DNA of 64,000 bases from an uncultured delta proteobacterium. GTDB taxonomy: Bacteria; Myxococcota; Myxococcia; Myxococcales; 40CM-4-68-19. Within the stretch, counting starts at the first letter, position 1. Each line of letters opens with the position of its first letter. Below the pieces are notes generated by a model. It was given only the letters and a program-made list of their open reading frames with translations. It searched no databases and was not told where the DNA came from. The stretch spans positions 1 through 64,000 of the forward strand of contig CAIWCD010000014.1 of NCBI GenBank assembly GCA_903911145.1, in the 5' to 3' direction. A program made the position numbers and the translations under genes. Positions 1 through 64,000 of the stretch are shown one piece after another.

Positions 1-98
1 TGCCGACGGCGGCGTGGATCAATAAGCCCAAGCTAATCGACGAAACGAGCCCTTCCCTCGATAGCGCTCTTGCTCCCCAGGAGGTGTCTGCTCTCTAA
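1..98 (+). CDS. C-terminal end of an unidentified protein (partial)
   Basis: An open frame enters from the left edge and ends at TAA 96-98, giving about 31 residues rich in Ser, Ala and Leu. It precedes a run of genes in type IV secretion order on the same strand, so it may be the end of another component of that machine. Too little is present to recognise a family. Confidence 0.4.
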   Translation, partial: PTAAWINKPKLIDETSPSLDSALAPQEVSAL

Positions 99-159
99 TT
101 GCGATCGACCGCTGTCTCATAATCGTTGACAGGTTCCGCAGCCGCCGCCGCTACAGGGA

Positions 160-645
160 GTGCCAGTCACCGCGCCGGTCGTTCCCTACGACCCGTGCGC
201 TGTTCTGCAGAGCCGACTGAGCGGCCAGCAGTTGGCCGCCTCGCTCAAGGTGCTCTTTCCCTCGGGCACAGCTCCCGCGCTCGCGCAGCCGGCAGTCGAT
301 GCATCGACGCGCGCCGATCAGCAAGAGGTCCGCGACACGATCCGGCAGCAGAAGATCGCGTCGCTCACTGCGCTCTGCGACGGCACGACGAGCGCCGATC
401 CCGACAAGTGCAACGCGGCGTCGAAGGCGGCCGAGCTGCTCACTGCCGCGCAGCTCGCAGAGCTCATCGATCGAATGGTCGATCTCAACCGCATCGAAGC
501 AGTCCAGCTCGCGATGCACGTCTCCGAGCAGTCGGCGCAGCAGCAGCGCGACGACGACCGCCGAAAGCTCCTCCTCGACGCCGCTGGCCAGGTCGCGCCT
601 GCGCCGCTCCAGCTGCGCGCCCCTGGCTTCACCTTCACGGAGTAA
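160..645 (+). CDS. Hypothetical protein in the VirB5 position of a T4SS-like cluster
   Basis: About 161 residues from a GTG at 160. The frame is already protein-like upstream (Gln/Pro-rich) back to a TGA at 127-129, so the true N-terminus is uncertain and could have been lost by a small indel. The visible protein has a proline-rich start with one Cys, then a largely helical, Ala/Gln/Asp-rich body with two further Cys around residues 72-84 and a basic-acidic stretch near residues 130-140. No clear signal peptide or membrane segment is seen. It ends 5 bases before a polytopic VirB6/TrbL-like gene. In many T4SS operons this place is taken by VirB5/TrbJ, which is the only reason to compare it to them; the sequence itself does not identify the family. 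Confidence 0.6.
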   Translation: MPVTAPVVPYDPCAVLQSRLSGQQLAASLKVLFPSGTAPALAQPAVDASTRADQQEVRDTIRQQKIASLTALCDGTTSADPDKCNAASKAAELLTAAQLAELIDRMVDLNRIEAVQLAMHVSEQSAQQQRDDDRRKLLLDAAGQVAPAPLQLRAPGFTFTE

Positions 646-650
646 TCGCG

Positions 651-1598
651 ATGACCTCGACAAATCTGCCAGCACAGCTCGTCGATCTAAGCAGCGGCGC
701 ACCCGCGCAGCTCGTCGCGATCACGCTCTCGATGGCGTGGAAATACTTTTTCTTCCTCGCGCTCGTCTCGTTCATCGTCGAGGCCTTCGGCAAGAGCCCG
801 ACCGAGCCGCGCGACTACGCTGCCTGCACATGGCGCGCGGTGATCGTGATGGTGCTGCTCGCGAGCTACCAGCAGCTCTTCGGCAGCCTGGTGAACTTCG
901 CGGCGCAGCTCGCCGCTGATGTCGCGCCAGCGCCGATCGCGAATCAGCTCGGCGGCAGCCTCGTCTCGAGCGCGCAGAGTTTCTGGAGCGTGGCCTCGGC
1001 CGGCGTGGGCGCGACTACTGCGACGTCGATCTCGAGTGCCGCGACGTCGTCACTTGTCGGCGACATGTTCTTCAAAGCGCTGATCGGCTTCGTCACTGTC
1101 CTCGGCCTCATCGCCAATCGCATCATCATGTGGCTCGCGGGAGTGCTGATCGCGCTCTGCTACGTGCTCGGCCCGCTCGCGCTCGTCTTCTCGATTCCGC
1201 GCGTCAGCTCGGTCGGCGTGAAGTGGTTCGAGCACTTCGTCTCGATATGCACCTGGCCGATCATCAGCGGCGTTCTCGTCTGTCTCGTCGGCGCGCTCGG
1301 TGTTCAGGTGTCCGGCGATGCAGGGCAGAGCCTCAACTCGCTCGCGATGTCGCTGGTGCTGCTCTGCACAGCGATCGCGACGCCGGTGCTCGCCGGGAAG
1401 TTCGTCGGCGGTGGGATGGCGCACGCGGTCTCGCACGGGTTCAGCACCGCGTCTGGTCTCGCTGGAGGCGTGAAGAGCCTCGCTGAAAAGGCCACGTCGA
1501 ATCGAGGCGACTCTCCTTCGCCGCATGGCGGAGGTGCAGGCCCGTCGAGCAATCAGGGCCCAACGAATGCGCCCGCTCCGGCGGGAGGTCTGCCGTGA
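651..1598 (+). CDS. VirB6/TrbL-like polytopic inner-membrane protein
   Basis: 315 residues starting at ATG 651 (a longer frame running back to 126 is a shadow of the upstream gene). It has about five to six hydrophobic segments: one near residues 25-45 (AWKYFFFLALVSFIVEAF), one near 62-75, a long Ala/Ser/Thr-rich extracytoplasmic stretch, then several close-packed helices around 140-260 (for example ALIGFVTVLGLIANRIIMWL) and a hydrophilic Gly/Pro/Ser tail. This is the layout of VirB6/TrbL proteins, which form part of the inner-membrane channel of type IV secretion systems. The stop overlaps the start of the next gene by 4 bases (GTGA), so the two are translationally coupled. The family call rests on topology and position, not on a diagnostic motif. 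Confidence 0.7.
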   Translation: MTSTNLPAQLVDLSSGAPAQLVAITLSMAWKYFFFLALVSFIVEAFGKSPTEPRDYAACTWRAVIVMVLLASYQQLFGSLVNFAAQLAADVAPAPIANQLGGSLVSSAQSFWSVASAGVGATTATSISSAATSSLVGDMFFKALIGFVTVLGLIANRIIMWLAGVLIALCYVLGPLALVFSIPRVSSVGVKWFEHFVSICTWPIISGVLVCLVGALGVQVSGDAGQSLNSLAMSLVLLCTAIATPVLAGKFVGGGMAHAVSHGFSTASGLAGGVKSLAEKATSNRGDSPSPHGGGAGPSSNQGPTNAPAPAGGLP

Positions 1599-2290
1599 AG
1601 AGCGCCAGCGTTCGCGCGCTCGGCCCTCCGGCGATCTGGACGGCGTTCGCGAAGCAGGCCGCGTGGAAGGATTGGGTGATCGTCGCGCTCTTCGCGCTCA
1701 ACGTGCTCCTCGTGATCGCGGGCGTGCATATCGCGCGTCGCGATCCCGACATCGTGCTCGTCGCCGCTGACGGGAAGAGCACGTTCGTGCCGAGGCAGAT
1801 CGCTGGTGACGCGCTCGAGAGATTCCTCTCTGAGCAGCGCCAGCAGCCCTCGGACGTTACAGTTGTGCACTTCACGCAGGAATTCCTGCGACTCGCCTTC
1901 GCGATCAACTCCAGCACGATTGAAGCGGCCTGGGCAGACGCTCTCGCTCTGATGGGAGACGATTTGCGTGGAAGGTACGCCGCCGAAGCTGCAGGGCAGA
2001 AGTTCGTCGAAATCTACAAGCTCGCGCGAGTGAGGACGTCGCTCACCGTCGAGGAGCTGCAGCTCGTCGATCGCACCAGCACGCTCTTGCACGTCCGCGC
2101 GGTCGTCGCGCGCAGCAAGGCGAGCCTCATTTCCGATGAGGCCGCGCTCTTCGACGATCGCCTCGCCATTGAGCTGGTCGAGCGCGTCGTGCCTCGGTCG
2201 ATGAGTCGTCCCGATGGTCTCGAGGTCGTCGGTCTCAACGTCTCTGTCGTCAAGACCGGTGCTGCTGCACCTGCCAGGAGCACTCCATGA
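1595..2290 (+). CDS. VirB8-like bitopic inner-membrane protein
   Basis: 231 residues from GTG 1595, overlapping the previous stop. A short cytoplasmic N-terminus is followed by a single membrane helix at about residues 25-46 (WVIVALFALNVLLVIAGVHI), then a soluble periplasmic domain of about 180 residues. That topology and size match VirB8/TraE-type assembly factors, whose periplasmic part has an NTF2-like fold, and the gene sits between VirB6-like and VirB9-position genes as virB8 usually does. The C-terminus (valine-rich strands ending LEVVGLNVSVVKTG) fits a final beta strand. The next gene begins 4 bases before its stop. No sequence motif proves the assignment. Confidence 0.62.
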   Translation: MKSASVRALGPPAIWTAFAKQAAWKDWVIVALFALNVLLVIAGVHIARRDPDIVLVAADGKSTFVPRQIAGDALERFLSEQRQQPSDVTVVHFTQEFLRLAFAINSSTIEAAWADALALMGDDLRGRYAAEAAGQKFVEIYKLARVRTSLTVEELQLVDRTSTLLHVRAVVARSKASLISDEAALFDDRLAIELVERVVPRSMSRPDGLEVVGLNVSVVKTGAAAPARSTP

Positions 2291-3216
2291 TTCGCATCGC
2301 GATCACCGCTCTTCTCGTCTCCTTCGCAGCGCGCGCCGCCCCGGCTTCGTCAAAGCTTGCGCTCCCAGAGAGCAAAGAGCGGCAGCCGGCCAATCGAACG
2401 CTCACGCTCACCGACGAGAATCGCGACTTCGTCCCCGAGCTGCACGTCGCGCCGGGTGTGCCGACGACGCTCATCTTCTCGATGAACGTCGACAAGAACG
2501 GCACGCGCCTCGCCGATGCGAACGGCGTTCTCTATCCGCTGCTCGTGCAGGCGAACACGGCGATCGTCACGCCGAAGGTCGAGCTGCCCGCGAGCGCGGC
2601 GGTGCCGCTGAGCGTGGCGCTCACCGACGGAACGCTGCTCTCGTTCGTGCTGCGGCCCGCGACGACGCAGATCGATTTCCAGGTCACGGTCGAGGCGCGC
2701 TTCACGCGCAACGCCGCGCCCGAGTCGGTCGATACGCTCAAGCAGCAGATCGCGCAGCTCCAGTCGCGCATCGACGAGATGCAATCCAACTCGAGCCACA
2801 CGGCCGTCGCGCACGTCGCGAACCTCGTGCTCACGCAGGAGCCGGGCAGCGCCTCCGCGCGGACGTTCGAGGCCCACCGCGTTCACTCTCGCGACAAGCA
2901 GTCGCGATTACTTGTCGAAGCCAACTATGTCTATCGGCTCTTCTCGAAGTCCTATCTCCTGCTCTCCGTCGAGAACCGCGACCCGTCGCGCGCCTGGGTA
3001 TTCGACCGCGCGGAGGTGCATCTCAAGAGCGGCAGCGAAGACGTCAGCGTTCCCGTTGAACACGCCGAGACGGACGTCCGGAGCCTCCCGCCCGAGGAGA
3101 CCGCGAAGCTCGTCGTCGTCTTCGATACCCCTTCGCAGAGCAGCGGGCAGGCGTTGCAGATCTCTCTGTTCGAGAAGGGCGGCGCTCGCCAGGTCACCTT
3201 GGATATCGAGCCGTGA
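2287..3216 (+). CDS. DUF2381 (TIGR02268)-like secreted protein in the VirB9 position
   Basis: 309 residues with an N-terminal signal peptide (MIRIAITALLVSFAARAAPA, cleavage near residue 20). The body resembles DUF2381/TIGR02268, a family first noticed as paralogues in Myxococcus, often beside protein kinase genes. Typical features are an early 'VAPGVPTTLIFS' segment, a strand-rich middle with 'LTDGTLLSFVL', a coiled Gln-rich piece around residues 150-175, and a C-terminal beta domain ending near 'GGARQVTLDIEP'. The two-domain beta layout with an early PGVxTTL segment also recalls VirB9/TraK proteins, and the gene lies exactly where virB9 is expected. DUF2381 membership is a motif-based reading; equivalence to VirB9 is inference. 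It shares 4 bases with the upstream gene and is 46 bases from the kinase fusion gene. Confidence 0.68.
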   Translation: MIRIAITALLVSFAARAAPASSKLALPESKERQPANRTLTLTDENRDFVPELHVAPGVPTTLIFSMNVDKNGTRLADANGVLYPLLVQANTAIVTPKVELPASAAVPLSVALTDGTLLSFVLRPATTQIDFQVTVEARFTRNAAPESVDTLKQQIAQLQSRIDEMQSNSSHTAVAHVANLVLTQEPGSASARTFEAHRVHSRDKQSRLLVEANYVYRLFSKSYLLLSVENRDPSRAWVFDRAEVHLKSGSEDVSVPVEHAETDVRSLPPEETAKLVVVFDTPSQSSGQALQISLFEKGGARQVTLDIEP

Positions 3217-3262
3217 GCGCCCGCGCGAAGGCAGCCGATGCGGCGACGCGAGGCGCGAACTA

Positions 3263-5521
3263 ATGGACGCGTCCCTCGGCCCCGAGTTGCCGGTCGGCAC
3301 GAAGATCGGCTTCTACGAAGTGCTCCCGATCTCGACGAGCGCCGACGGCAAGAAGATCCGCACCTGCCTCGGCTATGGCGGCTTCGGCTCGCTCTACAAA
3401 GTGAGCCGCGGCTCGAAGGTCTACGCGCTCAAGCTCGCGCACCGAGCGCTCCGCGACTTCTCGCCAGCGGAGCGGAAGTGGAACGAGGAGCGCGGCGATC
3501 GCGAGGTCGGCGCGCTCAAGCTCCTGCGCCATCCGAACATCGTGCGCGTTCACGGCTTCGACATGTGGCCGGACGAGGAGGGCAGGGCGTTCATCGTCAT
3601 GGATCTCGTCGAGGGCAATCACCTCGACGTCTGGCGCGCGACGCAGTCGCCGAGTCTGAAGCGCATCTGCGAAGTGTTCATCGCCATCGGCCGCGCGCTC
3701 GGTGCGGCGCATCGGCAGCAGGTGTTCCACCGCGATCTCAAGTGCGAGAACGTCCTCGTCCGCACCGCCGATGGGCAGCCGATCATCGTCGATTGGGGCA
3801 TCGCGCGCCCGCGCAACGCCCGCACGGTCACGGCCGTCGGCGGCTGGCTGGGCACCTGCACGCACTTCTCGCCCGAGTATTGCCGCTACGCTGTCGGTGA
3901 CTTTCCCGACGACTCGCCCGAGTCGCAGCGATTCTCGGTGACGCCGCAGAGCGAGCTCCACGCGGTCGGCTTCATGCTCTTCCAGTTGCTCACTGACGAG
4001 AGTCCGTTCCCGTCCGATGAAGACGACTTCGCGACAATGCGGTCGATCATCAATCACCAGCCGGTCGCTCCCTCGACTCGGAATCCGAACGTCCCGAAAG
4101 CGCTCGACGCGATCGTGCTCAAGCTGCTCGCGAAGGCGCCGGGCGAGCGCTACGAGAGCGGCGATCAGTTCGCAGACGCGCTCGAAGCGCTCCTCGTCAA
4201 TGCCGACAAGAAGTGGACCGAGCCGTTCGATCTTCCACTCGTCGCTCCATTGATGAGCGTGAAGGACACGCCGCCGGCGTTACCCGCGAAGCCCGCTGTT
4301 GCTGCGACCGTTCCGGAAGGTCCACGCGCCGCACCCGCAGTGGCGGCGAACGTCGGCCGAGTCTTGATGCCGACCGACGCGAAGGCCGCGCAGCACGTCT
4401 CGGTTCACTCTGTGGAGATCATCGGCGAGGTCGGCTCGGAAGCGCCAACGCAGCCGCCGAAGCGGCTCAAGTTCGACGCAGCCCAAGCGCAGGTCCTCGC
4501 GGCGAAGGGGCCGAGGCGCATGCCGTCGGGCCCCGTCCTGGTGGCGGCGATTGTCGCGCTCTCGCTGGGCGCGTTTGTCCTGATCGCGAAGCTCAGCGCG
4601 CCCGCCAAGAAGCCCGAGAGTCTCCTCGCGAGAGTTCAGGCAGAGGAGAATCTTCCGATAGCGTCCGCGACGACGAGTGCGGCGCTTGACCAGAAACTCA
4701 ACCTCTTCCCTCCGGCCCCGGGCGTTGCAGCAGGCGCTGGCGCGAAGCCGGTGGTTGCAGAGCCGCCGCAGAAGGCGACAACAAAGCCAAGCGTAGCGAG
4801 CGACCACTCGAACGTGGATGAGCGCGCAATCGATCAGGAGATCGCCGCGAAGTACGGCCGCCCGCAGGTCGTTGCGACGACAGCAGCGAAGCCGGATGCA
4901 GCGGTACCCTCCGCGACGACGACTCCAGAGGACGACACTCCCGCCTGGCTGCGCCCGGTCGGAGAGCCGAAGTCGCTGGCAGATGCAGGCCCGAAGCTCT
5001 ACGGCGTACCGACCGGCGTGCTCGTGCGCGCTCGACTGCAGAACAACCTCGACAGCCGCACCGTCGCGGATGGCCCCGCGACAGCGAAGCTCGTCCGCCC
5101 ATTTGTCGTCGACGGAAAGTTCATCTTCCCCTCGGGCACGCTCCTGTTCGGTCAAGCCGCCGTCTCCGGCGCGCGCTTCACGATCCACTTCAATCGCCTC
5201 CGCCTCCCGGACCGCACCGAAGTGCCGTTCGAGGGGCTCGCCTACAGCGTCACCGAGCACCAGCCTGGTCTCGCGGCATCTCGCTCGGCGCAGCCCACCG
5301 CACAGCAATCGTCGACCGCGGGAAAGGTCGCCAAGGGCGCGGCCAACACGCTCCTCTCGGCAGCCGCGGCAGCGATGACTGGCAACGTCGCCACCACCGT
5401 CGCAAGCGAGGCGGGGCGCACGGCCCTCGGCGACCAATCAGACGCTCCATCCTCCTCGCAGACGACGTTGATGCTCGACGAGGGGGCCGATCTTGACGTG
5501 TTCATCGTCAAGGCATTCTGA
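3263..5521 (+). CDS. Serine/threonine protein kinase fused to a VirB10-like T4SS component
   Basis: 752 residues from ATG 3263 (upstream in-frame codons overlap the previous gene). Residues about 15-310 form a Hanks-type kinase: glycine-rich loop GYGGFGSLYKV near 36-46, ATP-binding Lys57 in YALKLA, an RHPNIVRV segment, catalytic loop HRDLKCEN with Asp158, metal-binding DWG in place of DFG at Asp177, and a C/SPE-type activation segment end. All key residues are present, so it should be active. A membrane helix lies near residues 424-446 (VLVAAIVALSLGAFVLIAKL), then an Ala/Pro-rich periplasmic linker of about 130 residues. Residues about 579-752 resemble the VirB10/TrbI C-terminus: VPTGVLVRARLQNNL, then FIFPSGTLLFGQ, then RFTIHFNRLRLPDRTEVPF. 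Order and topology match VirB10, with the cytoplasmic part replaced by a kinase. Substrates are unknown; components of the same complex are plausible. Confidence 0.85.
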   Translation: MDASLGPELPVGTKIGFYEVLPISTSADGKKIRTCLGYGGFGSLYKVSRGSKVYALKLAHRALRDFSPAERKWNEERGDREVGALKLLRHPNIVRVHGFDMWPDEEGRAFIVMDLVEGNHLDVWRATQSPSLKRICEVFIAIGRALGAAHRQQVFHRDLKCENVLVRTADGQPIIVDWGIARPRNARTVTAVGGWLGTCTHFSPEYCRYAVGDFPDDSPESQRFSVTPQSELHAVGFMLFQLLTDESPFPSDEDDFATMRSIINHQPVAPSTRNPNVPKALDAIVLKLLAKAPGERYESGDQFADALEALLVNADKKWTEPFDLPLVAPLMSVKDTPPALPAKPAVAATVPEGPRAAPAVAANVGRVLMPTDAKAAQHVSVHSVEIIGEVGSEAPTQPPKRLKFDAAQAQVLAAKGPRRMPSGPVLVAAIVALSLGAFVLIAKLSAPAKKPESLLARVQAEENLPIASATTSAALDQKLNLFPPAPGVAAGAGAKPVVAEPPQKATTKPSVASDHSNVDERAIDQEIAAKYGRPQVVATTAAKPDAAVPSATTTPEDDTPAWLRPVGEPKSLADAGPKLYGVPTGVLVRARLQNNLDSRTVADGPATAKLVRPFVVDGKFIFPSGTLLFGQAAVSGARFTIHFNRLRLPDRTEVPFEGLAYSVTEHQPGLAASRSAQPTAQQSSTAGKVAKGAANTLLSAAAAAMTGNVATTVASEAGRTALGDQSDAPSSSQTTLMLDEGADLDVFIVKAF

Positions 5522-5591
5522 CTTCGTGTAGCTATTTTATAGGATGTCGTTATAGATGCGCGTATCGGCGCATATGCGTCGCGAGGTTTTC

Positions 5592-8500
5592 ATGTCCCGT
5601 TTGCTCTTGGTTGTGACAGTTGGAGCGGTCCTTTCGTGTGGCGGCGGCCATCTCGCCGGCCAGCAGCCTGCAGATGGAGGCCAGAGCCGCGCGTCGACGT
5701 CGTTCGTGGCCTGGCCCGTCGTGAGCGGCACTGTCACGGCCTACTCCGTCGACAGCACCGCCACGCGAACGACCGTGCTTGCGACTGCGACGACCGACGT
5801 GAACGGCGGCTTCTATCTCCAGCTCGCCGCGCCAAGCACCGGGCCGGTGCTCCTCGTCGTCTCGAGCGGTAGCTACACCGAGCCCGCGACGGGAACCGCG
5901 ATCAGCCTCCAGGGCAGCGAGCTCACGACGCTCCTGCCGAGCGCAGTGCATGTCGCGGGTGACTCGCTCGATGGCGTCCTGATCTCGCCCGTCTCGCATC
6001 TGACCGCGCGGCTCGCCACTTGGTACGTCGCCAGCGCCCACCTCTCTGTCGACGCTGCGCTAACGCAGGCCGCGCGGCTGCTCGAGTCGCATTTCGGCGC
6101 GGTTTCTTGGCGCACGTTCGGCGTTCCGCCAGATCTCACTGCCGCAAGTTCGAGCGGCCTCGTGCAAGTGAACGACCTCGCGAAAGGCGCACTCATTCTC
6201 GCCGGCCTCTCGCAGGAGGCGCGCAATCTGGCCGTCGCGAAGGGCCTATCGCCTGGTGGGCCGATCAACTCGCTCACGCTGCTGAGCGCGCTCGGCGAGG
6301 ATCTCTCCGCAGACGGTTTCTTCGACGGAATGGGCGCAGGCGGCCAACGCATCCAGGTGCCAGCGGGTCTAAACGGATATCTGCTCGATGGTCAGACCGT
6401 GCGCGCCTCGCTCGCGCAGGGCATCACGACGTTCCTGACGAACCCGCGCAACGTGAGCCAGATTGCAGCGGCAGACGCACAGGGCCTCGTCACGGAGATC
6501 GGCACCGACAGCAACACGCAGCTCTTCCGTAACGGCTCGGGCAACGTCGATCTCGTTCCTCCCTCGATTCAGTTCGTGCAGCCGGGGAGCAACGCGTCGG
6601 TGCACGGCTCCGTCACCGTCGAGGCGGTCGCGACCGACAACGTCGCGATGGGCAGCTTCAGCTTCACGGCCCCCGTATCGCTCATCGGCGTGCAATCGAG
6701 CACTGAGAACAACGGCGCTTCGATGCATCTCCTTGCGACGCTCGATGTGAGCGCGCTCCCAGACGGACCGCTGACGATCAGCGCACAGGCGACCGATACG
6801 TCGTCGAACACGGCGGCCCAGAGCCTCCTCGTGCACGTCGCGAATCACGGGCCCGTCATCACGGTTACGAGCCCGAACGCGGGCGCGGTCGCGAAGGGCA
6901 CGGTCACAATCTCCGCGAGCGCTGCTTCGCAGACGGGATCGGCCATCACCATTCTCGAAATCAAGGGAACGCTTCCGGGCGCAGGCGCAGATCAGTTGCC
7001 CGCGGCCGAGCAGCTCCAGGTCTCGTGGGACACGACGCAGATGCTCGAGGGTCCGGGCCAGCTCACGCTGCATGCCGAGGATGCCAGCGGTGCCGCGAGC
7101 GATCTGATCGTCAATGTCACCGTCGACAACGTGCCGTTCGGAATCTTCGATGCCTATGTCAGCGCGGGCGCGCCGATCGCTGGTGCCAACGTGAAGGTGA
7201 TTGCGGTCGATCTATCGACTGGACTGATCAACCCCACGGTAGGCGTGAACGGGGTGATGGGCGCGGGCGGCCCCACCGATCAGAGCGGCTTCTATCGACT
7301 GACGCTCAACACCGAGAACTATCGCGGCCCGGTTCAGGTCATCGCGTCTGGCACGAACCTGACTTACGTCGACCCCTCGGATGGGACGACGATCATTTCC
7401 ATTCCCAACTCGGCTGCGCTGACGTCGCTGCTAGGCGATTACACGACCGGCCAGGAGGTCGCGCTCCCCCTCGATCTCTGGACCTCGCTCGCCGACGCAG
7501 AGGCGATTGCATACACGCAGGGCCTCAATCGCGGATTTCCTGTCGCTCACGATCTCACCGACGCGCTCGCGTTCGGGGATCCTCTCTTCACGAGCCACAT
7601 CACGTCGAGTCTCTGGAACATCCGCACGACGCTGCCGACGTCGCTCACGACCGCGCAGCAGACGCTCGCCGACGTCGTCTATGCCGCGGTGCCGGATATC
7701 GCCCTGAACCGCCTCGCGCGAGACCTCGCGAAGAAGGGAAACCTCGATCCGGGCAGCGTCTCCGCGTTCGACCTGCTCGCATTGCTCCAGAAGGATCTTG
7801 CCGCCGACGGGCAGTTCGATGGCCAGGGTGCGGCTGGTACGCAGCTTCAAACGGTCGGTCATCCCGCTCAGTCGCTCGATGCCAATACGCTGCGATTCTA
7901 TCTCGCGTACGCGCTCGACGAGTTCGTGCAAGGCCCGACCAACAAGACGACTCTTGGCCGCCCCGATTTCCAGAACGCGGGCATCTACGACACGATCTCG
8001 AACGACACGAGCGCTCTCTTCGGCGCGGAGACGCCGCTCGCCTTCGACGACACGCCGCCTACGGTTTCCTTCACTGCAACGTTTCAACCCACCGCCGGAG
8101 GATCTGCGCAAGCGCCTGTTGGCGCGAACAACCTGGTGAGCGGAACGCTCGCGCTCACCGTGTCTGCATCCGATCCCTCCGGTGTCGCGTCGCTTTCGCT
8201 CTCGCAGAATGGAATCGCGATCACGCCAGCGCTGGGCAGTTCGCTTCCCACCAAGATTGTCTACTCGATCGATACGACCACGCTGGTCGATGGTGCGTTG
8301 ACGTTCATTGCAGCCTCAGCCGATACCTTCGTGAATAGCGGTCACACGACGTTCACGGTCATTGTCGCGAATGCGCCGCCGAGTATCTCGTTCGCGCCGG
8401 CCCAGAGCGGCCAGGCCGGGAACTTCGTCGCGAATGGCTACTACGCGAGCTCAGTCCCGGTCGATGCGTCCGCAATTGATCCCAACGGCATCGCGTCATT

Positions 8501-10430
8501 CACGATGTCCGGACTGGCCGGCTTCAACGATCTCGACGGCACGATTAGCCGTATCGCCGGAACATGGGCGGTTCCGGAAGGGCTGTCGGATGGTCCCGTC
8601 TCTGTCTCGTTCGCGACGTGCAACGTCGTGTTCGTCTGCAACTCGACCACGCGTTTGTTCTACGTCGATCGAACACCGCCGACGGTGAGCCTCGTGTCGG
8701 CGCCTCCCCAATACACGGCGATCGCGGCCCTCATTCTACAAGTCAGTGCTGCGGATACTGGATCTGGCGTCGCCGCTGTGTACGCACAAAACGGAAATGG
8801 AACCGTGGTGTCAGCAACAGCTAGCAGCAACGGCGCATACGCGCTGAGCGTCGGTCTCAATAGCGGCACCAATCTCATCGCCATCTGGGCAGCCGATAAC
8901 GTCGGGAACTCCGGACAAGGGAAAGCCAGTCCTGAGCAAGCCTCCGTTTCAATCATTCTGGATGTGGCTGGTCCGTCAGTAGGGTCTCCGGACATCACGG
9001 TATCAAAATACTACGACGAGACGGGCATCGCTCTGCAGATGGCCGACGCGGGTGTTCCAATCATGCCCGCGCAGTATTCATACGCCGGTGGTTTCATTTC
9101 TGCTCCGAGCGGCACGATTCACAAGGTGTCAACGCGGTTGGGATGGGGCGAACAGGGTTTGAGCCAACCCGCAGTCTCGGAGTTGACCGGTGCAAACCCG
9201 AACAACTATCCATTCTACTATCTGAACATCTCCGCACTGAGCGGGGTAGCGTCTGCCTCTTTCTCCGTGACGATTGCTCAGACGAACGCAACTTCATCTG
9301 GAACTCTCTGGCCGGTCGACGCAACGCACTTCGTCCTTCCTCTGACCTCGGACACCATCCCAGGTCTGTTGTCGCTGCCTGCTTCGCTGACCCCCTACAC
9401 ACTGCAAATCTCGATTACCGCAACGTCTGGATCGGGCGTTACGCCGGCGGCCGTCAACTTCACGCAGAGCTTTACCGTCTTGGGGGCACCGCTTGCGTGG
9501 GCGGAGGACGCCGCGATCAAGTCAAGCAGCTTTGATGGCTCGAGCACCTACCAGCACCCGCTGAGCGATGGCGCATACTCGTCAATGTTTCCAGAAGCGA
9601 CTTCGGTAAAGCTGATCCGTTACGTCCTGCGAAACCCCGCGCTTGTCCCAGTGGCATTCCGGGTTTCGGGAAGTGGCTCGTGGGCCGCGAATGAAACCTG
9701 GGCGGACGGTGTTGCTCCGCTCCCGACGAATCTTGGATTCAATAGCTACACAGCTCCAGATGGGAGCACGCTTTCCAATCCGCTTACCGTAGACGGTTTT
9801 GGAGGTGCCCAGTCGTGCGGATATGGAATGACCTATTCCTGCACATCGCAGCAGTATGCGCTGCACAGTCCGGCCACCGATCCGAGGACGCTGTTTGTCT
9901 GCGGCTCTCGTCCCGTGCCGACCTCGGCCTTGCTCGCGGCCGAGAACGACGCGACGTCCGTCATTTCATTTCCGGCCTTCGGGAACCCACAGGTCAATGG
10001 CGGAGAGACCGCAGCACCGAGCCTGACAGGTGACGGCTACTACGTCGTCCCGCAAGCGGCCAATGGCCAACCGGGCTCGGTAGTCGTTTATGTGGCTCGA
10101 CCGGGCGCAGTCACACGTCAGACGCAGCTCGATTACCAAGATATCCATTCCAATACGGGCAACTCTCCCCGATTTGAACAATGGCTTGCTGATCTCTGGC
10201 CCACGAAAACGGGTAGTAGCATCTGCGGTCCCGACTCTCAGGGTAATTCCTACCCGTACTACGAGTACGCGACGCAGCGAGAAGTGAAATACCTCTCTGC
10301 TGCTGAAGATATCGTCTTCGGCTCTGTCTCGTTCACAACCGCAGGACTCAACGCCGGTGCAACGAGCAGCATCGGAACCACCACCGTGATTGCCAGCGGA
10401 ATCAATTTCACCCGCAGTATCTCGCATTAA
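5592..10430 (+). CDS. Giant Ig-like, duplicated-module surface lipoprotein
   Basis: 1612 residues from ATG 5592, chosen because it directly precedes a lipoprotein signal peptide with lipobox around residue 16 (GAVLSCGGG); an ATG at 5556 is also in frame. The architecture is duplicated. A carboxypeptidase-regulatory-like beta domain ([10 protein letters not shown] near residue 40; [17 protein letters not shown] near 520) is followed each time by a helical module containing a matched [15 protein letters not shown] / [15 protein letters not shown] segment, then Ig-like domains starting [10 protein letters not shown] or DTPPTVSF. The last third (from about residue 1050) has further Ig-like repeats and an unrecognised C-terminal domain. 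A surface adhesin or matrix protein is the most likely role. It starts 70 bases after the kinase-VirB10 gene and may be co-transcribed. Base composition becomes less GC-rich in the last 1.6 kb. Confidence 0.8.
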
Positions 10431-10441
10431 CCGGGAGCAAT

Positions 10442-10951
10442 ATGCGCGCGTTTGGAAGTCTGGTGGGCCTGCTCGCCTCGTCTGCACTCGCTTGCTCTGA
10501 GACGGGCCAGCAGGGCCAGCAAGGAGTGCAGGGTGAGCAGGGCCTTCAAGGCATACAGGGCATTCAAGGAATACAAGGGTCGACCGGGCCGCAGGGCGTG
10601 ATCGGACCGCAAGGAGATACGGGGCCGCAGGGGCCCCAAGGGATACAAGGTCTAGCGAACGGTGGAGTCTATTCGACTCGAACGCAAGTCTATTGCCGCG
10701 AAACGGTTGGCTACACCACTGACGCGGGCAATCCCTTGCTGATCGCCCTTTGCGATGATTCCCACGACCTTCCGCTTTCTGGTTCGTGCGACGGCGTGTC
10801 GGATCCTTCGATTTCGACTCCCTTTAATCAGCCCGCGGCCGACTGGGCGGGAATCACGACTGCCGGCTGGGTCTGCGGGTGGCAGTTCTCGGGAGCCGAA
10901 AAGGACCTGCCCAATGCGGCAGCACATATCTGCTGCGTCAAGAATCACTGA
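10442..10951 (+). CDS. Collagen-like lipoprotein
   Basis: 169 residues with ribosome binding site GGGAGC just upstream of ATG 10442. A short signal peptide ends in a lipobox (SSALAC, Cys at residue 18). Residues about 22-75 are Gly-X-Y collagen-like repeats, mostly GxQG and GPQG triplets such as [16 protein letters not shown], which should form a triple helix. The C-terminal 95 residues form a globular domain with several Cys (CRETVGY, LCDDSHD, GSCDGV, GWVCGW, ICCVKNH), probably disulphide-bonded and acting as trimerisation or binding head. Bacterial collagen-like proteins of this form are surface-exposed. It starts 11 bases after the giant lipoprotein gene, so the two look like one operon. 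Confidence 0.8.
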
Positions 10952-10969
10952 ACTGGCGAAGGAGTTCCC

Positions 10970-11176
10970 ATGGCCGCGTTCCTCTTTGCATCGATCGGCT
11001 TTCGCATACTGCGACGCACCTGGCTCTACGCGCTGCTCGCGATCGCGAGCTACCAACTCGGTGCCGACTCAACAGCGCGGCCTCATGCGAACGCGCTCCG
11101 CAGCTCAGTTTTGATGCCGTCGCATACTCCCTCGCGGGGCTATATCAACGCGCCCGGCTTTCATTTCAATTACTGA
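10970..11176 (+). CDS. Small membrane-anchored or secreted protein
   Basis: 68 residues with a good ribosome binding site (GAAGGAG, 7 bases before ATG 10970). The N-terminus has a basic-flanked hydrophobic segment (residues about 2-8 and 17-28, TWLYALLAIASYQL) that could be a signal or an anchor. The remainder is polar and ends in an aromatic-rich tail (GYINAPGFHFNY). The family is unknown. It lies between the collagen-like gene and a beta-barrel-like gene, 10 bases before the latter, so it probably belongs to the same transcription unit. Confidence 0.55.
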   Translation: MAAFLFASIGFRILRRTWLYALLAIASYQLGADSTARPHANALRSSVLMPSHTPSRGYINAPGFHFNY

Positions 11177-11186
11177 GACAATTTGA

Positions 11187-11813
11187 ATGCGCTTCCCATT
11201 GTTCATCGTGGTTGCGGCACTCCTGTTTATCGGGGGCGCAGCCAATGCCGATCGTGGCGCGCTGACCGCCGAAGCATCTGCTGGCATCGCCATCGAGAGC
11301 GTGCGATTGCCAACCTCGTTGGGTTCGGCGGCGCAAGTCGGAACTAGCGTATCGGTCAATCTCGCCGGTTGGTACGCGCTAACGGACAGCGTGGAACTCG
11401 GAGTGCGTACATTCTGGGAGCCGGAATCGAACTGGGTTCACGAGGGCGCTTCGTCGGGACAATTCAACGGGAGCCTCACGTCCACGTCGACGCGTTTCGG
11501 CGCGCTCGCCAGTGCGCGATTCGTGCGCGGCCTCGCGTGGCAATTCACGGCCGGCGTGAGCACAGGATTCAGCGAGCGGCTGTTCACGCATCTCAATTTG
11601 TATGACGTGAGCGGGGCGAGCCCGAGAAGTTATGGGCTGCAACTTGCGGATACCGCGACGATGTCGCTCGTTGTTGCTCCGTCGGTCGGGTTGCGTTGGA
11701 CCGCGGATCATTTCTCGATTGGCCTCGAGCCGCGGCTCGAGGTGCTCGTCGGGCCAGGAGTCGGCTGGGCGGTGACGATTCCGCTGTCGCTATCGTGGAG
11801 TTGGTACCTCTAA
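11187..11813 (+). CDS. Outer-membrane beta-barrel-like protein
   Basis: 208 residues with a cleavable signal peptide (MRFPLFIVVAALLFIGGAANA). The mature part is rich in alternating polar/hydrophobic strands and ends in aromatic strands (IPLSLSWSWYL), with the last residues WYL typical of a barrel closing strand. It looks like a small outer-membrane beta-barrel of about eight strands, but I do not recognise a specific family. It is the last gene of the rightward cluster that begins with the T4SS-like genes; whether it serves that machine is inference. Confidence 0.65.
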   Translation: MRFPLFIVVAALLFIGGAANADRGALTAEASAGIAIESVRLPTSLGSAAQVGTSVSVNLAGWYALTDSVELGVRTFWEPESNWVHEGASSGQFNGSLTSTSTRFGALASARFVRGLAWQFTAGVSTGFSERLFTHLNLYDVSGASPRSYGLQLADTATMSLVVAPSVGLRWTADHFSIGLEPRLEVLVGPGVGWAVTIPLSLSWSWYL

Positions 11814-12077
11814 CCGGCGCGCACAACGACAGGTCTAAATGCTCCGCGTGGAAGCAGTGCCCGAGGCCCGGGCGACTCGGGGCGATCGCCGAGCAGGCCG
11901 CGGTCGCGCTCGTTGGATTGTGCTCGCAGTTGCACAAGCGAAACGTGCGGCAGGGGCGAGTCTGGTTGCAGGATTGCACTCGCGGCCAACTCGGCGCTCT
12001 TCACCGACGCACCCAAGAAACAGCGTGAGTTGTGGAGGTGTTGACCTCGTGCTCGCGCCTCGTCCAGGATCCGACGT

Positions 12078-12863
12078 ATGAACAACATCGAGTCGACGTT
12101 TGATCAGCTTTTAGAGCTTCGCGCCCAGTTCGTCGCGAGGGCCACTGGCGGCAGTAGCGAGGATCACAGGTACGTGGCGTTGAGGAAGGCGCTTCTCGCC
12201 AACGCGAAGGTTGCCAAACTCCTTCCGTCGTTCGTGCGCACGAGCTACTCCATGGGGGATTTCTGGACATTCATCCAGCCGAAGTACGACAACTACAGAC
12301 AGCGTCGCGAGTTTTTCCATGAAAGCTTCGCGTCGGCGCTCGCCGCTGTCGATGTAAGCATGCAGCAGCCAGCGGACAATCTTACTGGCGCTGCGCTAGA
12401 ACGGCTTGAAAGCCAGACTGTTTGCGATCACTGGACGAAAGCGCTTCAGCGGAGACAGACCGATCCCGATGGCGCAGTGACAAGCGCGCGCACGTTGCTC
12501 GAGTCGCTGTGTAAGCAGGTCCTCGACGAGCAAATGGTTGAATACGGCAGAGACGACGATCTGCCGAAACTCTACGGGCGGGTCGCGCGGCTCCTTCAGC
12601 TTGATCCGTCAGGCCATCGTGACGACGGAGTGAAGCAGGCGCTCGGCGGATGCTTCTCTCTCGTCCAGGGGCTGACGACACTCCGAAATGCGAGAGGCGA
12701 CGCTCACGGTCAAGGAGAGCAGAAAGCGATGCGGGCTGCTCCTCGTCACGCAGATCTTGCTGTAAACGTCTCAGGTGCGGTCGCTGTAGTTCTCCTCGCT
12801 ACGTACGAGGCTCGGGCTGAGAAAAACGAATTGCCTCACCCCCGCCCGCTCATGGCAACGTGA
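12078..12863 (+). CDS. Abortive-infection C-terminal (Abi_C)-type protein
   Basis: 261 residues from ATG 12078. The N-terminal 115 residues are an unrecognised helical region containing FWTFIQPKYDNYRQRREFF. The C-terminal half matches the Abi_C pattern seen in phage-exclusion proteins: a Pro-Asp-Gly-Ala segment followed by ARTLLESLCKQVL, a middle DLPKLYGRVARLL segment, then LVQGLTTLRNARGDAHGQG and a final ADLAVNVSGAVAVVLLATYEAR helix. The RNxxGDAHG stretch is the most conserved-looking part. Such proteins are thought to halt phage infection, though the biochemical activity of the domain is not settled. It lies alone on the element between the surface gene cluster and the AbiE pair, consistent with defence cargo. 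Confidence 0.75.
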   Translation: MNNIESTFDQLLELRAQFVARATGGSSEDHRYVALRKALLANAKVAKLLPSFVRTSYSMGDFWTFIQPKYDNYRQRREFFHESFASALAAVDVSMQQPADNLTGAALERLESQTVCDHWTKALQRRQTDPDGAVTSARTLLESLCKQVLDEQMVEYGRDDDLPKLYGRVARLLQLDPSGHRDDGVKQALGGCFSLVQGLTTLRNARGDAHGQGEQKAMRAAPRHADLAVNVSGAVAVVLLATYEARAEKNELPHPRPLMAT

Positions 12864-12898
12864 CCAGCCCGCAGGGGGCAGCAAGTTGGCGTCGGTCG

Positions 12899-12987
12899 AT
12901 AATTGTTGGGATGAGCGAAAATATTCGCACAGCGAAAGTGACAGATTTCGGTCTGGCTCTATTTTCGGTGTATAACAATTTTCTCTC
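12899..12987 (+). promoter_or_regulatory. Inverted repeats upstream of the AbiE-type operon
   Basis: The gap before the AbiEi-like gene is much richer in A+T than its surroundings. It holds a perfect 5-bp inverted repeat with 4-base spacer (GCGAA at 12915-12919, TTCGC at 12924-12928) and a wider pair, AATTGTT at 12901-12907 and AACAATT at 12974-12980. AbiEi antitoxins are known to repress their own operon by binding inverted repeats in this position, so these are candidate operators. No clear Shine-Dalgarno sequence precedes ATG 12988. Confidence 0.4.
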
Positions 12988-14025
12988 ATGGACGAAAATA
13001 CGCATTCGCAGAAATATGCCATCCGCATACAGCTCCCGCGAGCCATCGCGGGATGGATCCCCGTTCGCCCGTGGATTCAAACAAAAGTTGGAGCGACATC
13101 ATCGATCCGGATGGGGCGCAACCGCGTCCCGATTGAGCTTCACTCGGTGCCCGCTTCCATGACGGCTGAGTTGGCAGCGGAGGTTGCTCCAAGTCTGACG
13201 GCACAGCGCAAGACGCGGTTGAATGTCGTGGTGAGCCCGTTGCTTCGCAAAAGCGTTCGCGATCTCCTCGAAGGGCAGGGGATCTCTTATGCAGACTCGA
13301 AGGGCCATGTTCACCTGGCTTGGGCCGGTCTGCTCGTCCATATCGATGCGGAGGCTCCTGCAGTCGCCTTGCGCAGGCCAGATGGACTCGGACCAAGCGG
13401 CGTGCGCGCAGTGCAAGCGTTGCTGTTGGCAGATGGGCCGGTACAGCTCTCGCAGCTTTCTGCACAAGTCCAACTGTCCCTCTCTCAGACCCACTCCGTG
13501 TTTACCCAGCTCGAAAACGCCGGGCTCATGCGCTCAACTGGAAGTGGACCATCGCGCCGCCGAGTCGTCGTCGATCGCACGCAGCTTCTCGACTGGCTTG
13601 CGGCGCAGGCGACCGCTCGTCGGCGCGAGACTCGACTGGACGTCGCGCTGTACGCGCGGCGCCCCGAGGAGCTCTGGCGCCGGATCGCTACTCGATTCGG
13701 CGAGTCCGGCACGGCCTACGCTGTAACCGGAGCCGCCGGCGCTGCCCTGTTGGGTGTCGGGCCCACGGCCGTTCCTCTGTCTACGGTACGAATCACGCCA
13801 GACGTTTCGCTTGCGAATGCAGCGCGGACGCTCGGTGCGGAACCAGTCGAGCGCGGACCTAATCTGCGGCTCATTCGCGACACGGGCGAGGTTGGCTGCG
13901 TTGGCGCGGAGCGCCTCGACGGGATCCTTGTCGCACCGAAAGTCCGCGTCTACCTCGACACGCTTTCCGACAAGCGAGGAGAGGATCTAGCCGAACAGTT
14001 CCGTGAGGTGATCCTTGGCTACTGA
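12988..14025 (+). CDS. abiEi: AbiEi-type antitoxin / transcriptional autorepressor
   Basis: 345 residues. A winged-helix DNA-binding region is seen around residues 130-185 (GVRAVQALLLADGPVQLSQL, then LSLSQTHSVFTQLENAGLM), followed by a C-terminal domain of the type found with AbiEi antitoxins (YAVTGAAGAALLGVGPTAVP, then LDGILVAPKVRVYLDTL). The first 120 residues form an additional N-terminal domain. In type IV AbiE systems this protein represses the operon and counters the nucleotidyltransferase toxin encoded next. Here the toxin frame overlaps its end by 11 bases, supporting the pairing. The N-terminal extension makes it longer than many AbiEi proteins (about 200-300 residues). Confidence 0.75.
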   Translation: MDENTHSQKYAIRIQLPRAIAGWIPVRPWIQTKVGATSSIRMGRNRVPIELHSVPASMTAELAAEVAPSLTAQRKTRLNVVVSPLLRKSVRDLLEGQGISYADSKGHVHLAWAGLLVHIDAEAPAVALRRPDGLGPSGVRAVQALLLADGPVQLSQLSAQVQLSLSQTHSVFTQLENAGLMRSTGSGPSRRRVVVDRTQLLDWLAAQATARRRETRLDVALYARRPEELWRRIATRFGESGTAYAVTGAAGAALLGVGPTAVPLSTVRITPDVSLANAARTLGAEPVERGPNLRLIRDTGEVGCVGAERLDGILVAPKVRVYLDTLSDKRGEDLAEQFREVILGY

Positions 14026-14896
14026 GGGAGGTCACTCGAGCGAGTACGACCCACTCCTTCGGCCCAAGCTGCAAGCGGAAGCTGTGCGTGTCATCCGAGC
14101 ATTCAGTTTCGCGGGTGCGCACGTTGTGATCATCGGAGGGCTCGTGCCTTCACTGCTCGTGCCCGAGCCGGAGGCTGGGATCGAGCGGCACATCGGTACG
14201 CAGGACCTCGATCTGTGCCTGAGCATCGCGCTCGTCGCGGGCGATGTCGGCAACTACGACCGGCTGGAGCAAACCCTGAAGAAGGCCGGCTTCATCATGG
14301 CCCGCGATGGGGGCCAAAGCATCAGTTGGCGATGGCGCGGCGGCGTAGATTTGTCGCTGACCGTCGAGTTTTTCTGCCCGGTTGGTCCTGACCGCGAACC
14401 AGGGCGGCTCTACCGCCCCGGCGGCGTTGTTGGAGGCAAGCTGTCGGCGCTCGTGCTGGCCGCAGGACGCCTCATTGACGCCGACGTGCGGGACGTCGAA
14501 GTCGATGTCGATCTCCCCGGTGGAGGAGGGAAGACGCGCCAGTCCCTCAAAGTTGTCGGCCCGGCGGCCTATCTGGCGGCGAAGGCCGACGCGCTGCGGC
14601 GACGAGACAAGAACAAGGATGCCTACGACGTTATCTGGCTCGCGGAGTCGTGGCCAGGAGGACAGGCCGCGCTGGCTCAGGCAATCCGCGCCTCCGCAGT
14701 CGCTCGTGACGTCGATTTCCTCGTCGCCCTGGAAACACTGAAGCATGAGTTCTCGACGATCGATTCCGCTGGTGCCGTAAAGTACGCGCGTTTCATGGGG
14801 GACGACGCGTCGTCGCAGGACCTGCTCGCCCGCCGCGCCGTGGGAGCTATTGCGGCGCTTTTTCGTGAACTCGGAGCCAGATCATCAACGCGGTGA
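14015..14896 (+). CDS. abiEii: AbiEii-type nucleotidyltransferase toxin
   Basis: 293 residues from a TTG at 14015 that overlaps the antitoxin gene by 11 bases; the next in-frame start candidates lie deep enough to remove conserved sequence. The nucleotidyltransferase signature is clear: VVIIGGLVPSLLV (residues about 32-44) then TQDLDLCLSI with the paired Asp of the DxD metal site near residue 58. Downstream are the AbiEii-like segments LKVVGPAAYLAAKADAL and RDKNKDAYDVIWL, the K-D-xxD helix typical of this family. AbiEii enzymes transfer nucleotides to tRNA or other targets and stop growth, giving phage resistance when released from the antitoxin. Confidence 0.8.
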   Translation: MATEGGHSSEYDPLLRPKLQAEAVRVIRAFSFAGAHVVIIGGLVPSLLVPEPEAGIERHIGTQDLDLCLSIALVAGDVGNYDRLEQTLKKAGFIMARDGGQSISWRWRGGVDLSLTVEFFCPVGPDREPGRLYRPGGVVGGKLSALVLAAGRLIDADVRDVEVDVDLPGGGGKTRQSLKVVGPAAYLAAKADALRRRDKNKDAYDVIWLAESWPGGQAALAQAIRASAVARDVDFLVALETLKHEFSTIDSAGAVKYARFMGDDASSQDLLARRAVGAIAALFRELGARSSTR

Positions 14897-15339
14897 CCGC
14901 GCCGCCGACAAACGCCATGTCGGCTCGGAGGTCGCCAAGGCGCTTGGCAACACGCTCGACCACTTCAAGGGTCGGAATCATCGTGTCGAGACCGAGCTCG
15001 CACCTGAATCGAGCGCGCCGAGACTACAAGCGGCGATTCCTATAGGGCGGTTGGCATCACGCGAAGAGATGTTTGGAAGCGATCATCGAAAAGCGCGGCA
15101 CGTCGATCGCGGCGACCGCGATCGCGATCGACAGTGCCGGTTCACCGATAAGGACTCTCGATCGCCTTGGGCGACCATCTCGGGCACGGGCTCCCGATAT
15201 CAACGGTGACCGACGTGTCCGCTCAATCGTGGTGATCGCCGTCGGTCCACCCGTTGACCTGCTGCTTGCGTCACAGCGGCCGGTGCCCGTAGCGGTGCGC
15301 AGAGATGCACTGGGCGCGGGTATCTGTTAGACTGATACG
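14897..15339. other. Intergenic region without a convincing gene
   Basis: 443 bases between the AbiE pair and the next nucleotidyltransferase module. Frames open on both strands here lack coding character and are broken in the most likely direction. The region has GATCGCGATCGAC-type short palindromes near 15110-15135. A possible promoter for the next gene lies just upstream of 15340 (TTAGACTGATACG at about 15328-15339). It could be a decayed gene. Confidence 0.4.
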
Positions 15340-15879
15340 ATGAAGCCGCTGGAGACTCTCGCCGCCTTCGATCACTACCTCGCCGCACGCGCTCTGCGGC
15401 TTGAGGGAGTCGTGATCGGCGGCACGGCGCTGAACCTGCTCGGCATCGTGAGTCGAACCACGCGGGACTGCGATCTACTTCTCCCTCCGCTTTCTGCAGC
15501 GGTCGTCGAGGCTGCGCGCGCCTTCGCGGCCGAGCGCCGTGGTCAGGATGAGGCCCTGGCTGACGATTGGCTGAACAACGGGCCGGCGGCGCTCGTTGGC
15601 CAGCTACCCAAGGGATGGGAGAGCCGTCTCCAACTCGTGTTCAGCGGGCAAGCGCTCGAACTGCAATGTCTCGGGCGGCAGGAGCTGCTCTTCTCGAAGC
15701 TGTTCGCGCTCTGCGATCGAAGCATCGATCTGGGCGACTGCCTGGCGCTCGCTCCGTCGGCCGAAGAGCTGCGCACGCAGCTCCCGCTGCTCGAGCCTCA
15801 AGACGAAAACCCGGAGTGGCCCGCACACGTTCGAGCGACGCTCGCGGATCTGGCGCGGAGGCTCGGTCATGTCCTTTAG
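15340..15879 (+). CDS. AbiEii/DUF6036-like nucleotidyltransferase, probable toxin
   Basis: 179 residues from ATG 15340. The N-terminus carries a minimal nucleotidyltransferase signature: GVVIGGTALNLLGI (residues about 23-36), then SRTTRDCDLLLP with the two Asp of the metal site (DxD as DCD near residue 44). A later helix, RQELLFSKLFALCDR, corresponds to the segment that in related proteins carries a conserved Lys. It is shorter than AbiEii and more like stand-alone DUF6036-type enzymes. Its stop overlaps the start of the next gene by 11 bases, the same overlap as in the AbiE pair just upstream, suggesting a second toxin-antitoxin-like module. Confidence 0.7.
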   Translation: MKPLETLAAFDHYLAARALRLEGVVIGGTALNLLGIVSRTTRDCDLLLPPLSAAVVEAARAFAAERRGQDEALADDWLNNGPAALVGQLPKGWESRLQLVFSGQALELQCLGRQELLFSKLFALCDRSIDLGDCLALAPSAEELRTQLPLLEPQDENPEWPAHVRATLADLARRLGHVL

Positions 15880-16552
15880 CCGCGTCATCGCGCCGAGCAA
15901 CGAGCCAAGCAATGCCAAGCTGACAGCGGCGATGGTCGGCATCGGCATGCGCTTCGCCGCGCGTGGGGCGGTCGATCCGAACATCGAGGACACGCTCTTC
16001 TTCGCTTCCGTCGAAGCGATGGAGCGGGACGATCTCCGTGTGCTGGCTCTGGTCGCGACATGGTTTGGCGTGCACGCCAGGTGGGTGAACGCGGACCGGT
16101 TGACCAAGCTCGTCGAAACTCGCGGCTCGTTGCGGGTTCGCGCGCTGTGGAGCGCACTCGCTTACTGGCAAGGCAAAGATCGTCGATTCGTTCGGCTCGC
16201 GGCGGCGTACGAGGGGCCTCGCGTTGACGTTCCGTCGTCGGGGAGCGCGTTCCTGATCCGCAAGCATGGTGAAGACCTCCGCTTCAAGAATGGGCCTCTT
16301 CGCGTCGCGGCCAATGTGCTGCGCGACCGTCCCGGAGATGTGCTTGCGCCGCGCGAGTTGGCTCGGCGTCACCGGGTCTATCGTGCGCGCGTGCAGATGG
16401 GGCCGTCGTACCGAGCCGATGCGTGGGCCGCGCTCGAAGAGGAATCGACTCTGTCCGCGGCCGAGCTTGCGCGTCGCGCCTACGCGTCGTTCGCCACGGC
16501 CTGGCAGGTGAGAAGAGAATTCGACATCTTGAACGGGGCCTCGTCTCGATGA
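15869..16552 (+). CDS. Partner protein of the nucleotidyltransferase; unknown family
   Basis: 227 residues from ATG 15869, inside the end of the nucleotidyltransferase gene. The protein is basic and mostly helical. The segment VRALWSALAYWQGKDRRFVR near residues 90-110 and the C-terminal AELARRAYASFATAWQVRREF stretch look like compact helical domains, the last possibly a DNA-binding helix-turn-helix. No family is recognised with confidence. The coupling to a nucleotidyltransferase suggests an antitoxin, in which case the order is toxin first, the reverse of AbiE. That role is inference from arrangement only. Confidence 0.6.
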   Translation: MSFSRVIAPSNEPSNAKLTAAMVGIGMRFAARGAVDPNIEDTLFFASVEAMERDDLRVLALVATWFGVHARWVNADRLTKLVETRGSLRVRALWSALAYWQGKDRRFVRLAAAYEGPRVDVPSSGSAFLIRKHGEDLRFKNGPLRVAANVLRDRPGDVLAPRELARRHRVYRARVQMGPSYRADAWAALEEESTLSAAELARRAYASFATAWQVRREFDILNGASSR

Positions 16553-16589
16553 TTCGTGTGGCTCCTCGGATCTGCGAAGGATGACTCAA

Positions 16590-17096
16590 ATGCACCCCAA
16601 CGTTCGCCCGGTTTCTCGTCGTCGGAATGCTCCTCGGGAACCTACCGAGCGCGAGCGGCTTCGTGCGTGGGAGAAGTTTCACAAAACGGAGTGCGACTGG
16701 CAGTGGACCGATATTCTGCGTGTCCTCGACTTCAAGCTCGGGCGGGTGCAGGCAGCGATCGCTGGCGGCTACGGCGGCGAGCGCAAAGCGCGTGTGGCCG
16801 AAATCAAAGAGGTCCGCGGCCTTCTTCGTCGGGCTGCGCGCGAACATTCCCGATATCAAGACGAGCTCTGGTCGCCACACCGCAAGAAGTGGGGAAATCT
16901 GAGGATGAAGTTCTTGAGGACGGACAAAGGCAGTACCGTCTCGTTCGTATTCACAAAGGCGAAGAGCGCCGCAGAAACTCAGCGGGCGCATCGTGCGTAC
17001 GATCGCGTCTCAGTTGCGGCGGAGCGTGCTCTTCAGAGTGATATCAAGAAGGCGTTTAGACTCCTCGCCGCGGGCGTCCAGACGTGGTGGGAGTAG
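16590..17096 (+). CDS. Hypothetical phage- or element-type protein
   Basis: 168 residues from ATG 16590; an ATG at 16581 is also in frame but lies directly on the AAGG that serves the second start. The protein is very basic. A Trp-rich segment near residues 28-45 (ECDWQWTDILRVLDFKLGRV) resembles small proteins found in phage genomes that begin with a WxW..LL..L.FKL motif. A second basic segment, WSPHRKKWGNLRMKFL, and a C-terminal AERALQSDIKKAFRLLA helix follow. Function unknown; it fits mobile-element cargo. Confidence 0.55.
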   Translation: MHPNVRPVSRRRNAPREPTERERLRAWEKFHKTECDWQWTDILRVLDFKLGRVQAAIAGGYGGERKARVAEIKEVRGLLRRAAREHSRYQDELWSPHRKKWGNLRMKFLRTDKGSTVSFVFTKAKSAAETQRAHRAYDRVSVAAERALQSDIKKAFRLLAAGVQTWWE

Positions 17097-17129
17097 CGGT
17101 ACCGTCCCATCGCGCGGTCCTGCAGCAGC

Positions 17130-17200
17130 TCTTGAAACGGGTGCCCTGGCTAACCAAGAGCAGAGATCTTGGTTAGCCGTCCACGCCATTGCGATCATTG
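17130..17200 (-). pseudogene. Possible decayed copy of the excisionase-like gene end, with hairpin
   Basis: The minus strand here resembles the 3' part of the excisionase-like gene at 18,087-18,275: both contain a NGV(N/D)G run followed, after a frame change here, by a Q-x-LCS segment. It contains a perfect 12-bp inverted repeat (17148-17159 and 17167-17178, 7-base loop) with no T-run on either side, so it is not an ordinary terminator. The similarity is short and by eye only. Confidence 0.3.
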
Positions 17201-17219
17201 GGAAGCCCCCGGCGTGTGC

Positions 17220-17615
17220 TCACCCGCGCTTTGTGCTGCCCGCCTTCTTCGCGCGATATCGGACGCCGGCGATCCCCTCGAAGTCCGCGTCCTGCGTCCA
17301 GAGAATCGCCTCGTGAAGCTGGGCTGTCATCAGCACGATGCTATCCGCGAGCGGCAGCTTGCATTCGATTCCGAGTCGAGCGGCCGCCAGCGCGATATTG
17401 GAATTCAGGTCAATCACCCGGCCTTGCATCATCGCAGCGATTGCCTGCAGCGCGTTGTCCTCGCCGCGCTGTTGCAGGACGCGCTTGTAGACCTCGTACA
17501 GAGTGATCGACGGAACAATGAGCTTGGGAATGTCCTCGATGGCCGCAGCAAAAAACGACGCATCCGCCTCGCCTGCGAAGTAGGCCAACCAACCCGATGA
17601 GTCGACGACATTCAC
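17220..17615 (-). CDS. vapC: PIN-domain ribonuclease toxin (VapC)
   Basis: 131 residues from GTG 17615, overlapping the antitoxin stop by 4 bases. PIN-domain acidic residues are in place: Asp5 in MNVVDSSGW, Glu in LYEVYKRVL (about residue 42), Asp in LADSIVLM (about 93) and Asp in WTQDADF (about 110). VapC toxins cut specific RNAs, often tRNAs or rRNA, and are blocked by the VapB encoded just upstream. It points leftward, opposite to the surrounding element genes. Confidence 0.9.
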   Translation of the reverse strand: MNVVDSSGWLAYFAGEADASFFAAAIEDIPKLIVPSITLYEVYKRVLQQRGEDNALQAIAAMMQGRVIDLNSNIALAAARLGIECKLPLADSIVLMTAQLHEAILWTQDADFEGIAGVRYRAKKAGSTKRG

Positions 17616-17848
17616 CCGCGGTCTCGCTCGCGCGGAACGTCGGTCTTGATCCCCGCGAGAAAGCCGCGCAGCTGGCGCATCGGCCGCACCGGAATGAGCT
17701 CGATGCGATTACCGTGCGCGACCGCCTGGATCTTCTGACCCGCGACGAGGTGCAGCTCCTCCCGGATTTCGCTCGGAATGACGACCTGGAATTTTGGCGA
17801 AAGAGTCACGACGTTGGCGGGATGTGGGATCGATATAGGCTTCGTCAT
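17612..17848 (-). CDS. vapB: AbrB/MazE-family antitoxin (VapB)
   Basis: 78 residues from ATG 17848; a GTG at 17854 is two codons upstream in frame. The swapped-hairpin AbrB fold is visible in VVTLSPKFQVVIPSEIREEL followed by LVAGQKIQAVAHGNRIELIP. The last 20 residues are the region that usually binds the toxin. It represses its own operon in known systems. The toxin gene follows with a 4-base overlap. Confidence 0.88.
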   Translation of the reverse strand: MTKPISIPHPANVVTLSPKFQVVIPSEIREELHLVAGQKIQAVAHGNRIELIPVRPMRQLRGFLAGIKTDVPRERDRG

Positions 17849-17955
17849 ACGCACAGTCTATCGATGCCAGTCCGCGCGAGTCAACCGACTGCGCGGCCGC
17901 TCCGTGCAGCAAAGGCAGCGACCCAGTCGAGCAGCCACGCATCGGGTCGTCATCC

Positions 17956-18090
17956 TCAGCGCGTCTCTCTCCAGCGCCCCGTTTCGACGTCTTGATGCTT
18001 TTCAAAAAAGCCAGCCTGCACCTGACGGGCCTGCTGGGGGATGAACGGCGGCTGACGACGAGCGAGTCGGATGTAGCGAACCAACGTCAT
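17956..18090 (-). CDS. Tiny ORF coupled to the excisionase-like gene
   Basis: 44 residues from ATG 18090, sharing ATGA with the stop of the upstream HTH gene, so its start is ideal for translational coupling. The peptide is basic and glutamine-rich (RRQPPFIPQQARQVQAGFF). Function unknown. Short length means it could be chance, but the coupling argues for a real gene. Confidence 0.4.
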   Translation of the reverse strand: MTLVRYIRLARRQPPFIPQQARQVQAGFFEKHQDVETGRWRETR

Positions 18091-18275
18091 CGCGGAACCA
18101 AATCTTTCGCGAGCAGCTTGGCAACACCAGAGCAGAGGATCTGGTAGCCGTTCACGCCATTACGGTGGTGGGGCAGCTCGCCACGCGCACACGCCGCGCG
18201 AACTGCATCCTTGGAACATCTGAGCAGAGCCGCGACCTGCGCCACGTCGAGCGGACGGGCTTTTTCTTGGGACAC
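18087..18275 (-). CDS. Excisionase-like small helix-turn-helix protein
   Basis: 62 residues if started at GTG 18275. A longer frame continues to 18,647, but that part is read through the tRNA fragment and terminator and is an artefact. The protein has the MerR/Xis-type winged HTH pattern: LDVAQVAALLRCSKDAVRAA then GELPHHRNGVNGYQI, with the Arg/Asn wing region. Proteins of this size next to an attachment site usually act as recombination directionality factors. It starts about 136 bases inside the tRNA-derived boundary and points away from it. No integrase gene is adjacent. Confidence 0.7.
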   Translation of the reverse strand: MSQEKARPLDVAQVAALLRCSKDAVRAACARGELPHHRNGVNGYQILCSGVAKLLAKDLVPR

Positions 18276-18411
18276 GGTTGGGACACGACCGCTGTGAATC
18301 GTATGGGATCGTTGGTGAGACACCGACCCAACACCGGGTAGTGACTCCGAATGAAATCGCTCGGTTGGGGACGGTTGGGGAGATACTGAAACGCTTGGCG
18401 ACGCGCCCGGT

Positions 18412-18461
18412 TCGTTTTGCCAAGGCGAAGGTCGCCAGTTCGAACCTGGTGTTCCGCTCCA
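18412..18461 (+). other. 3' half of tRNA-Gly(GCC): attachment-site remnant at element end
   Basis: The sequence folds as the 3' half of a glycine tRNA: anticodon loop with GCC at 18419-18421, anticodon stem 3' strand 18424-18428, variable loop, T stem 18434-18438 with 18446-18450 around TTCGAAC, acceptor 3' strand GTTCCGC at 18451-18457, discriminator T and encoded CCA at 18459-18461. The 5' acceptor strand (GCGGAAC) and D arm are absent where they should be; the anticodon stem 5' strand pairs only through two G-T wobbles. This is a duplicated 3' tRNA end, as left by tRNA-targeting integrases at the distal end of an element. Confidence 0.8.
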
Positions 18462-18466
18462 ATTCT

Positions 18467-18516
18467 GGCCCCGGATTTCTAGAGCTTTGCTCTGAGGTCC
18501 GGGGCCTTTTTCTTTG
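18467..18516 (+). terminator. Rho-independent terminator of the original tRNA-Gly locus
   Basis: A 9-bp perfect stem (GGCCCCGGA at 18467-18475, TCCGGGGCC at 18498-18506) with an inner small hairpin (AGAG...CTCT) is followed by TTTTTCTTTG. It begins 5 bases after the tRNA CCA, so it is the natural tRNA terminator and marks resident chromosome. Confidence 0.9.
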
Positions 18517-18729
18517 TAGCCCTCTTCGCGGCAGTGGAATGGCAGTGACTCTGCGCGAACTTGCCGCCGACGTTGGAGGGGGCCGATGCACTCTCTCGGG
18601 TCTGCATGCCTTCGCGGGCAAGTGTTCGGCGAAGCGCCCGCGCTCACGCGCTGAGCGATGCTCGGATGAGTCAGATCGCCGTGCGCGGGGCGCGCACAAG
18701 ACCCAAGTGGATGAACTCCAGACCGCGCC

Positions 18730-18927
18730 CTATCCAGGGTTCAGTTCTGCGACGCCCTTGAGTAGCGCTACCGCGGCCAAGAATAGGCCATCGTATGGTG
18801 ACCCATTGCCGAACTGCCGACGATCAACCGTGATGCTACGGCGACCCGCGGGAGTCAGAAACGTAAACCGGAAGTCGTTGCCCGCTGGCGTTGCAGCCGG
18901 TGGTTCGGCCATCCGCCGAGCCAGCAC
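18730..18927 (-). CDS. Small hypothetical protein
   Basis: 65 residues from GTG 18927, beginning just after the stop of the leftward gene at 18,931-19,509. The sequence has a plausible two-strand and helix pattern (FRFTFLTPAGRRSITVD, then GLFLAAVALLKGVAEL). Family unknown. It is the first gene outside the element boundary. Between it and the terminator (18517-18729) I see no gene. Confidence 0.45.
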   Translation of the reverse strand: MLARRMAEPPAATPAGNDFRFTFLTPAGRRSITVDRRQFGNGSPYDGLFLAAVALLKGVAELNPG

Positions 18928-18930
18928 CCG

Positions 18931-19509
18931 CTAATCCCCGTCGCTGCTCCACGTGCGAAACGGGCAGTTGATCCGGACGTTCGAAGCATGCGACCCAACG
19001 AACAGCTCGAGCACTTCCTCATTGCCCCAGTTGAATCGCGCGACCGGCTTGATCGCGAAAGAGCCGGCCTGTCCCCCGTCGAGCCAGAGCTGGCCGCCCG
19101 TGATGTTCAGCAGGCCCACTTCGCCATCGATGCTGCCGGTTACCTTGTAGGTCGCGGTCTTGAGCGTCTCGTCGCGCGCGTAATCGTTCCATGACGCATC
19201 TTCGACACTGCCGTCGAGACGGTCGCCTGTGCGCGTGAGCGTAAGTTTCGTCTCGTGCGCATCGCCTTCTCCGCGCGGGGAGGACTCGTAGAAGCGCCAC
19301 CGACCGTTAAAGCGGATGGGCAGCGCGCTCGCGCGTCCGAGCTTTACGAACTCCGCGTCGCTCGAGCGCTCCACGATCCATTGCACGTGACAGTCGGGGC
19401 AGGTGAGCTCGTTGGCGCGAGGGTCGATGCCGGAGAAGAGGCGCGCGACGTCGGCGGGCTCGAAGAGGATCGGGTTCGGCTCGATCGGCTGGCAGGAGGG
19501 GCAGGGCAT
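18931..19509 (-). CDS. Hypothetical zinc-ribbon protein
   Basis: 192 residues from ATG 19509; six more residues are possible from 19527. The N-terminus has CPSC then, about 35 residues later, CPDC, which together look like a zinc ribbon that has lost or widened its spacing. The remainder is a beta-rich domain with repeated strands (KLTLTRTGDRLDGSVEDA, then ATYKVTGSIDGEVGLLNITG), similar in style to lipocalin-like or polysaccharide-binding barrels. No signal peptide, so probably cytoplasmic. Function unknown. Confidence 0.65.
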   Translation of the reverse strand: MPCPSCQPIEPNPILFEPADVARLFSGIDPRANELTCPDCHVQWIVERSSDAEFVKLGRASALPIRFNGRWRFYESSPRGEGDAHETKLTLTRTGDRLDGSVEDASWNDYARDETLKTATYKVTGSIDGEVGLLNITGGQLWLDGGQAGSFAIKPVARFNWGNEEVLELFVGSHASNVRINCPFRTWSSDGD

Positions 19510-19725
19510 CGCCGAATCGTGCCACAAGCGCGGCGACCAAGCGCCTGTTGACGCGGCCTCGCGTGCTCGTCGACGTGGCTCGATCGAATGACCACGCTGC
19601 GCGTCTGCTGGGAGTCGGTTGATTCCGAAATGTCCGCTTCACGGAGTGGGGCCCCTGTCCCTCCTGGCCTGCCTCGCGAGAGATCGAAATCTCGATCGAC
19701 GACTCGCAGCCGCGCACGGGGTTGA

Positions 19726-20046
19726 AGATCTTCGGTATCCGCCGATATCTGCCAGCGCGCGAGCGACACCTTCAATCTCTCTCCAGGCTCGATGGGATTT
19801 GCGCCAATGAGCGTTCAGCAGTGGTGGACGCAGCGTGGTTGCACGACGCGTCCGACTGGCCCGACCGGCTGCGACCGCGCCAGCGACTTCTATGGAATCC
19901 GGAATAACGTCAGCTGGGGAACCGCTCCGTTGGATGCCAAGAACTTCTGGATGGCGAACCATTGCGAAACCAATCCGGTGCGCGACGATACCTGCCAGAT
20001 CATCAGTGACGTCTATGGAACGTACGTCAACTGTCTGCGAGACTGA
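19726..20046 (+). pseudogene. Cysteine-containing protein remnant
   Basis: From ATG 19792 a frame of 84 residues ends at 20046, with protein-like sequence continuing in frame upstream to about 19,726. It has five or six Cys and many aromatic residues (QQWWTQRGCTT, DASDFYGI-like, MANHCETNPV, CQIISDVYG). Protein-like pieces in other frames further upstream (for example EISIDDSQPRTGLKIFG at 19,683-19,733) suggest a once longer secreted protein broken by frameshifts. It ends 4 bases before the lipase-like gene. It may also be an intact short gene. Confidence 0.35.
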
Positions 20047-20050
20047 ATCG

Positions 20051-21004
20051 ATGAACGCTCGCACGGCGCTGCTCGTCGCTCTCTCTGTCGCTGGCTGCAG
20101 CGCCGCGAGGGAGATCGCTGGCGCGGATCGGGTCCCCGCGCGCGAACGGCTGGCGGTTGGCGTGGTCACCACGCTCGACGAAGAGCTCTTCTCGCGCGAT
20201 CGCATCCACGATGGTCTGGTCGATCCCGTCGACGCGCCCAGGCCCGTGGGCTTCGGGATCTTCTTTTTGCAGCCTTACGATCCGCGCAAGATCCCAGTGC
20301 TCTTCGTTCACGGAATCTCTGCCTCGCCGCTCGATTTTCGCGACGCACTCCCCGCGCTGGACCTGGAGCGATACCAGCCCTGGGTGATGAGCTATCCGTC
20401 GGGAATGCGATTGGCCGTCGTGGCGGAGGTGCTTTCGGAGCAGCTGGTCGAACTGCACGAGCGGCTCCACTCGCGGCCCGTCGTCGTGGTCGCCCACAGC
20501 ATGGGAGGACTCGTTTCGCGTGCGGCGATCCTCCGACTTTCCCGCGAAGGGCGCGCCGACCTCGTCCAGAAATTCATCTCCATCTCGACGCCGTATGGTG
20601 GCCAGCCCACCGCCGCGCTCGGCGTGCGCCACGCGCGGCAGCCGGTGCCCGCCTGGACCGACCTCTCCCCGGGGAGCGACTTCCTGCGCGACCTTGAGTC
20701 GCCGCTGCCGCCGACGCTGCCGTTCTATCTGATTTTCAGCTACGGCTCGCACGGCTACGACGAGCATGGCGACAACCGTCACTTCTGGGACCTCGCCCGC
20801 TGGTTCAGCGTCTCGCTCTTCGCGGGGAGCAATGACTCCAGCGTTACGCTCTCCACGCAGCTCGCCCTCTACGCGCAGCGCGGCGCCACGCAGACGATGG
20901 GCTTCGACGTCGACCACGTGTCGATTCTCTCTCTCCCCGATGCACTGGAGTGCGTGGCGGGCCTGCTCGACCGCCACGCCACGCAGGCATCCGCGCTGCG
21001 GTGA
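20051..21004 (+). CDS. Alpha/beta-hydrolase (lipase/PGAP1-like) lipoprotein
   Basis: 317 residues from ATG 20051. A lipoprotein signal peptide ends in LSVAGC (Cys at residue 15). The hydrolase fold shows the oxyanion segment VLFVHGISASPLDF, the nucleophile elbow VVVAHSMGGLVSR (Ser near residue 151), a following SISTPYGG segment typical of lipases and PGAP1-like esterases, and a likely catalytic His in GFDVDHVSIL near the C-terminus. Probable substrate is a lipid or ester at the cell envelope; the exact one cannot be told. A short gene follows closely. Confidence 0.8.
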   Translation: MNARTALLVALSVAGCSAAREIAGADRVPARERLAVGVVTTLDEELFSRDRIHDGLVDPVDAPRPVGFGIFFLQPYDPRKIPVLFVHGISASPLDFRDALPALDLERYQPWVMSYPSGMRLAVVAEVLSEQLVELHERLHSRPVVVVAHSMGGLVSRAAILRLSREGRADLVQKFISISTPYGGQPTAALGVRHARQPVPAWTDLSPGSDFLRDLESPLPPTLPFYLIFSYGSHGYDEHGDNRHFWDLARWFSVSLFAGSNDSSVTLSTQLALYAQRGATQTMGFDVDHVSILSLPDALECVAGLLDRHATQASALR

Positions 21005-21047
21005 CAACGACAGTCCGCTCGAAGCAGCGCAGGATTCAGGAGTACCG

Positions 21048-21437
21048 ATGCACCTCGATATCGTGTCCGAGTTCCAGCCCAGCGACGTCTTCTTCGTCGA
21101 CGGCACCGTGCGCGTAAAGGTGTTGGATTCGATGCGTGCGGCCATCGACAACACGCCCTACGAGCCGTCAACCGCGCGGCTCGACTTCGAGGCGTGGCTC
21201 TGCGGGCGGCGGCCGCGCCTCTGGGTGGCGGTGCGCGAGAGCTCCCGCACCAGCTGGATCGATGGTCGGCCAGAGACGTCGCAACTCACCGAGAGACTGT
21301 TCTCGAGCCACGACGGCGGCCGCACCTGGACGGAGCTCGAGTGGTGGCGGCGCATGATGAAGGATTTCGTGCCGCCGCCGGAATGGCCTGAATCCCTCGA
21401 TGCGCTGCCGCGCGTGCGTATACCGCGAGGCGATTAA
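21048..21437 (+). CDS. Hypothetical protein
   Basis: 129 residues from ATG 21048 with AGGAG 7 bases upstream. The sequence contains FFVDGTVRVKVLDSMRA and a SSHDGGRTWTELEWW segment; the SxDGGxTW motif is an Asp-box of the kind found in beta-propeller sialidase-like proteins, here single. No signal peptide. Function unknown. It is 43 bases after the lipase-like gene and converges on the VOC gene. Confidence 0.6.
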   Translation: MHLDIVSEFQPSDVFFVDGTVRVKVLDSMRAAIDNTPYEPSTARLDFEAWLCGRRPRLWVAVRESSRTSWIDGRPETSQLTERLFSSHDGGRTWTELEWWRRMMKDFVPPPEWPESLDALPRVRIPRGD

Positions 21438-22159
21438 CCCGGCTGGACCAGTCCGAAGCGGTTCTCGTCGGGGTCGAGAAACAGCGCGAACAGGCCACCA
21501 TCTCCAAGAGTCTGAGGCTCGCCGAGAAGCTGTCCACCCGCCTTCACCACGGCCGCACACGCAGCATGGATATCGGCCACAGTGATGTAGTCGGTCATCC
21601 CTCGCAGCTTCCCGCCGCGCTCGCCGCCGACGAGACCGACGCCGGGCTTGATCGCTGTGCAGACGCCGTAATCCGTCATTCCATCGACGGCACTGAAGGT
21701 CCAACCCACGAGCGAGCCGTAATATCTCTCGGCAGCGGCGTAGTCCGCGGCTCCCAACTCGATCCATGCAAGTGGGTTGCGACCAGAGCCCGTAAACTCC
21801 GGCTCTCCGGGCGTGAACGCCTGCCAGAATGCCAACTCGTTCCTCCACGGATCAAGTGAGTCGGTCCAGGCGCCCACCTCGGGCACCTCGGACCGCTCGA
21901 CCGCGACCTTCCCTCCGAGCGCCACCGCCCGGGCAGCGTCCGCTTCACAATCGACCGACTTCACGTAATGGCACACGCCCAGTGGCATACCGGAATCGCC
22001 CACCGCCCACAGGCAGGCGACCGGCGCGCGACCCGTATCGATCATCGCGTAGTCCGCCGATACCGCCGTGATCTGCCAGTCGAACACGCTGCTGAAGAAG
22101 CGGATCGAACGCTCAAGATCGTCTACCCGCACTTCGACCTGCCAGATGTTGCGGAACAT
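21434..22159 (-). CDS. Two-domain VOC (glyoxalase/bleomycin-resistance fold) protein
   Basis: 241 residues from ATG 22159. Two VOC modules are seen: residues about 5-115 (VEVRVDDLERSIRFFSSVF ... LGVCHYVKSVDC) and 125-241 (IELGAADYAAAERYYGSL ... GLFALFLDPDENRFGL). The ending DPDENRFGL is the common terminal strand with a metal-ligand Glu/Asp. Such tandem proteins often act as small-molecule binding or lyase-type enzymes; the substrate is not predictable. The 3' end overlaps the convergent gene by 4 bases. Confidence 0.85.
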   Translation of the reverse strand: MFRNIWQVEVRVDDLERSIRFFSSVFDWQITAVSADYAMIDTGRAPVACLWAVGDSGMPLGVCHYVKSVDCEADAARAVALGGKVAVERSEVPEVGAWTDSLDPWRNELAFWQAFTPGEPEFTGSGRNPLAWIELGAADYAAAERYYGSLVGWTFSAVDGMTDYGVCTAIKPGVGLVGGERGGKLRGMTDYITVADIHAACAAVVKAGGQLLGEPQTLGDGGLFALFLDPDENRFGLVQPG

Positions 22160-22214
22160 GGACGACTCCTTGAAGCGCTGCAGCGGGAAGATCGGAGGCT
22201 ATCAACCGAAGCCG

Positions 22215-22790
22215 TTATTCGAACTCATTGCTATTGCAATGTTTGACTGCCGGCTTCTTTGATTCGGGACTCAGCACCCAGGTGTCGGTGCCGGTCGCCA
22301 GCAGGTACGTCGCGCGCTGTTCGCAACCGCAAACGTCGATCTTACCCGCTTGCGTCGACTGGATCTGGGCAATCTTTCCAGCGCAGTTGAATGCGGCTTC
22401 CGCCTGGATCCGGATCTGGTCAAATGCGCGCTCCTGCCTCTTCTCGTCTTCGGTCGGAGCAAATTCGTCCATTCCACAGTTGCCCGCCTTCTTCGAGTTG
22501 GGACTGAGTTCCCAGGTATCCGATCCGGGAGTGACCAGGTAGACCGCTCGTTGGTCGCAGCCGCAGACCTCCACCTTCGTCAACGCCGCGCTACCGGCCT
22601 CGACCTTCATCTTGAATCCCAACTTCTTTTCCGGATCCTGGCAGTTCATCGCAACCCGAGCCTTGATCTTGATCTGGTCGAGCGAGCGGTTGAACGAGTC
22701 TGTGTCTGCCGCGGGCGCAGGCGCCTTCTGGCTCGACTCGGTGGCGGCACAGCCTGCTGCGAGCAACAACGCGAGGGCGGCAGATCTCAA
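22215..22790 (-). CDS. Lipoprotein with tandem cysteine-containing repeat
   Basis: 191 residues if translated from TTG 22790, favoured because GGAG lies 7 bases upstream and a short lipoprotein signal follows directly (ALALLLAAGC). An ATG at 22865 gives a 25-residue longer form. The mature protein holds two copies of a roughly 75-residue unit: DQIKIKARVAMNCQ ... KVEVCGCDQRAVYLV ... TWELSPNSKK and DQIRIQAEAAFNC ... KIDVCGCEQRATYLL ... TWVLSPESKK. Each repeat keeps an N-terminal Cys, a VCGC pair and a C-terminal Cys, probably two disulphides. Function unknown. Confidence 0.7.
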   Translation of the reverse strand: MRSAALALLLAAGCAATESSQKAPAPAADTDSFNRSLDQIKIKARVAMNCQDPEKKLGFKMKVEAGSAALTKVEVCGCDQRAVYLVTPGSDTWELSPNSKKAGNCGMDEFAPTEDEKRQERAFDQIRIQAEAAFNCAGKIAQIQSTQAGKIDVCGCEQRATYLLATGTDTWVLSPESKKPAVKHCNSNEFE

Positions 22791-23046
22791 GAGTGTCTCC
22801 GGTTGAACAGGGGAAAAAGGAATATAGCGATTTCTGCGCGCCGTACGCGACGAGTCCTGCTCCATGTCAGCTCGCACTTCATGCCAAGCGCGAAAGGGCC
22901 AGCGAATCGGCCGCGACTTTGCGCATGCGCATTTCAATGCGCACTCCGCGGCGACGCTAAGCCCGCGATATGCGTCGCCCCGCGAATTGGCATGCCGCTC
23001 GCTCATTGATCCGGGCAGCAGCGCCAACCCGATCAAGGAGTGCTCG

Positions 23047-23343
23047 ATGCCCCGGATGGGTCCCGATGTGCAGCAGCCTCACAGCGCCGCCTGGATTGCG
23101 CAGGTCTGGATCTCCTTCGTCCTCTCCTTCGGCACCACACTGGTCGGCGTCTACGCGATGCCTGGCGATATCTGGATCAAGGGTTTCATGGCGATGGGAC
23201 TGGTCTTCACGGTCGGTTCGTCGATCAGTCTCTCGAAGACGCTGCGCGATCAGCACGAATCGCAGAGGCTCTCGGCCCGCATTGACGACGCGCGCGTGAG
23301 CAAGCTGATCTCAGAGCATGACCCGCTGGCAGCAGGGCTCTAG
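23047..23343 (+). CDS. YiaA/YiaB-type two-helix inner-membrane protein
   Basis: 98 residues from ATG 23047 (the longer frame to 22864 lacks coding character). The sequence follows the YiaAB two-helix domain: AWIAQVWISFVLSFGTTLVG, then a DIWIKGFMAMGLVFTVGSS helix and SKTLRDQHE, with the conserved short loop and the KTLRD motif after the second helix. It is an inner-membrane protein of unknown physiological role. No partner gene is evident. Confidence 0.8.
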   Translation: MPRMGPDVQQPHSAAWIAQVWISFVLSFGTTLVGVYAMPGDIWIKGFMAMGLVFTVGSSISLSKTLRDQHESQRLSARIDDARVSKLISEHDPLAAGL

Positions 23344-23643
23344 CGCGACGAGAGCAGCGTGGATGGAATGCGATTGGCGCGGACCTGAAACGCCGACTCG
23401 TCTTCCCTTCGTGCAACGCCGAAACGCAGCATGAACTTCGACGCATCGGGTCTCTGAGATCTCAGACGACTGCCGGGGAGTGTCACAAGAAGCCGTCTCA
23501 TCGATCTCAGTCTGAGATCTGACTCAGAGAGGTTGGTGACCAGACGGCACGGGTAGACTGATTTCTGGTCTTCCCGTCTGCGCCAGTCGCGGTTACTCTC
23601 TTCGCCTCGGTGGCGTTGCTCGATAACGCCCCGGCGAGGAGGC
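23344..23643. promoter_or_regulatory. Long intergenic region with three CTGAGA-type palindromes
   Basis: The 300 bases upstream of the following lipoprotein gene hold three near-identical palindromes: TCTGAGATCTCAGA at 23453-23466, GATCTCAG-T-CTGAGATC at 23503-23519, and TCTGA-C-TCAGA at 23518-23528, the last two overlapping. Their spacing (about 50 bases between the first and second centres) suits binding of a dimeric regulator. No gene is seen in this region. Confidence 0.55.
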
Positions 23644-25023
23644 GTGTTGTCGATGAACTGTCTGCAGCGTGAGGGGCTCGTAGCTACGGCGTTGGTGGCA
23701 TTTCTGATGTCGGGCTGCGCAGGCCCTTCGCACACTCCTGCCGACGCTGGGCCAGATGGTGGTGATGCTGGTTCATCGTCTGACGCCGGCCCATCTGATG
23801 CCGGTACAGACGGCGGCACCGACGGCGGTTCGAATCCGTACGCAGATCCGATGGTGCGGGACTTCGGACTCTTTGCCCAGACTCTCGCCTATGACGTTCC
23901 CGCGTGTCCGGTTGGAACGGATTTGTTGACCACGCCGATGGAGGATCTCGCAAAGCTCGTCGCCATCAGCCCGATGGGTGGATTGAATCCGACGGGCGGT
24001 CACGTCTTTCCAGTGACCCACCAGTATGTGACCACCACCAATACGAGCAGCACCAATCCCTCCCAGGCGGATTCCGTTGATCTCAAAGCGCCGGTGCGAA
24101 TGAAGCTCCTTGGAATCCAGAGCGATCACTACGTGTCCGGATCGTTTACGCGCGATGATTTCTTCCTCTCCTTTTTTGTCTGTAACCGAGTTGCGATCTA
24201 TCTGGGCCACGTCGGTGCTTTGTCTGCCTCGTTCGCAGCGAAAGTTGGTTCATTGACTGCGAACTGCTCCACCGATTCCCACTCTCCAGGATCGAGCGAC
24301 ACAGTCTGTGGTGGCAATCCGGATGAAGTCTGGGTCGACGCTGGCGAACTCATCGGCCAGCACCACGGCGACGAGACAGCGATGTTCGACTACCGGATCG
24401 TTCCGCTCACTCTTCCTGATCCGATCTGGAACGTGAATTACTATTCAGTGTCTACCTACGATTACTATCCAGACCCGCTGCGATCTTCCTATCTGTCTCT
24501 GGTTGCGACCTTCCCGATGGAGATCAATCACCCCCTTCTCGACAACCCGATTCCGCGCACCGCCCAACCCAGGGAGGGAATGTTCATCTTCGAGGTTTCC
24601 GGGAAGGCGAAAGGAAACTGGGTGCGCGCCAACGGTACCTACTATCCAGATGCGAATAACGCCGCGTTGGTGCAGGACGCATCGGGAGATGGCTCGTTTC
24701 AGGATTTCTCCATCGGGCCTTCATTCAATCCCGCCGAGGCGCAGGGCGTCTATTCCTTCACTCCGGTTGCAACCGGAACGCACAACACCGACTTCGCGCT
24801 GGTCGGTGCCGATGGCAATACCTATTGCTATGATGGATTCACTGCCCTGAATCACCCTCCGCTCTGGATGACTCCCCAGTTCGGCGGTTCTGGAACTCCG
24901 TATATCATCCTGGTGTCGATGCCGACCTCCACGACACTGCAGATGGAGGTCCGCCAGGCGCAGTCCTGCGGCGCGGCGCCATATTCACTCCAGCAGGCGC
25001 ATATCGTCTCGTTCGTGAAATAG
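23644..25023 (+). CDS. Large lipoprotein of unknown function
   Basis: 459 residues from GTG 23644, with GAGGAGG just upstream; ATG 23653 is three codons in. A lipobox LMSGC follows a hydrophobic stretch, then a low-complexity Asp/Gly/Ser/Ala linker (DAGPDGGDAGSSSDAGPSDA) typical of myxobacterial lipoproteins. The mature domain of about 390 residues is beta-rich with aromatic motifs (HVFPVTHQYVTTTNTSS, FDYRIVPLTLPD, VYSFTPVATGTHN) and paired Cys. No family recognised; a surface or outer-membrane protein is likely. The palindromes upstream suggest specific regulation. Confidence 0.75.
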   Translation: MLSMNCLQREGLVATALVAFLMSGCAGPSHTPADAGPDGGDAGSSSDAGPSDAGTDGGTDGGSNPYADPMVRDFGLFAQTLAYDVPACPVGTDLLTTPMEDLAKLVAISPMGGLNPTGGHVFPVTHQYVTTTNTSSTNPSQADSVDLKAPVRMKLLGIQSDHYVSGSFTRDDFFLSFFVCNRVAIYLGHVGALSASFAAKVGSLTANCSTDSHSPGSSDTVCGGNPDEVWVDAGELIGQHHGDETAMFDYRIVPLTLPDPIWNVNYYSVSTYDYYPDPLRSSYLSLVATFPMEINHPLLDNPIPRTAQPREGMFIFEVSGKAKGNWVRANGTYYPDANNAALVQDASGDGSFQDFSIGPSFNPAEAQGVYSFTPVATGTHNTDFALVGADGNTYCYDGFTALNHPPLWMTPQFGGSGTPYIILVSMPTSTTLQMEVRQAQSCGAAPYSLQQAHIVSFVK

Positions 25024-25129
25024 GACGGTAAGGGGCGAACGAAGGGCACGACCTGATGAGCGGCCTGTGCCGTCGATGGCGCCGCCGTCCTTGCGCGCAG
25101 CTGGATGCGAGAGTGTCTAATCGCGCGCG

Positions 25130-26965
25130 TTAACCGATCGCTGCCGGTTCGACGTTGTCGACCGGGCCTGCATTGCGTGCGCGCAGGACATCCGAGAGCG
25201 AGATGATGCCGACCAGTTGGTTGGTCGCGGGGTCGACAATCGGAATGTAATCATAAGGGCCGGCCAATAACGCGCTCTCAGCCTCGGCAAGACTCTGGTT
25301 TGGCCCGAGGGTTGGGGCGTTGATATCGAACACGTCGGCCACGCGCGAGGTCTTCCACTCAGCCATCGGAATGGTACGCAGGTGCTGCATTCCAATCATC
25401 CCCTTGAAGCCCTGGTTGGAATCGACGACGGGCAGCGCCTTGAAGTGATGCTCCAGCAGCGTCGTGCGGGCGAACTCTTCGAGTGTCTGTGCAGGAAACG
25501 CGGCGACGAGCTGCGTGCTCATGACGACGCGGATTGGAATGGTCGCGAGCTGTTCGTCCAGTCCCTCGCGCCGCGTCTTCTGCGAGCGGGAATTGGAAAC
25601 GCCCGCGGCGACGACGTAGGCAAACGTCGAGGCGATCAGTGCTGGCGCGGCAAGAAAAACGCTGCCTGTTGATTCGGCGATGAAGACTGCGGCGAAGAGA
25701 ATGCTGCTGTAGCTCGCGCCGGAGAATGCGGCGATTCCAAGAAGGGTATAGAGGCCGGGATGGCTGGGGGCGAGCAGGGCATCCCAGCAGGCCCCGAGCG
25801 CCGCGCCGATCGTCGCCGTGGGAACAAAGAGGCCGCCCACGCCGCCTGCGCCAAAGGTAATCGAGGTTGCCAATAGCTTGAGTGCGAAGATGGCCAGGCA
25901 CATCAAGAGCGCATACTTGCCATTCAACAGATCGTTGGCGACCGGAAGTCCCGATTGAAGCGTAACGGGCTTGCCGACGACGCAATAGGCGATCCATGCA
26001 ATGCCTGCGAGCAGCACGCCTCCCGCGAATGTGCGCGCCCAGATCGGTAAGCGGAGTCCGTTGAATCGCTCCCGCAAGCGGGCGAGCGTCCAGAGAAAGA
26101 GGTTCGACGCAAGGCCCGCGGAGATGCCGAGCGGGACTGCGATCAGCAGATCGCGGGATACCAGCGTGTAATGGAAGGTAATCGGGAAGTATGGAGTTGC
26201 CGGGCGCAGGCGGGTGAAGGTCCAGAACGACGTGGCGGCCGCGACCAGCGAGGAGAGCAGGGCATCGCGGGCGATATCCTGCTTATAGGGAGATTCGACT
26301 CCCATGATTGCGCCCGAGAGCGGTGCACGGAAGATCGCCGCGATTCCTGCGGAGCCTCCTGTCAGCAGCGCGCTGCGCACGTCCCACTGCACAGACCGGA
26401 TGCCGAGCTTGTTGAGCCCGCGCTGCATCAAGCTGCCGATGGTTGCTCCGAGCCATTTGCTTGCGCCCTCCATTCCTGCGCTCGCGCCAAGCCCCATGGT
26501 TGCGATCGAGGCAGCGAGTTTCGCTCCAGCGGCCTCGGTCGGCATCGCGCCGCTCGGGTGGTGATACGCGCCGACCACCTCATCCGCCATGGATGACGAG
26601 CGCACGCGAAAGAGCTGCAGCAGCAGCCCGGCCAGCAGCATCGCGAGCGCAGGGGACGCGATCTGGATCTCGATCGGTTGCAGCAGCACGTGCGTCCAGA
26701 GCAGCTCGTTGACGACCCAGTCGTATGCGGCAATGGCGGCGCCGACGACGACTCCCATCGGGGCCGCGATGAGGATGAGCGTGCGCGCGCTGTCCATGCT
26801 CTCGCGGACGGAATTGCTCCGTGGAGTCACCTGGCCGTTGCTGAGGATTCTCGAGAGCAAGTCGTCACTCCTGGGCGGCCGGCGCAGCAAGAGCCAGCCC
26901 GACAAACGTGATGTCCCAGGAGTCATCAGCTCGCAGATTGGCGAGCGGTTGATGGCGAACTCCAT
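25130..26965 (-). CDS. ClC-family chloride channel/transporter with CBS domains
   Basis: Up to 611 residues; the start may be at ATG 26965 or further in, since the first 60 residues are polar and may not belong. The ClC core has the selectivity segments in altered form: GASAGMEGASK (GxEGP region, with A-S replacing P), GGSAGIAAIFRAPLSGAIMG, and GAGGVGGLFVPTATIG (GxFxP). About ten hydrophobic helices are seen. The C-terminal 130 residues contain two CBS motifs (RVVMSTQLVAAFP ... KALPVVD; VFDINAPTLGP ... YDYIPIVDP). These bind nucleotides and regulate transport. Confidence 0.9.
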   Translation of the reverse strand: MEFAINRSPICELMTPGTSRLSGWLLLRRPPRSDDLLSRILSNGQVTPRSNSVRESMDSARTLILIAAPMGVVVGAAIAAYDWVVNELLWTHVLLQPIEIQIASPALAMLLAGLLLQLFRVRSSSMADEVVGAYHHPSGAMPTEAAGAKLAASIATMGLGASAGMEGASKWLGATIGSLMQRGLNKLGIRSVQWDVRSALLTGGSAGIAAIFRAPLSGAIMGVESPYKQDIARDALLSSLVAAATSFWTFTRLRPATPYFPITFHYTLVSRDLLIAVPLGISAGLASNLFLWTLARLRERFNGLRLPIWARTFAGGVLLAGIAWIAYCVVGKPVTLQSGLPVANDLLNGKYALLMCLAIFALKLLATSITFGAGGVGGLFVPTATIGAALGACWDALLAPSHPGLYTLLGIAAFSGASYSSILFAAVFIAESTGSVFLAAPALIASTFAYVVAAGVSNSRSQKTRREGLDEQLATIPIRVVMSTQLVAAFPAQTLEEFARTTLLEHHFKALPVVDSNQGFKGMIGMQHLRTIPMAEWKTSRVADVFDINAPTLGPNQSLAEAESALLAGPYDYIPIVDPATNQLVGIISLSDVLRARNAGPVDNVEPAAIG

Positions 26966-27044
26966 CGCCGACGAACAACGCCAAGTTAATGCCCGCTTGC
27001 TGGTCGGTCAAGATTGGTGACCGGATGGTCGCGCCTGCTGTGTC

Positions 27045-28733
27045 TCAGCGAGTTCGCGCGAGGGAGGAACGCCGCCGCGCGTAAGCCTCTTCCGACCATC
27101 CCGGGAGCGTGCGCAGAGCGGCGAGATCGACGCAGGGCGATCGGCTCGCGAGCTGGCACAGCGCAGTCGCCTCTGCCGCGATCACCGGCAGCTCGCCTTT
27201 GAACGCGAGCGGCGACCGCAGCGCGCGGACGAGAAGATCGGCTCCGCGGCCAGCATCGCCCGACTGCGCGTGGAGTGTGCCCAGCAGGTAGTCGCGCCAG
27301 GGATCGTCGAGCGGCGCGGCCTCGAGGCGCTCGATCTTATCCGCGAGCAGCAGCGATGGATCCTGCGCGACCGCGCGCGAATAGAGAAAGGCGAGCTGCG
27401 GCTCGCTCTCTCCCGAGGCGATCAATCCCTCCGCCACCTCGCGCGCCTGTCTCAGTTCGCCCAGGCGAAGCAGCTCGCCACCGAAGCGGACCAGCGTCTG
27501 CGGACACGGCTCGACCTCGGCCGCGTGCTCCCAGAGCGCTGCGTCGCTGCGCCACGTGCGCGCTTGTCTCGCTGTGAGCGCCGCTGCGGGCAGAGAGAGC
27601 GCGAGCAGCGTGACGCCTCCGATGCGCATCGCGCGCGGTCCGGCATCGCGCAGCCGGGCGAGCAGCGCGGAGAAGATCCCGACCGCAGGCAGGAGAGCGT
27701 AGGTGTCCGAGACAAAGATGTTGGTCATCCGCAGCGTGACGAGCGCGAGCGGGAACGAGGCGAAGGCGAACGCCAGCCACACTTCGCGCGACGAGCGCCG
27801 CAAGAGCAGCCATGCGAGCAGCAGCAATGCGAAGAGGCCGACCAGATTCCAGACGCTGCCCGGCGAGTAGATCGGCGAGAGCGCAATCGGCGAAAGAAGG
27901 TTGAACGCAGTTCGACCCAGTGAAAGCAGGCGCTCACCTGCGCTCGCCTCGACGAGCTTGCTCGCCGCAAGCTGCGGATACAGCCGCGTGTAGTAGGCCG
28001 CATTGATGAACCCCGCGAGCGCAAACAGAGGCAGCAGCACGGCTGGCCAGCGGAGCAGCGCACGTCGCGACGGCGCGGGCGAAAGCAGCATCACCGCGAG
28101 CGCCGCCCAGAGGGGAAACAGCAGGCCGATTGGCTGCGAGAGCATCGCCAGCGCATAGAGTGCGCAGAAGGCCAGCGCGGATCTCGGCGCAGCGTTGCGT
28201 TCGTCGATCGCGCGGAGCAGAAGCAGCGCCGCGCCGAGGAGGAATGCAGCCGCGAGCAGATGCTTGCTCGCCGAGATCCAACCGACTGAACCCGCGAAGA
28301 TCGGATGGAGCGCGAAGAGAGGAAGCGCGAAGAGCGCGAGCCGCTCGCCAGCCGTGCGCGCGAAGAGTCGCCAAGCCAGCACGCAGATGCAGATCCAGAG
28401 CAGCAGATTGAAGGCGTGAAACAGGCCGTGACCACTCAGCGCAGAAGCGCGCAGACCCACGCCCAGCGCGAGATCGCGCACGGGCTGCACATCGAGGATG
28501 CGCCCCGTGCGCACCGCCTCGGGCCACGCAAGCGGTGATGAAAGGCCGCGCACGCCGCGCAGGAGCGTCTCGTCGTCGCGGCGCAGGATCGGATCGCTTG
28601 CGATCAGCGGGCCGTAGGCGAAGAGCAGCGCGCAGAGCGTTGCCAGACAGACCAGCGCGGCCGGCCAACGAGCGGTCGGGCTCGGCGGTGGACGCAGCTC
28701 GGGCTTTTGCTCACTCGGGGTTGAGCCAGACAT
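27045..28733 (-). CDS. Polytopic membrane protein with TPR-like C-terminus
   Basis: 562 residues from ATG 28733; 15 extra upstream residues are possible. About ten hydrophobic helices occupy residues 25-380, with an early DDETLLRG loop in the place of the acidic loop motif of GT-C-type glycosyltransferases. The last 170 residues are helical repeats (VRFGGELLRLGELRQAREVA, LLGTLHAQSGDAGRGADLL) typical of TPRs. It resembles membrane proteins in the PMT/TMTC group that transfer sugars to exported proteins. It overlaps the upstream gene end by 23 bases, so the two form an operon. Confidence 0.7.
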   Translation of the reverse strand: MSGSTPSEQKPELRPPPSPTARWPAALVCLATLCALLFAYGPLIASDPILRRDDETLLRGVRGLSSPLAWPEAVRTGRILDVQPVRDLALGVGLRASALSGHGLFHAFNLLLWICICVLAWRLFARTAGERLALFALPLFALHPIFAGSVGWISASKHLLAAAFLLGAALLLLRAIDERNAAPRSALAFCALYALAMLSQPIGLLFPLWAALAVMLLSPAPSRRALLRWPAVLLPLFALAGFINAAYYTRLYPQLAASKLVEASAGERLLSLGRTAFNLLSPIALSPIYSPGSVWNLVGLFALLLLAWLLLRRSSREVWLAFAFASFPLALVTLRMTNIFVSDTYALLPAVGIFSALLARLRDAGPRAMRIGGVTLLALSLPAAALTARQARTWRSDAALWEHAAEVEPCPQTLVRFGGELLRLGELRQAREVAEGLIASGESEPQLAFLYSRAVAQDPSLLLADKIERLEAAPLDDPWRDYLLGTLHAQSGDAGRGADLLVRALRSPLAFKGELPVIAAEATALCQLASRSPCVDLAALRTLPGWSEEAYARRRSSLARTR

Positions 28734-30279
28734 CGTCCTCACCCGGAAGCTGCGGAAGAAACTGCACGACGTGCGCACGCAGCTCGGCGGCCCGTTGCGC
28801 GTCGGCGGCGAACAGGCTCACCGTGTCCTCGCCAAGCAGGTAGTTGTCCGGCGCTCTCCAGCGCGCGACCAGCACCCAGGCTCTCGGCAGCGCGGCGTGA
28901 AAGAGCTTCTCGTGCAGCAGCGCAAACTCGACACCATGACCGCGGATCAGGCCATCGAGCCGTTCGGGCGAAACGTCATGCGCGCGGATCGCGCGGGCGA
29001 CATCGATGCTGGCGAGTCCGGCGAGGTCGAGGATGCGCACGTCGGCGAAATATGCCGCGCAGCCGATGTCATTGAGCGCGAGCGAGCGACCCGGCAACGC
29101 GCCCAGGAACAGACCGACCTGCCGTTGTTGGTCGACGATGTTTCGCATCGCACGCGGAGTGTCGCGCAGTGCTCTCGCTGCGCGGGCCGAAGGCGCAACG
29201 AGCAGCGCGACGAGAGCGAGGAACGCAGCGATCGGCACGAACCGCGTGCGTGCAAAATAGATTCGCAGCTCCTCTGCGTGGTCGAGCGCGGCCGCTCCCA
29301 CGAGCGCGATCGCGAGCGCCAGAAGCCACGCCTCGTAGCGAAAGAACCAGCCGACGCGGGCGAACTGGACGTGAAGCAGCAGCGCAGCACACACGGCCGC
29401 GCAGACGTCGCGCAGCGCCAGCGCCTTCGCCGTGCCAACCCGGTGAAGAAGCGCGACCACGCCTGCGAGTGCGATGAGCGCGGCGACCAGATGGGGCGCG
29501 GATCGCAGCGTCTGCAGGCCTCGCAACAGATGAGGTGCCCCGGCCTTGAGCAGCACCGAATTGGGAAGCGCCTCGGAGCCGTGCGCGATCGAGAAGAGGC
29601 CGAACGCGATGGCCGGAAGCAGCCCGGCCCCTCCGCCGACCAGCGCTGCACGCAGCCGTCCGCGCGCAAGCAGGAGCAGGCTCGCCGGCGCGATCAGCAT
29701 CAGCGACTCATAGCGGCACGCCGACGCCAGCGCCCCGAGCAGCGCAAGCGGCACGAGCGTTCTCTCGTGTTCGAGCAGCACCGCTTCAAGCTCGAAGGCG
29801 TAGGCGATCACCAGCGCGATCTGGAGCGGATGCTCCATCCCCGAGAGGACCAGCGCAGGAAGCGGCGCGAGCAGGACCAGCGCGGCCGCGAGAAGAAAGC
29901 AGAGCATCGCGCGGCGGGGAAAATCGGGACCGCGCATCCATCGCCGCGAGCTGATCGCGACGACGGCGGCGGCGCAGGGGAGTGCGAAGGCAAACGGCAG
30001 CCACTCACGCGGCGCGCGCATCACGATCGTGCCGAGCGTGAGCAGCAGCGTCCAGAGTGGTGACGAACTCGCCGAGGAAAACTCAAACCGCGTCGCGCCC
30101 CAGACGTGATGCAGCGCCAGATTCTTCGCGATGGCGAGGTGGATATACGCGTCGTCGAGGCAGTAGCTGAACTGGCCGCCGGTCAGCTCCATTCCCGCGG
30201 ACGCGGAGAGCCAGGTGACGAGAAGCAGCAGCGCGACCCCTCCCAGCGCGGGCGCGCTCCACGCGGCTTTCTCGAACAT
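28711..30279 (-). CDS. GT-C-like polytopic membrane protein, probable glycosyltransferase
   Basis: 522 residues from ATG 30279. A first helix is followed by an acidic loop, CLDDAYIHLAIAKNLA (Asp-Asp near residue 42), the position and motif of the catalytic acidic pair of GT-C enzymes that use polyprenyl-phosphate sugars. About ten further hydrophobic helices follow, then a periplasmic C-terminal domain of about 120 residues (LALNDIGCAAYFADVRILDL, with the 'DL.G' segment common in this group). The sugar and acceptor are not predictable. It precedes and overlaps a second membrane protein gene. Confidence 0.7.
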   Translation of the reverse strand: MFEKAAWSAPALGGVALLLLVTWLSASAGMELTGGQFSYCLDDAYIHLAIAKNLALHHVWGATRFEFSSASSSPLWTLLLTLGTIVMRAPREWLPFAFALPCAAAVVAISSRRWMRGPDFPRRAMLCFLLAAALVLLAPLPALVLSGMEHPLQIALVIAYAFELEAVLLEHERTLVPLALLGALASACRYESLMLIAPASLLLLARGRLRAALVGGGAGLLPAIAFGLFSIAHGSEALPNSVLLKAGAPHLLRGLQTLRSAPHLVAALIALAGVVALLHRVGTAKALALRDVCAAVCAALLLHVQFARVGWFFRYEAWLLALAIALVGAAALDHAEELRIYFARTRFVPIAAFLALVALLVAPSARAARALRDTPRAMRNIVDQQRQVGLFLGALPGRSLALNDIGCAAYFADVRILDLAGLASIDVARAIRAHDVSPERLDGLIRGHGVEFALLHEKLFHAALPRAWVLVARWRAPDNYLLGEDTVSLFAADAQRAAELRAHVVQFLPQLPGEDDVWLNPE

Positions 30280-30385
30280 CGCGGTACGGTCGCACGCAAT
30301 CACAGAGGGGGCAACCGACTCGCGCGACCGATTGCGGCGGTCCGCTGCTGCGCCAACAGCCGCTGCTGCCGTGGTGCTTCGTGCG

Positions 30386-31123
30386 TCAGCCGCCGCACGA
30401 CAACCTGGCGGAAAGCTCGGCTGCTGTGCCCTTGAGCGAGAGCCTCGCGAGCGCCTTCTGTTTCGGGAAAATCCCGATGCAATCGCCGCCGCTGAGTCCT
30501 CCATCGGTGCAGAAGCGCGCACCGGCTGTATCAACCCAGTCCGTCGTCATATCCGCAGAGCCCGGCGCATGAACGGGCTCGAGCGAGAAGACGGGCAGAT
30601 GCTGCTCCAACGTCACGAGATGGAGCTGCATCGGTGAATCTTGATGTTGCGCCAAGAGCCGCTGCAGTCGCGGGCAGACGGAGGGCGAAAACGTGGCCAG
30701 CAGAGGGGACGGCTCCTCGGCGTGCGACTGCGCGTCGACTTTGCGGCACTGGTGATTCTCGCAGACGGCCTTGAACTCGCTCGCTGCGCGGACCGCGGGG
30801 CAGTGCGCGTTCTCGCAGTGCGGGTTCATGCAGCGGATGCTCGCGCAATTGTTGTCATGCGCGCGTTTCTGCGCAGCGGTGCTGACATAGGGTTCGGGCG
30901 CGCAGCAGTTGTTGCAGCAGTCTCGGTCGACGGAGATGAGGCAGTCCCCATCGCTCACGCATTCGTCGATGGCTGTGTGCGGTTTGGCGATTGGCCCGTG
31001 GCGCGGCTTCGCCGCGGGAGCGGACTCGGGGGCGCCTCGGCACGCAGCGGAACTGGCACCGATTGCGCAGGCGAGCCCGACCGCGCAGAGCAGGAGAGTT
31101 CTACGAGCGCGGATCGATTTCAC
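30386..31123 (-). CDS. Cysteine-rich exported protein
   Basis: 245 residues from GTG 31123, with GAGGGG about 9 bases upstream. The signal peptide ends in SSAAC (Cys near residue 28), so it may be lipidated. Residues about 55-130 contain twelve Cys in a DCCNNCCAPEP ... CASIRCMNPHCENAHCP pattern, probably a disulphide-rich surface domain. The C-terminal half is a separate globular region with a GARFCTDGGLSGGDCIG segment. No family recognised. Confidence 0.7.
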   Translation of the reverse strand: MKSIRARRTLLLCAVGLACAIGASSAACRGAPESAPAAKPRHGPIAKPHTAIDECVSDGDCLISVDRDCCNNCCAPEPYVSTAAQKRAHDNNCASIRCMNPHCENAHCPAVRAASEFKAVCENHQCRKVDAQSHAEEPSPLLATFSPSVCPRLQRLLAQHQDSPMQLHLVTLEQHLPVFSLEPVHAPGSADMTTDWVDTAGARFCTDGGLSGGDCIGIFPKQKALARLSLKGTAAELSARLSCGG

Positions 31124-31253
31124 GTGACCAGTCCCCTCAGGCGCGCAGGAATCGCGACCCGTCTCAACGGCCGCAGATCGAGTAATCTCCCAGAGCGCGT
31201 ATCACAGTTGCGTGCACACCAAAGCGAACGCCAATCCCTCGAGACCAGACACC

Positions 31254-32596
31254 ATGAGTGATTCGAACGACAGCAGCACGCCGCCGCCGCGCATCACTTC
31301 CTTTACGGTCAGCGCCGACGGCTCGTCTCCGAGCGACTCCGCGCAGGTCGAACTCAACGCGCAGGTGACGCTCAAGTGGACGGTCGCCGATGCAGATCGC
31401 GTGCTGCTGGCAGATCCCGCGAAGCAGGCCGAGCAGTCCATCGATGTCTCGGCGGGATTGACCGCCACGGCCGTCGCGTCTCAGGACGTGCAGAACTATT
31501 CGCTGGTCGCGGTAAGCGGGGACGCGAAGTCTGCGCCGTCGACTGTCATGGTGAGCACGCATCCCGCGGGCACCGTCGTCTCCGAGCACGCGTGGGTTAC
31601 GCAGCCTCCTCCTCCGCGCGTCTACACGCCCAGGAAGGTTCCCAATGCGCCGGCGATTTGGCCCGGTGTGCATGCTGCGCTGGCCACTTCGCGCATCGTC
31701 AAATATGACGGCAATCCGGTATCGCCGCTGCCTCTCTGGATGAATGGAGAGGCCGACGTCGACAATACGGTGCCTTCGATCTGTTCCGCCAGCAGCTTGA
31801 GCGCGAATACAGCCAGCGCGAATTCTGGATGGTCGTGGTGCCGGGGACGAGCGAGGTCGCGCCACCCGAGGGAGGCGACCACCACCACACGATGTATGTG
31901 CCGCGCGGCAGCGATGATCCGAACGTCGATGTGATCTCGCCGGAGTTTCGCGCCCGCCTCGATCACGCCTATCAGATGCTCCAGCGCGATGCCGTGCGCT
32001 TCATTGTCATCAGCGGCGGCGCCATCGACTTATATCATCCCGAATATATCGAGGCCAAACGGGGCCGGAAGTATCTGATTGGTCGCTATGCGGGCGGAAA
32101 TGTCAGCTCGGACCTGTGGAACAAGATCATCGTCGATCCCTGGGCGATTCACTCCGAGGTGAATCTGCGCAACGGTGCGGCGATTGCCGCTTTGATGGGG
32201 CTCGACCGCTGCCTGGTCGCGACGACCTACAAGACGCTCAATCCGGCCGATCAAGGATATATGTTCGATCATATGCACAACTATCCGATGGGGGTTGCGC
32301 ATACCTTCACGATCGACGGCCTTTCCGATTCCGGATTCGGTTATCGCCTCGGCGATCTGCAGAAGCTGCCGAAGGGGCCGGACCATCTCTTCGACAACCG
32401 CGGAACCGGGACGCACTTTCCGAGTTCGGCGTTCGTGCATTACGGATTCAATGTCGAAACGCTCGCGAACGACGATCACTGGACGATCGGCGCGGGCGAG
32501 CTGGCGAGCGGGAAGCTGCACGGAATCAAGCCGCTCGAGCAGGCCGAATATGATCGCATTCATTCCTCCTCGGCGAGCCCGGACCAGCCGTCCTAG
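31254..32596 (+). pseudogene. Frameshifted DUF218/YdcF-like protein with Ig-like N-terminus
   Basis: Frame one runs from ATG 31254 and frame two to TAG at 32596. They join without loss if one T is restored near 31,765, giving VDNYGAFDLFRQQ, so a one-base deletion (real or a sequencing error) is the best explanation. The first 90 residues look Ig-like (SFTVSADGSSPSD ... LKWTVADADRVLLA). The later part has DUF218-type features: VVVPGTSEVAPP, FIVISGGAIDLYHPEYIEA, and DPWAIHSEVNLRNGAAIA with the conserved S-x-x-NLRN motif. DUF218 proteins act at the envelope on unknown substrates. Confidence 0.72.
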
Positions 32597-32605
32597 CGGG
32601 ATGTC

Positions 32606-33835
32606 ATGAAATCGATTGACCTCGCAGTGGTGGGCGGCGGTGTGAGCGGACTGGCGCTCGCGTGGAAGGCCGCGTGCGAGGGTCGCAAGGTCGTTCTCTT
32701 CGAGAGCGACGCGCGCGTCGGCGGCTGCCTCCATTCGGAGCGCACGGCGAGCGGCTTCTGGTTCGAGATGGGCGCGCACACGACCTACAACAGCTATGGC
32801 GCATTCCTCGATCTGGTCGTCGGCGGCGGGCTTCAAGACGCGCTGCTCGAGCGAGGGGAAGCTCGCTCGAAGTTCGGATTCCTTCGCGATGGCAACTATC
32901 GTTGGCTGACACCGCCCAGGGTATTGCTCCAGCTCAACTGGCTCGAGGCCGCGCTGTATGCGCCTCGCGCCGCGTTTCGCGCGAAGGGCGAGCGGTCGGT
33001 CGCCGAGCATTTCGGCGCGTTTGTCGGCGCGGGAAACTTCAAGCGCGTGCTCTCGCCGTTTCTCTCCGCCGTGCCGTCGCAGCTCGCCGACAGCTTTCCC
33101 GCAGAGGGCGCGGGCTCGCTCTTCAAGACCCGGCCGCGCCGCAAAGAGTTCATCCGCTCGTTCGGATTCGAGGGCGGATTGCAGCGCGTCTGCGACGCGG
33201 TCGCGGCGACGCCCGGAATCACCATCGAGCGCAAAGCCGCGGTGCGCGCGGTCGGGAAGCATGCAGAAGGTTTCTCGATTGAACTCGAGAGCGGCCGCTC
33301 CTTCGTTTCTCGCCTCTGCGCGATGGCCGCGCCGCTCCAGGTCGCGGGCCGCGTTCTGCGCGCCGATTTTCCGCAACTCGCCGACGCGCTCGCGGCGATC
33401 AAGGCAGTCGCGGTCGACAGCGTGGGAGTCGTTCTCCCGCGGGAGCAGGCCTGGTTACCGGCGTGCGCGTTCCTCGTCCCGGTCGACGATTCGTTCTTCT
33501 CCTGCGTGACCCGCGACGCATTTCCTGACGAGAAGTTCCGCGCGTTCACGTTTCACTTTCGCCCCGGCCTCACGCGCGAGGCGCGCCTGGCAAGGGTTTG
33601 CGAGATCCTTCGCGTGGAGCAGAGCGCGTTCCTCCATCTCGCGGAAAAGCAGATCACGCTGCCCGCACCGACGGTCGGTCACGCAGGCCGCGTCGCCGCG
33701 ATCGATCGTGCGCTCGCCGGCACGTCGCTCGCCGTCACGGGCAACTACTTCGATGGTCTCGCCATCGAGGATTGCGTGCTGCGCTCGTTCAGCGAGTGGC
33801 AGCGCATCAGCGGTGCGCTCATCGCGCCCGCATAG
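32606..33835 (+). CDS. Protoporphyrinogen-oxidase-like FAD-dependent oxidoreductase
   Basis: 409 residues from ATG 32606. The N-terminus has the dinucleotide fold VVGGGVSGLALAWKA and the following acidic residue in VVLFESDARVGGCLHS, the Rossmann plus GG-doublet pattern of the HemY/amine-oxidase family. A GAHTTYNSYG segment and a FEGGLQRVCDA segment are typical of protoporphyrinogen oxidases, and the C-terminus holds the second FAD motif (VTGNYFDGLAIEDCV). It is shorter than most HemY proteins (about 450-470). No haem genes are nearby, so another oxidative substrate is possible. Confidence 0.8.
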   Translation: MKSIDLAVVGGGVSGLALAWKAACEGRKVVLFESDARVGGCLHSERTASGFWFEMGAHTTYNSYGAFLDLVVGGGLQDALLERGEARSKFGFLRDGNYRWLTPPRVLLQLNWLEAALYAPRAAFRAKGERSVAEHFGAFVGAGNFKRVLSPFLSAVPSQLADSFPAEGAGSLFKTRPRRKEFIRSFGFEGGLQRVCDAVAATPGITIERKAAVRAVGKHAEGFSIELESGRSFVSRLCAMAAPLQVAGRVLRADFPQLADALAAIKAVAVDSVGVVLPREQAWLPACAFLVPVDDSFFSCVTRDAFPDEKFRAFTFHFRPGLTREARLARVCEILRVEQSAFLHLAEKQITLPAPTVGHAGRVAAIDRALAGTSLAVTGNYFDGLAIEDCVLRSFSEWQRISGALIAPA

Positions 33836-33890
33836 ACGGTGCGCGGCAGATGCTTTGAGTGCAAATGGTATTGCGTTGCGTTCAAACGAT

Positions 33891-34058
33891 CTACGGCGGA
33901 TCCGCCTTCGGCTTCTTCGCGCTCTGGCCGCGCAGCTTGCGCCAGAGATAGGTGATCGGCGCCTCCTCGTGATTGCTCCAGAGCCCGGGGCCCATGAAGA
34001 GCATCACCAGCACGACGATCCCGACGAGGAAGTACCAATCTTCGTTCGAGAGTCCCAT
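33891..34058 (-). CDS. Small single-helix membrane protein
   Basis: 55 residues from ATG 34058. The sequence has a negatively charged N-terminus, one membrane helix (YFLVGIVVLVMLFMGPGL, about residues 9-26), and a basic tail ending in a KKPKADPP stretch. Codon use is normal for the window. It is convergent with the flavoprotein gene and lies just downstream of the DksA-type gene on the same strand. Function unknown. Confidence 0.55.
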   Translation of the reverse strand: MGLSNEDWYFLVGIVVLVMLFMGPGLWSNHEEAPITYLWRKLRGQSAKKPKADPP

Positions 34059-34134
34059 GCGCGGAAGAGTTCGCGCCTTTGGCCGCGGATGTCCAGCGTT
34101 CGATCATCCGCGCGCTGCCGCGTGCGCGCAACCG

Positions 34135-34527
34135 CTAGTCGAAGTCGGTGAGCTTCTTGCGCGTCAGCCTTCGCTGCGGATCGCGGAGACCCTGGCACTC
34201 GGTGCAGAGCGAAGCGTAGGGAATCAACTGGAGCCGCTTCGGCGCGACCTCCTCCTCGCACTCTTCGCAGAGCCCGAACATCTCCGGCGACTCCTTCATC
34301 TTGCGCAGGGCGCGATCGATGCGCGCGAGCAGCTCGGCCTTGCCCTTGTTGCGCTGCGAATTGAGGACCTGGAGCATCTCGCTGAGCGCCTGCGCGTCCT
34401 CGTCGACCGTGCTCGCCTGCGACTCGTCGGTCCGGTTCGGCTCGATGCGCGCAGTGCCCTGCGCGATCGTCTCCGCGCGCAGCTTCTTGAGTGCCTTCTC
34501 GAGGGCGCGCAACTTGGCAGTCGTCAC
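34135..34527 (-). CDS. TraR/DksA-type zinc-finger protein
   Basis: 130 residues from GTG 34527. A long N-terminal coiled-coil (LRALEKALKKLRAE ... LLARIDRALRKMKE) precedes a C4 zinc finger: GLCEECEEEV ... YASLCTECQ, with C-x2-C spacing on both sides. In DksA the coiled-coil tip carries acidic residues that reach into the secondary channel of RNA polymerase; here the turn has VDEDAQAL, which may serve that purpose. It is shorter than DksA (about 150), closer to TraR/DksA paralogues. Role in transcription is inferred from the family. Confidence 0.85.
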   Translation of the reverse strand: MTTAKLRALEKALKKLRAETIAQGTARIEPNRTDESQASTVDEDAQALSEMLQVLNSQRNKGKAELLARIDRALRKMKESPEMFGLCEECEEEVAPKRLQLIPYASLCTECQGLRDPQRRLTRKKLTDFD

Positions 34528-34530
34528 GGG

Positions 34531-35145
34531 TCAAGACGTAGCATGGGCGCTCGGATCCGCGCGAGGCTGCGTGGCGCGGTACGCTTGAAGCCACTCGTTG
34601 AGCCGCGCTGCGAGCGCGTCGTGCGTCATGCCGTAGCGCCCGGGAATGACTCCCTCCGTCACCGCGAGTGCGCGCGCGAGTGCGTTCGTCTGGAAGGCAG
34701 AGTTGATGTGAGCGGCGTAGCGGATCCGGACCATCTTCGTGCTGCGTGCGCCCAGCTTTCCCGCCGAGTAGACAAGCTCGCCCGGATAGAAATCGTGCAC
34801 GTCGTTCCAGTTCGTGAACGTCGGGCGGAAGAGCGCGCAGAGGACGAATCCGTCGCTGCGCAACTCGAGGAAGTTGGCACCGGGGAGCGCGCTGACGAGG
34901 AAGAAGACGCCGCCCACCCCGAAGAATCCGAGACCGACCCGCATGACGATGTCGCCAGGCTGCATCGCCCAGAAGCCCGCGAAGCAGAACGCGAAGCAGC
35001 CGAGAGCGTAGAGCAGTGCCTGCCAGACGCTCTGGCGCAGGCGCAGCGGCGCGGTCAGCACGGGAGACGCGAGCGTGTGGGGCACGAAGAGATCCTTGCC
35101 GTGGACCGACTCCGCTCGCAAGAGGGCGCGCGATCGAGTGAGCAC
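34531..35145 (-). CDS. Hypothetical membrane protein with PH-like domain
   Basis: 204 residues if translated from GTG 35145. The longest frame starts at 35217, only 13 bases from the divergent gene, which leaves no room for promoters, so a later start (GTG 35145 or TTG 35121) is more likely. Two membrane helices (ALLYALGCFAFCFAGFWAM and MRVGLGFFGVGGVFFLVSAL) are followed by a soluble domain with LELRSDGFVLCALF and TNWNDVHDF segments, the pattern of bacterial PH-like domains. It ends 3 bases before the DksA-type gene. Function unknown. Confidence 0.65.
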   Translation of the reverse strand: MLTRSRALLRAESVHGKDLFVPHTLASPVLTAPLRLRQSVWQALLYALGCFAFCFAGFWAMQPGDIVMRVGLGFFGVGGVFFLVSALPGANFLELRSDGFVLCALFRPTFTNWNDVHDFYPGELVYSAGKLGARSTKMVRIRYAAHINSAFQTNALARALAVTEGVIPGRYGMTHDALAARLNEWLQAYRATQPRADPSAHATS

Positions 35146-35229
35146 CGGTTGACGAAGCCCCTGCTGACACTCGAAACTGTTCTGTCGCGCGCCGTTCGCG
35201 CTCCAGCTCCAGGCCACTCGGAGGTTCTT

Positions 35230-38200
35230 GTGTCCGCTTCATCGCGCCCGCTCGCCGCGCGCATCATCATCTCTGTTCTCGCGCTCGCTGCCTGCGCCAA
35301 GACTGTCCCGGTTCCCGGCGGTCTCGGCGATCCCTGCCTCGTGAACACCGACTGCGCGACCGGATTCGTCTGCGGCGGCGGGATCTGCGCGCTCCCGGCA
35401 AATCTCGGCGGCTGCTCGCCGGGACGCACGCGATGCAATGGCGACGACGTCGAGAAATGCGCGGCCGGCGGCGAGACGTGGGAACTCGTCAGCACCTGCG
35501 CGACGGGTTGCATCGCGGGAGGCTGTGCACCGCAGGTCTGCACGCCGAACACGCTGCGCTGCGAGGGGGACGCATCCGAGGAGTGCACGCCTTCGGGCAA
35601 CGCGTGGGCGTTTGTGCAGGAGTGCCAGAGCCACTGCACGGCTGCGACCGGATTGTGCAAGGCGCCGATCTGCACGCCGTTCGCGACCACCTGCAGCGCG
35701 GATGGACTGTCGGTGCTGACGTGCGACTCGTTCGGTGCGGCCCAGGCGAGCGTTGCGTGCGCCGGCGGGCAGACCTGCTCGAACGGCCAATGCCAGACAG
35801 TTGTCTGTTCGGCCGGCGCAGTGCGATGCGCGAGTGGAAATGCCTCGACGGAGATCTGCAACGCGGCAGGAAATGGCTGGGGCGCCGGACAGTCCTGTCC
35901 CTACAACTGCGGCGGTTCTCCGGGCAGCGCGGCCTGCCTCGCTCCGGCCTGCACCGCTGGCGACACCCGCTGCTCGCCTTCGTCTCCATCGGCGCTCGAG
36001 CAGTGCCTGCCAGGCGAGACCGGTTGGGCCTTCGAGAACTTCTGCTCGACCGGTTGCGCCGCCTCCGACGCACACACTGCAGCGTGCAACCCACTCGTCT
36101 GCGCGCCGCTCGCACGTCGCTGTGAATCGGATGCACTGCACGTCGACACCTGCAGCCCACTCGGCACCGAATGGAATCTGACCGACACCTGTCCGCAGGG
36201 CTGCCTCGCCGGCCAATGCATCACCAACTCTGCGGGCTGCACGCCGGGCGAACTGCGCTGCAACGGACTCGACACGCAGAGCTGCGCGAACGTGCCCGAC
36301 GCACCGGGCGTGACGGCGTGGAACACATCGGGCACCTGCCTCTCCGGCTGCGTCTCGGGCGCCTGTCTCCCCGGTGGCTCCTGCGCCGCGTTCACACTCG
36401 AGGTCGGCGCGCCACTCTCGGACGCGGGCATCCCGACCGCCCCCGGCGACGGTGTCAGCACCGTGCTCGTCTACAGCGATCCGATCCATGGCACCGACGG
36501 CTCGCTCCTCCCCGATGGCACGCTCTTCACCGTCTCCGCGACGCAGGTGTCTGGCGCGATCGGCCGCGGCGCGATCTCTCTCGTGCTCCCCACGGCCGAC
36601 GCCGATCCCGTCACGCCCGGCACGCAGGTCGCGAGCAGCGCGGGACGCATCCGCTTCAGTGTCCCCGCGAGCGCGCTGGGGGCCGGCGCGAAGGCGACCG
36701 TCGCGGTGACGGCCCAGCTGGCAGAGGGCGGCTCTTGCGCGACGAGCAGCTCCTTCGTGCTCGATCAAACCCTGACTGGAACGTCAGTTCTTGTCGCCGA
36801 AGACTTCTCGACCACGACCTTCCGCGACCCGGTGAGCACGACGGCAAACTGGAGCACGACGCAGCAGATGCTCGGCGGCGCCTGGCCGGACGCGATCGGC
36901 AACGGGGGCGACGGCAATCTCGCGGTGACGACCAGCAACAGCCCATACAATCTTGCGACCAGCGGCTACGCGCCGTCGTTCGCGGTGCTCGGCCTCGCGG
37001 CGCAGAGCGCAGTCGTCGATGGCCCAGCGCAGGGACTCTCGGGCGGCGACGAAGTGATCCTCTGGGATGCGCAGGGCTCCGCGTCCGGCGCGGGCAATGC
37101 AGGCGTCTACGAAATGCTGACCATCCAGTCAGTCATTGGTTCGACGGTGACGTTTACGACTTCCGTGCAGAACAGCTACGGCGCGGCGGCCGATCAGGAT
37201 GTCGCGGCCCAGCATGTCGTCCTGCAGCGCGTGCCGCACTTCGCGACCCTCTCGGTGACGAGCGGTTCGACGCTCACCACCAGCGCGTGGGACGGCACCC
37301 GCGGCGGCCTCATCTTCCTTCGCGCCACCAGGATCATCCTCGGTGGCGCACCGACCGGGACGAACCCGGCGCTCATCGATGTCAGCGGGCTCGGCTTTCG
37401 CGGCGGAATCGGCGGAGCCGCGCCCAGCGCGGGCGAGGACGCCACGGGGCTTGCTGGATTCGACGCTCCGGGCGGCGGCGCGGGCGCGGCAGGCGTGCCC
37501 GGCAGCGGAGGCAGCTACGGCACGCTCGGCTCCGGCGCGTCGCCCGGCGGAATCTACGGAACGCGACTCCTCGGAAAGCTCTTCCTCGGTGCAGGCGGCG
37601 GCGGCACGTCCTCGGGCAACGCAGGCGCGGCGGGCGGCGGCGCGGCCGTCATCTTCGCCGGACAGATCGACTTCACCAGCAACGGCGTCACAGTCGGACA
37701 GGTTCGCGCCAACGGCGTGAGCGGCAGCAGCTCGGGCTCCGGCGCGGGCGGCACGATCTGGATTGGCGCCCCCTCGATGACGGCAGGCCCCGGCACGTCA
37801 CCGGGCACGGCTCCTCTCGCATTCGCGCAAGGCGGCACCAGCGGAACTCCTGGTGGCGCGGGCCGCGTGCGCGTCGACGCCGAGTCGCTTGACTCGCCCG
37901 GATTCGGCGCAGGCGTCAGCTGCTCGCGCGCAACCCCCTCGTGCGCGTTCGGTCAACTCGGCGCGGTTCAAGGCCAGTCTCTCGCGGCCTTCACCGTCTC
38001 GGGCGGCGAGAGCATCGTCAACCAGGCGGCGCTCCTCCTCGCTCTCGACGCGCCCGCGTCGGCGACGTTCGCGGCCTCTGCGAGTGGCAGCTCCGGCTTC
38101 GGCACCGTCTCTCTTTCTGCTCCGCTTACGTTCACGCCCACGGGCGCGTCGCCGGTCGGCCCCACCTTCCGCTGGCGCGCGCAACTGGCGCCTGATGCAA

Positions 38201-38253
38201 CGCACGGGGTGAGCGCGGTTCGCGGCCTCCAGTGGCAGCTGCAGGTCAAGTGA
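35230..38253 (+). CDS. Giant cysteine-rich repeat lipoprotein, paralogue 1
   Basis: 1007 residues from GTG 35230. A signal peptide with lipobox (ALAAC, Cys near 19) leads into about 350 residues of cysteine-rich repeats of the type C-x-P-x-x-x-RC ... C ... C-x-x-G-C-x-x-G-x-C, each roughly 50 residues, common in myxobacterial surface proteins. After a beta region (DAGIPTAPGDGVSTVLVY, Big-like), the second half is glycine/alanine-rich with repeated strands (ATRIILGG, VDSQ-type turns, GGAGAAGVPGSGGSYG), resembling a right-handed beta-helix. It looks like a surface adhesin or fibre. It ends 5 bases before its larger paralogue. Confidence 0.8.
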   Translation: MSASSRPLAARIIISVLALAACAKTVPVPGGLGDPCLVNTDCATGFVCGGGICALPANLGGCSPGRTRCNGDDVEKCAAGGETWELVSTCATGCIAGGCAPQVCTPNTLRCEGDASEECTPSGNAWAFVQECQSHCTAATGLCKAPICTPFATTCSADGLSVLTCDSFGAAQASVACAGGQTCSNGQCQTVVCSAGAVRCASGNASTEICNAAGNGWGAGQSCPYNCGGSPGSAACLAPACTAGDTRCSPSSPSALEQCLPGETGWAFENFCSTGCAASDAHTAACNPLVCAPLARRCESDALHVDTCSPLGTEWNLTDTCPQGCLAGQCITNSAGCTPGELRCNGLDTQSCANVPDAPGVTAWNTSGTCLSGCVSGACLPGGSCAAFTLEVGAPLSDAGIPTAPGDGVSTVLVYSDPIHGTDGSLLPDGTLFTVSATQVSGAIGRGAISLVLPTADADPVTPGTQVASSAGRIRFSVPASALGAGAKATVAVTAQLAEGGSCATSSSFVLDQTLTGTSVLVAEDFSTTTFRDPVSTTANWSTTQQMLGGAWPDAIGNGGDGNLAVTTSNSPYNLATSGYAPSFAVLGLAAQSAVVDGPAQGLSGGDEVILWDAQGSASGAGNAGVYEMLTIQSVIGSTVTFTTSVQNSYGAAADQDVAAQHVVLQRVPHFATLSVTSGSTLTTSAWDGTRGGLIFLRATRIILGGAPTGTNPALIDVSGLGFRGGIGGAAPSAGEDATGLAGFDAPGGGAGAAGVPGSGGSYGTLGSGASPGGIYGTRLLGKLFLGAGGGGTSSGNAGAAGGGAAVIFAGQIDFTSNGVTVGQVRANGVSGSSSGSGAGGTIWIGAPSMTAGPGTSPGTAPLAFAQGGTSGTPGGAGRVRVDAESLDSPGFGAGVSCSRATPSCAFGQLGAVQGQSLAAFTVSGGESIVNQAALLLALDAPASATFAASASGSSGFGTVSLSAPLTFTPTGASPVGPTFRWRAQLAPDATHGVSAVRGLQWQLQVK

Positions 38254-38258
38254 CGCTC

Positions 38259-41200
38259 ATGCGCGCGCCTCGCCAACTCCTCGCCGTCTTCCTGCTCTCT
38301 GCGATCACGGCGTCGCTCGTCGGCTGCTCGAGCAAGAGCGGCCGCGGCGGCGCAGGCGTGGGCGAGGCCTGCACCACAGACCTCAGCTGCGCGAAAGGTC
38401 TCTCGTGCGCGGGTGGGTCGTGTCAGCTCCCTTCGGGCACGACACTCTGCACAGCTGGCTCGCTCTTCTGCGACGGCCCCGATCTCCTGAAGTGCAGCGC
38501 GACAGGGCAGGGCGGGACGCTCGTGCAGAGCTGCCCGAACGGCTGTGTCGCGGGCGCCTGCGTTGCGCCTGCGTGCGCGCTCGGGACGCGGCGCTGCGTG
38601 AGTGAAGGCATCGAGCAGTGCAACGGGAGCGCGAGTGGAAAGCCTGCCTGGCAGCTCGTCGATACCTGTCCGGCCGGCTGCGACGCGGCGACGCTCGCGT
38701 GCAACGGGCTTTCGTGCAGTCCTCTCTCGGTGCGCTGCAGTCCGCAGAGCGCGAATACCGTGCAGGTCTGCGCCACTGACGGGAGCGGTTGGAGCGACGG
38801 GACCGTGTGCGGTGTGGGCTCGGGCTGCAGCCAGGGGCGCTGTGTTCAGCAGGCCTGCACTCCGAACACGGCAGTGTGCAGTGGCACCAGCTTGAACGTC
38901 TGCGATTCGACGGGAAGCGGAATCGCAAGCAGCACGCTCTGCGCGCACGGCTGCGCCAACGGAGCCTGCGTGACGAGCGGATGCACTCCGGGCGCTCGCC
39001 AGTGCACGGGCAGCGTCCTGCAGATCTGCGGATCCGACGGCAGCGGATTTGTGCCGGTGCAGGATTGCGGCGCGAGCAGCTGCGTCGCTCTCGGGCCGGG
39101 CCTCGCCGCGTGCGGAGTTGCGGTCTGCACGCCGCTTTCCCGCCGCTGCGGCGCCGATGGAGTGTCGGTCCAGACTTGTGAAGCCGATGGCACAGGATGG
39201 GGCGCGGCCGATCCCTGCCTCGACGGTGCGAGCTGCAACAGTGGTGTCTGCGTCCCTCCCTCTGCTGGCTGCGTCGAAGGCACGAAGCGGTGCGACGGAC
39301 TCGCCGTCGAGCAGTGCGAATCCGGCGCGTGGGTCGGGATCGGCGCCTGCTTCGGGGCGTGCACGCAAGGCGGCGCGTGCAGCGGTGGCTCGTGCGGCGC
39401 AGCCATTTCCGTTTCGATCCCACTGCCCGCCTGCGCCGCGACGACGTGCCCCCCTCCCGCCGATGGCGTCTCGTCTCTGCTCGCAGTCGCTGGCCCGCTC
39501 GTCGATAGCTCCGGCGCGCCGCTCCCCGACGGCACACTGGTGACCGTCGCCGCCACGGGAGGTGCAGTCGTCACAGCCGCCGATGCCGATCCATCCACGC
39601 CGGGCGTGCAGGTGCGCAGCGTCTCGGGCTACGCCGACTTTGCGTTTCTTGCGCCCCGCCCGGGAGTCGTCGCGGGCAGCGCAGAGGTGGTCGTCACCGC
39701 CGCGGTCGGCTCTTCAACGAATTGCGCGGGCAGCGCATCAGTCACGTTCGCCACTCCTTCTGGCTGGGCCTACGCCGCAGAGGACTTCACCTCCGCGGCC
39801 CATCGCGATCACGTCAACACCAGCGCGGACTGGCGCACCGATCTCGGTGTCGCGGAGTCGCGCGCCGCACAATTCGGCAGCGGGAGCGATGGCCCGCTCG
39901 ATGTCGGAGCGCTCGGAGCAAACGGCATCTGGGATCTCGTCCAGACGCCTCGCGGAAGCGGTCTCCCCTCGTTCGCTCCCTCTCTTGCAGTGACGGGACT
40001 TGACGCGCAGTCGGCGCAGGTGCAGGGCGCCACGACAGGCTTTGCGGCGGGCGACGAAGTGCTCTTGATCGAGCTGCAAGGCGCCTCTCTCTCCTCGAGC
40101 AGTGCAGCCGGTGCGTGGGAGCTCCTCGTCGTCGCGCGCGCCTCCGACGGGCATCTCTCGTTCACGACTCCCATTCTCGGCACCTATGGCGCAGCGCCAG
40201 GTCTCGCGCTCGCCGGCGAGAAGGTCGTGCTCCAGCGCATTCCTCAATTCACCAACGTTAATGTGCCGTCGGGCAGCACGCTCACGGCGAGCGCGTGGGA
40301 TGGCAGCCAGGGCGGCGTGATCGCATTTCGCGCCACCGGCACGGTTTCTGTCGCGGGTGCGATCTCCGCCGATGCGCTCGGCTTCCGCGCCGGCAGTTCC
40401 GGTGCGGCGACGTTGAACCAGTCAGGAGAGTCGTTCGACGGCCAGCCCGCGCCCAGCGCGGTCACCAGCACACGCAACGCCGGTGCCGGCGGCGGCGGAT
40501 ATCTCCTCTGCGACCCCGCGCACCTTGACCAACTCGACACCTGGTTCGGCGCCGGCGGCAGCTATGGCAGCGCGGGAATCGCCGGAAGCAGCGCAGGCAT
40601 TCCTCCCGCCGCAATCACCGCCGGTCGCTCACCTTGCCTCTCTGCGCAAGGGTTGCCCTACGGAACTCCATCGCTGTCGCGACTCTTCCTTGGCAGCGGC
40701 TCGGGCACGCAGCAGTTCAATAGCCACGGTGCCTGCAATACCAATAGCTGCCCGGCTGAATCGACGAGCAACTATCCAACCGCATTCCAGGGCAATGACG
40801 ACCTCTGTGGAACGCGCGGCCACCCGGCGTGCCTCCCGTCGTTCGCGGCCTGCGCAGCGGAGACCAAGAGCTATAGCGCTTCCTATGAGACCAATGGTGC
40901 TTCGAGCTGCAATACAACGCTCAATTCAACCTGCGCGCAGACGCTTGCCGTCTGCGGGGTCAATGCACCGACGAATTGGCCGAATGGTGGACGCAATATG
41001 AACGCAAGTCACGCCGCCGTGACGTGGACAGGCGCGACCTGCACGCCGAGCGCGACCTGCGCGGATACCAATTCCGTCTGCGCTGCCGATATACAGACCA
41101 TACCTTCGGCCAGACTTCCCTGCGCGTCGGGTGATACCAACTGCAATGCCGCTATCTATGGCGTCTGCGCGGCATATGACGTCGCCCACGCCGATTCACC

Positions 41201-42419
41201 GTATCCGTCGGCCAATGATTGCGCGACCGCCTGCCCGGGACTCGTTCATTCCGCCTATGACTGCGGCCATTGCGGCTGCTCGCTCTCCAATCCCCATCTT
41301 TGCAACTATCCGGCATGCAATGGCGCCTATAGTTGCAACCCGCAGTATTGCTATCCAGGCGGCTGCGGCGACGCGAATAACACGACCACGGTCCTTTATC
41401 GCTGCACCAGCGGCGGCGATACCTGCTCCAATACCGGCGACGATTGCAACTCCGATACCGTGCATGGAACTACTTATACCAGCCAGTATTGTGACCCCAA
41501 TACCTGCAATGGAATCGGCACGTCTTGCGAATGCTATTACAAGTGCGCCATGTGTTACGACGGTCCCGTTGCTGCTGCTTCGTCGGGGAACTGTGGCGGA
41601 CAGAATTGCAATACCTGCAATGCATGCACTGGCTGCGCGACCAATCCCGGCTGTTCGCACAATCCGGGCTGCTCGACAAACGTGGGCTGCAAGACCAACA
41701 CGGGCTGCGGGACGTGCGGCGGCAAGACAAGCTGGGACGGTGCGCTCTGCGATTTCACGGCAGCGGGCAACTCGTGCAAATGCCCGCTCGCGTGGCAGGG
41801 CGAGGCGGCCGGTGGTCGGGGCGGCGGTGCGATCTTCCTCACTGCAGCGTCGCTTGATCTCTCCGGCGGCGGGCGCGTCTCGGCGCGCGGTGGAGCGCCA
41901 GCCTCGGGATTCGCGGGCGGCTCGGGCGGCTCGCTCTGGGTGCGCGTCGGCGCGCTCAAACTCGCGAGCGGAAACGCTGTGCAGCTCGACGCACGCGGGG
42001 CCGTGAGCGGCGGCGATGGCCGCATGCGTCTGGATCGCGCAGGCGGCGATGATCCCGTCGCAACCTCCCGCGCGCTGCCGCTGCCATACGCGCCAGCCTT
42101 CACGCTTCCGCAGGCGCAGAGCCTTTCGATGCTGCCCGCGACTGGCAAGCATGCGCTCTCCGTACAGCTCATCGCCCCCACGGGCGCGGCGGCGTCGCTG
42201 CTCGATGGTGTCTCGCCGCAAGTGACCCACTTCGTCTCGAGCGACGCCGGCCGCACCTTCGTGCCGCTCGTCCCCGGAGGCGGGGCAGCGAGCTTCTCCT
42301 CGAGCGCAGACGTGCGCTTCCGTGCCAGCTTCTCGCCACGCCCCGGTCTGCCGGCCCGCGTCGCCGGCCTCGTCTGGCTCATCCAGCTCGACACCAGCGG
42401 CATCGTGCTTCCGAACTAG
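38259..42419 (+). CDS. Giant cysteine-rich repeat lipoprotein, paralogue 2 with Cys/Asn-rich insertion
   Basis: 1386 residues from ATG 38259 (lipobox ASLVGC). The layout matches the upstream paralogue: N-terminal cysteine repeats (CTPNTAVCSGTSLNVC, CTPGARQCTGSVLQIC), a Big-like beta domain (ADGVSSLLAVAG), then the glycine-rich beta-helix-like domain. The difference is an insertion of about 350 residues (nt about 40,710-41,790) after the LFLGSGSG motif that both share. It is dense in Cys, Asn and Tyr (CNYPACNGAYSCNPQYC; GCSHNPGCSTNVGCKTNTGC) and visibly less GC-rich at third positions. The insertion probably adds a disulphide-rich head. Surface role inferred. Confidence 0.82.
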   Translation: MRAPRQLLAVFLLSAITASLVGCSSKSGRGGAGVGEACTTDLSCAKGLSCAGGSCQLPSGTTLCTAGSLFCDGPDLLKCSATGQGGTLVQSCPNGCVAGACVAPACALGTRRCVSEGIEQCNGSASGKPAWQLVDTCPAGCDAATLACNGLSCSPLSVRCSPQSANTVQVCATDGSGWSDGTVCGVGSGCSQGRCVQQACTPNTAVCSGTSLNVCDSTGSGIASSTLCAHGCANGACVTSGCTPGARQCTGSVLQICGSDGSGFVPVQDCGASSCVALGPGLAACGVAVCTPLSRRCGADGVSVQTCEADGTGWGAADPCLDGASCNSGVCVPPSAGCVEGTKRCDGLAVEQCESGAWVGIGACFGACTQGGACSGGSCGAAISVSIPLPACAATTCPPPADGVSSLLAVAGPLVDSSGAPLPDGTLVTVAATGGAVVTAADADPSTPGVQVRSVSGYADFAFLAPRPGVVAGSAEVVVTAAVGSSTNCAGSASVTFATPSGWAYAAEDFTSAAHRDHVNTSADWRTDLGVAESRAAQFGSGSDGPLDVGALGANGIWDLVQTPRGSGLPSFAPSLAVTGLDAQSAQVQGATTGFAAGDEVLLIELQGASLSSSSAAGAWELLVVARASDGHLSFTTPILGTYGAAPGLALAGEKVVLQRIPQFTNVNVPSGSTLTASAWDGSQGGVIAFRATGTVSVAGAISADALGFRAGSSGAATLNQSGESFDGQPAPSAVTSTRNAGAGGGGYLLCDPAHLDQLDTWFGAGGSYGSAGIAGSSAGIPPAAITAGRSPCLSAQGLPYGTPSLSRLFLGSGSGTQQFNSHGACNTNSCPAESTSNYPTAFQGNDDLCGTRGHPACLPSFAACAAETKSYSASYETNGASSCNTTLNSTCAQTLAVCGVNAPTNWPNGGRNMNASHAAVTWTGATCTPSATCADTNSVCAADIQTIPSARLPCASGDTNCNAAIYGVCAAYDVAHADSPYPSANDCATACPGLVHSAYDCGHCGCSLSNPHLCNYPACNGAYSCNPQYCYPGGCGDANNTTTVLYRCTSGGDTCSNTGDDCNSDTVHGTTYTSQYCDPNTCNGIGTSCECYYKCAMCYDGPVAAASSGNCGGQNCNTCNACTGCATNPGCSHNPGCSTNVGCKTNTGCGTCGGKTSWDGALCDFTAAGNSCKCPLAWQGEAAGGRGGGAIFLTAASLDLSGGGRVSARGGAPASGFAGGSGGSLWVRVGALKLASGNAVQLDARGAVSGGDGRMRLDRAGGDDPVATSRALPLPYAPAFTLPQAQSLSMLPATGKHALSVQLIAPTGAAASLLDGVSPQVTHFVSSDAGRTFVPLVPGGGAASFSSSADVRFRASFSPRPGLPARVAGLVWLIQLDTSGIVLPN

Positions 42420-42524
42420 CGTCCGAATCTGCACCGCGATCCGTTGTCGGCATGGCAGCATCGAGCGCAGGACTCTCGACGTGGCAGACCGTGCAAATCG
42501 CGGCGCAGTCGAAATCATATATGC

Positions 42525-42538
42525 TGACCGCCTGGTCA
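42525..42538 (+). promoter_or_regulatory. TetR operator (copy 1), upstream of the tetR gene
   Basis: Perfect 5-bp inverted repeat TGACC-GCCT-GGTCA, followed by TGTT, about 42 bases before the TetR start codon. An almost identical site lies before the next gene at 43349-43362, and this is the arrangement of an autoregulated TetR repressor. Confidence 0.75.
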
Positions 42539-42579
42539 TGTTATCGTGAGTGGGTTGACCTCCAACTGGCGGTGCGGTG

Positions 42580-43338
42580 ATGGCGCAGTCCAGGAAAGCG
42601 CAGTCGAGCGGATCGTCCAAGCGCAAGCAGAAGTCGCCGTCCCGCGCGGGATCGGCGAGCGAGTCGAAGGCGCGCACTGAGGTCAAGCGGCGACCCGGTC
42701 CCGAGGGTGGCACCCGCGATCGCAATCGCAAGGAGCGCATCAAGACGCTGAGCGACGCGGCTCTGCTCCTCTTTCTGTCTCGCGGCCTCGACATCGTCAC
42801 CATCGACGACATCACGCAGACCGCTGGCGTCGCGAAGGGCACGTTCTATCGCTACTTCGAGGACAAGGAGGCGCTGGTCGAGTCGCTCCTCGCGCCCGTG
42901 CGCAGCGAACTGCTTGCCAGCCTCACGCAGTGCGGACGCGCGCTCTCGGCCGCGCGCAACGTCGACGGCCTGGTCGAGGCGTACCGCACGATGGGCGCGA
43001 CGCTCGCAGGCGTGGTCCTTACGCACGCGGGCACTGTGCGGCTCTACCTTCACGAAAGTCGCGGACCCGCCGTGGGCGCGCGCGCAAAGCTGGTTGAGCT
43101 CGCGACGCTCATCTCCCGCCACGCCGTCGCGATCACCCAGAAGGCGCACACGCACGGCCTGCTGCGCCCGATCCGCCCCTCGGTGAGCGCGCTGGCCGTG
43201 GTGGGCGCGGTCGAGCGGCTCCTCTATGCCGTCCTCTCCGAGGAGGAGATTGGCAATCCTCTCGAGATCCCCGACCTGCTGACGACGATCATCCTTGATG
43301 GTCTGCGCAAGACTCCAGGCACGGGTCGCGATCGCTGA
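42580..43338 (+). CDS. TetR/AcrR-family transcriptional regulator
   Basis: 252 residues from ATG 42580 (GTG 42577 adjacent). A basic, Ser/Lys-rich N-terminal arm of about 45 residues precedes the TetR HTH: ALLLFLSRGLDIVTIDDITQ then AGVAKGTFYRYFEDKEALV. The ligand-binding C-terminal domain is not recognised by family. Identical palindromes sit upstream of this gene and of the MaoC-like gene that follows, so it very likely represses itself and that gene; a fatty-acyl-CoA or related ligand is suggested by the partner but not proven. Confidence 0.9.
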   Translation: MAQSRKAQSSGSSKRKQKSPSRAGSASESKARTEVKRRPGPEGGTRDRNRKERIKTLSDAALLLFLSRGLDIVTIDDITQTAGVAKGTFYRYFEDKEALVESLLAPVRSELLASLTQCGRALSAARNVDGLVEAYRTMGATLAGVVLTHAGTVRLYLHESRGPAVGARAKLVELATLISRHAVAITQKAHTHGLLRPIRPSVSALAVVGAVERLLYAVLSEEEIGNPLEIPDLLTTIILDGLRKTPGTGRDR

Positions 43339-43348
43339 TTGGATGAAA

Positions 43349-43362
43349 TGACCATCCGGTCA
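43349..43362 (+). promoter_or_regulatory. TetR operator (copy 2), upstream of the MaoC-like gene
   Basis: TGACC-ATCC-GGTCA, again followed by TGTT, between the tetR stop and the MaoC-like gene. Same half-sites and spacing as the copy at 42525-42538. Confidence 0.75.
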
Positions 43363-43497
43363 TGTTTTTCGGGATCGGAGAAGATCGCCGGCCATCTCCG
43401 CCGACGAGTCCGGACGACGGTGGCGACAGCCAGCATCCAGCTGGGATATGAAGCGCTGCCGCTCACTACCGGGCGTGCGTGAGGAGAGACGAGACAC

Positions 43498-43965
43498 GTG
43501 GCCAAGACCATCATCGACGGAATCGCGGGGCTCCAGAGCCTGGTAGGCAAGGAGCTCGGTGCAAGCGAGTGGCGCACGCTGACCTACGCGGACATCGTGC
43601 GGTTTGCCGACGCCACAGGCGACCACCAGTGGATCCACGTCGACCGGGAGCGCATCGCAAAAGAGAGCCCGTTCGGCGTGCCGATCGCGCATGGCTACTT
43701 CTCCGTCGCCGTCATCGGTGGTCTCTTCTTCGACGTCGTCGAGGCGCGCGGGATGTCGATGGTGGTGAACTACGGCATGAACCGGGTCCGCTTTCCCGCG
43801 CCGCTCAAGGAGAACTCGCGCTACCGTCTGACCTGCAAGCTGCTCGAGGTGAAGGAGGTCGGCAAGGCGCACGAGGCGCTCCTGTCCGGCGCGATCGAAA
43901 TTGAGGGCGAGGCGAAGCCTGCATGCGTGGCGGAGCTCGTCTTCCGCTTCTTCGGCAACGCGTAG
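43498..43965 (+). CDS. MaoC-like (R)-specific enoyl-CoA hydratase/dehydratase
   Basis: 155 residues from GTG 43498. The MaoC hot-dog signature is clear: FADATGDHQWIHVD with the catalytic Asp and His (about residues 40 and 45), then PFGVPIAHGYFSVAVI. The C-terminal strands (VRFPAPLKENSRYRLTCKL) complete the fold. Such proteins hydrate enoyl-CoA or act in beta-oxidation and polyhydroxyalkanoate or fatty-acid metabolism. It is preceded by the TetR operator copy, so expression is probably ligand controlled. Confidence 0.9.
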   Translation: MAKTIIDGIAGLQSLVGKELGASEWRTLTYADIVRFADATGDHQWIHVDRERIAKESPFGVPIAHGYFSVAVIGGLFFDVVEARGMSMVVNYGMNRVRFPAPLKENSRYRLTCKLLEVKEVGKAHEALLSGAIEIEGEAKPACVAELVFRFFGNA

Positions 43966-44122
43966 GAGCCCGTGGCGCCCTGGCCGCTTGCCGGCAACCC
44001 CTGACGTGGAGTAAGCTGCAATCTCCGGCGGAGACTTCAGGAAATCTGATGTCTTTTCCGGGATTGCACGCGCAGCAGGCCGCCGGGTGACCTCGGCGTA
44101 GCCTCCACTTCGGGGTGCCTCG

Positions 44123-46975
44123 GTGTCCGACAGCGGTGGACGAACCAACGTCGACCTCGGTGAGCCCTCCCCGGGGAGCGTCGTCAGCCGCCCGTTGCGC
44201 ACGGGGCAGCAGTACACGCTCATCCTCGGCCGCCACCGCATCATCTACCGCGGTTGGGACAAGGAGAATTATCAGCCGGGCGATGCGGCGACGCTGATCG
44301 TCGAGGGCGAGGATCTCCCCCCCGAACTCGTGCTGAAGATCGACATGGCGACGACTCCCGGAAACTGGGAGGAGGTCGGCTCGGTCACCGCGCAGCCCGA
44401 TGGCGACAAGAAGGAAGCGAAGGCTTCCTGGACGATTCCGACGCCACCGAAGGTCGGCAAGATCCTCAAGGCCGAATGGGCGCGCGACACGGCCAAGCCG
44501 GGCGAGCAACTCGGCATGAAGGTCGAGGTCGAGAACTTCGACGACGGCTCGTTCCTCGGCTTCTTCGTCGAGATGCTCCAGCCCGACGGGCAGTGGCGCT
44601 CGATCGCGCGCTGGCAGAGCGAGGTGAAGGACGAGAAGGGCTCCGACGTCTTCGCCATTCCGGTTCCGCTGCACAGAGATCCGCCCCCACTTCCCGGCAA
44701 GGTTGTCGAGGTCAAGTTCGAAGACGAAAAGCTCGAGGTCGGCGAGACGGCGTGGCTGCAGGCGGTCTGCGACGGGATGGACGGACAGCAACTCCAGTTC
44801 GTCCTCGAGAAGAAGGTCGACGGCAAGTGGGTCGAGGCCGGCTCGGGAGACGGAACGGTCGGCGCGCAGGCGCCCAACAAGGCTCGCGTCGGTCTGCACC
44901 TTGCGAAGGGCGAGCCGAAGATCGTCAAGACGGGCTGGAAGTTCGACAAGGCACTCGCTGCGGATCTGCTCGCGCGCTGCCAGGAGCTTGATCACCAGCA
45001 AGTCACGTTCGTCGTCGAGCGCAAGAAGGGGGAGGGTTGGGAGCAGGTCAAGACCTTCGAGGGCGTGCCGGTCGAGGGAGACCTCGCGCAGGTCAACACC
45101 TACTTCCCGGTGCTCGCGAAGGCCGAGTTTTCGCCTCACGCTCCGCGGGCGGGTGACGAGGTCGAACTCGTCGCGCACGCGGCCGGCATGGACGGCAAGT
45201 CGCTCGAGATCATTCTCGAGGAGCAGACCGGCACCGGTTGGGCCGTCGCTGCGAAGTTCAACGTCGACGTCGAGGGGACGCGGGCGAGCATGAAGCTCCG
45301 CCTCCCGTATGTCGAGGGGGAGACGCCAACGGGTGACTCGGGTAACGGGACGCCTCCCGTCGATCCCGATACGACAACTGATTCGTCGGGCTCTGCGTCT
45401 GGCTCAGACTCCGCCTCCACTTCTTCTGCAGACGCGAGCGGAGACGGCAGCGCAGACGCAAGCGGCGACGGCAGCACAGACGCAAGCGGCGACGGCAGCG
45501 CAGACGCAAGCGGCGGCGGCAGCGCAGACGCAAGCGGCGATGGCAGCGCAGACGCAAGCGGCGACGGCAGCGCAGACGCAAGCGGCGACGGCAGCGCGGA
45601 CGCAAGCGGCGACGGCAGCGCAGACGCAAGCGGCGACGGCAGCGCAGACGCAAGCGCCGACGGCAGTGCAGACGCAAGCGGCGACGGCAGCGCAGACGCA
45701 AGCGGCGACGGCAGCGCGGACGCAAGCGGCGATGGCAGCGCAGACGCAAGCGGCGACGGCAGCGCGGACGCAAGCGGCGACGGCAGCGCGGACGCAAGCG
45801 GCGACGGCAGCGCGGACGCAAGCGGCCATGGCAGCGCAGACGCAAGCGGCGACGGCAGTGCAGACGCAAGCGGCGACGGCAGCGCAGACGGAACTGGCTC
45901 GGCAGGAACTGGCTCAGCAGGAACGGGCTCAGCAGGAACTGGCTCAGCAGGAACTGGCTCAGCAGGAACTGGCTCAGCAGGAACTGGCTCGGCAGGAACT
46001 GGCTCAGCAGGAACTGGATCAGCAGGAACTGGCTCGGCAGGAACTGGCTCAGCAGGAACTGGATCAGCAGGAACTGGCTCAGCAGGAACCGGCTCAGAAG
46101 GAACGGGCTCAGCAGGAACCGGCTCAGCAGGAACCGGCTCAGCAGGAACCGGCTCAGCAGGAACTGGGTCAGCAGGAACTGGGTCAGCAGGAACTGGCTC
46201 AGCAGGAACGGGCTCAGCAGGAACTGGCTCAGCAGGAACTGGCTCAGCAGGAACTGGCTCAGCAGGAACGGGCTCAGCAGGGACGGGCTCAGCAGAAACT
46301 GGCTCAGCGGGAAAAGGCTCAGCAGGGACGGGCTCAGCAGGAAAAGGCTCAGCAGGCAAAGGCTCGGCCGGAACGGGCTCCGCGGGAACAGGCTCTGAGG
46401 GAACGGGCTCTGCGGGGGCGGGTTCAGCGGGAACTGACTCCCTCTCAGCTGGTGCCGGATCAGCTGGTACGGGCGCTACCACCCCTGGCTCCGCCAGCAC
46501 CAGTCCGTCTGGCGCAGCTGCCCCTGACGCGGCGACATCCTCGGGCAGTGGAGGCGTGATCGCAGCCAATGCTGGAACCTCGATGGCTTCTGCTGGCGCA
46601 AGCGGCGTCGCCTCCTCGCTCGGTGGAGCGCAGGCCTCAGGCGCCGCGGCCTCTTCGGCGGGCGATGCGGCGGGCTCGGTCAGCGAAGGCGCAAGCTCCG
46701 CGAGCGACGCCGCGAGTTCTGTGGGCGACGGTCTCGATCCGCTCACCGACGCCGCCAGCTCGGTGAACAACGAGGCCAGCTCGGTGAGCGAGGAGGCCAG
46801 CTCACTGAGCGAGGACGCCGCAGCGGTTCAGAAGGAAGAGGGTACGCTCGGCGACGATGTGAACTCGATCGAGGATCAGGCGGGCCAGGTCGAGAAGGAT
46901 GGCGAGCAGGCGAAGAACGACGCGAAGTCGCGCACGGGCGACGGCGCGAAGGACAACGCGAGCATTGACGAGTAG
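44123..46975 (+). CDS. Large protein with Ig-like repeats and two long low-complexity arrays
   Basis: 950 residues from GTG 44123, no signal peptide. The first 400 residues hold about four beta domains of roughly 85 residues, each with a PGE/VGE-type entry and a WxxVAxF-type ending (KPGEQLGMKVEVENF, EVGETAWLQAVCDGM, RAGDEVELVAHAAGM). Residues about 436-590 are some 20 copies of the octapeptide SADASGDG, and residues about 590-775 some 36 copies of GSAGT; both are DNA tandem repeats. The C-terminal 200 residues are Ala/Ser-rich with heptad-like SEEASSLSEDAAAV runs. A structural or spacer role is likely. The next gene encodes an equally unusual protein. Confidence 0.8.
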   Translation: MSDSGGRTNVDLGEPSPGSVVSRPLRTGQQYTLILGRHRIIYRGWDKENYQPGDAATLIVEGEDLPPELVLKIDMATTPGNWEEVGSVTAQPDGDKKEAKASWTIPTPPKVGKILKAEWARDTAKPGEQLGMKVEVENFDDGSFLGFFVEMLQPDGQWRSIARWQSEVKDEKGSDVFAIPVPLHRDPPPLPGKVVEVKFEDEKLEVGETAWLQAVCDGMDGQQLQFVLEKKVDGKWVEAGSGDGTVGAQAPNKARVGLHLAKGEPKIVKTGWKFDKALAADLLARCQELDHQQVTFVVERKKGEGWEQVKTFEGVPVEGDLAQVNTYFPVLAKAEFSPHAPRAGDEVELVAHAAGMDGKSLEIILEEQTGTGWAVAAKFNVDVEGTRASMKLRLPYVEGETPTGDSGNGTPPVDPDTTTDSSGSASGSDSASTSSADASGDGSADASGDGSTDASGDGSADASGGGSADASGDGSADASGDGSADASGDGSADASGDGSADASGDGSADASADGSADASGDGSADASGDGSADASGDGSADASGDGSADASGDGSADASGDGSADASGHGSADASGDGSADASGDGSADGTGSAGTGSAGTGSAGTGSAGTGSAGTGSAGTGSAGTGSAGTGSAGTGSAGTGSAGTGSAGTGSAGTGSEGTGSAGTGSAGTGSAGTGSAGTGSAGTGSAGTGSAGTGSAGTGSAGTGSAGTGSAGTGSAGTGSAETGSAGKGSAGTGSAGKGSAGKGSAGTGSAGTGSEGTGSAGAGSAGTDSLSAGAGSAGTGATTPGSASTSPSGAAAPDAATSSGSGGVIAANAGTSMASAGASGVASSLGGAQASGAAASSAGDAAGSVSEGASSASDAASSVGDGLDPLTDAASSVNNEASSVSEEASSLSEDAAAVQKEEGTLGDDVNSIEDQAGQVEKDGEQAKNDAKSRTGDGAKDNASIDE
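45425..45892 (+). repeat. Tandem array of a 24-bp repeat
   Basis: About 20 head-to-tail copies of a 24-bp unit (consensus GACGCAAGCGGCGACGGCAG followed by CGCA), coding for DASGDGSA. Copies differ at a few sites (T for A, G for D, H for D), showing some age. Such arrays expand and contract by slippage, so copy number may vary between strains. Confidence 0.9.
45893..46440 (+). repeat. Tandem array of a 15-bp repeat
   Basis: About 36 copies of a 15-bp unit (consensus GGCTCAGCAGGAACT), coding for GSAGT, directly after the 24-bp array. Variants include GCAGGAACC and GCAGGGACG. The minus strand is also fully open here because of the repeat, which creates long spurious frames. Confidence 0.9.
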
Positions 46976-47058
46976 CGCGAACCCGCGCCCAGTGCGGCCT
47001 TGCGAGGCCGCGATGAATTTTCTGCCGCGCACGACGCGGCCTGTTTTCGGAGGCGACG

Positions 47059-50000
47059 ATGGCGAAGGACGAAAAGCAGAGTGGCGCAAGCGGCGGCAGT
47101 CCGGACTCGGCGGCGCCCGCAAAGCAGTACTACCGCTTCCGTGTGCAGACGGCCGATGGCAAGGAGTTGACGTCCGCTGTCGCCGAGGTCGACCTCGTTG
47201 CTGACGGTGACCTCGAGAATGATTCGGCTGACGACGCTGGCGCCCTCGACAAGCGCCACGCGAAGGAAGCGAAGGACCAGGCGAAGGTCAGCGACAATTT
47301 CCACGACGCCGAGCACGGCAAGGACATTGACGAGCTCGACAACGAGCACGCGGAGCAGGCGGACGCGGCTTCGGACAAGGTCGATGCCGACCACGCCAAG
47401 GAGCGGGCGGCCAAGTCCAAGGACGTCGACGCGGATCAGGCGCAGGAGCAGAGCGACAAGCACGCGAGCATCGACGCCGACACCGAGAAGCAGCACGACG
47501 CCGCATCGGACAAGGTCAACGATGACCACGTCGCCGATCTGAATGCCAAGCACGCCGATGGTCTCGATTCGCACCACGAATCGCTCCAGGGCGATCACGC
47601 GGCGCTCGCGGATGACAACGAGAAGGCGCTCAACGACGCGCACGCGAAGGTTGCGGATGCCCACGAGGCCGCTTCAAACGAGAGCGCGGCGAAGTCGGGC
47701 GATGAGCACCAGACCGATCTGAATGAAGCGCACGATGCCGTCGCGAAGGAGACGCAGCAGAAGCTCGACGACGATCACGACAAGCTCCTCGAGTTGCAGT
47801 CGGACGAGACGGACGCTGCGCACGATTCGCAGGCCGACGCCGACCAGAAGGCGGCCGATGCGGCGCAGAGCAAGAGCGCCGCAGCAGACGAGAAGACCGC
47901 GAACGACGCGGCGTCGAAGTCGAGCGATGACACCTGGGGAGACCTTCTCTCGGGCGCGAAGAAGCTGGTTGGCGACGTCGGCAAGGATCTCGAAACGGCG
48001 GGCGCGGGCCTGGGCGATCAGCTCAAGGGGATGCTCGATGACGGCGCCAAGAGTCTGATTGGCACGCTCTCAAAGGACGCGACCGACGTGGTCGGCAAGC
48101 TGACGGGCGACGCGCACGCGGCGCTCGATGATGTGCACACGATTCTCAACAACGAGGCGAAGAAGGGCCTCGATCTGCTGCACGGCAAGGTCACCGACGT
48201 TCTCAACAAGGCGATCGGATCGATCCACCTGAAGGTCGTGCAGGATCACAAGGCCGACATCGAGAAGGGTCTCGATGGGTTGGTCGATCAGGGCTTCAAG
48301 TCGCTTGGCCCCGCCGTCGACAACGCGGGCAACCAGCTCTTCAAGTCGATCAATGACGGCGCGGATCAGCTCGAGAAAAAGCTGACCGACGGAATCGCGA
48401 CGGGCGCGGCCGATGCTGACAAGGAAGCGGACAAGCTGCTCGCCCAGGATCAGACGAAGGCGGACGCGGCTGGTGATGCGGAGACAGACAAGACCGCAGG
48501 TGAAGCGAAGAAGAGCGAAGACGATGCGGTGACGGCGGCGGCGGATGCGCACGCGACCGATTCGTCGACGCAGATCGACGCGGAGACCGACGCGGCGCTG
48601 AAGGACCATGCGGACGCGCAGACGAAGGAAGAGGACGCGGCCGAGGCGGATGCGGCGCAGGCGTCTGGAAACAAGAGTGCCGATCAGCAGAAGGAGCTCG
48701 ACGACGCCGAGGCGAAGAACGCGAAGGACAGCTCTGATGCGCAGGCGAAGTCGAACGAGTCCTTCAAGCAGCAGATGGAGGACGAAGGGAAGAAGCTGCT
48801 CGGCGATCTCGAGAAGCAGGGGAACGATGAGCTCGGGACGCTGAAAGATCAGTTCAAGACAGCGACGCAAGACGTGCAGGACAAGGTCACCGAAGTCGCG
48901 AAGGCCAAGTGGGATGCGCTCAAGAAGTCAGCGCAGAGCGATCTCGCGGCGAAGTATGCGGACCTCAAGACCAAGGCGGCCGCCGATCTCGCGAAGAGCG
49001 CGAGCGACACCTGGGCCAAGCTCAAGGCCGATCTGCGTAAGAAGCACGCAGACGCGAACACGAAGGCGGCGACGGACGCGACGGCGAAGAAGAAGGAGCG
49101 GCTGAACAAGAAGCGAGACGAACTCGGCCGGGCGCTCAAGGATCGGCTGGCGAAGAAGCGGACCGATCTGGCGAAGGTCGGCGCTGACAAGCTCGCGCAG
49201 GCGCGGGCCGATGCGCGCAAGGCCTCGGCGGACAAGCTCGCGGCGGCGCGCGAGGAACAGCGCAAGAAGCGCACCGAGGAGCTTCAGAAGCGGCTCGCGG
49301 ATGCGACGCAGAAGAAGGCGGACGCGCGCAAGAAGACGCTCGAAGATCTCATCAAGCAGCATGCGGCGGCACGCGTGCAGCTGAACGAGACGGGCAAGAA
49401 GACGCTCACCGAGTCGCTCGGGAAGACGCACGCGGATTTCAAGAAGACGCATCTCGAGGGGCTCAAGAAGACGGTCACCGAATCGCAGAAGAAGGCCGTG
49501 GACGCGATGGAGGCGGGCATTGCGGACGAGAGCAAGGCGCACGTCGATCGCGTGAAGTCGGCGCACGCGGAGTTCATGAAGGGCGAACTCGAGAAGGTGA
49601 AGAAGGCGCACGACGACAGCCGCAAGAAGACGGCGGACGGCGTCGGGAAGGCGCACGAGGCGGTGACCAAGAGCCACATGGCGCGCGCGTCAGCGCTGCA
49701 CATCGATCTCTCGAAGAAGCACATCGAGGCCGCTGGCAAGATCAACGCGGATGCGCTCAAGAAGCACAATGACAAGGTCGGGAAGATGATGGGCGACGCG
49801 AAGACGCGTCATCTCGATCGCGTCGCGCAGGCGAATGCGGACCTCACCAAGAAGCGCAACGAGAGCTGGCGCAACACCAACGCGGATCTGACCAACTCGC
49901 GCAAAGACGCGACGAAGAAGATCACCGCGAAGATCAAGGAAGCGCATTTCGGGCGCATCAAGCAGCTCCACAGCGAGGTCACCAACGCCGCGAAGACGAA

Positions 50001-50571
50001 GACGCGCGAAGCCAATGCCGACGCGGGCGGGCGGCTCGTCGAGTCGCTGAAGAAGGCGGCGGCGGCGAACAAGCAGACGCTGCTCGCAGCGGGCGCGAAG
50101 GTGTTTGCGTCGCAGACCGAGATCGCGAAAGGGAAGATCGAGGAGCTGCACGCGAAGGCCGTCGCGGCGGAGAAGGAGAACATCGAGAAGCTGCACGCGA
50201 AGGTTGGCGAGGCGCTCAAGCTTGCGCACCAGAGCGTGAAGATCGATCTGAAGAACAAGGCGCTCGAGCTGAAGAAGGCGGCCACGACCGAAGTGGCGAA
50301 GAAGTTCGCGCAGGTCAAGACGCAGGCGATCGCGGCGCTCAAGCAGACGCAGGAGGACGCGAAGAAGAAGGTTCTCGCGGAGCTCGATCAGCTGCAGAAG
50401 ATCAAGCGCGACCAGTGGGTCAAGGACCTCGAGAAGCGCAAGAACGAGGCGAAGACGATGGCGCTCGCGCTGCTGCAGCGGCGGCAGAACGAGGAGAAGA
50501 AGCGGGTCGCGGAGGCGCGGGCGAAGGTCGAGAAGATGGCGTCGCGGCGCATGTCGATGATGGGGCTGTAA
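47059..50571 (+). CDS. Giant charge-segregated helical protein
   Basis: 1170 residues from ATG 47059, with GGAGG upstream. After a short beta region (QYYRFRVQTADGKELTSAV, a likely small domain) almost the whole protein is charged, Ala-rich helix without Pro or aromatic residues. The first half is strongly acidic with many His and Asp (SDKVDADHAKERAAK, SDNFHDAEHG). The middle has an amphipathic hydrophobic patch (LIGTLSKDATDVVGKL, LGDQLKGMLDDG). The second half is very basic (KKTLTESLGKTHADFKK, ARKKTLEDLIKQHA). Long coiled-coil or filament-forming behaviour is expected. It follows the repeat-rich gene by 83 bases; both lack signals. Confidence 0.75.
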   Translation: MAKDEKQSGASGGSPDSAAPAKQYYRFRVQTADGKELTSAVAEVDLVADGDLENDSADDAGALDKRHAKEAKDQAKVSDNFHDAEHGKDIDELDNEHAEQADAASDKVDADHAKERAAKSKDVDADQAQEQSDKHASIDADTEKQHDAASDKVNDDHVADLNAKHADGLDSHHESLQGDHAALADDNEKALNDAHAKVADAHEAASNESAAKSGDEHQTDLNEAHDAVAKETQQKLDDDHDKLLELQSDETDAAHDSQADADQKAADAAQSKSAAADEKTANDAASKSSDDTWGDLLSGAKKLVGDVGKDLETAGAGLGDQLKGMLDDGAKSLIGTLSKDATDVVGKLTGDAHAALDDVHTILNNEAKKGLDLLHGKVTDVLNKAIGSIHLKVVQDHKADIEKGLDGLVDQGFKSLGPAVDNAGNQLFKSINDGADQLEKKLTDGIATGAADADKEADKLLAQDQTKADAAGDAETDKTAGEAKKSEDDAVTAAADAHATDSSTQIDAETDAALKDHADAQTKEEDAAEADAAQASGNKSADQQKELDDAEAKNAKDSSDAQAKSNESFKQQMEDEGKKLLGDLEKQGNDELGTLKDQFKTATQDVQDKVTEVAKAKWDALKKSAQSDLAAKYADLKTKAAADLAKSASDTWAKLKADLRKKHADANTKAATDATAKKKERLNKKRDELGRALKDRLAKKRTDLAKVGADKLAQARADARKASADKLAAAREEQRKKRTEELQKRLADATQKKADARKKTLEDLIKQHAAARVQLNETGKKTLTESLGKTHADFKKTHLEGLKKTVTESQKKAVDAMEAGIADESKAHVDRVKSAHAEFMKGELEKVKKAHDDSRKKTADGVGKAHEAVTKSHMARASALHIDLSKKHIEAAGKINADALKKHNDKVGKMMGDAKTRHLDRVAQANADLTKKRNESWRNTNADLTNSRKDATKKITAKIKEAHFGRIKQLHSEVTNAAKTKTREANADAGGRLVESLKKAAAANKQTLLAAGAKVFASQTEIAKGKIEELHAKAVAAEKENIEKLHAKVGEALKLAHQSVKIDLKNKALELKKAATTEVAKKFAQVKTQAIAALKQTQEDAKKKVLAELDQLQKIKRDQWVKDLEKRKNEAKTMALALLQRRQNEEKKRVAEARAKVEKMASRRMSMMGL

Positions 50572-50580
50572 AGCACGGTC

Positions 50581-51930
50581 GTGCGCGAGTTCAACTTCGA
50601 CGGGCTCGTCGGGCCCACGCACAACTACGCGGGGCTCTCGCACGGGAACGTCGCGTCGCAGGAGCACGCGGGGCAGCCGGCCAATCCGCTGCGTGCGGTG
50701 CTGCAGGGCATCGGCAAGATGCGCTTCGTGGCGGGCCTGGGCGCGGGCCAGGCGGTGCTGCCTCCGCAGCCGAGGCCCGATCTGCGTAGCTTGCGGCGGC
50801 TGGGATTCACGGGCAGCGATGAAGAGGTGCTCGCCAACGCTGCGAGCGATCGCGATGGCGGAGACCACCTGCTGCGGCTCTGCTCGAGCGCGGCTGCGAT
50901 GTGGACGGCGAATGCGGCGACGAGCGCGCCCTCGGCGGATGCGAGCGACGGGCGGCTGCAGCTGGTGCCGGCGAACCTGACGGCGATGTTCCATCGCGCG
51001 CTGGAGGCGGAGACGACGACGCGGGTTCTGCGCGCGATCTTCGCGGACGAGCGGCACTTCGTTGTGCACGATCCGCTGCCTGGCGGGAGCCACTTCGCAG
51101 ACGAGGGCGCGGCCAATCACACGCGGCTCTTCACGCAGGGGCACGCGGCGCTGCATCTCTTTGCCTGGGGACGTCGCGCGTTCGGCGGGCCCTCGCGCGC
51201 AGGCGAGCCGATGCGCTTCCCTGCGCGTCAGACACTCGAGGCTTCGCAGGCGCTCGCGCGTCTCGTCCGCGTCCAGCCTGCATGCGCGCTCTTTCCGCAG
51301 CAGGACCCTCGCGGCATTGATGCTGGCGCGTTCCACACCGATGTGCTCGCCGTCGGCTCGGGGCGTGTGCTGCTTCTGCATGAGCTGGCGTTCGTCGACG
51401 CCGATGCGCTGGTCGCGGAGCTGCGAAGCAAACTGGGTGCAGAGTTCTGCGCAGTGGTGGCGCGCGAGGCCGAGCTTCCGGTGGCGAGCGCGGTGGCTGC
51501 CTATCCGTTCAACTCGCAGCTGCTGATGCTTGCAGAAGACAACTATTGCCTCATCGCTCCCGAGGAGGCGCGCGAGAATCCGCACGCCCGCGCGTATCTC
51601 TCTCGCGTGCTCGACGAGGAGAATCCGGTGCGGGCGGTGCATCATCTTGCGCTCTCGGACTCGATGCAGAACGGCGGCGGGCCGGCCTGCTTGCGGCAGC
51701 GAATTGTCCTCAGCGAAGCGGAGCAGAAGGCGATCGTTGCGCGCGTCTTCGCGGATGAGGCGCTGCTCGCCGAGCTTGAGACGTGGGCGAAGCGGCACTA
51801 TCGAGATCGTTTGAGTGCAAACGATCTGCGCGACGCGAAGCTGCACCGGGAAGTGATGACCGCACTCGATGAACTGACCCGGATCCTCCAGCTCGGCCCG
51901 GTCTACGATTTCCAGCTCGCATCGCGCTGA
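50581..51930 (+). CDS. astB: N-succinylarginine dihydrolase
   Basis: 449 residues from GTG 50581, the usual size for AstB. It belongs to the guanidine-modifying superfamily: N-terminal FNFDGLVGPTHNYAG with the substrate Asp region, middle LALSDSMQNGGGPACLRQRI with the catalytic Cys near residue 370, and HVVHD/ EHTD-type segments. In the arginine succinyltransferase pathway it converts N2-succinylarginine to N2-succinylornithine and ammonia/CO2. No other ast genes are visible here. It starts 9 bases after the helical giant. Confidence 0.92.
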   Translation: MREFNFDGLVGPTHNYAGLSHGNVASQEHAGQPANPLRAVLQGIGKMRFVAGLGAGQAVLPPQPRPDLRSLRRLGFTGSDEEVLANAASDRDGGDHLLRLCSSAAAMWTANAATSAPSADASDGRLQLVPANLTAMFHRALEAETTTRVLRAIFADERHFVVHDPLPGGSHFADEGAANHTRLFTQGHAALHLFAWGRRAFGGPSRAGEPMRFPARQTLEASQALARLVRVQPACALFPQQDPRGIDAGAFHTDVLAVGSGRVLLLHELAFVDADALVAELRSKLGAEFCAVVAREAELPVASAVAAYPFNSQLLMLAEDNYCLIAPEEARENPHARAYLSRVLDEENPVRAVHHLALSDSMQNGGGPACLRQRIVLSEAEQKAIVARVFADEALLAELETWAKRHYRDRLSANDLRDAKLHREVMTALDELTRILQLGPVYDFQLASR

Positions 51931-51957
51931 GCAAGGCTTCGCGCAGAGGCGCTCTGC

Positions 51958-52344
51958 TCACATCTCGGAGGCGAGTTCGCGGGCTGTCTCGCGCAGCGCA
52001 ACTGCGGCGCTCGCAGTGGATGCGCGCGTGTTTGGCGCGAGCAGGAGCACCACGTAGTAGCCCTCGGAAACAGCGCCGGCGATGATCGTGCCGTGGGGCG
52101 TGCGCACCTCGAGTTCGCGAAGGCGCCCGACTCCCGCTTGTGGCGCGCGTTCGTCGAGCAGCAGCCACGAGGCGGCCAATTGCGCCCCGCAGAGCTTCAA
52201 TTCGTATTCGGTCAGGAGAGGATTTCCACTGGGCGGAATCGCAGCCAGCGCCCACTCGACGCTCTCTCCCTCGTGATCGCAGAAGATCGCGCCGCGCGCT
52301 TGCGGGACGCGGCCTGTCAGTCGGGCGAGCATGTGGCGGAACAT
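51958..52344 (-). CDS. Roadblock/LC7-like protein
   Basis: 128 residues from ATG 52344 (the longer frame to 52383 has little support). The sequence follows the roadblock fold: GAIFCDHEGESVEWALA near the start, strands LRELEVRTPHGTIIAGAVSEG, and YYVVLLLAPN before the last helix. Roadblock proteins are partners of small GTPases such as MglA, or scaffolds in bacterial signalling. The position, divergent from sppA, gives no clue to its partner. Confidence 0.7.
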   Translation of the reverse strand: MFRHMLARLTGRVPQARGAIFCDHEGESVEWALAAIPPSGNPLLTEYELKLCGAQLAASWLLLDERAPQAGVGRLRELEVRTPHGTIIAGAVSEGYYVVLLLAPNTRASTASAAVALRETARELASEM

Positions 52345-52443
52345 GCGCCGGTGCTTGTACCGAGCGGGGCCGAGTGGTAGCAAGCCCGGCCTTATCGCCA
52401 GTCGCAGTGCAGCCGGAACTCATTCGCTGCAACCGAAGGAGCG

Positions 52444-53412
52444 TTGCCCGTGGACAAGCGCGCCGCCGCCGTGCTCGCAGTCATTTTCGGAGGCCTGTTC
52501 GCCGCACTCTTCGGCTTCATGGCGCTCGGCTACGAGGCCGTCCACTCCAGCGGATCGGCGCTCGATGGCGAGACGTCCGGCTCGGCCACCAGCGGGCAGC
52601 GCATCGCTGTCGTCGAGCTGTTCGGACAGATCGGCGACAAGCAGAACGGGATCGATGGCGAGAAGGTCCTGAAGCAGCTGCGCAAGCTCGACAAGGACGA
52701 CGACGTCAAGGGGATCCTGCTGCACATCGATTCGCCCGGTGGGGCCGTGGCGCCGTCGCAGGAGATCTACGCGATGCTGCGCAAGATGCGCGGCAAGAAG
52801 AAGATCGTCGTCTCGATGGGCGATCTCGCGGCGTCGGGCGGCTACTACATCGCCTCGGCGGCCGACTGGATCATCGCCAATCCCGGCACGCTCACCGGTT
52901 CGATCGGCGTCATCTTCCAGCACTTCAACGTGCGCGGGCTGCTCGAGACGGTGCGGGTCGAGGAGACCACGTTCAAGAGCGGCAAGTACAAGGACACGCT
53001 CTCTCCGTTCCGCCCGATCGGCGATCAGGATCGCGAAGAGATCCAGGGGCTGTCGGACGACGTCTACGGGCAGTTCGTGCACGACGTCGGCGAGGGGCGC
53101 GGGATGAAGGACGACGAGGTTCGCGCGATCGCCGAGGGCCGCGTCTATACGGGCCGCCGCGCCAAGGAGCTGAAGCTGGTCGACGAGCTCGGCTCCTACG
53201 ACTACGCGCTCGCGAAGACCTGGCAGCTCGCAGGACTGACCGGCGAGCCGAAGATCCAGTTGCCGCACGCCGAGCACGATCTGACGCTGCGCGAGCTGAT
53301 GCGCGGGGCGTTCGACGGCGCTGCGGCGGGAGTGGTGCAGGGCGTTGCCGGCGCAAAGTCCGCGGTCGCGCACGATGGCCTGCTGCTGCTCGCACCCGAG
53401 CTGGCGAAATAG
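52444..53412 (+). CDS. sppA: Signal peptide peptidase SppA (short form)
   Basis: 322 residues from TTG 52444 (AAGGAG about 5 bases upstream); GTG 52450 is an alternative. One N-terminal membrane anchor (AAVLAVIFGGLFAALFGFMA) leaves the body outside the cytoplasm. The Ser protease segment LAASGGYYIASAA supplies the nucleophile (second S near residue 138), and Lys in FKSGKYKDTLSPF near 180 is the general base. It degrades signal peptides left in the membrane. Its length matches the short, single-domain SppA of Gram-positives and many bacteria rather than the double-length E. coli form. Confidence 0.92.
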   Translation: MPVDKRAAAVLAVIFGGLFAALFGFMALGYEAVHSSGSALDGETSGSATSGQRIAVVELFGQIGDKQNGIDGEKVLKQLRKLDKDDDVKGILLHIDSPGGAVAPSQEIYAMLRKMRGKKKIVVSMGDLAASGGYYIASAADWIIANPGTLTGSIGVIFQHFNVRGLLETVRVEETTFKSGKYKDTLSPFRPIGDQDREEIQGLSDDVYGQFVHDVGEGRGMKDDEVRAIAEGRVYTGRRAKELKLVDELGSYDYALAKTWQLAGLTGEPKIQLPHAEHDLTLRELMRGAFDGAAAGVVQGVAGAKSAVAHDGLLLLAPELAK

Positions 53413-53443
53413 TTTCAACACCAAGCATTATCGAAATTACCGA

Positions 53444-53468
53444 ATTCGCAAATCAGCGATTTGCGAAT
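53444..53468 (+). promoter_or_regulatory. Perfect inverted repeat upstream of the HIT gene
   Basis: An 11-bp inverted repeat with 3-base loop (ATTCGCAAATC at 53444-53454, GATTTGCGAAT at 53458-53468) lies immediately before the HIT-family start codon at 53471. It is the most A+T-rich stretch around. It could be an operator or a stem that covers the ribosome binding site; no T-run follows, so termination is less likely. Confidence 0.5.
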
Positions 53469-53470
53469 GG

Positions 53471-54043
53471 ATGAGGCAAAGACCCGTGCAGCAACTCTGG
53501 GCGCCCTGGCGCGTTGAGCTGATCGAGAAGGCGGACGAGAAGCTTCCCCCGGGCTGCGTGTTCTGCACTCTGCCGCGGGCGCAGGCCGGCGATGCTGGGC
53601 GGGCGGCGCGCGACCGCGAGACGCTCGTGCTTGGAAGAACGGCGAACACCTTCGCGCTGCTCAATCGCTGGCCCTACAACAACGGGCACCTCATGGTGAT
53701 CCCGCGGCGGCACACGGCGCGCTTCGAAGATCTCTCCGCTCCGGAGTGGCAGGAGTTGAGCGAGATGTTGCGCGTCGCGACCGGCATCGTGCAGGCGGTC
53801 TATGCGCCGCACGGGATCAATGTCGGAATGAATCTCGGGCGCGGCGCCGGTGCGGGGATCCCCGATCATCTGCACTGGCATCTGGTTCCGCGCTGGAACG
53901 GTGACACCAACTTCATGCCCGTGCTCGGCGACACCAAGGTGATGATTGAGCACCTGGACGCGAGCTGGGAGCGGCTGCGACCGCAGTTTGATGCGCACTT
54001 CCACCACGGTGCTCCCGTGCGTGAGTGGGCTAGCGAGAGTTAG
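53471..54043 (+). CDS. HIT-family hydrolase/phosphorylase
   Basis: 190 residues from ATG 53471. The HIT motif HLHWHLVPRW (His-phi-His-phi-His) is complete near residues 140-150, and the preceding GMNLGRGAGAGIPDHLHWH segment and CVFCTLP Cys-x-x-Cys match the Ap4A-hydrolase/phosphorylase group of HIT proteins. These split diadenosine polyphosphates or related nucleotide substrates. The proximity to argS is common for HIT genes, since aminoacyl-tRNA synthetases generate Ap4A. Confidence 0.85.
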   Translation: MRQRPVQQLWAPWRVELIEKADEKLPPGCVFCTLPRAQAGDAGRAARDRETLVLGRTANTFALLNRWPYNNGHLMVIPRRHTARFEDLSAPEWQELSEMLRVATGIVQAVYAPHGINVGMNLGRGAGAGIPDHLHWHLVPRWNGDTNFMPVLGDTKVMIEHLDASWERLRPQFDAHFHHGAPVREWASES

Positions 54044-54052
54044 GGCGAATCC

Positions 54053-56074
54053 ATGATCAAAGAGAATGTGGCGAAGGTGATCGAAGTCGCGCTGCAGGCG
54101 TGCGTGCGTGATGGGCTGCTGCCGGCGGGTGATTACAAGGCCCAGCTCGATGCGCCCAAGCAGGCCGCGCACGGGGACTTCGCCTGCAATGCAGCGATGG
54201 TGCTGCAGAAGCAGCACGCGGCGGCGACGAACGCGGCGAAGTCGAATCCGCGCGCGCTGGCCGAGGCGATCGTCGCGCGCGTGCGCGATCCGGCGGTGCA
54301 GGCCGATCCGCAGAAGCTGCTCGCGTCGATTGAAATTGCCGGTCCGGGATTTCTCAATCTGCGGCTCGCGCACTCGGCGTGGCAGGGGGAGCTGCTCGAG
54401 ATCGCGTCGCAGGGGAAGCGCTTCGGGCGCACCAATCGCGGACAGGGCGCGAAGACGATGGTCGAGTTCGTCTCGGCCAATCCGACCGGACCGATGCACG
54501 TCGGCCACGGGCGCGGCGCGGTGCTCGGAGACACGGTGGCTTCGCTGCTCGACTGGGCGGGCTGGAGCGTCTCGCGCGAGTACTACATCAACGACGCGGG
54601 CGCGCAGGTCTTCCGGCTCGCGCACGCAGTCCTGGCGCGGGCCAGCGAGATCGCGCGCGTGGAGAGAATCGAGGGCTGTCCCGACGCCCAGCCGATCGCT
54701 CTGGATGCCGAGGATTACCAGGGCGACTACGTCAAGGACGTCGCGCGCGCGTGGCTGCTCTCTCTGCCGGTGAGCGAGCGGGCGGCTGCGCTCGCGAGGC
54801 CGTTCGAGGAGCAGAAGGAGCCGCTACGGAAGTTCTCCACCGAGTGGGTCCGCACGCATCTCATCGAGACGGATCTGCAGCTCTTCAACATCAAGTTCGA
54901 CGTCTGGTTCAGCGAGAAGACGTTGCACGATCAGGGCGCGATCGAGGCGGCCGTCGAGGCGCTGCGCGCGCAGGGCGTGCTCGCGGAGGAGATCCTCGAG
55001 AAGCCGGCCGACGCGAAGAAGGCGGAGAAGACGGCGAAGGCAACGGCGACGCACGAGAGCGGGGCGAAGGCGCCGATGGTTGGTACACCAAATATTGGTA
55101 CGCCGAATATTGGCACTCAAAGCATTTTGGCGACGAGCGAATCGGTCGTGCAGCACGACGACGAAGACGCACCGCTCGGCAAGCCGCTTCTGGTGATGAA
55201 GACCACGCGCTTCGGCGACGATCGCGATCGCCCGCTCTTCAAGACCAGCGGCGAGCCGACCTATTTCGCGGCCGATGTCGCGTACCACTGGGACAAGCTG
55301 CAGCGCGGCTACAAGCGGCTCGTCAATGTCTGGGGCGCCGATCACGGCGGCTACGTGTCGCGCATGAAGGCCGCCGTGCAGTCGATGGGCGGCGAGCTCG
55401 AGGTGATCCTCTTCCAGCTCGTGAATCTGATGAAGGACGGACAGCCGTTCAAGATGAGCAAGCGGGCGGCGAACTTCGTCACGCTGCGCGAGTTGCTCGA
55501 GGAGGCGGGGCCGGACGCGACGCGCTTCTTCTTCCTGCAGCGGCGCGGCGACATGGCGGTCGACTTCGACCTCGATCTCGCGAAGAAGCGGTCGAGCGAC
55601 AACCCGGTCTTCTATGTGCAGTACGGGCACGCGCGTTGCGCAGGCATGCTGCTCAAGGCGGCCGAGTCTCCGGTGGGAGCGCGTGCTCTCGCTCGTCTCG
55701 AGGCGGCGCGTGGCGACGAGGCCGCGCTGCGCACGTTGCTTGCTGCGCTCACGCTTCCCGAAGAGCTGCAGATCGTGCAGCGGCTGATGACCTTCCCCGA
55801 TGTCGTCGCGGGCGCGGCGGAGGCGTTCGAGCCGCATCGGATCGTCTTCTATCTGCAAGAAACGATCGCGCAGTTCCACTCCTACTACTCGAAGTACAAG
55901 AAGACCGAGCGCGTGGTCGGCGACGATGAGAACAAGAGCGCAGCGCGGCTCTTCCTCGTCAGCCAGGTCAAGCAGGTCCTCTTCAATGCGCTCACGCTGC
56001 TCGGCGTTTCGGCGCCGGAGCGGATGGACGCGGACCGCGAGGAGGATGAGCGGGACGAGGGCGCGACGGCTTAG
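54053..56074 (+). CDS. argS: Arginyl-tRNA synthetase with an unusual insertion
   Basis: 673 residues from ATG 54053, about 100 longer than typical ArgRS. Class I signatures are present: ANPTGPMHVGHGRGAVLGD (HIGH-type) near residue 150 and FKMSKRAANFVTL (KMSKS-type) near 466. The extra length is an insertion of about 60 residues between VLAEEILEKP and LVMKTTRFGDDRDR, rich in Ala/Lys and containing a tandem GTPNIGTPNIGTQ motif encoded by 15-bp repeats around 55,082-55,126. The anticodon-binding C-terminus (VVGDDENKSAARLFLVSQV) is normal. The insertion lies outside the active site and is probably a solvent-exposed loop. Confidence 0.95.
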   Translation: MIKENVAKVIEVALQACVRDGLLPAGDYKAQLDAPKQAAHGDFACNAAMVLQKQHAAATNAAKSNPRALAEAIVARVRDPAVQADPQKLLASIEIAGPGFLNLRLAHSAWQGELLEIASQGKRFGRTNRGQGAKTMVEFVSANPTGPMHVGHGRGAVLGDTVASLLDWAGWSVSREYYINDAGAQVFRLAHAVLARASEIARVERIEGCPDAQPIALDAEDYQGDYVKDVARAWLLSLPVSERAAALARPFEEQKEPLRKFSTEWVRTHLIETDLQLFNIKFDVWFSEKTLHDQGAIEAAVEALRAQGVLAEEILEKPADAKKAEKTAKATATHESGAKAPMVGTPNIGTPNIGTQSILATSESVVQHDDEDAPLGKPLLVMKTTRFGDDRDRPLFKTSGEPTYFAADVAYHWDKLQRGYKRLVNVWGADHGGYVSRMKAAVQSMGGELEVILFQLVNLMKDGQPFKMSKRAANFVTLRELLEEAGPDATRFFFLQRRGDMAVDFDLDLAKKRSSDNPVFYVQYGHARCAGMLLKAAESPVGARALARLEAARGDEAALRTLLAALTLPEELQIVQRLMTFPDVVAGAAEAFEPHRIVFYLQETIAQFHSYYSKYKKTERVVGDDENKSAARLFLVSQVKQVLFNALTLLGVSAPERMDADREEDERDEGATA

Positions 56075-56125
56075 TGCGCGGTCTGAAACTGGCGGACGCT
56101 TGAGGGCCGTTGTACATCGGCTCTC

Positions 56126-56887
56126 GTGAGCGGCGACGCGAGACGGGAAGAGAAGGTCGAGTTGTCGCTGGAGCAGCGGCAGGTGTCGATCCTCGCGGTT
56201 TCTGCGCTCATCCTCCTCGGCGTCGTCTTTGCGCTCGGCGTTCTCGTCGGCCGCCAGCTTGCTTCGGCGGCGATCGGTGCTCCGTCGCAACCTCCCGTCG
56301 GGGATCTTCGCGCGCTCGATGCAGCGAAGCCCGCGCCGCCTCCTGCGCCGGTTGCTGCGCCGATCGTTCCCAGCGCACCGACGCTCGCTCCCGCTCCCAG
56401 TGCGGCTGCGAGCACCACAGCTCCTGTTCCTTCTGCGCCACCACCCGCTGCCGCCAAGCCCGCTGCGGTCGCCGCCGAGCACGCGACCGCCGCGCCGAGC
56501 CGCGAGGAGCTTGAGCAGATTGCAAACGATGATGAGGTTGCAGTCGTGCCGGCACCAAAGACCGCCGTGGTCGCCGCGGCGCCGAAAACCGTGACGGTCG
56601 CTGCCCCGAAGGAGCCGCAAACGCCGCTGCCGCCGCCTCCGGCGAAGCTGGGAAAATTCACTGTGCAGCTCGGTTCGACGACCGACCGCAAGGACGCGCA
56701 GCGGCTCGAAGCGCGCGCGCGTGGGCTGGGCCTCAAGCCGTACATCACCGCCGCTCACCTCGGCGCGAAGGGGACCTGGTATCGCGTGCGCGCAGGCGCG
56801 TTCGAGAAGCGCGATGAGGCGACTGCGTATCAGAAGGACGTCGAGCGCGAGCTCCACTGCAACTCTACCGTCATGCCCTCGAACTAG
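56126..56887 (+). CDS. SPOR-domain protein
   Basis: 253 residues from GTG 56126. A single membrane helix (VSALILLGVVFALGVLVGRQ) near residues 24-43 is followed by a proline/alanine-rich linker of about 130 residues. The C-terminal 75 residues form a SPOR domain: FTVQLGSTTDRKDAQRL, an AARAGG-type second copy with WYRVRAGAFEKRDEAT, and a short C-terminal helix. SPOR domains bind denuded peptidoglycan at the division site, so it is a division or cell-wall protein. Confidence 0.9.
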   Translation: MSGDARREEKVELSLEQRQVSILAVSALILLGVVFALGVLVGRQLASAAIGAPSQPPVGDLRALDAAKPAPPPAPVAAPIVPSAPTLAPAPSAAASTTAPVPSAPPPAAAKPAAVAAEHATAAPSREELEQIANDDEVAVVPAPKTAVVAAAPKTVTVAAPKEPQTPLPPPPAKLGKFTVQLGSTTDRKDAQRLEARARGLGLKPYITAAHLGAKGTWYRVRAGAFEKRDEATAYQKDVERELHCNSTVMPSN

Positions 56888-56908
56888 CGGCCGCTCATCG
56901 ACGCCGCT

Positions 56909-57292
56909 GTGAAAGTCACCATGCCGCATACGAAAGTCGCCCGCGTCGAGAAGCCCTGGGGGCACGAGCTGATCTGGGCGCGCACCGAGCGCTATGTGGG
57001 AAAAATTCTCCACATCAAGGCCGGGCACGCGCTGAGCCTGCAGTACCACCAGGTCAAGGACGAGACCGTGCATGTGCTCGCCGGGCAGATGCGCTTCGTC
57101 TTCGGCGCGAGCGAGAGCGAGATGACCGAGCAGCTGCTCAATCCGGGCGACTCGTTCCGCATCACGCCGCTGTTGCGCCACCGGATGATCGCGGTGAGCG
57201 ACTGCGACATTCTCGAGGCGAGCACGCCTGAACTCGACGACGTCGTGCGGCTCGAAGATCGCTACGGCCGCGGCGGGACCTCCGCGCCTTGA
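56909..57292 (+). CDS. Small cupin protein (phosphomannose-isomerase type II-like)
   Basis: 127 residues from GTG 56909. A single cupin barrel is visible: KPWGHELIWA, the metal motif GHALSLQYHQVKDETVHVL (two His and Glu), and a second motif in NPGDSFRITPLLRHRMIAV with a His. This is the layout of the C-terminal cupin of mannose-6-phosphate isomerase type II and related sugar-binding cupins. The stand-alone form may bind a sugar phosphate or be an isomerase. Confidence 0.8.
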   Translation: MKVTMPHTKVARVEKPWGHELIWARTERYVGKILHIKAGHALSLQYHQVKDETVHVLAGQMRFVFGASESEMTEQLLNPGDSFRITPLLRHRMIAVSDCDILEASTPELDDVVRLEDRYGRGGTSAP

Positions 57293-57348
57293 ACAGTCGG
57301 GCGTCTGCAGGCTCGTAACGAAATCCGAGTTCGTGCATCTACTGCCGC

Positions 57349-58371
57349 ATGGCCAACGACTATCGCAAGCCGGGCGACGAGGAACTGCAACGCACGCTGA
57401 CTCCGCTGCAGTACGAGGTCACGCAGCGCGACGCCACCGAGCCGCCATTTCGCAATCTCTATTGGGACAACCACGAGGCTGGTCTCTACGTCGACGTCAC
57501 GACGGGCGAGCCGCTGTTCTCCTCGCGCGACAAGTTCGATTCAGGCACGGGCTGGCCAAGCTTCACGCGGCCCGTGGAGGTCGCGCGCATCACGACGAAG
57601 AGCGACGGCAAGCTCTTCATGCGGCGTACCGAGGTCCGCTCCCGCGTTGGAGATTCGCATCTCGGCCACGTCTTCGAGGATGGTCCGGGCCCGGATGGCC
57701 TGCGCTACTGCATCAACTCTGCGTCGCTGCGCTTCGTCCCCGCCGCCGGGCTCGATGGTGCGGGATATGGCGCGTATATCAACCAAGTATCAGCGGAAAG
57801 CGAATACGCGGGTGCCGCCGAGAACGCCTGCTCGATTCCAAGGGAGGGCGCGGCGAGCTGCAGCGCCACTCTGGAAACGGCCATTGTTGCCGGCGGCTGC
57901 TTCTGGGGAATGGAGGAATTGCTGCGCGCCATTCCCGGTGTGATCGATACCGAAGTTGGATATATCGGCGGCAATACCGAGAAGCCCGAATATCGCGACG
58001 TCAAGACCGGGCGCACGGGGCACGCGGAGGCGGTGCGCATCACGTTCGATCCCGCGCGCCTCTCGTTCGCGACGCTGCTGCGCGACTGGTTCTTCCGCAT
58101 GCACGACCCGAGCACGCCCGACCGACAGGGCAACGACATCGGCACGCAATATCGCTCGGCCATCTTTGTCACCTCGCCCGAGCAGGAGCGCGTCGCGAAG
58201 GAAGTGCGCGCGAGCGTCGATGCCTCGGGCGAGTGGCGCAGCGCGGTCGTCACCCAGATCGCCCCGGCGGGGCCGTTCACGCGCGCCGAGGAGTATCACC
58301 AGAAGTATCTGGTGAAGAATCCGGGCGGATATAGCTGCCATTACATGCGGCCCCCCGGACAGAAGGCGTGA
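57349..58371 (+). CDS. msrBA: Fused methionine sulfoxide reductase MsrB-MsrA
   Basis: 340 residues from ATG 57349. The first 145 residues are Msr[13 protein letters not shown] and the catalytic Cys in [12 protein letters not shown]; the usual zinc CxxC pairs are replaced ([11 protein letters not shown]), as in the zinc-free PilB type. Residues about 175-330 are MsrA with the catalytic [11 protein letters not shown] (Cys near residue 184) and [13 protein letters not shown]. Together they reduce R- and S-methionine sulfoxide in proteins. The order B then A is the reverse of many fusions. Overlap of 4 bases with the next gene ties it to free-methionine sulfoxide repair. Confidence 0.95.
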
Positions 58372-58901
58372 GCGAGGGAATTCTCCTCGAGCGCGTGGAG
58401 CGAGGAACGCTTCTCGCCGAAGAGGCGAGGCTCGCCCGATTCGCGCAGGCGCAGCCGCAGATTCTTTCCATCCTCGAGGGAGAGCGCGATCCGATCACGC
58501 TGCAGGCGACGCTCGCGTGTCTGCTGTTCGAGCTCTTCGCCCAGGCAAGCTTCGTCGGCTTCTATCGTCGTGTCTCGGCCACGACGCTCGCCGTCGGCCC
58601 CTATCAAGGCCCGATGGGTTGCCTGCGGATCGACCTTGCTCGCGGCGTCTGCGGCGCCTGCGCGACCACGGGGAAGACGCTGCTGGTTCCCGATGTGCAC
58701 GCCTTCCCGGGTCACATCTCCTGCGATGCAGGCGCGCGCTCCGAACTGGTGCTGCCTGTGTTTGCTGGGCGCGAGGTTCGCGCCGTGCTCGATCTCGACT
58801 CGCGCCTTCTGGGCGCGTTCTCGTCTGCCGAGGCCGCGCTGCTCGAGAGGTTGCTGGCGACGCTGTTCAACGACACGATCGGTTGGCCCGCGCTGCTGTA
58901 G
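58368..58901 (+). CDS. msrC: Free methionine-(R)-sulfoxide reductase (GAF domain)
   Basis: 177 residues from GTG 58368, 4-base overlap with msrBA. The GAF fold carries the fRMsr pattern: [62 protein letters not shown] and AVLDLDS. The three Cys near residues 86, 96 and 120 match the redox set of this enzyme, with an additional Cys at GAC. It reduces free methionine-(R)-sulfoxide, complementing the protein-bound activities of its upstream partner. Confidence 0.88.
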
Positions 58902-58926
58902 GGCGAAACGCGCCTCGCGCGAAGCT

Positions 58927-59625
58927 CTACTTCTTGCCCGCCTTGTCCGCCGGCTTATCCCCAGCCTTCTCGTCAGGCTTGTCCGCCGGCTTGTCCGCGA
59001 CCTTGGGCGCCGGGCTGTCGTCCCCGTCTTCGCTCTTCGCCTTGATCCAGTGATCGACCAGGCCATCGCCGTCGATGTCCTCTCCAATGCGCGAGAGCTT
59101 GCCGGCCTCATAATATTCCCAGGTGTCGATCTTCCCGTTGCCCTTGGTATCCCTCTCGACACGGACCTTCTTGCCGCCCTCATAATATCCGGTCGCGTCG
59201 GGCTTCTCGCGGTGGGTCTGGTACATCTCCTTGCGCACGAGCACGCCGTGCTCATAGAGGTCGATCACGTCCGGCTTGCCGTCGAAGTCGAGGTCGTAGA
59301 TCTCCTTCGTCCTCGTTCCATCGTCGTCATAGAACGTCGTCAGATCGACCTTGCCGTCGAAGTTGGTGTCGAGTTCTCGCTCGATCATCACCTCGTGCGT
59401 CTGCCCCTCGGCGCCAGGCATGACCTTGAACGTCTTCCAATCGTCCGCCTTGCCATCGCGGTTGAGATCGTAGGTGCGGATGACGAGCTCCCCTCGAGTC
59501 TCGACCGTAGGCTCAAGGCCCTCCGGCGCGGCGTTGGCCTTGCTCTCGGGCGCATGCGCGCAAGCGAGCGAGACCAGCAGTGAAGAGACGAGTGCGAGCG
59601 TGGCGGCGAGACGGAACGAGCGCAT
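58927..59625 (-). CDS. Lipoprotein with EF-hand-like calcium-binding repeats
   Basis: 232 residues from ATG 59625 (the longer frame to 59688 lacks a signal-like start). A lipoprotein signal ends LLVSLAC. The mature part has five DxxxDGxxD loops: DLNRDGKADDW, DTNFDGKVDLTTFY, DLDFDGKPDVIDLY, DTKGNGKIDTWEYY and DIDGDGLVDHW, each followed by an aromatic strand, the thrombospondin-3/dockerin-like calcium repeat pattern. The C-terminus is a Lys/Asp/Pro low-complexity tail. A calcium-stiffened surface protein is likely. Confidence 0.8.
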   Translation of the reverse strand: MRSFRLAATLALVSSLLVSLACAHAPESKANAAPEGLEPTVETRGELVIRTYDLNRDGKADDWKTFKVMPGAEGQTHEVMIERELDTNFDGKVDLTTFYDDDGTRTKEIYDLDFDGKPDVIDLYEHGVLVRKEMYQTHREKPDATGYYEGGKKVRVERDTKGNGKIDTWEYYEAGKLSRIGEDIDGDGLVDHWIKAKSEDGDDSPAPKVADKPADKPDEKAGDKPADKAGKK

Positions 59626-59736
59626 GCGCAGGACTCTAGCAGGCAGTTGGCCCGCTGCCGCTTCACAATTGACGCATCCAGGCCGCACGACTAGTTTGCG
59701 CCGCCCTCGCTCTGCCTCTTGCTGGAGTTCTCTACG

Positions 59737-60675
59737 ATGCGCGTCGCAGTCCTTGGCGGAGCCGGATTTGTCGGGTCACACCTCGTGGACAAGCTGCTCT
59801 CGCGCGGTGACGAGGTGGTGGCGGTCGATAATTTCGCGACCTCGGGTCCGCGCAATCTGGCGCATCTCGCAGGCCACCCGCGCTTCCAGTTTCTCGAGTG
59901 GGACGTCTGTGCGCCGATCCCGCTGACGGGCAAGTTCGGCATCGTCTTCAACATGGCCTCGCCCGCGTCGCCCTTCGACTACGCGCGCCTTCCGCTCGAG
60001 ACGATGGACGTCGGCTCGCTCGGCACGCGCAACGGCCTCGAACTCGCGCGCCGCTCTGGCGCGGTCTTTCTGATGGCCTCGACGAGCGAGATCTACGGCG
60101 ACCCGCTCGTGCATCCGCAGCGCGAGGACTACTACGGCAACGTCAACACCGTCGGCGCCCGCTCCTGCTACGACGAGGCCAAGCGCTTCTCCGAGGCGCT
60201 GACCTCGACCTACGCGACCGTGCACAAGACGCCCGTGCGCATCGCGCGGATCTTCAATACGTACGGCCCGCGCATGCGCGAAGAGGATGGGCGCGTCATT
60301 CCCGCGTTCGTCGGACAGGCGCTCGACGGAAAAGATTTCACCGTCTTCGGCGATGGCTCGCAGACCCGCTCGTTCTGCTACGTCGACGATCTCGTCGCGG
60401 GTCTGATCGCTCTCTGCGAGAAGGGCGACAGTATGCCGGTCAATCTCGGCAACCCGAACGAGATGACGCTCATTGAGCTCGCCGATGCTGTGCGCAAGGT
60501 GGCAGGCCGGGGCGGCAAGGTCGTGAGCACGCGTCCTCTCCCGCAGAACGATCCGAAGCAGCGCAAGCCGGACATCGCGCGCGCCAAAGCGCTGCTGGGC
60601 TGGGAGCCGCAGATCTCGCTCGAAGAAGGGCTCTTGCCGACCATCGAGTGGTATCGGGCGCGGCGCGCGAAGTAG
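59737..60675 (+). CDS. UDP-glucuronate decarboxylase-like NAD-dependent epimerase/dehydratase
   Basis: 312 residues from ATG 59737 (18 bases inside the longest frame, chosen because the fold starts immediately). The Rossmann GGAGFVGSHLVDKLL is followed by the short-chain catalytic STSEIYGDP and Tyr-xxx-Lys in YDEAKRFSEAL (near residue 150). Further UXS-type segments are RIFNTYGPRM, GDGSQTRSFCYVDDLVAG and NDPKQRKPDIARAK. It probably converts UDP-glucuronate to UDP-xylose for surface glycans; a related sugar-nucleotide reaction is the alternative. Confidence 0.85.
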   Translation: MRVAVLGGAGFVGSHLVDKLLSRGDEVVAVDNFATSGPRNLAHLAGHPRFQFLEWDVCAPIPLTGKFGIVFNMASPASPFDYARLPLETMDVGSLGTRNGLELARRSGAVFLMASTSEIYGDPLVHPQREDYYGNVNTVGARSCYDEAKRFSEALTSTYATVHKTPVRIARIFNTYGPRMREEDGRVIPAFVGQALDGKDFTVFGDGSQTRSFCYVDDLVAGLIALCEKGDSMPVNLGNPNEMTLIELADAVRKVAGRGGKVVSTRPLPQNDPKQRKPDIARAKALLGWEPQISLEEGLLPTIEWYRARRAK

Positions 60676-60687
60676 CGCCTCCAGCGA

Positions 60688-61998
60688 TTACAGTCCGAGC
60701 AGCGACGCCTTCGGGATGCGCACGTAATAGGCGGGCCCGTTGGGATATGAGTTTGAATCGCCGGATATCACCACGATATCGAGATATCCCTCGTCGGAGC
60801 GCGTTCCTCCTCGAGGCGCGGCGAGATAGGGATATCCTCCGAGGATCGGCCCGGGGAAATCAATCTTCGCGCTCGTGGCGCCGTTGAGCGCGCGTATGAA
60901 GAGCGAATCCCAGGTCTGGCAGAGCGTGAACATGCGCCCGCCGCTTTCAAACAGCCGCATCCAGTTGCAGCTGCCATCGGGCATTGCGAGTGAACTCGCG
61001 CTCCACGCGCCGTTGCGCAGCACATCGTGGCGCATCGAGGTGGTGAACGAGCCAACGGTTGGATCGAGAAACTCCGCGGTGACGACGTGCACGCTGCCGT
61101 CTTCGGCTTGATAGAAATCGCTCGTCTGCAGGAGCGTGAGACGTTGCGATGCAAGCGGATCGCCGCTCAGATCGATCAGCGCGTGCTGCGTCCAGTTCGA
61201 ATCGTGCTCTTCGAAGTATCGAACCATCTGATAGCGATTGCTCCGCCGATTGCCATATGCAGGCCCCGCGTCCTCGACGAGATCGTCCTGGATCGCGAGT
61301 TGGGCGAGGCCGCCATCTGTGAGTGGCAATAGATAGGCGTAATAGAAATCGTGACCGAGTCGGGTTCCCGCAAGCGAGCGCGTCCATCGTGCGTCGCCCG
61401 TGGCGTGTTGGTAGAGAACCTCCGTCTGCCCCTCGGATGTCGATACATCGAGACCAAATCCTGCATAGAGCGTGTCATCGGGACCGATCGCGCCTCCGAC
61501 GCGGATATTGACCGTCTCGTCGCCGCCGTCGTTGTCGATCGCCGTCTCCTCGGTGAAGGCCGTGATGTCGTTGGGCGCCGCGAAGGTGTAGTGGCGGAGC
61601 GCGCCGACCGAGTCGTTGGTGGACATATCGGCCGCTTCAAAGACGAGAGCGTGAATCGCGCCGGCCGCGTCGACGAGAAGATTTCCCGGGCGCGAGGTGG
61701 GAAGCGCCGCACCCGGTGTCCAGGGAGCGTCGCCGAGCTTCTGATAGAGCGCGAATTCGAGCGGCGTGCCGGCCGGGAAATCGTTCTTGATGACGTAGGT
61801 GACGACGCGATTGCCGCGGCGCACGAGCTTGGTCTGGTTGTATCCCCACCAGGTTCCATTGAACTGGTTGACGCTCCCGGGAAGTGGCTCGACGAGGACG
61901 CCCGGCAACGCGACGGTCGAGTGGCAGGCCGAGACGAGTCCGAGCGCGAGCAGCAGAGCGGCGCGCGTCAACGCTGCGCGGAAGACGACGGTGCACAT
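60688..61998 (-). CDS. Large lipoprotein of unknown function, beta-propeller-like
   Basis: 436 residues from ATG 61998 (the longer frame to 62067 has no signal at its start). The signal peptide ends LGLVSAC. The body is beta-rich with repeated blade-like units (YAGFGLDVSTSEGQTEVLYQ, TDGGLAQLAIQDDLVE, HALIDLSGDPLASQRLTLLQ), suggesting a beta-propeller. No family recognised. It is convergent with the UDP-glucuronate decarboxylase-like gene and divergent from lepA; a 115-base spacer separates it from lepA. Confidence 0.7.
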   Translation of the reverse strand: MCTVVFRAALTRAALLLALGLVSACHSTVALPGVLVEPLPGSVNQFNGTWWGYNQTKLVRRGNRVVTYVIKNDFPAGTPLEFALYQKLGDAPWTPGAALPTSRPGNLLVDAAGAIHALVFEAADMSTNDSVGALRHYTFAAPNDITAFTEETAIDNDGGDETVNIRVGGAIGPDDTLYAGFGLDVSTSEGQTEVLYQHATGDARWTRSLAGTRLGHDFYYAYLLPLTDGGLAQLAIQDDLVEDAGPAYGNRRSNRYQMVRYFEEHDSNWTQHALIDLSGDPLASQRLTLLQTSDFYQAEDGSVHVVTAEFLDPTVGSFTTSMRHDVLRNGAWSASSLAMPDGSCNWMRLFESGGRMFTLCQTWDSLFIRALNGATSAKIDFPGPILGGYPYLAAPRGGTRSDEGYLDIVVISGDSNSYPNGPAYYVRIPKASLLGL

Positions 61999-62113
61999 CC
62001 GCGGACGATGAACCAACGGTTCGTTGCGCGCCACCGCGATCTGCGCGAGCAACCCAGCGCCGCGCACGTCGTTGCACCGCCTCTCCCGCGCGTGCTAGAC
62101 CGCGCCCTCCCGA

Positions 62114-63919
<1,806 letters not shown>

Positions 63920-63929
63920 AGGGGCGCGT

Positions 63930-64000
63930 GGCGAATTCGGAGGAAGCGAAGCAGATCGCCGAGGAGCGCCACGAGGCCGCGTTGGTTGCCGCTTCCGACG
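63930..64000 (+). CDS. Start of a downstream gene (partial)
   Basis: GTG 63930 follows GAGGGG by 3 bases and opens a frame of 23 codons, Glu/Ala-rich (MANSEEAKQIAEERHEAALV), that leaves the window. The gene directly after lepA is often the signal peptidase gene lepB; too little is present to say so. Confidence 0.45.

Follow-up and report, generated by a model that had tools for sequence, protein, structure and literature searches.

Conjugative type IV secretion systems (T4SSs) are already known, and their VirB10-type subunits (VirB10, TrbI, TraF, TrwE and the TraM of Bacteroidetes) share an outer-membrane-channel C-terminal domain, a single N-terminal membrane helix and a proline-rich periplasmic linker, the corresponding gene being placed after those for VirB8 and VirB9. 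The cytoplasmic part of the known members is a short tail. Cascales and Christie are said to have described Agrobacterium VirB10, in 2004, as a sensor of ATP energy. The PknB-type PASTA kinases, by comparison, combine a cytoplasmic kinase, one membrane helix and an extracytoplasmic sensor domain. The protein analysed here resembles both families. It is encoded in the window (the whole 64,000-nucleotide stretch studied, which begins at base 1 of contig C14) by a single forward-strand open reading frame of 752 amino acids, with its ATG at 3263 and its stop at 5521. It has the domains and gene position of a VirB10, whereas its cytoplasmic part consists of a kinase of about 300 residues and a linker of about 100 residues; it has the layout of a PASTA kinase, including a PknB-like kinase domain, whereas it lacks PASTA repeats and its ectodomain is a secretion-channel subunit. 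No description of a kinase-VirB10/TrbI fusion was found in the open-access literature, including surveys of myxobacterial signalling and kinases and reports on DUF2381. The initial annotation, made from the sequence, likewise knew of no system built this way, and a conjugative T4SS with a receptor-like-kinase VirB10 is undescribed in that literature.

The accompanying system is similarly related to known ones. It resembles F-type and Bacteroidetes-type conjugation systems in having a TraC/TraG-like VirB4, a VirB10 that scores with TrbI and TraM, and a DUF2381 protein weakly similar to TraN/DUF4138, but these similarities are distant, and the system differs in its DUF2381-type VirB9, its large Ig-domain lipoprotein and its kinase-VirB10. 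It also has counterparts in the Myxococcus TIGR02268/DUF2381 paralogous family, as its VirB9-like gene encodes a DUF2381 protein, and kinase/DUF2381 pairs recur on chromosomes; unlike the fusion loci, however, those pairs are found with no T4SS and with the VirB10 domain reduced to a stub.

Table 1. Features at the start of the window, with the evidence for each.
Feature	Position	Strand	Evidence
End of multi-copy repeat, probably an insertion sequence; contig start	1..141		Exact identity with ends of contigs C44 and C20
VirB5-like gene, C-terminal half; N-terminal half and signal peptide missing	142..645	+	Family profile E=6e-13
VirB6/TrbL-like membrane protein	651..1598	+	Family profile E=1e-124; operon position
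VirB8-like protein	1595..2290	+	Family profile E=1e-106; mostly synteny
DUF2381 protein, VirB9-like	2287..3216	+	Pfam DUF2381, 161 bits; AlphaFold/PDB comparison
Kinase-VirB10 fusion, 752 aa	3263..5521	+	ORF, Pfam, catalytic residues, Foldseek
Hanks-type Ser/Thr kinase domain, residues 35-298	3365..4156	+	Pfam Pkinase E=1.3e-26
Single transmembrane helix, residues 424-442	4532..4588	+	Kyte-Doolittle window mean 2.63; N side basic
Ala/Pro-rich periplasmic linker, residues 443-569	4589..4969	+	Composition
VirB10/TrbI/TraM C-terminal domain, residues 570-752	4970..5518	+	Pfam, alignment, AlphaFold, Foldseek
Ig-domain lipoprotein, 1,618 aa	5574..10430	+	Pfam Big_7; homologues after VirB10 in most loci

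The layout proposed in the initial annotation stood up in each part. The catalytic residues of the kinase lie exactly where they had been placed (K57, D158 of the HRD motif and D177 of a DWG motif), within a domain recognised by Pfam at E=1.3e-26. The one membrane helix expected is the only hydrophobic helix in the protein (residues 424-442), and the basic residues N-terminal to it predict an N-in orientation. It is preceded by a cytoplasmic linker (residues 321-420; 20% Ala, 15% Pro), and the Ala/Pro-rich linker thought to be periplasmic follows it at about residues 443-570 (20% Ala, 13% Pro). Across 25 related kinases, the catalytic Lys, the C-helix Glu, the HRD Asp, the Asn next to it and the DxG Asp are present without exception, the Gly loop is near-complete, and the activation-loop Thr (T190 in the window's protein) is conserved in all 25 despite strong divergence of the domain. 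We take T190 to be the counterpart of the activation-loop Thr that is autophosphorylated in PknB. Since both the catalytic residues and this Thr have been kept in every one of these proteins, the pattern indicates selection for kinase activity, and the conserved catalytic residues rule out a pseudokinase. The best NCBIfam match of the domain is PknB-like, below the cut-off, while the PASTA kinase model NF033483 scores 148.7 bits against a cut-off of 450, with the match limited to the kinase part. An artefactual join of two genes is ruled out: 15 T4SS loci share this layout in a single open reading frame, and RefSeq annotates the fusion as one protein on two plasmids.

At the other end of the protein, predicted structure and sequence together identify the C-terminal domain as a true VirB10. 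Fourteen homologous C-terminal domains were aligned, and residues 570-752 were modelled with AlphaFold, giving a mean pLDDT of 75.6 and a core above 90; model residues 112-162, the likely helical antenna, which in VirB10 proteins crosses the outer membrane, fall below 50, as do the helices predicted within it at 117-134 and 143-150. When this model was compared with the PDB using Foldseek, all 25 matches at E<1e-3 were VirB10-type proteins, from T4SS core complexes or ComB10. The best was the X. citri T4SS (6gyb, E=1.1e-8), the others including TrwE of R388, CagY, Dot/Icm, the pKM101 outer-membrane complex, F-type systems and ComB10, and the first match beyond the 25 had E=0.22. These matches rule out an unrelated fold, and the comparison with VirB10, TraF and TrbI that the initial annotation had proposed returned only VirB10-type structures at that threshold. 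The VirB10/TrbI families of Pfam (PF03743, PF12508) provided tests of membership at the sequence level: residues 610-713 of the window's protein match Transposon_TraM, the VirB10 of Bacteroidetes conjugative transposons, by the thin margin of 25.4 bits over a cut-off of 25.1, and a homologue (L041) matches TrbI by a similarly thin one (35.6 over 35.0). Hence the VirB10/TrbI pattern first recognised from the sequence is upheld by the fold matches and by Pfam. When PDB sequences were searched with a profile of the aligned C-terminal domains, nothing matched, and so the link to VirB10 is visible only by fold comparison and Pfam.

Upstream of the fusion, the VirB5-like, VirB6-like and VirB8-like proteins are so labelled from weak or absent Pfam matches in combination with synteny. 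Pfam TrbL reaches E=0.011 on the VirB6-like protein, below its cut-off, and a homologue of the VirB8-like protein weakly matches TraE (E=0.14). The VirB5-like fragment covers positions 144-292 of the 299 in the profile of a protein of about 300 amino acids, whose gene lies between those for VirB4 and VirB6 in the related operons. The DUF2381 protein also weakly matches DUF4138/TraN, the VirB9 of Bacteroidetes systems, and the top four PDB matches of its AlphaFold model are T4SS core-complex chains from an F-type system and Legionella Dot/Icm (E from 6.5e-10 to 1.3e-6), with low TM-scores. As assorted beta-sandwich proteins come next after these four, the protein is likely, but not proven, to be VirB9-like; DUF2381 thereby gains a likely role. 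Downstream, the Ig-domain lipoprotein, most homologues of which have a lipobox-like start, is a candidate for a surface or mating adhesin.

The same arrangement recurs across the Myxococcota, where gene prediction and family profiles give the operon order VirB2-B3-B4-B5-B6-B8-B9(DUF2381)-kinase/VirB10-Ig lipoprotein. The VirB4-type gene encodes TraC and TraG P-loop (ATPase) domains, and the VirB2 and VirB3 candidates have weak TrbC and TraL matches. The C-terminal domain is present in 17 of 145 genomes of the order and, by profile, in 23 of 195 genomes of the phylum. Among the 17 T4SS loci that have VirB4 and this VirB10 domain both inside the fetched stretch, the VirB10 carries a kinase in 15, two of which are nearly identical; the kinase-less proteins belong to a sister system (L090, in genome G043) and a distant one (L096, in G160). 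The expectation that DUF2381, VirB6-like and VirB8-like genes would accompany the fusion holds for these T4SS loci. Of the 14 genomes with the fusion, 11 (G013, G015, G016, G020, G029, G086, G109, G113, G115, G136 and G157) also encode a TraG/TraD-type coupling protein on the contig that bears it, frequently with no second one elsewhere in the genome. The three that do not are the window's genome and two others in which the fusion lies on a contig of less than 8 kb. Sequence, fold, gene neighbourhood and recurrence strongly support the central claim of the initial annotation, that a complete kinase replaces the cytoplasmic part of a VirB10 within a T4SS.

Some of these systems, which occur in soil myxobacteria, are plasmid-borne. 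The circular plasmid NZ_CP123279.1 (L060) of Myxococcus sp. MxC21-1 carries the fusion as WP_316568125.1, and the circular plasmid pYRE (NZ_CP102771.1, L115) of M. stipitatus YRE12 carries it as WP_342382212.1; Anaeromyxobacter oryzisoli SG63 and A. soli SG29 are further named carriers. Both plasmids encode a coupling protein, ParA/ParB and a protein similar to Replic_Relax (PF13814, a putative relaxase), the last scoring above the cut-off on the MxC21-1 plasmid and just below it on pYRE. The gene tables of the two plasmids, which are incomplete, list no substrate, FHA protein or phosphatase. Judged by gene content, the fusion is part of a conjugative T4SS of Myxococcota that is carried on plasmids and probably also on integrated elements. 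MOB-suite types both plasmids as 'non-mobilizable', yet they carry a full mating-pair apparatus and a coupling protein. They are likely to be conjugative plasmids, which may aid the development of genetic tools for myxobacteria, a group with few known plasmids. Further afield, a search of phages found no match, and a scan of 84,980 species gave none with the full protein as query; with a close alignment as query it yielded four members, along with one Acidobacteriota protein that has no kinase. The scan is keyed to one short peptide pattern and cannot establish absence outside Myxococcota.

The copy in the window's own genome is in a different state. The elements of a conjugative T4SS (VirB4 ATPase, VirB6/8/9/10 and coupling protein) are assembled in other genomes and not in this one, as neither VirB4 nor a coupling protein was found in its draft assembly (98.96% complete), whereas the same VirB4 query found matches in six control genomes, at identities down to 26%. 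Hence this copy is probably a broken remnant, or else the rest of it lies on sequence that was not assembled. The first 139-141 bases of the contig recur exactly at the ends of contigs C44 and C20, beyond which the three sequences diverge immediately, and the repeat ends inside the VirB5-like gene; the repeat is probably an insertion sequence, which would have disrupted this gene as well as the assembly. The kinase-VirB10 reading frame has remained intact despite the cut operon.

The history of the fusion was reconstructed from trees of VirB4 and of the kinase domain. VirB4 trees contain three deep groups: class I comprises the window's type, found in Anaeromyxobacter and Myxococcaceae; class II comprises three copies in G157, from another family; and class III comprises pYRE, G115 and the kinase-less system of G043. 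In the kinase tree, to which 17 further kinases from the window's genome were added, class I clusters with orphan kinases encoded on chromosomes (support 100/99); class III, together with two 'stub' proteins, is nested among ordinary kinases (100/97). With classes defined by the VirB4 tree, and AU tests run after the kinase tree had been seen, a single clade of classes I and III with their near relatives was rejected (p=0.0022), as was one of classes II and III with the stubs (p=6e-5), whereas one of classes I and II was not (p=0.48). The VirB10 domains of classes I and III are homologous though their kinases fall apart in the tree, and the rejection of a single clade for these two classes means that VirB10 acquired a kinase, or exchanged one kinase for another, on at least two occasions.

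The orphan kinases, sister to class I, are encoded on Myxococcaceae chromosomes (L055-L059), where a DUF2381 gene is followed by a gene for a kinase with a membrane helix and a short VirB10-like stretch; no VirB4, VirB6 or VirB8 was found in the 17-20 kb fetched around them. We infer that they are T4SS parts taken over as free-standing signalling pairs. A DUF2381/kinase pair by itself is not a sign of a T4SS, because such orphans occur without one. The initial annotation had staked its reading on homologues having T4SS-like genes nearby, which proved true of the full-length fusions and failed only for these truncated relatives with a VirB10 stub. The proteins of L055-L059 also contain, away from their ends, a Cys motif resembling a lipobox. 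Two kinase-less proteins with the same stub (L099, 4906-6078, and L100, 6561-7784) form another branch of the family, and one of them adjoins a DUF2381 gene.

How such a machine may work is suggested by the architecture of its relatives, in which the core complex contains a ring of VirB10 subunits whose cytoplasmic parts contact VirB4 (PMC12624023). Sequence and fold place the kinase in covalent linkage with the T4SS subunit that crosses the inner as well as the outer membrane. As VirB10 subunits form a ring in the outer-membrane core complex, assembly would crowd about a dozen kinase domains at the inner membrane, beside VirB4 and the coupling protein, where they could phosphorylate one another in trans on Thr190. 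The activated kinases would then act on the local T4SS, through the neighbouring ATPases, or on proteins of the donor cell. The VirB10 ectodomain would have the role of the PASTA repeats of PknB, tying kinase activity to assembly, gating or mating contact, which the kinase would report to the donor. Since a complete kinase is built onto the inner end of VirB10, phosphorylation signals are probably read or sent by the machine itself, and no secretion channel working in this manner was found among those described. That a VirB10 with an intact Hanks kinase as its cytoplasmic domain operates in conjugative T4SSs of Myxococcota through assembly-clustered kinases is, leaving aside the direction of signalling, a reading we consider reasonably probable.

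The direction itself is a finer question, on which outside-in signalling or an assembly checkpoint is slightly favoured, it being at least as likely that the kinase senses the state of the channel as that phosphorylation gates it. Were the signal to run inside-out, a cytoplasmic cue such as growth, energy or relaxosome docking would cause the kinase to phosphorylate VirB10, VirB4 or the coupling protein and thereby open or build the channel, replacing the ATP-sensing role reported for Agrobacterium VirB10. We regard this as rather unlikely: the kinase is intact in all members and is located where VirB10 meets VirB4 in known systems (PMC12624023), but the sister system has a VirB10 with no kinase. 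Indeed, as the VirB10 proteins of both the sister system in G043 and the distant one in G160 are kinase-less, the machine as such does not need the kinase, which suggests it is a regulator rather than a structural requirement. Its dispensability in L090 would also suit a kinase that serves the element by altering donor physiology (for instance development, predation or exclusion of a second plasmid), with VirB10 as a mere anchor. Such kinases are numerous in myxobacteria, and 28 places in the window's genome match the fusion query, nearly all through the kinase part; nevertheless, the fusion is repeatedly and specifically to VirB10 rather than to another anchor, making this improbable.

Least probable of all, to the point of being hardly credible, is an ordinary receptor kinase that borrowed a periplasmic beta domain and acts outside any working T4SS. 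The orphan pairs with their shortened VirB10-like domain and no T4SS (L055-L059), the position of these orphans as nearest relatives of class I, and the incomplete T4SS of the window would all accord with it, but the orphans retain only a stub of the domain, whereas full-length fusions occur in complete T4SS operons with coupling proteins, some of them on plasmids. More probable than these last two, though still less likely than not, is the fullest version of the outside-in reading, in which the outer-membrane channel is also a receptor-kinase sensor: a ring of VirB10-borne kinases, switched on by assembly or mating contact, would inform the donor cell of ongoing transfer through Ser/Thr phosphorylation. 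In this version the coupling evolved more than once in Myxococcota, and pieces of it later became chromosomal DUF2381/kinase modules. How T4SSs sense partner cells and gate their channels is a long-standing question, to which a built-in kinase gives a direct handle.

The far end of the operon shows variation of its own. A huge Ig-domain lipoprotein follows the kinase-VirB10 in nearly all operons (such as L043, L047, L048, L053 and L115), and is also present where the kinase is absent (L090). On pYRE, a type I topoisomerase gene lies between the genes for the kinase-VirB10 and the Ig protein, and in G157, from another Myxococcota family, there are at least three copies of the class II system (L091, L094 and L095), each followed by two Ig-type lipoproteins.
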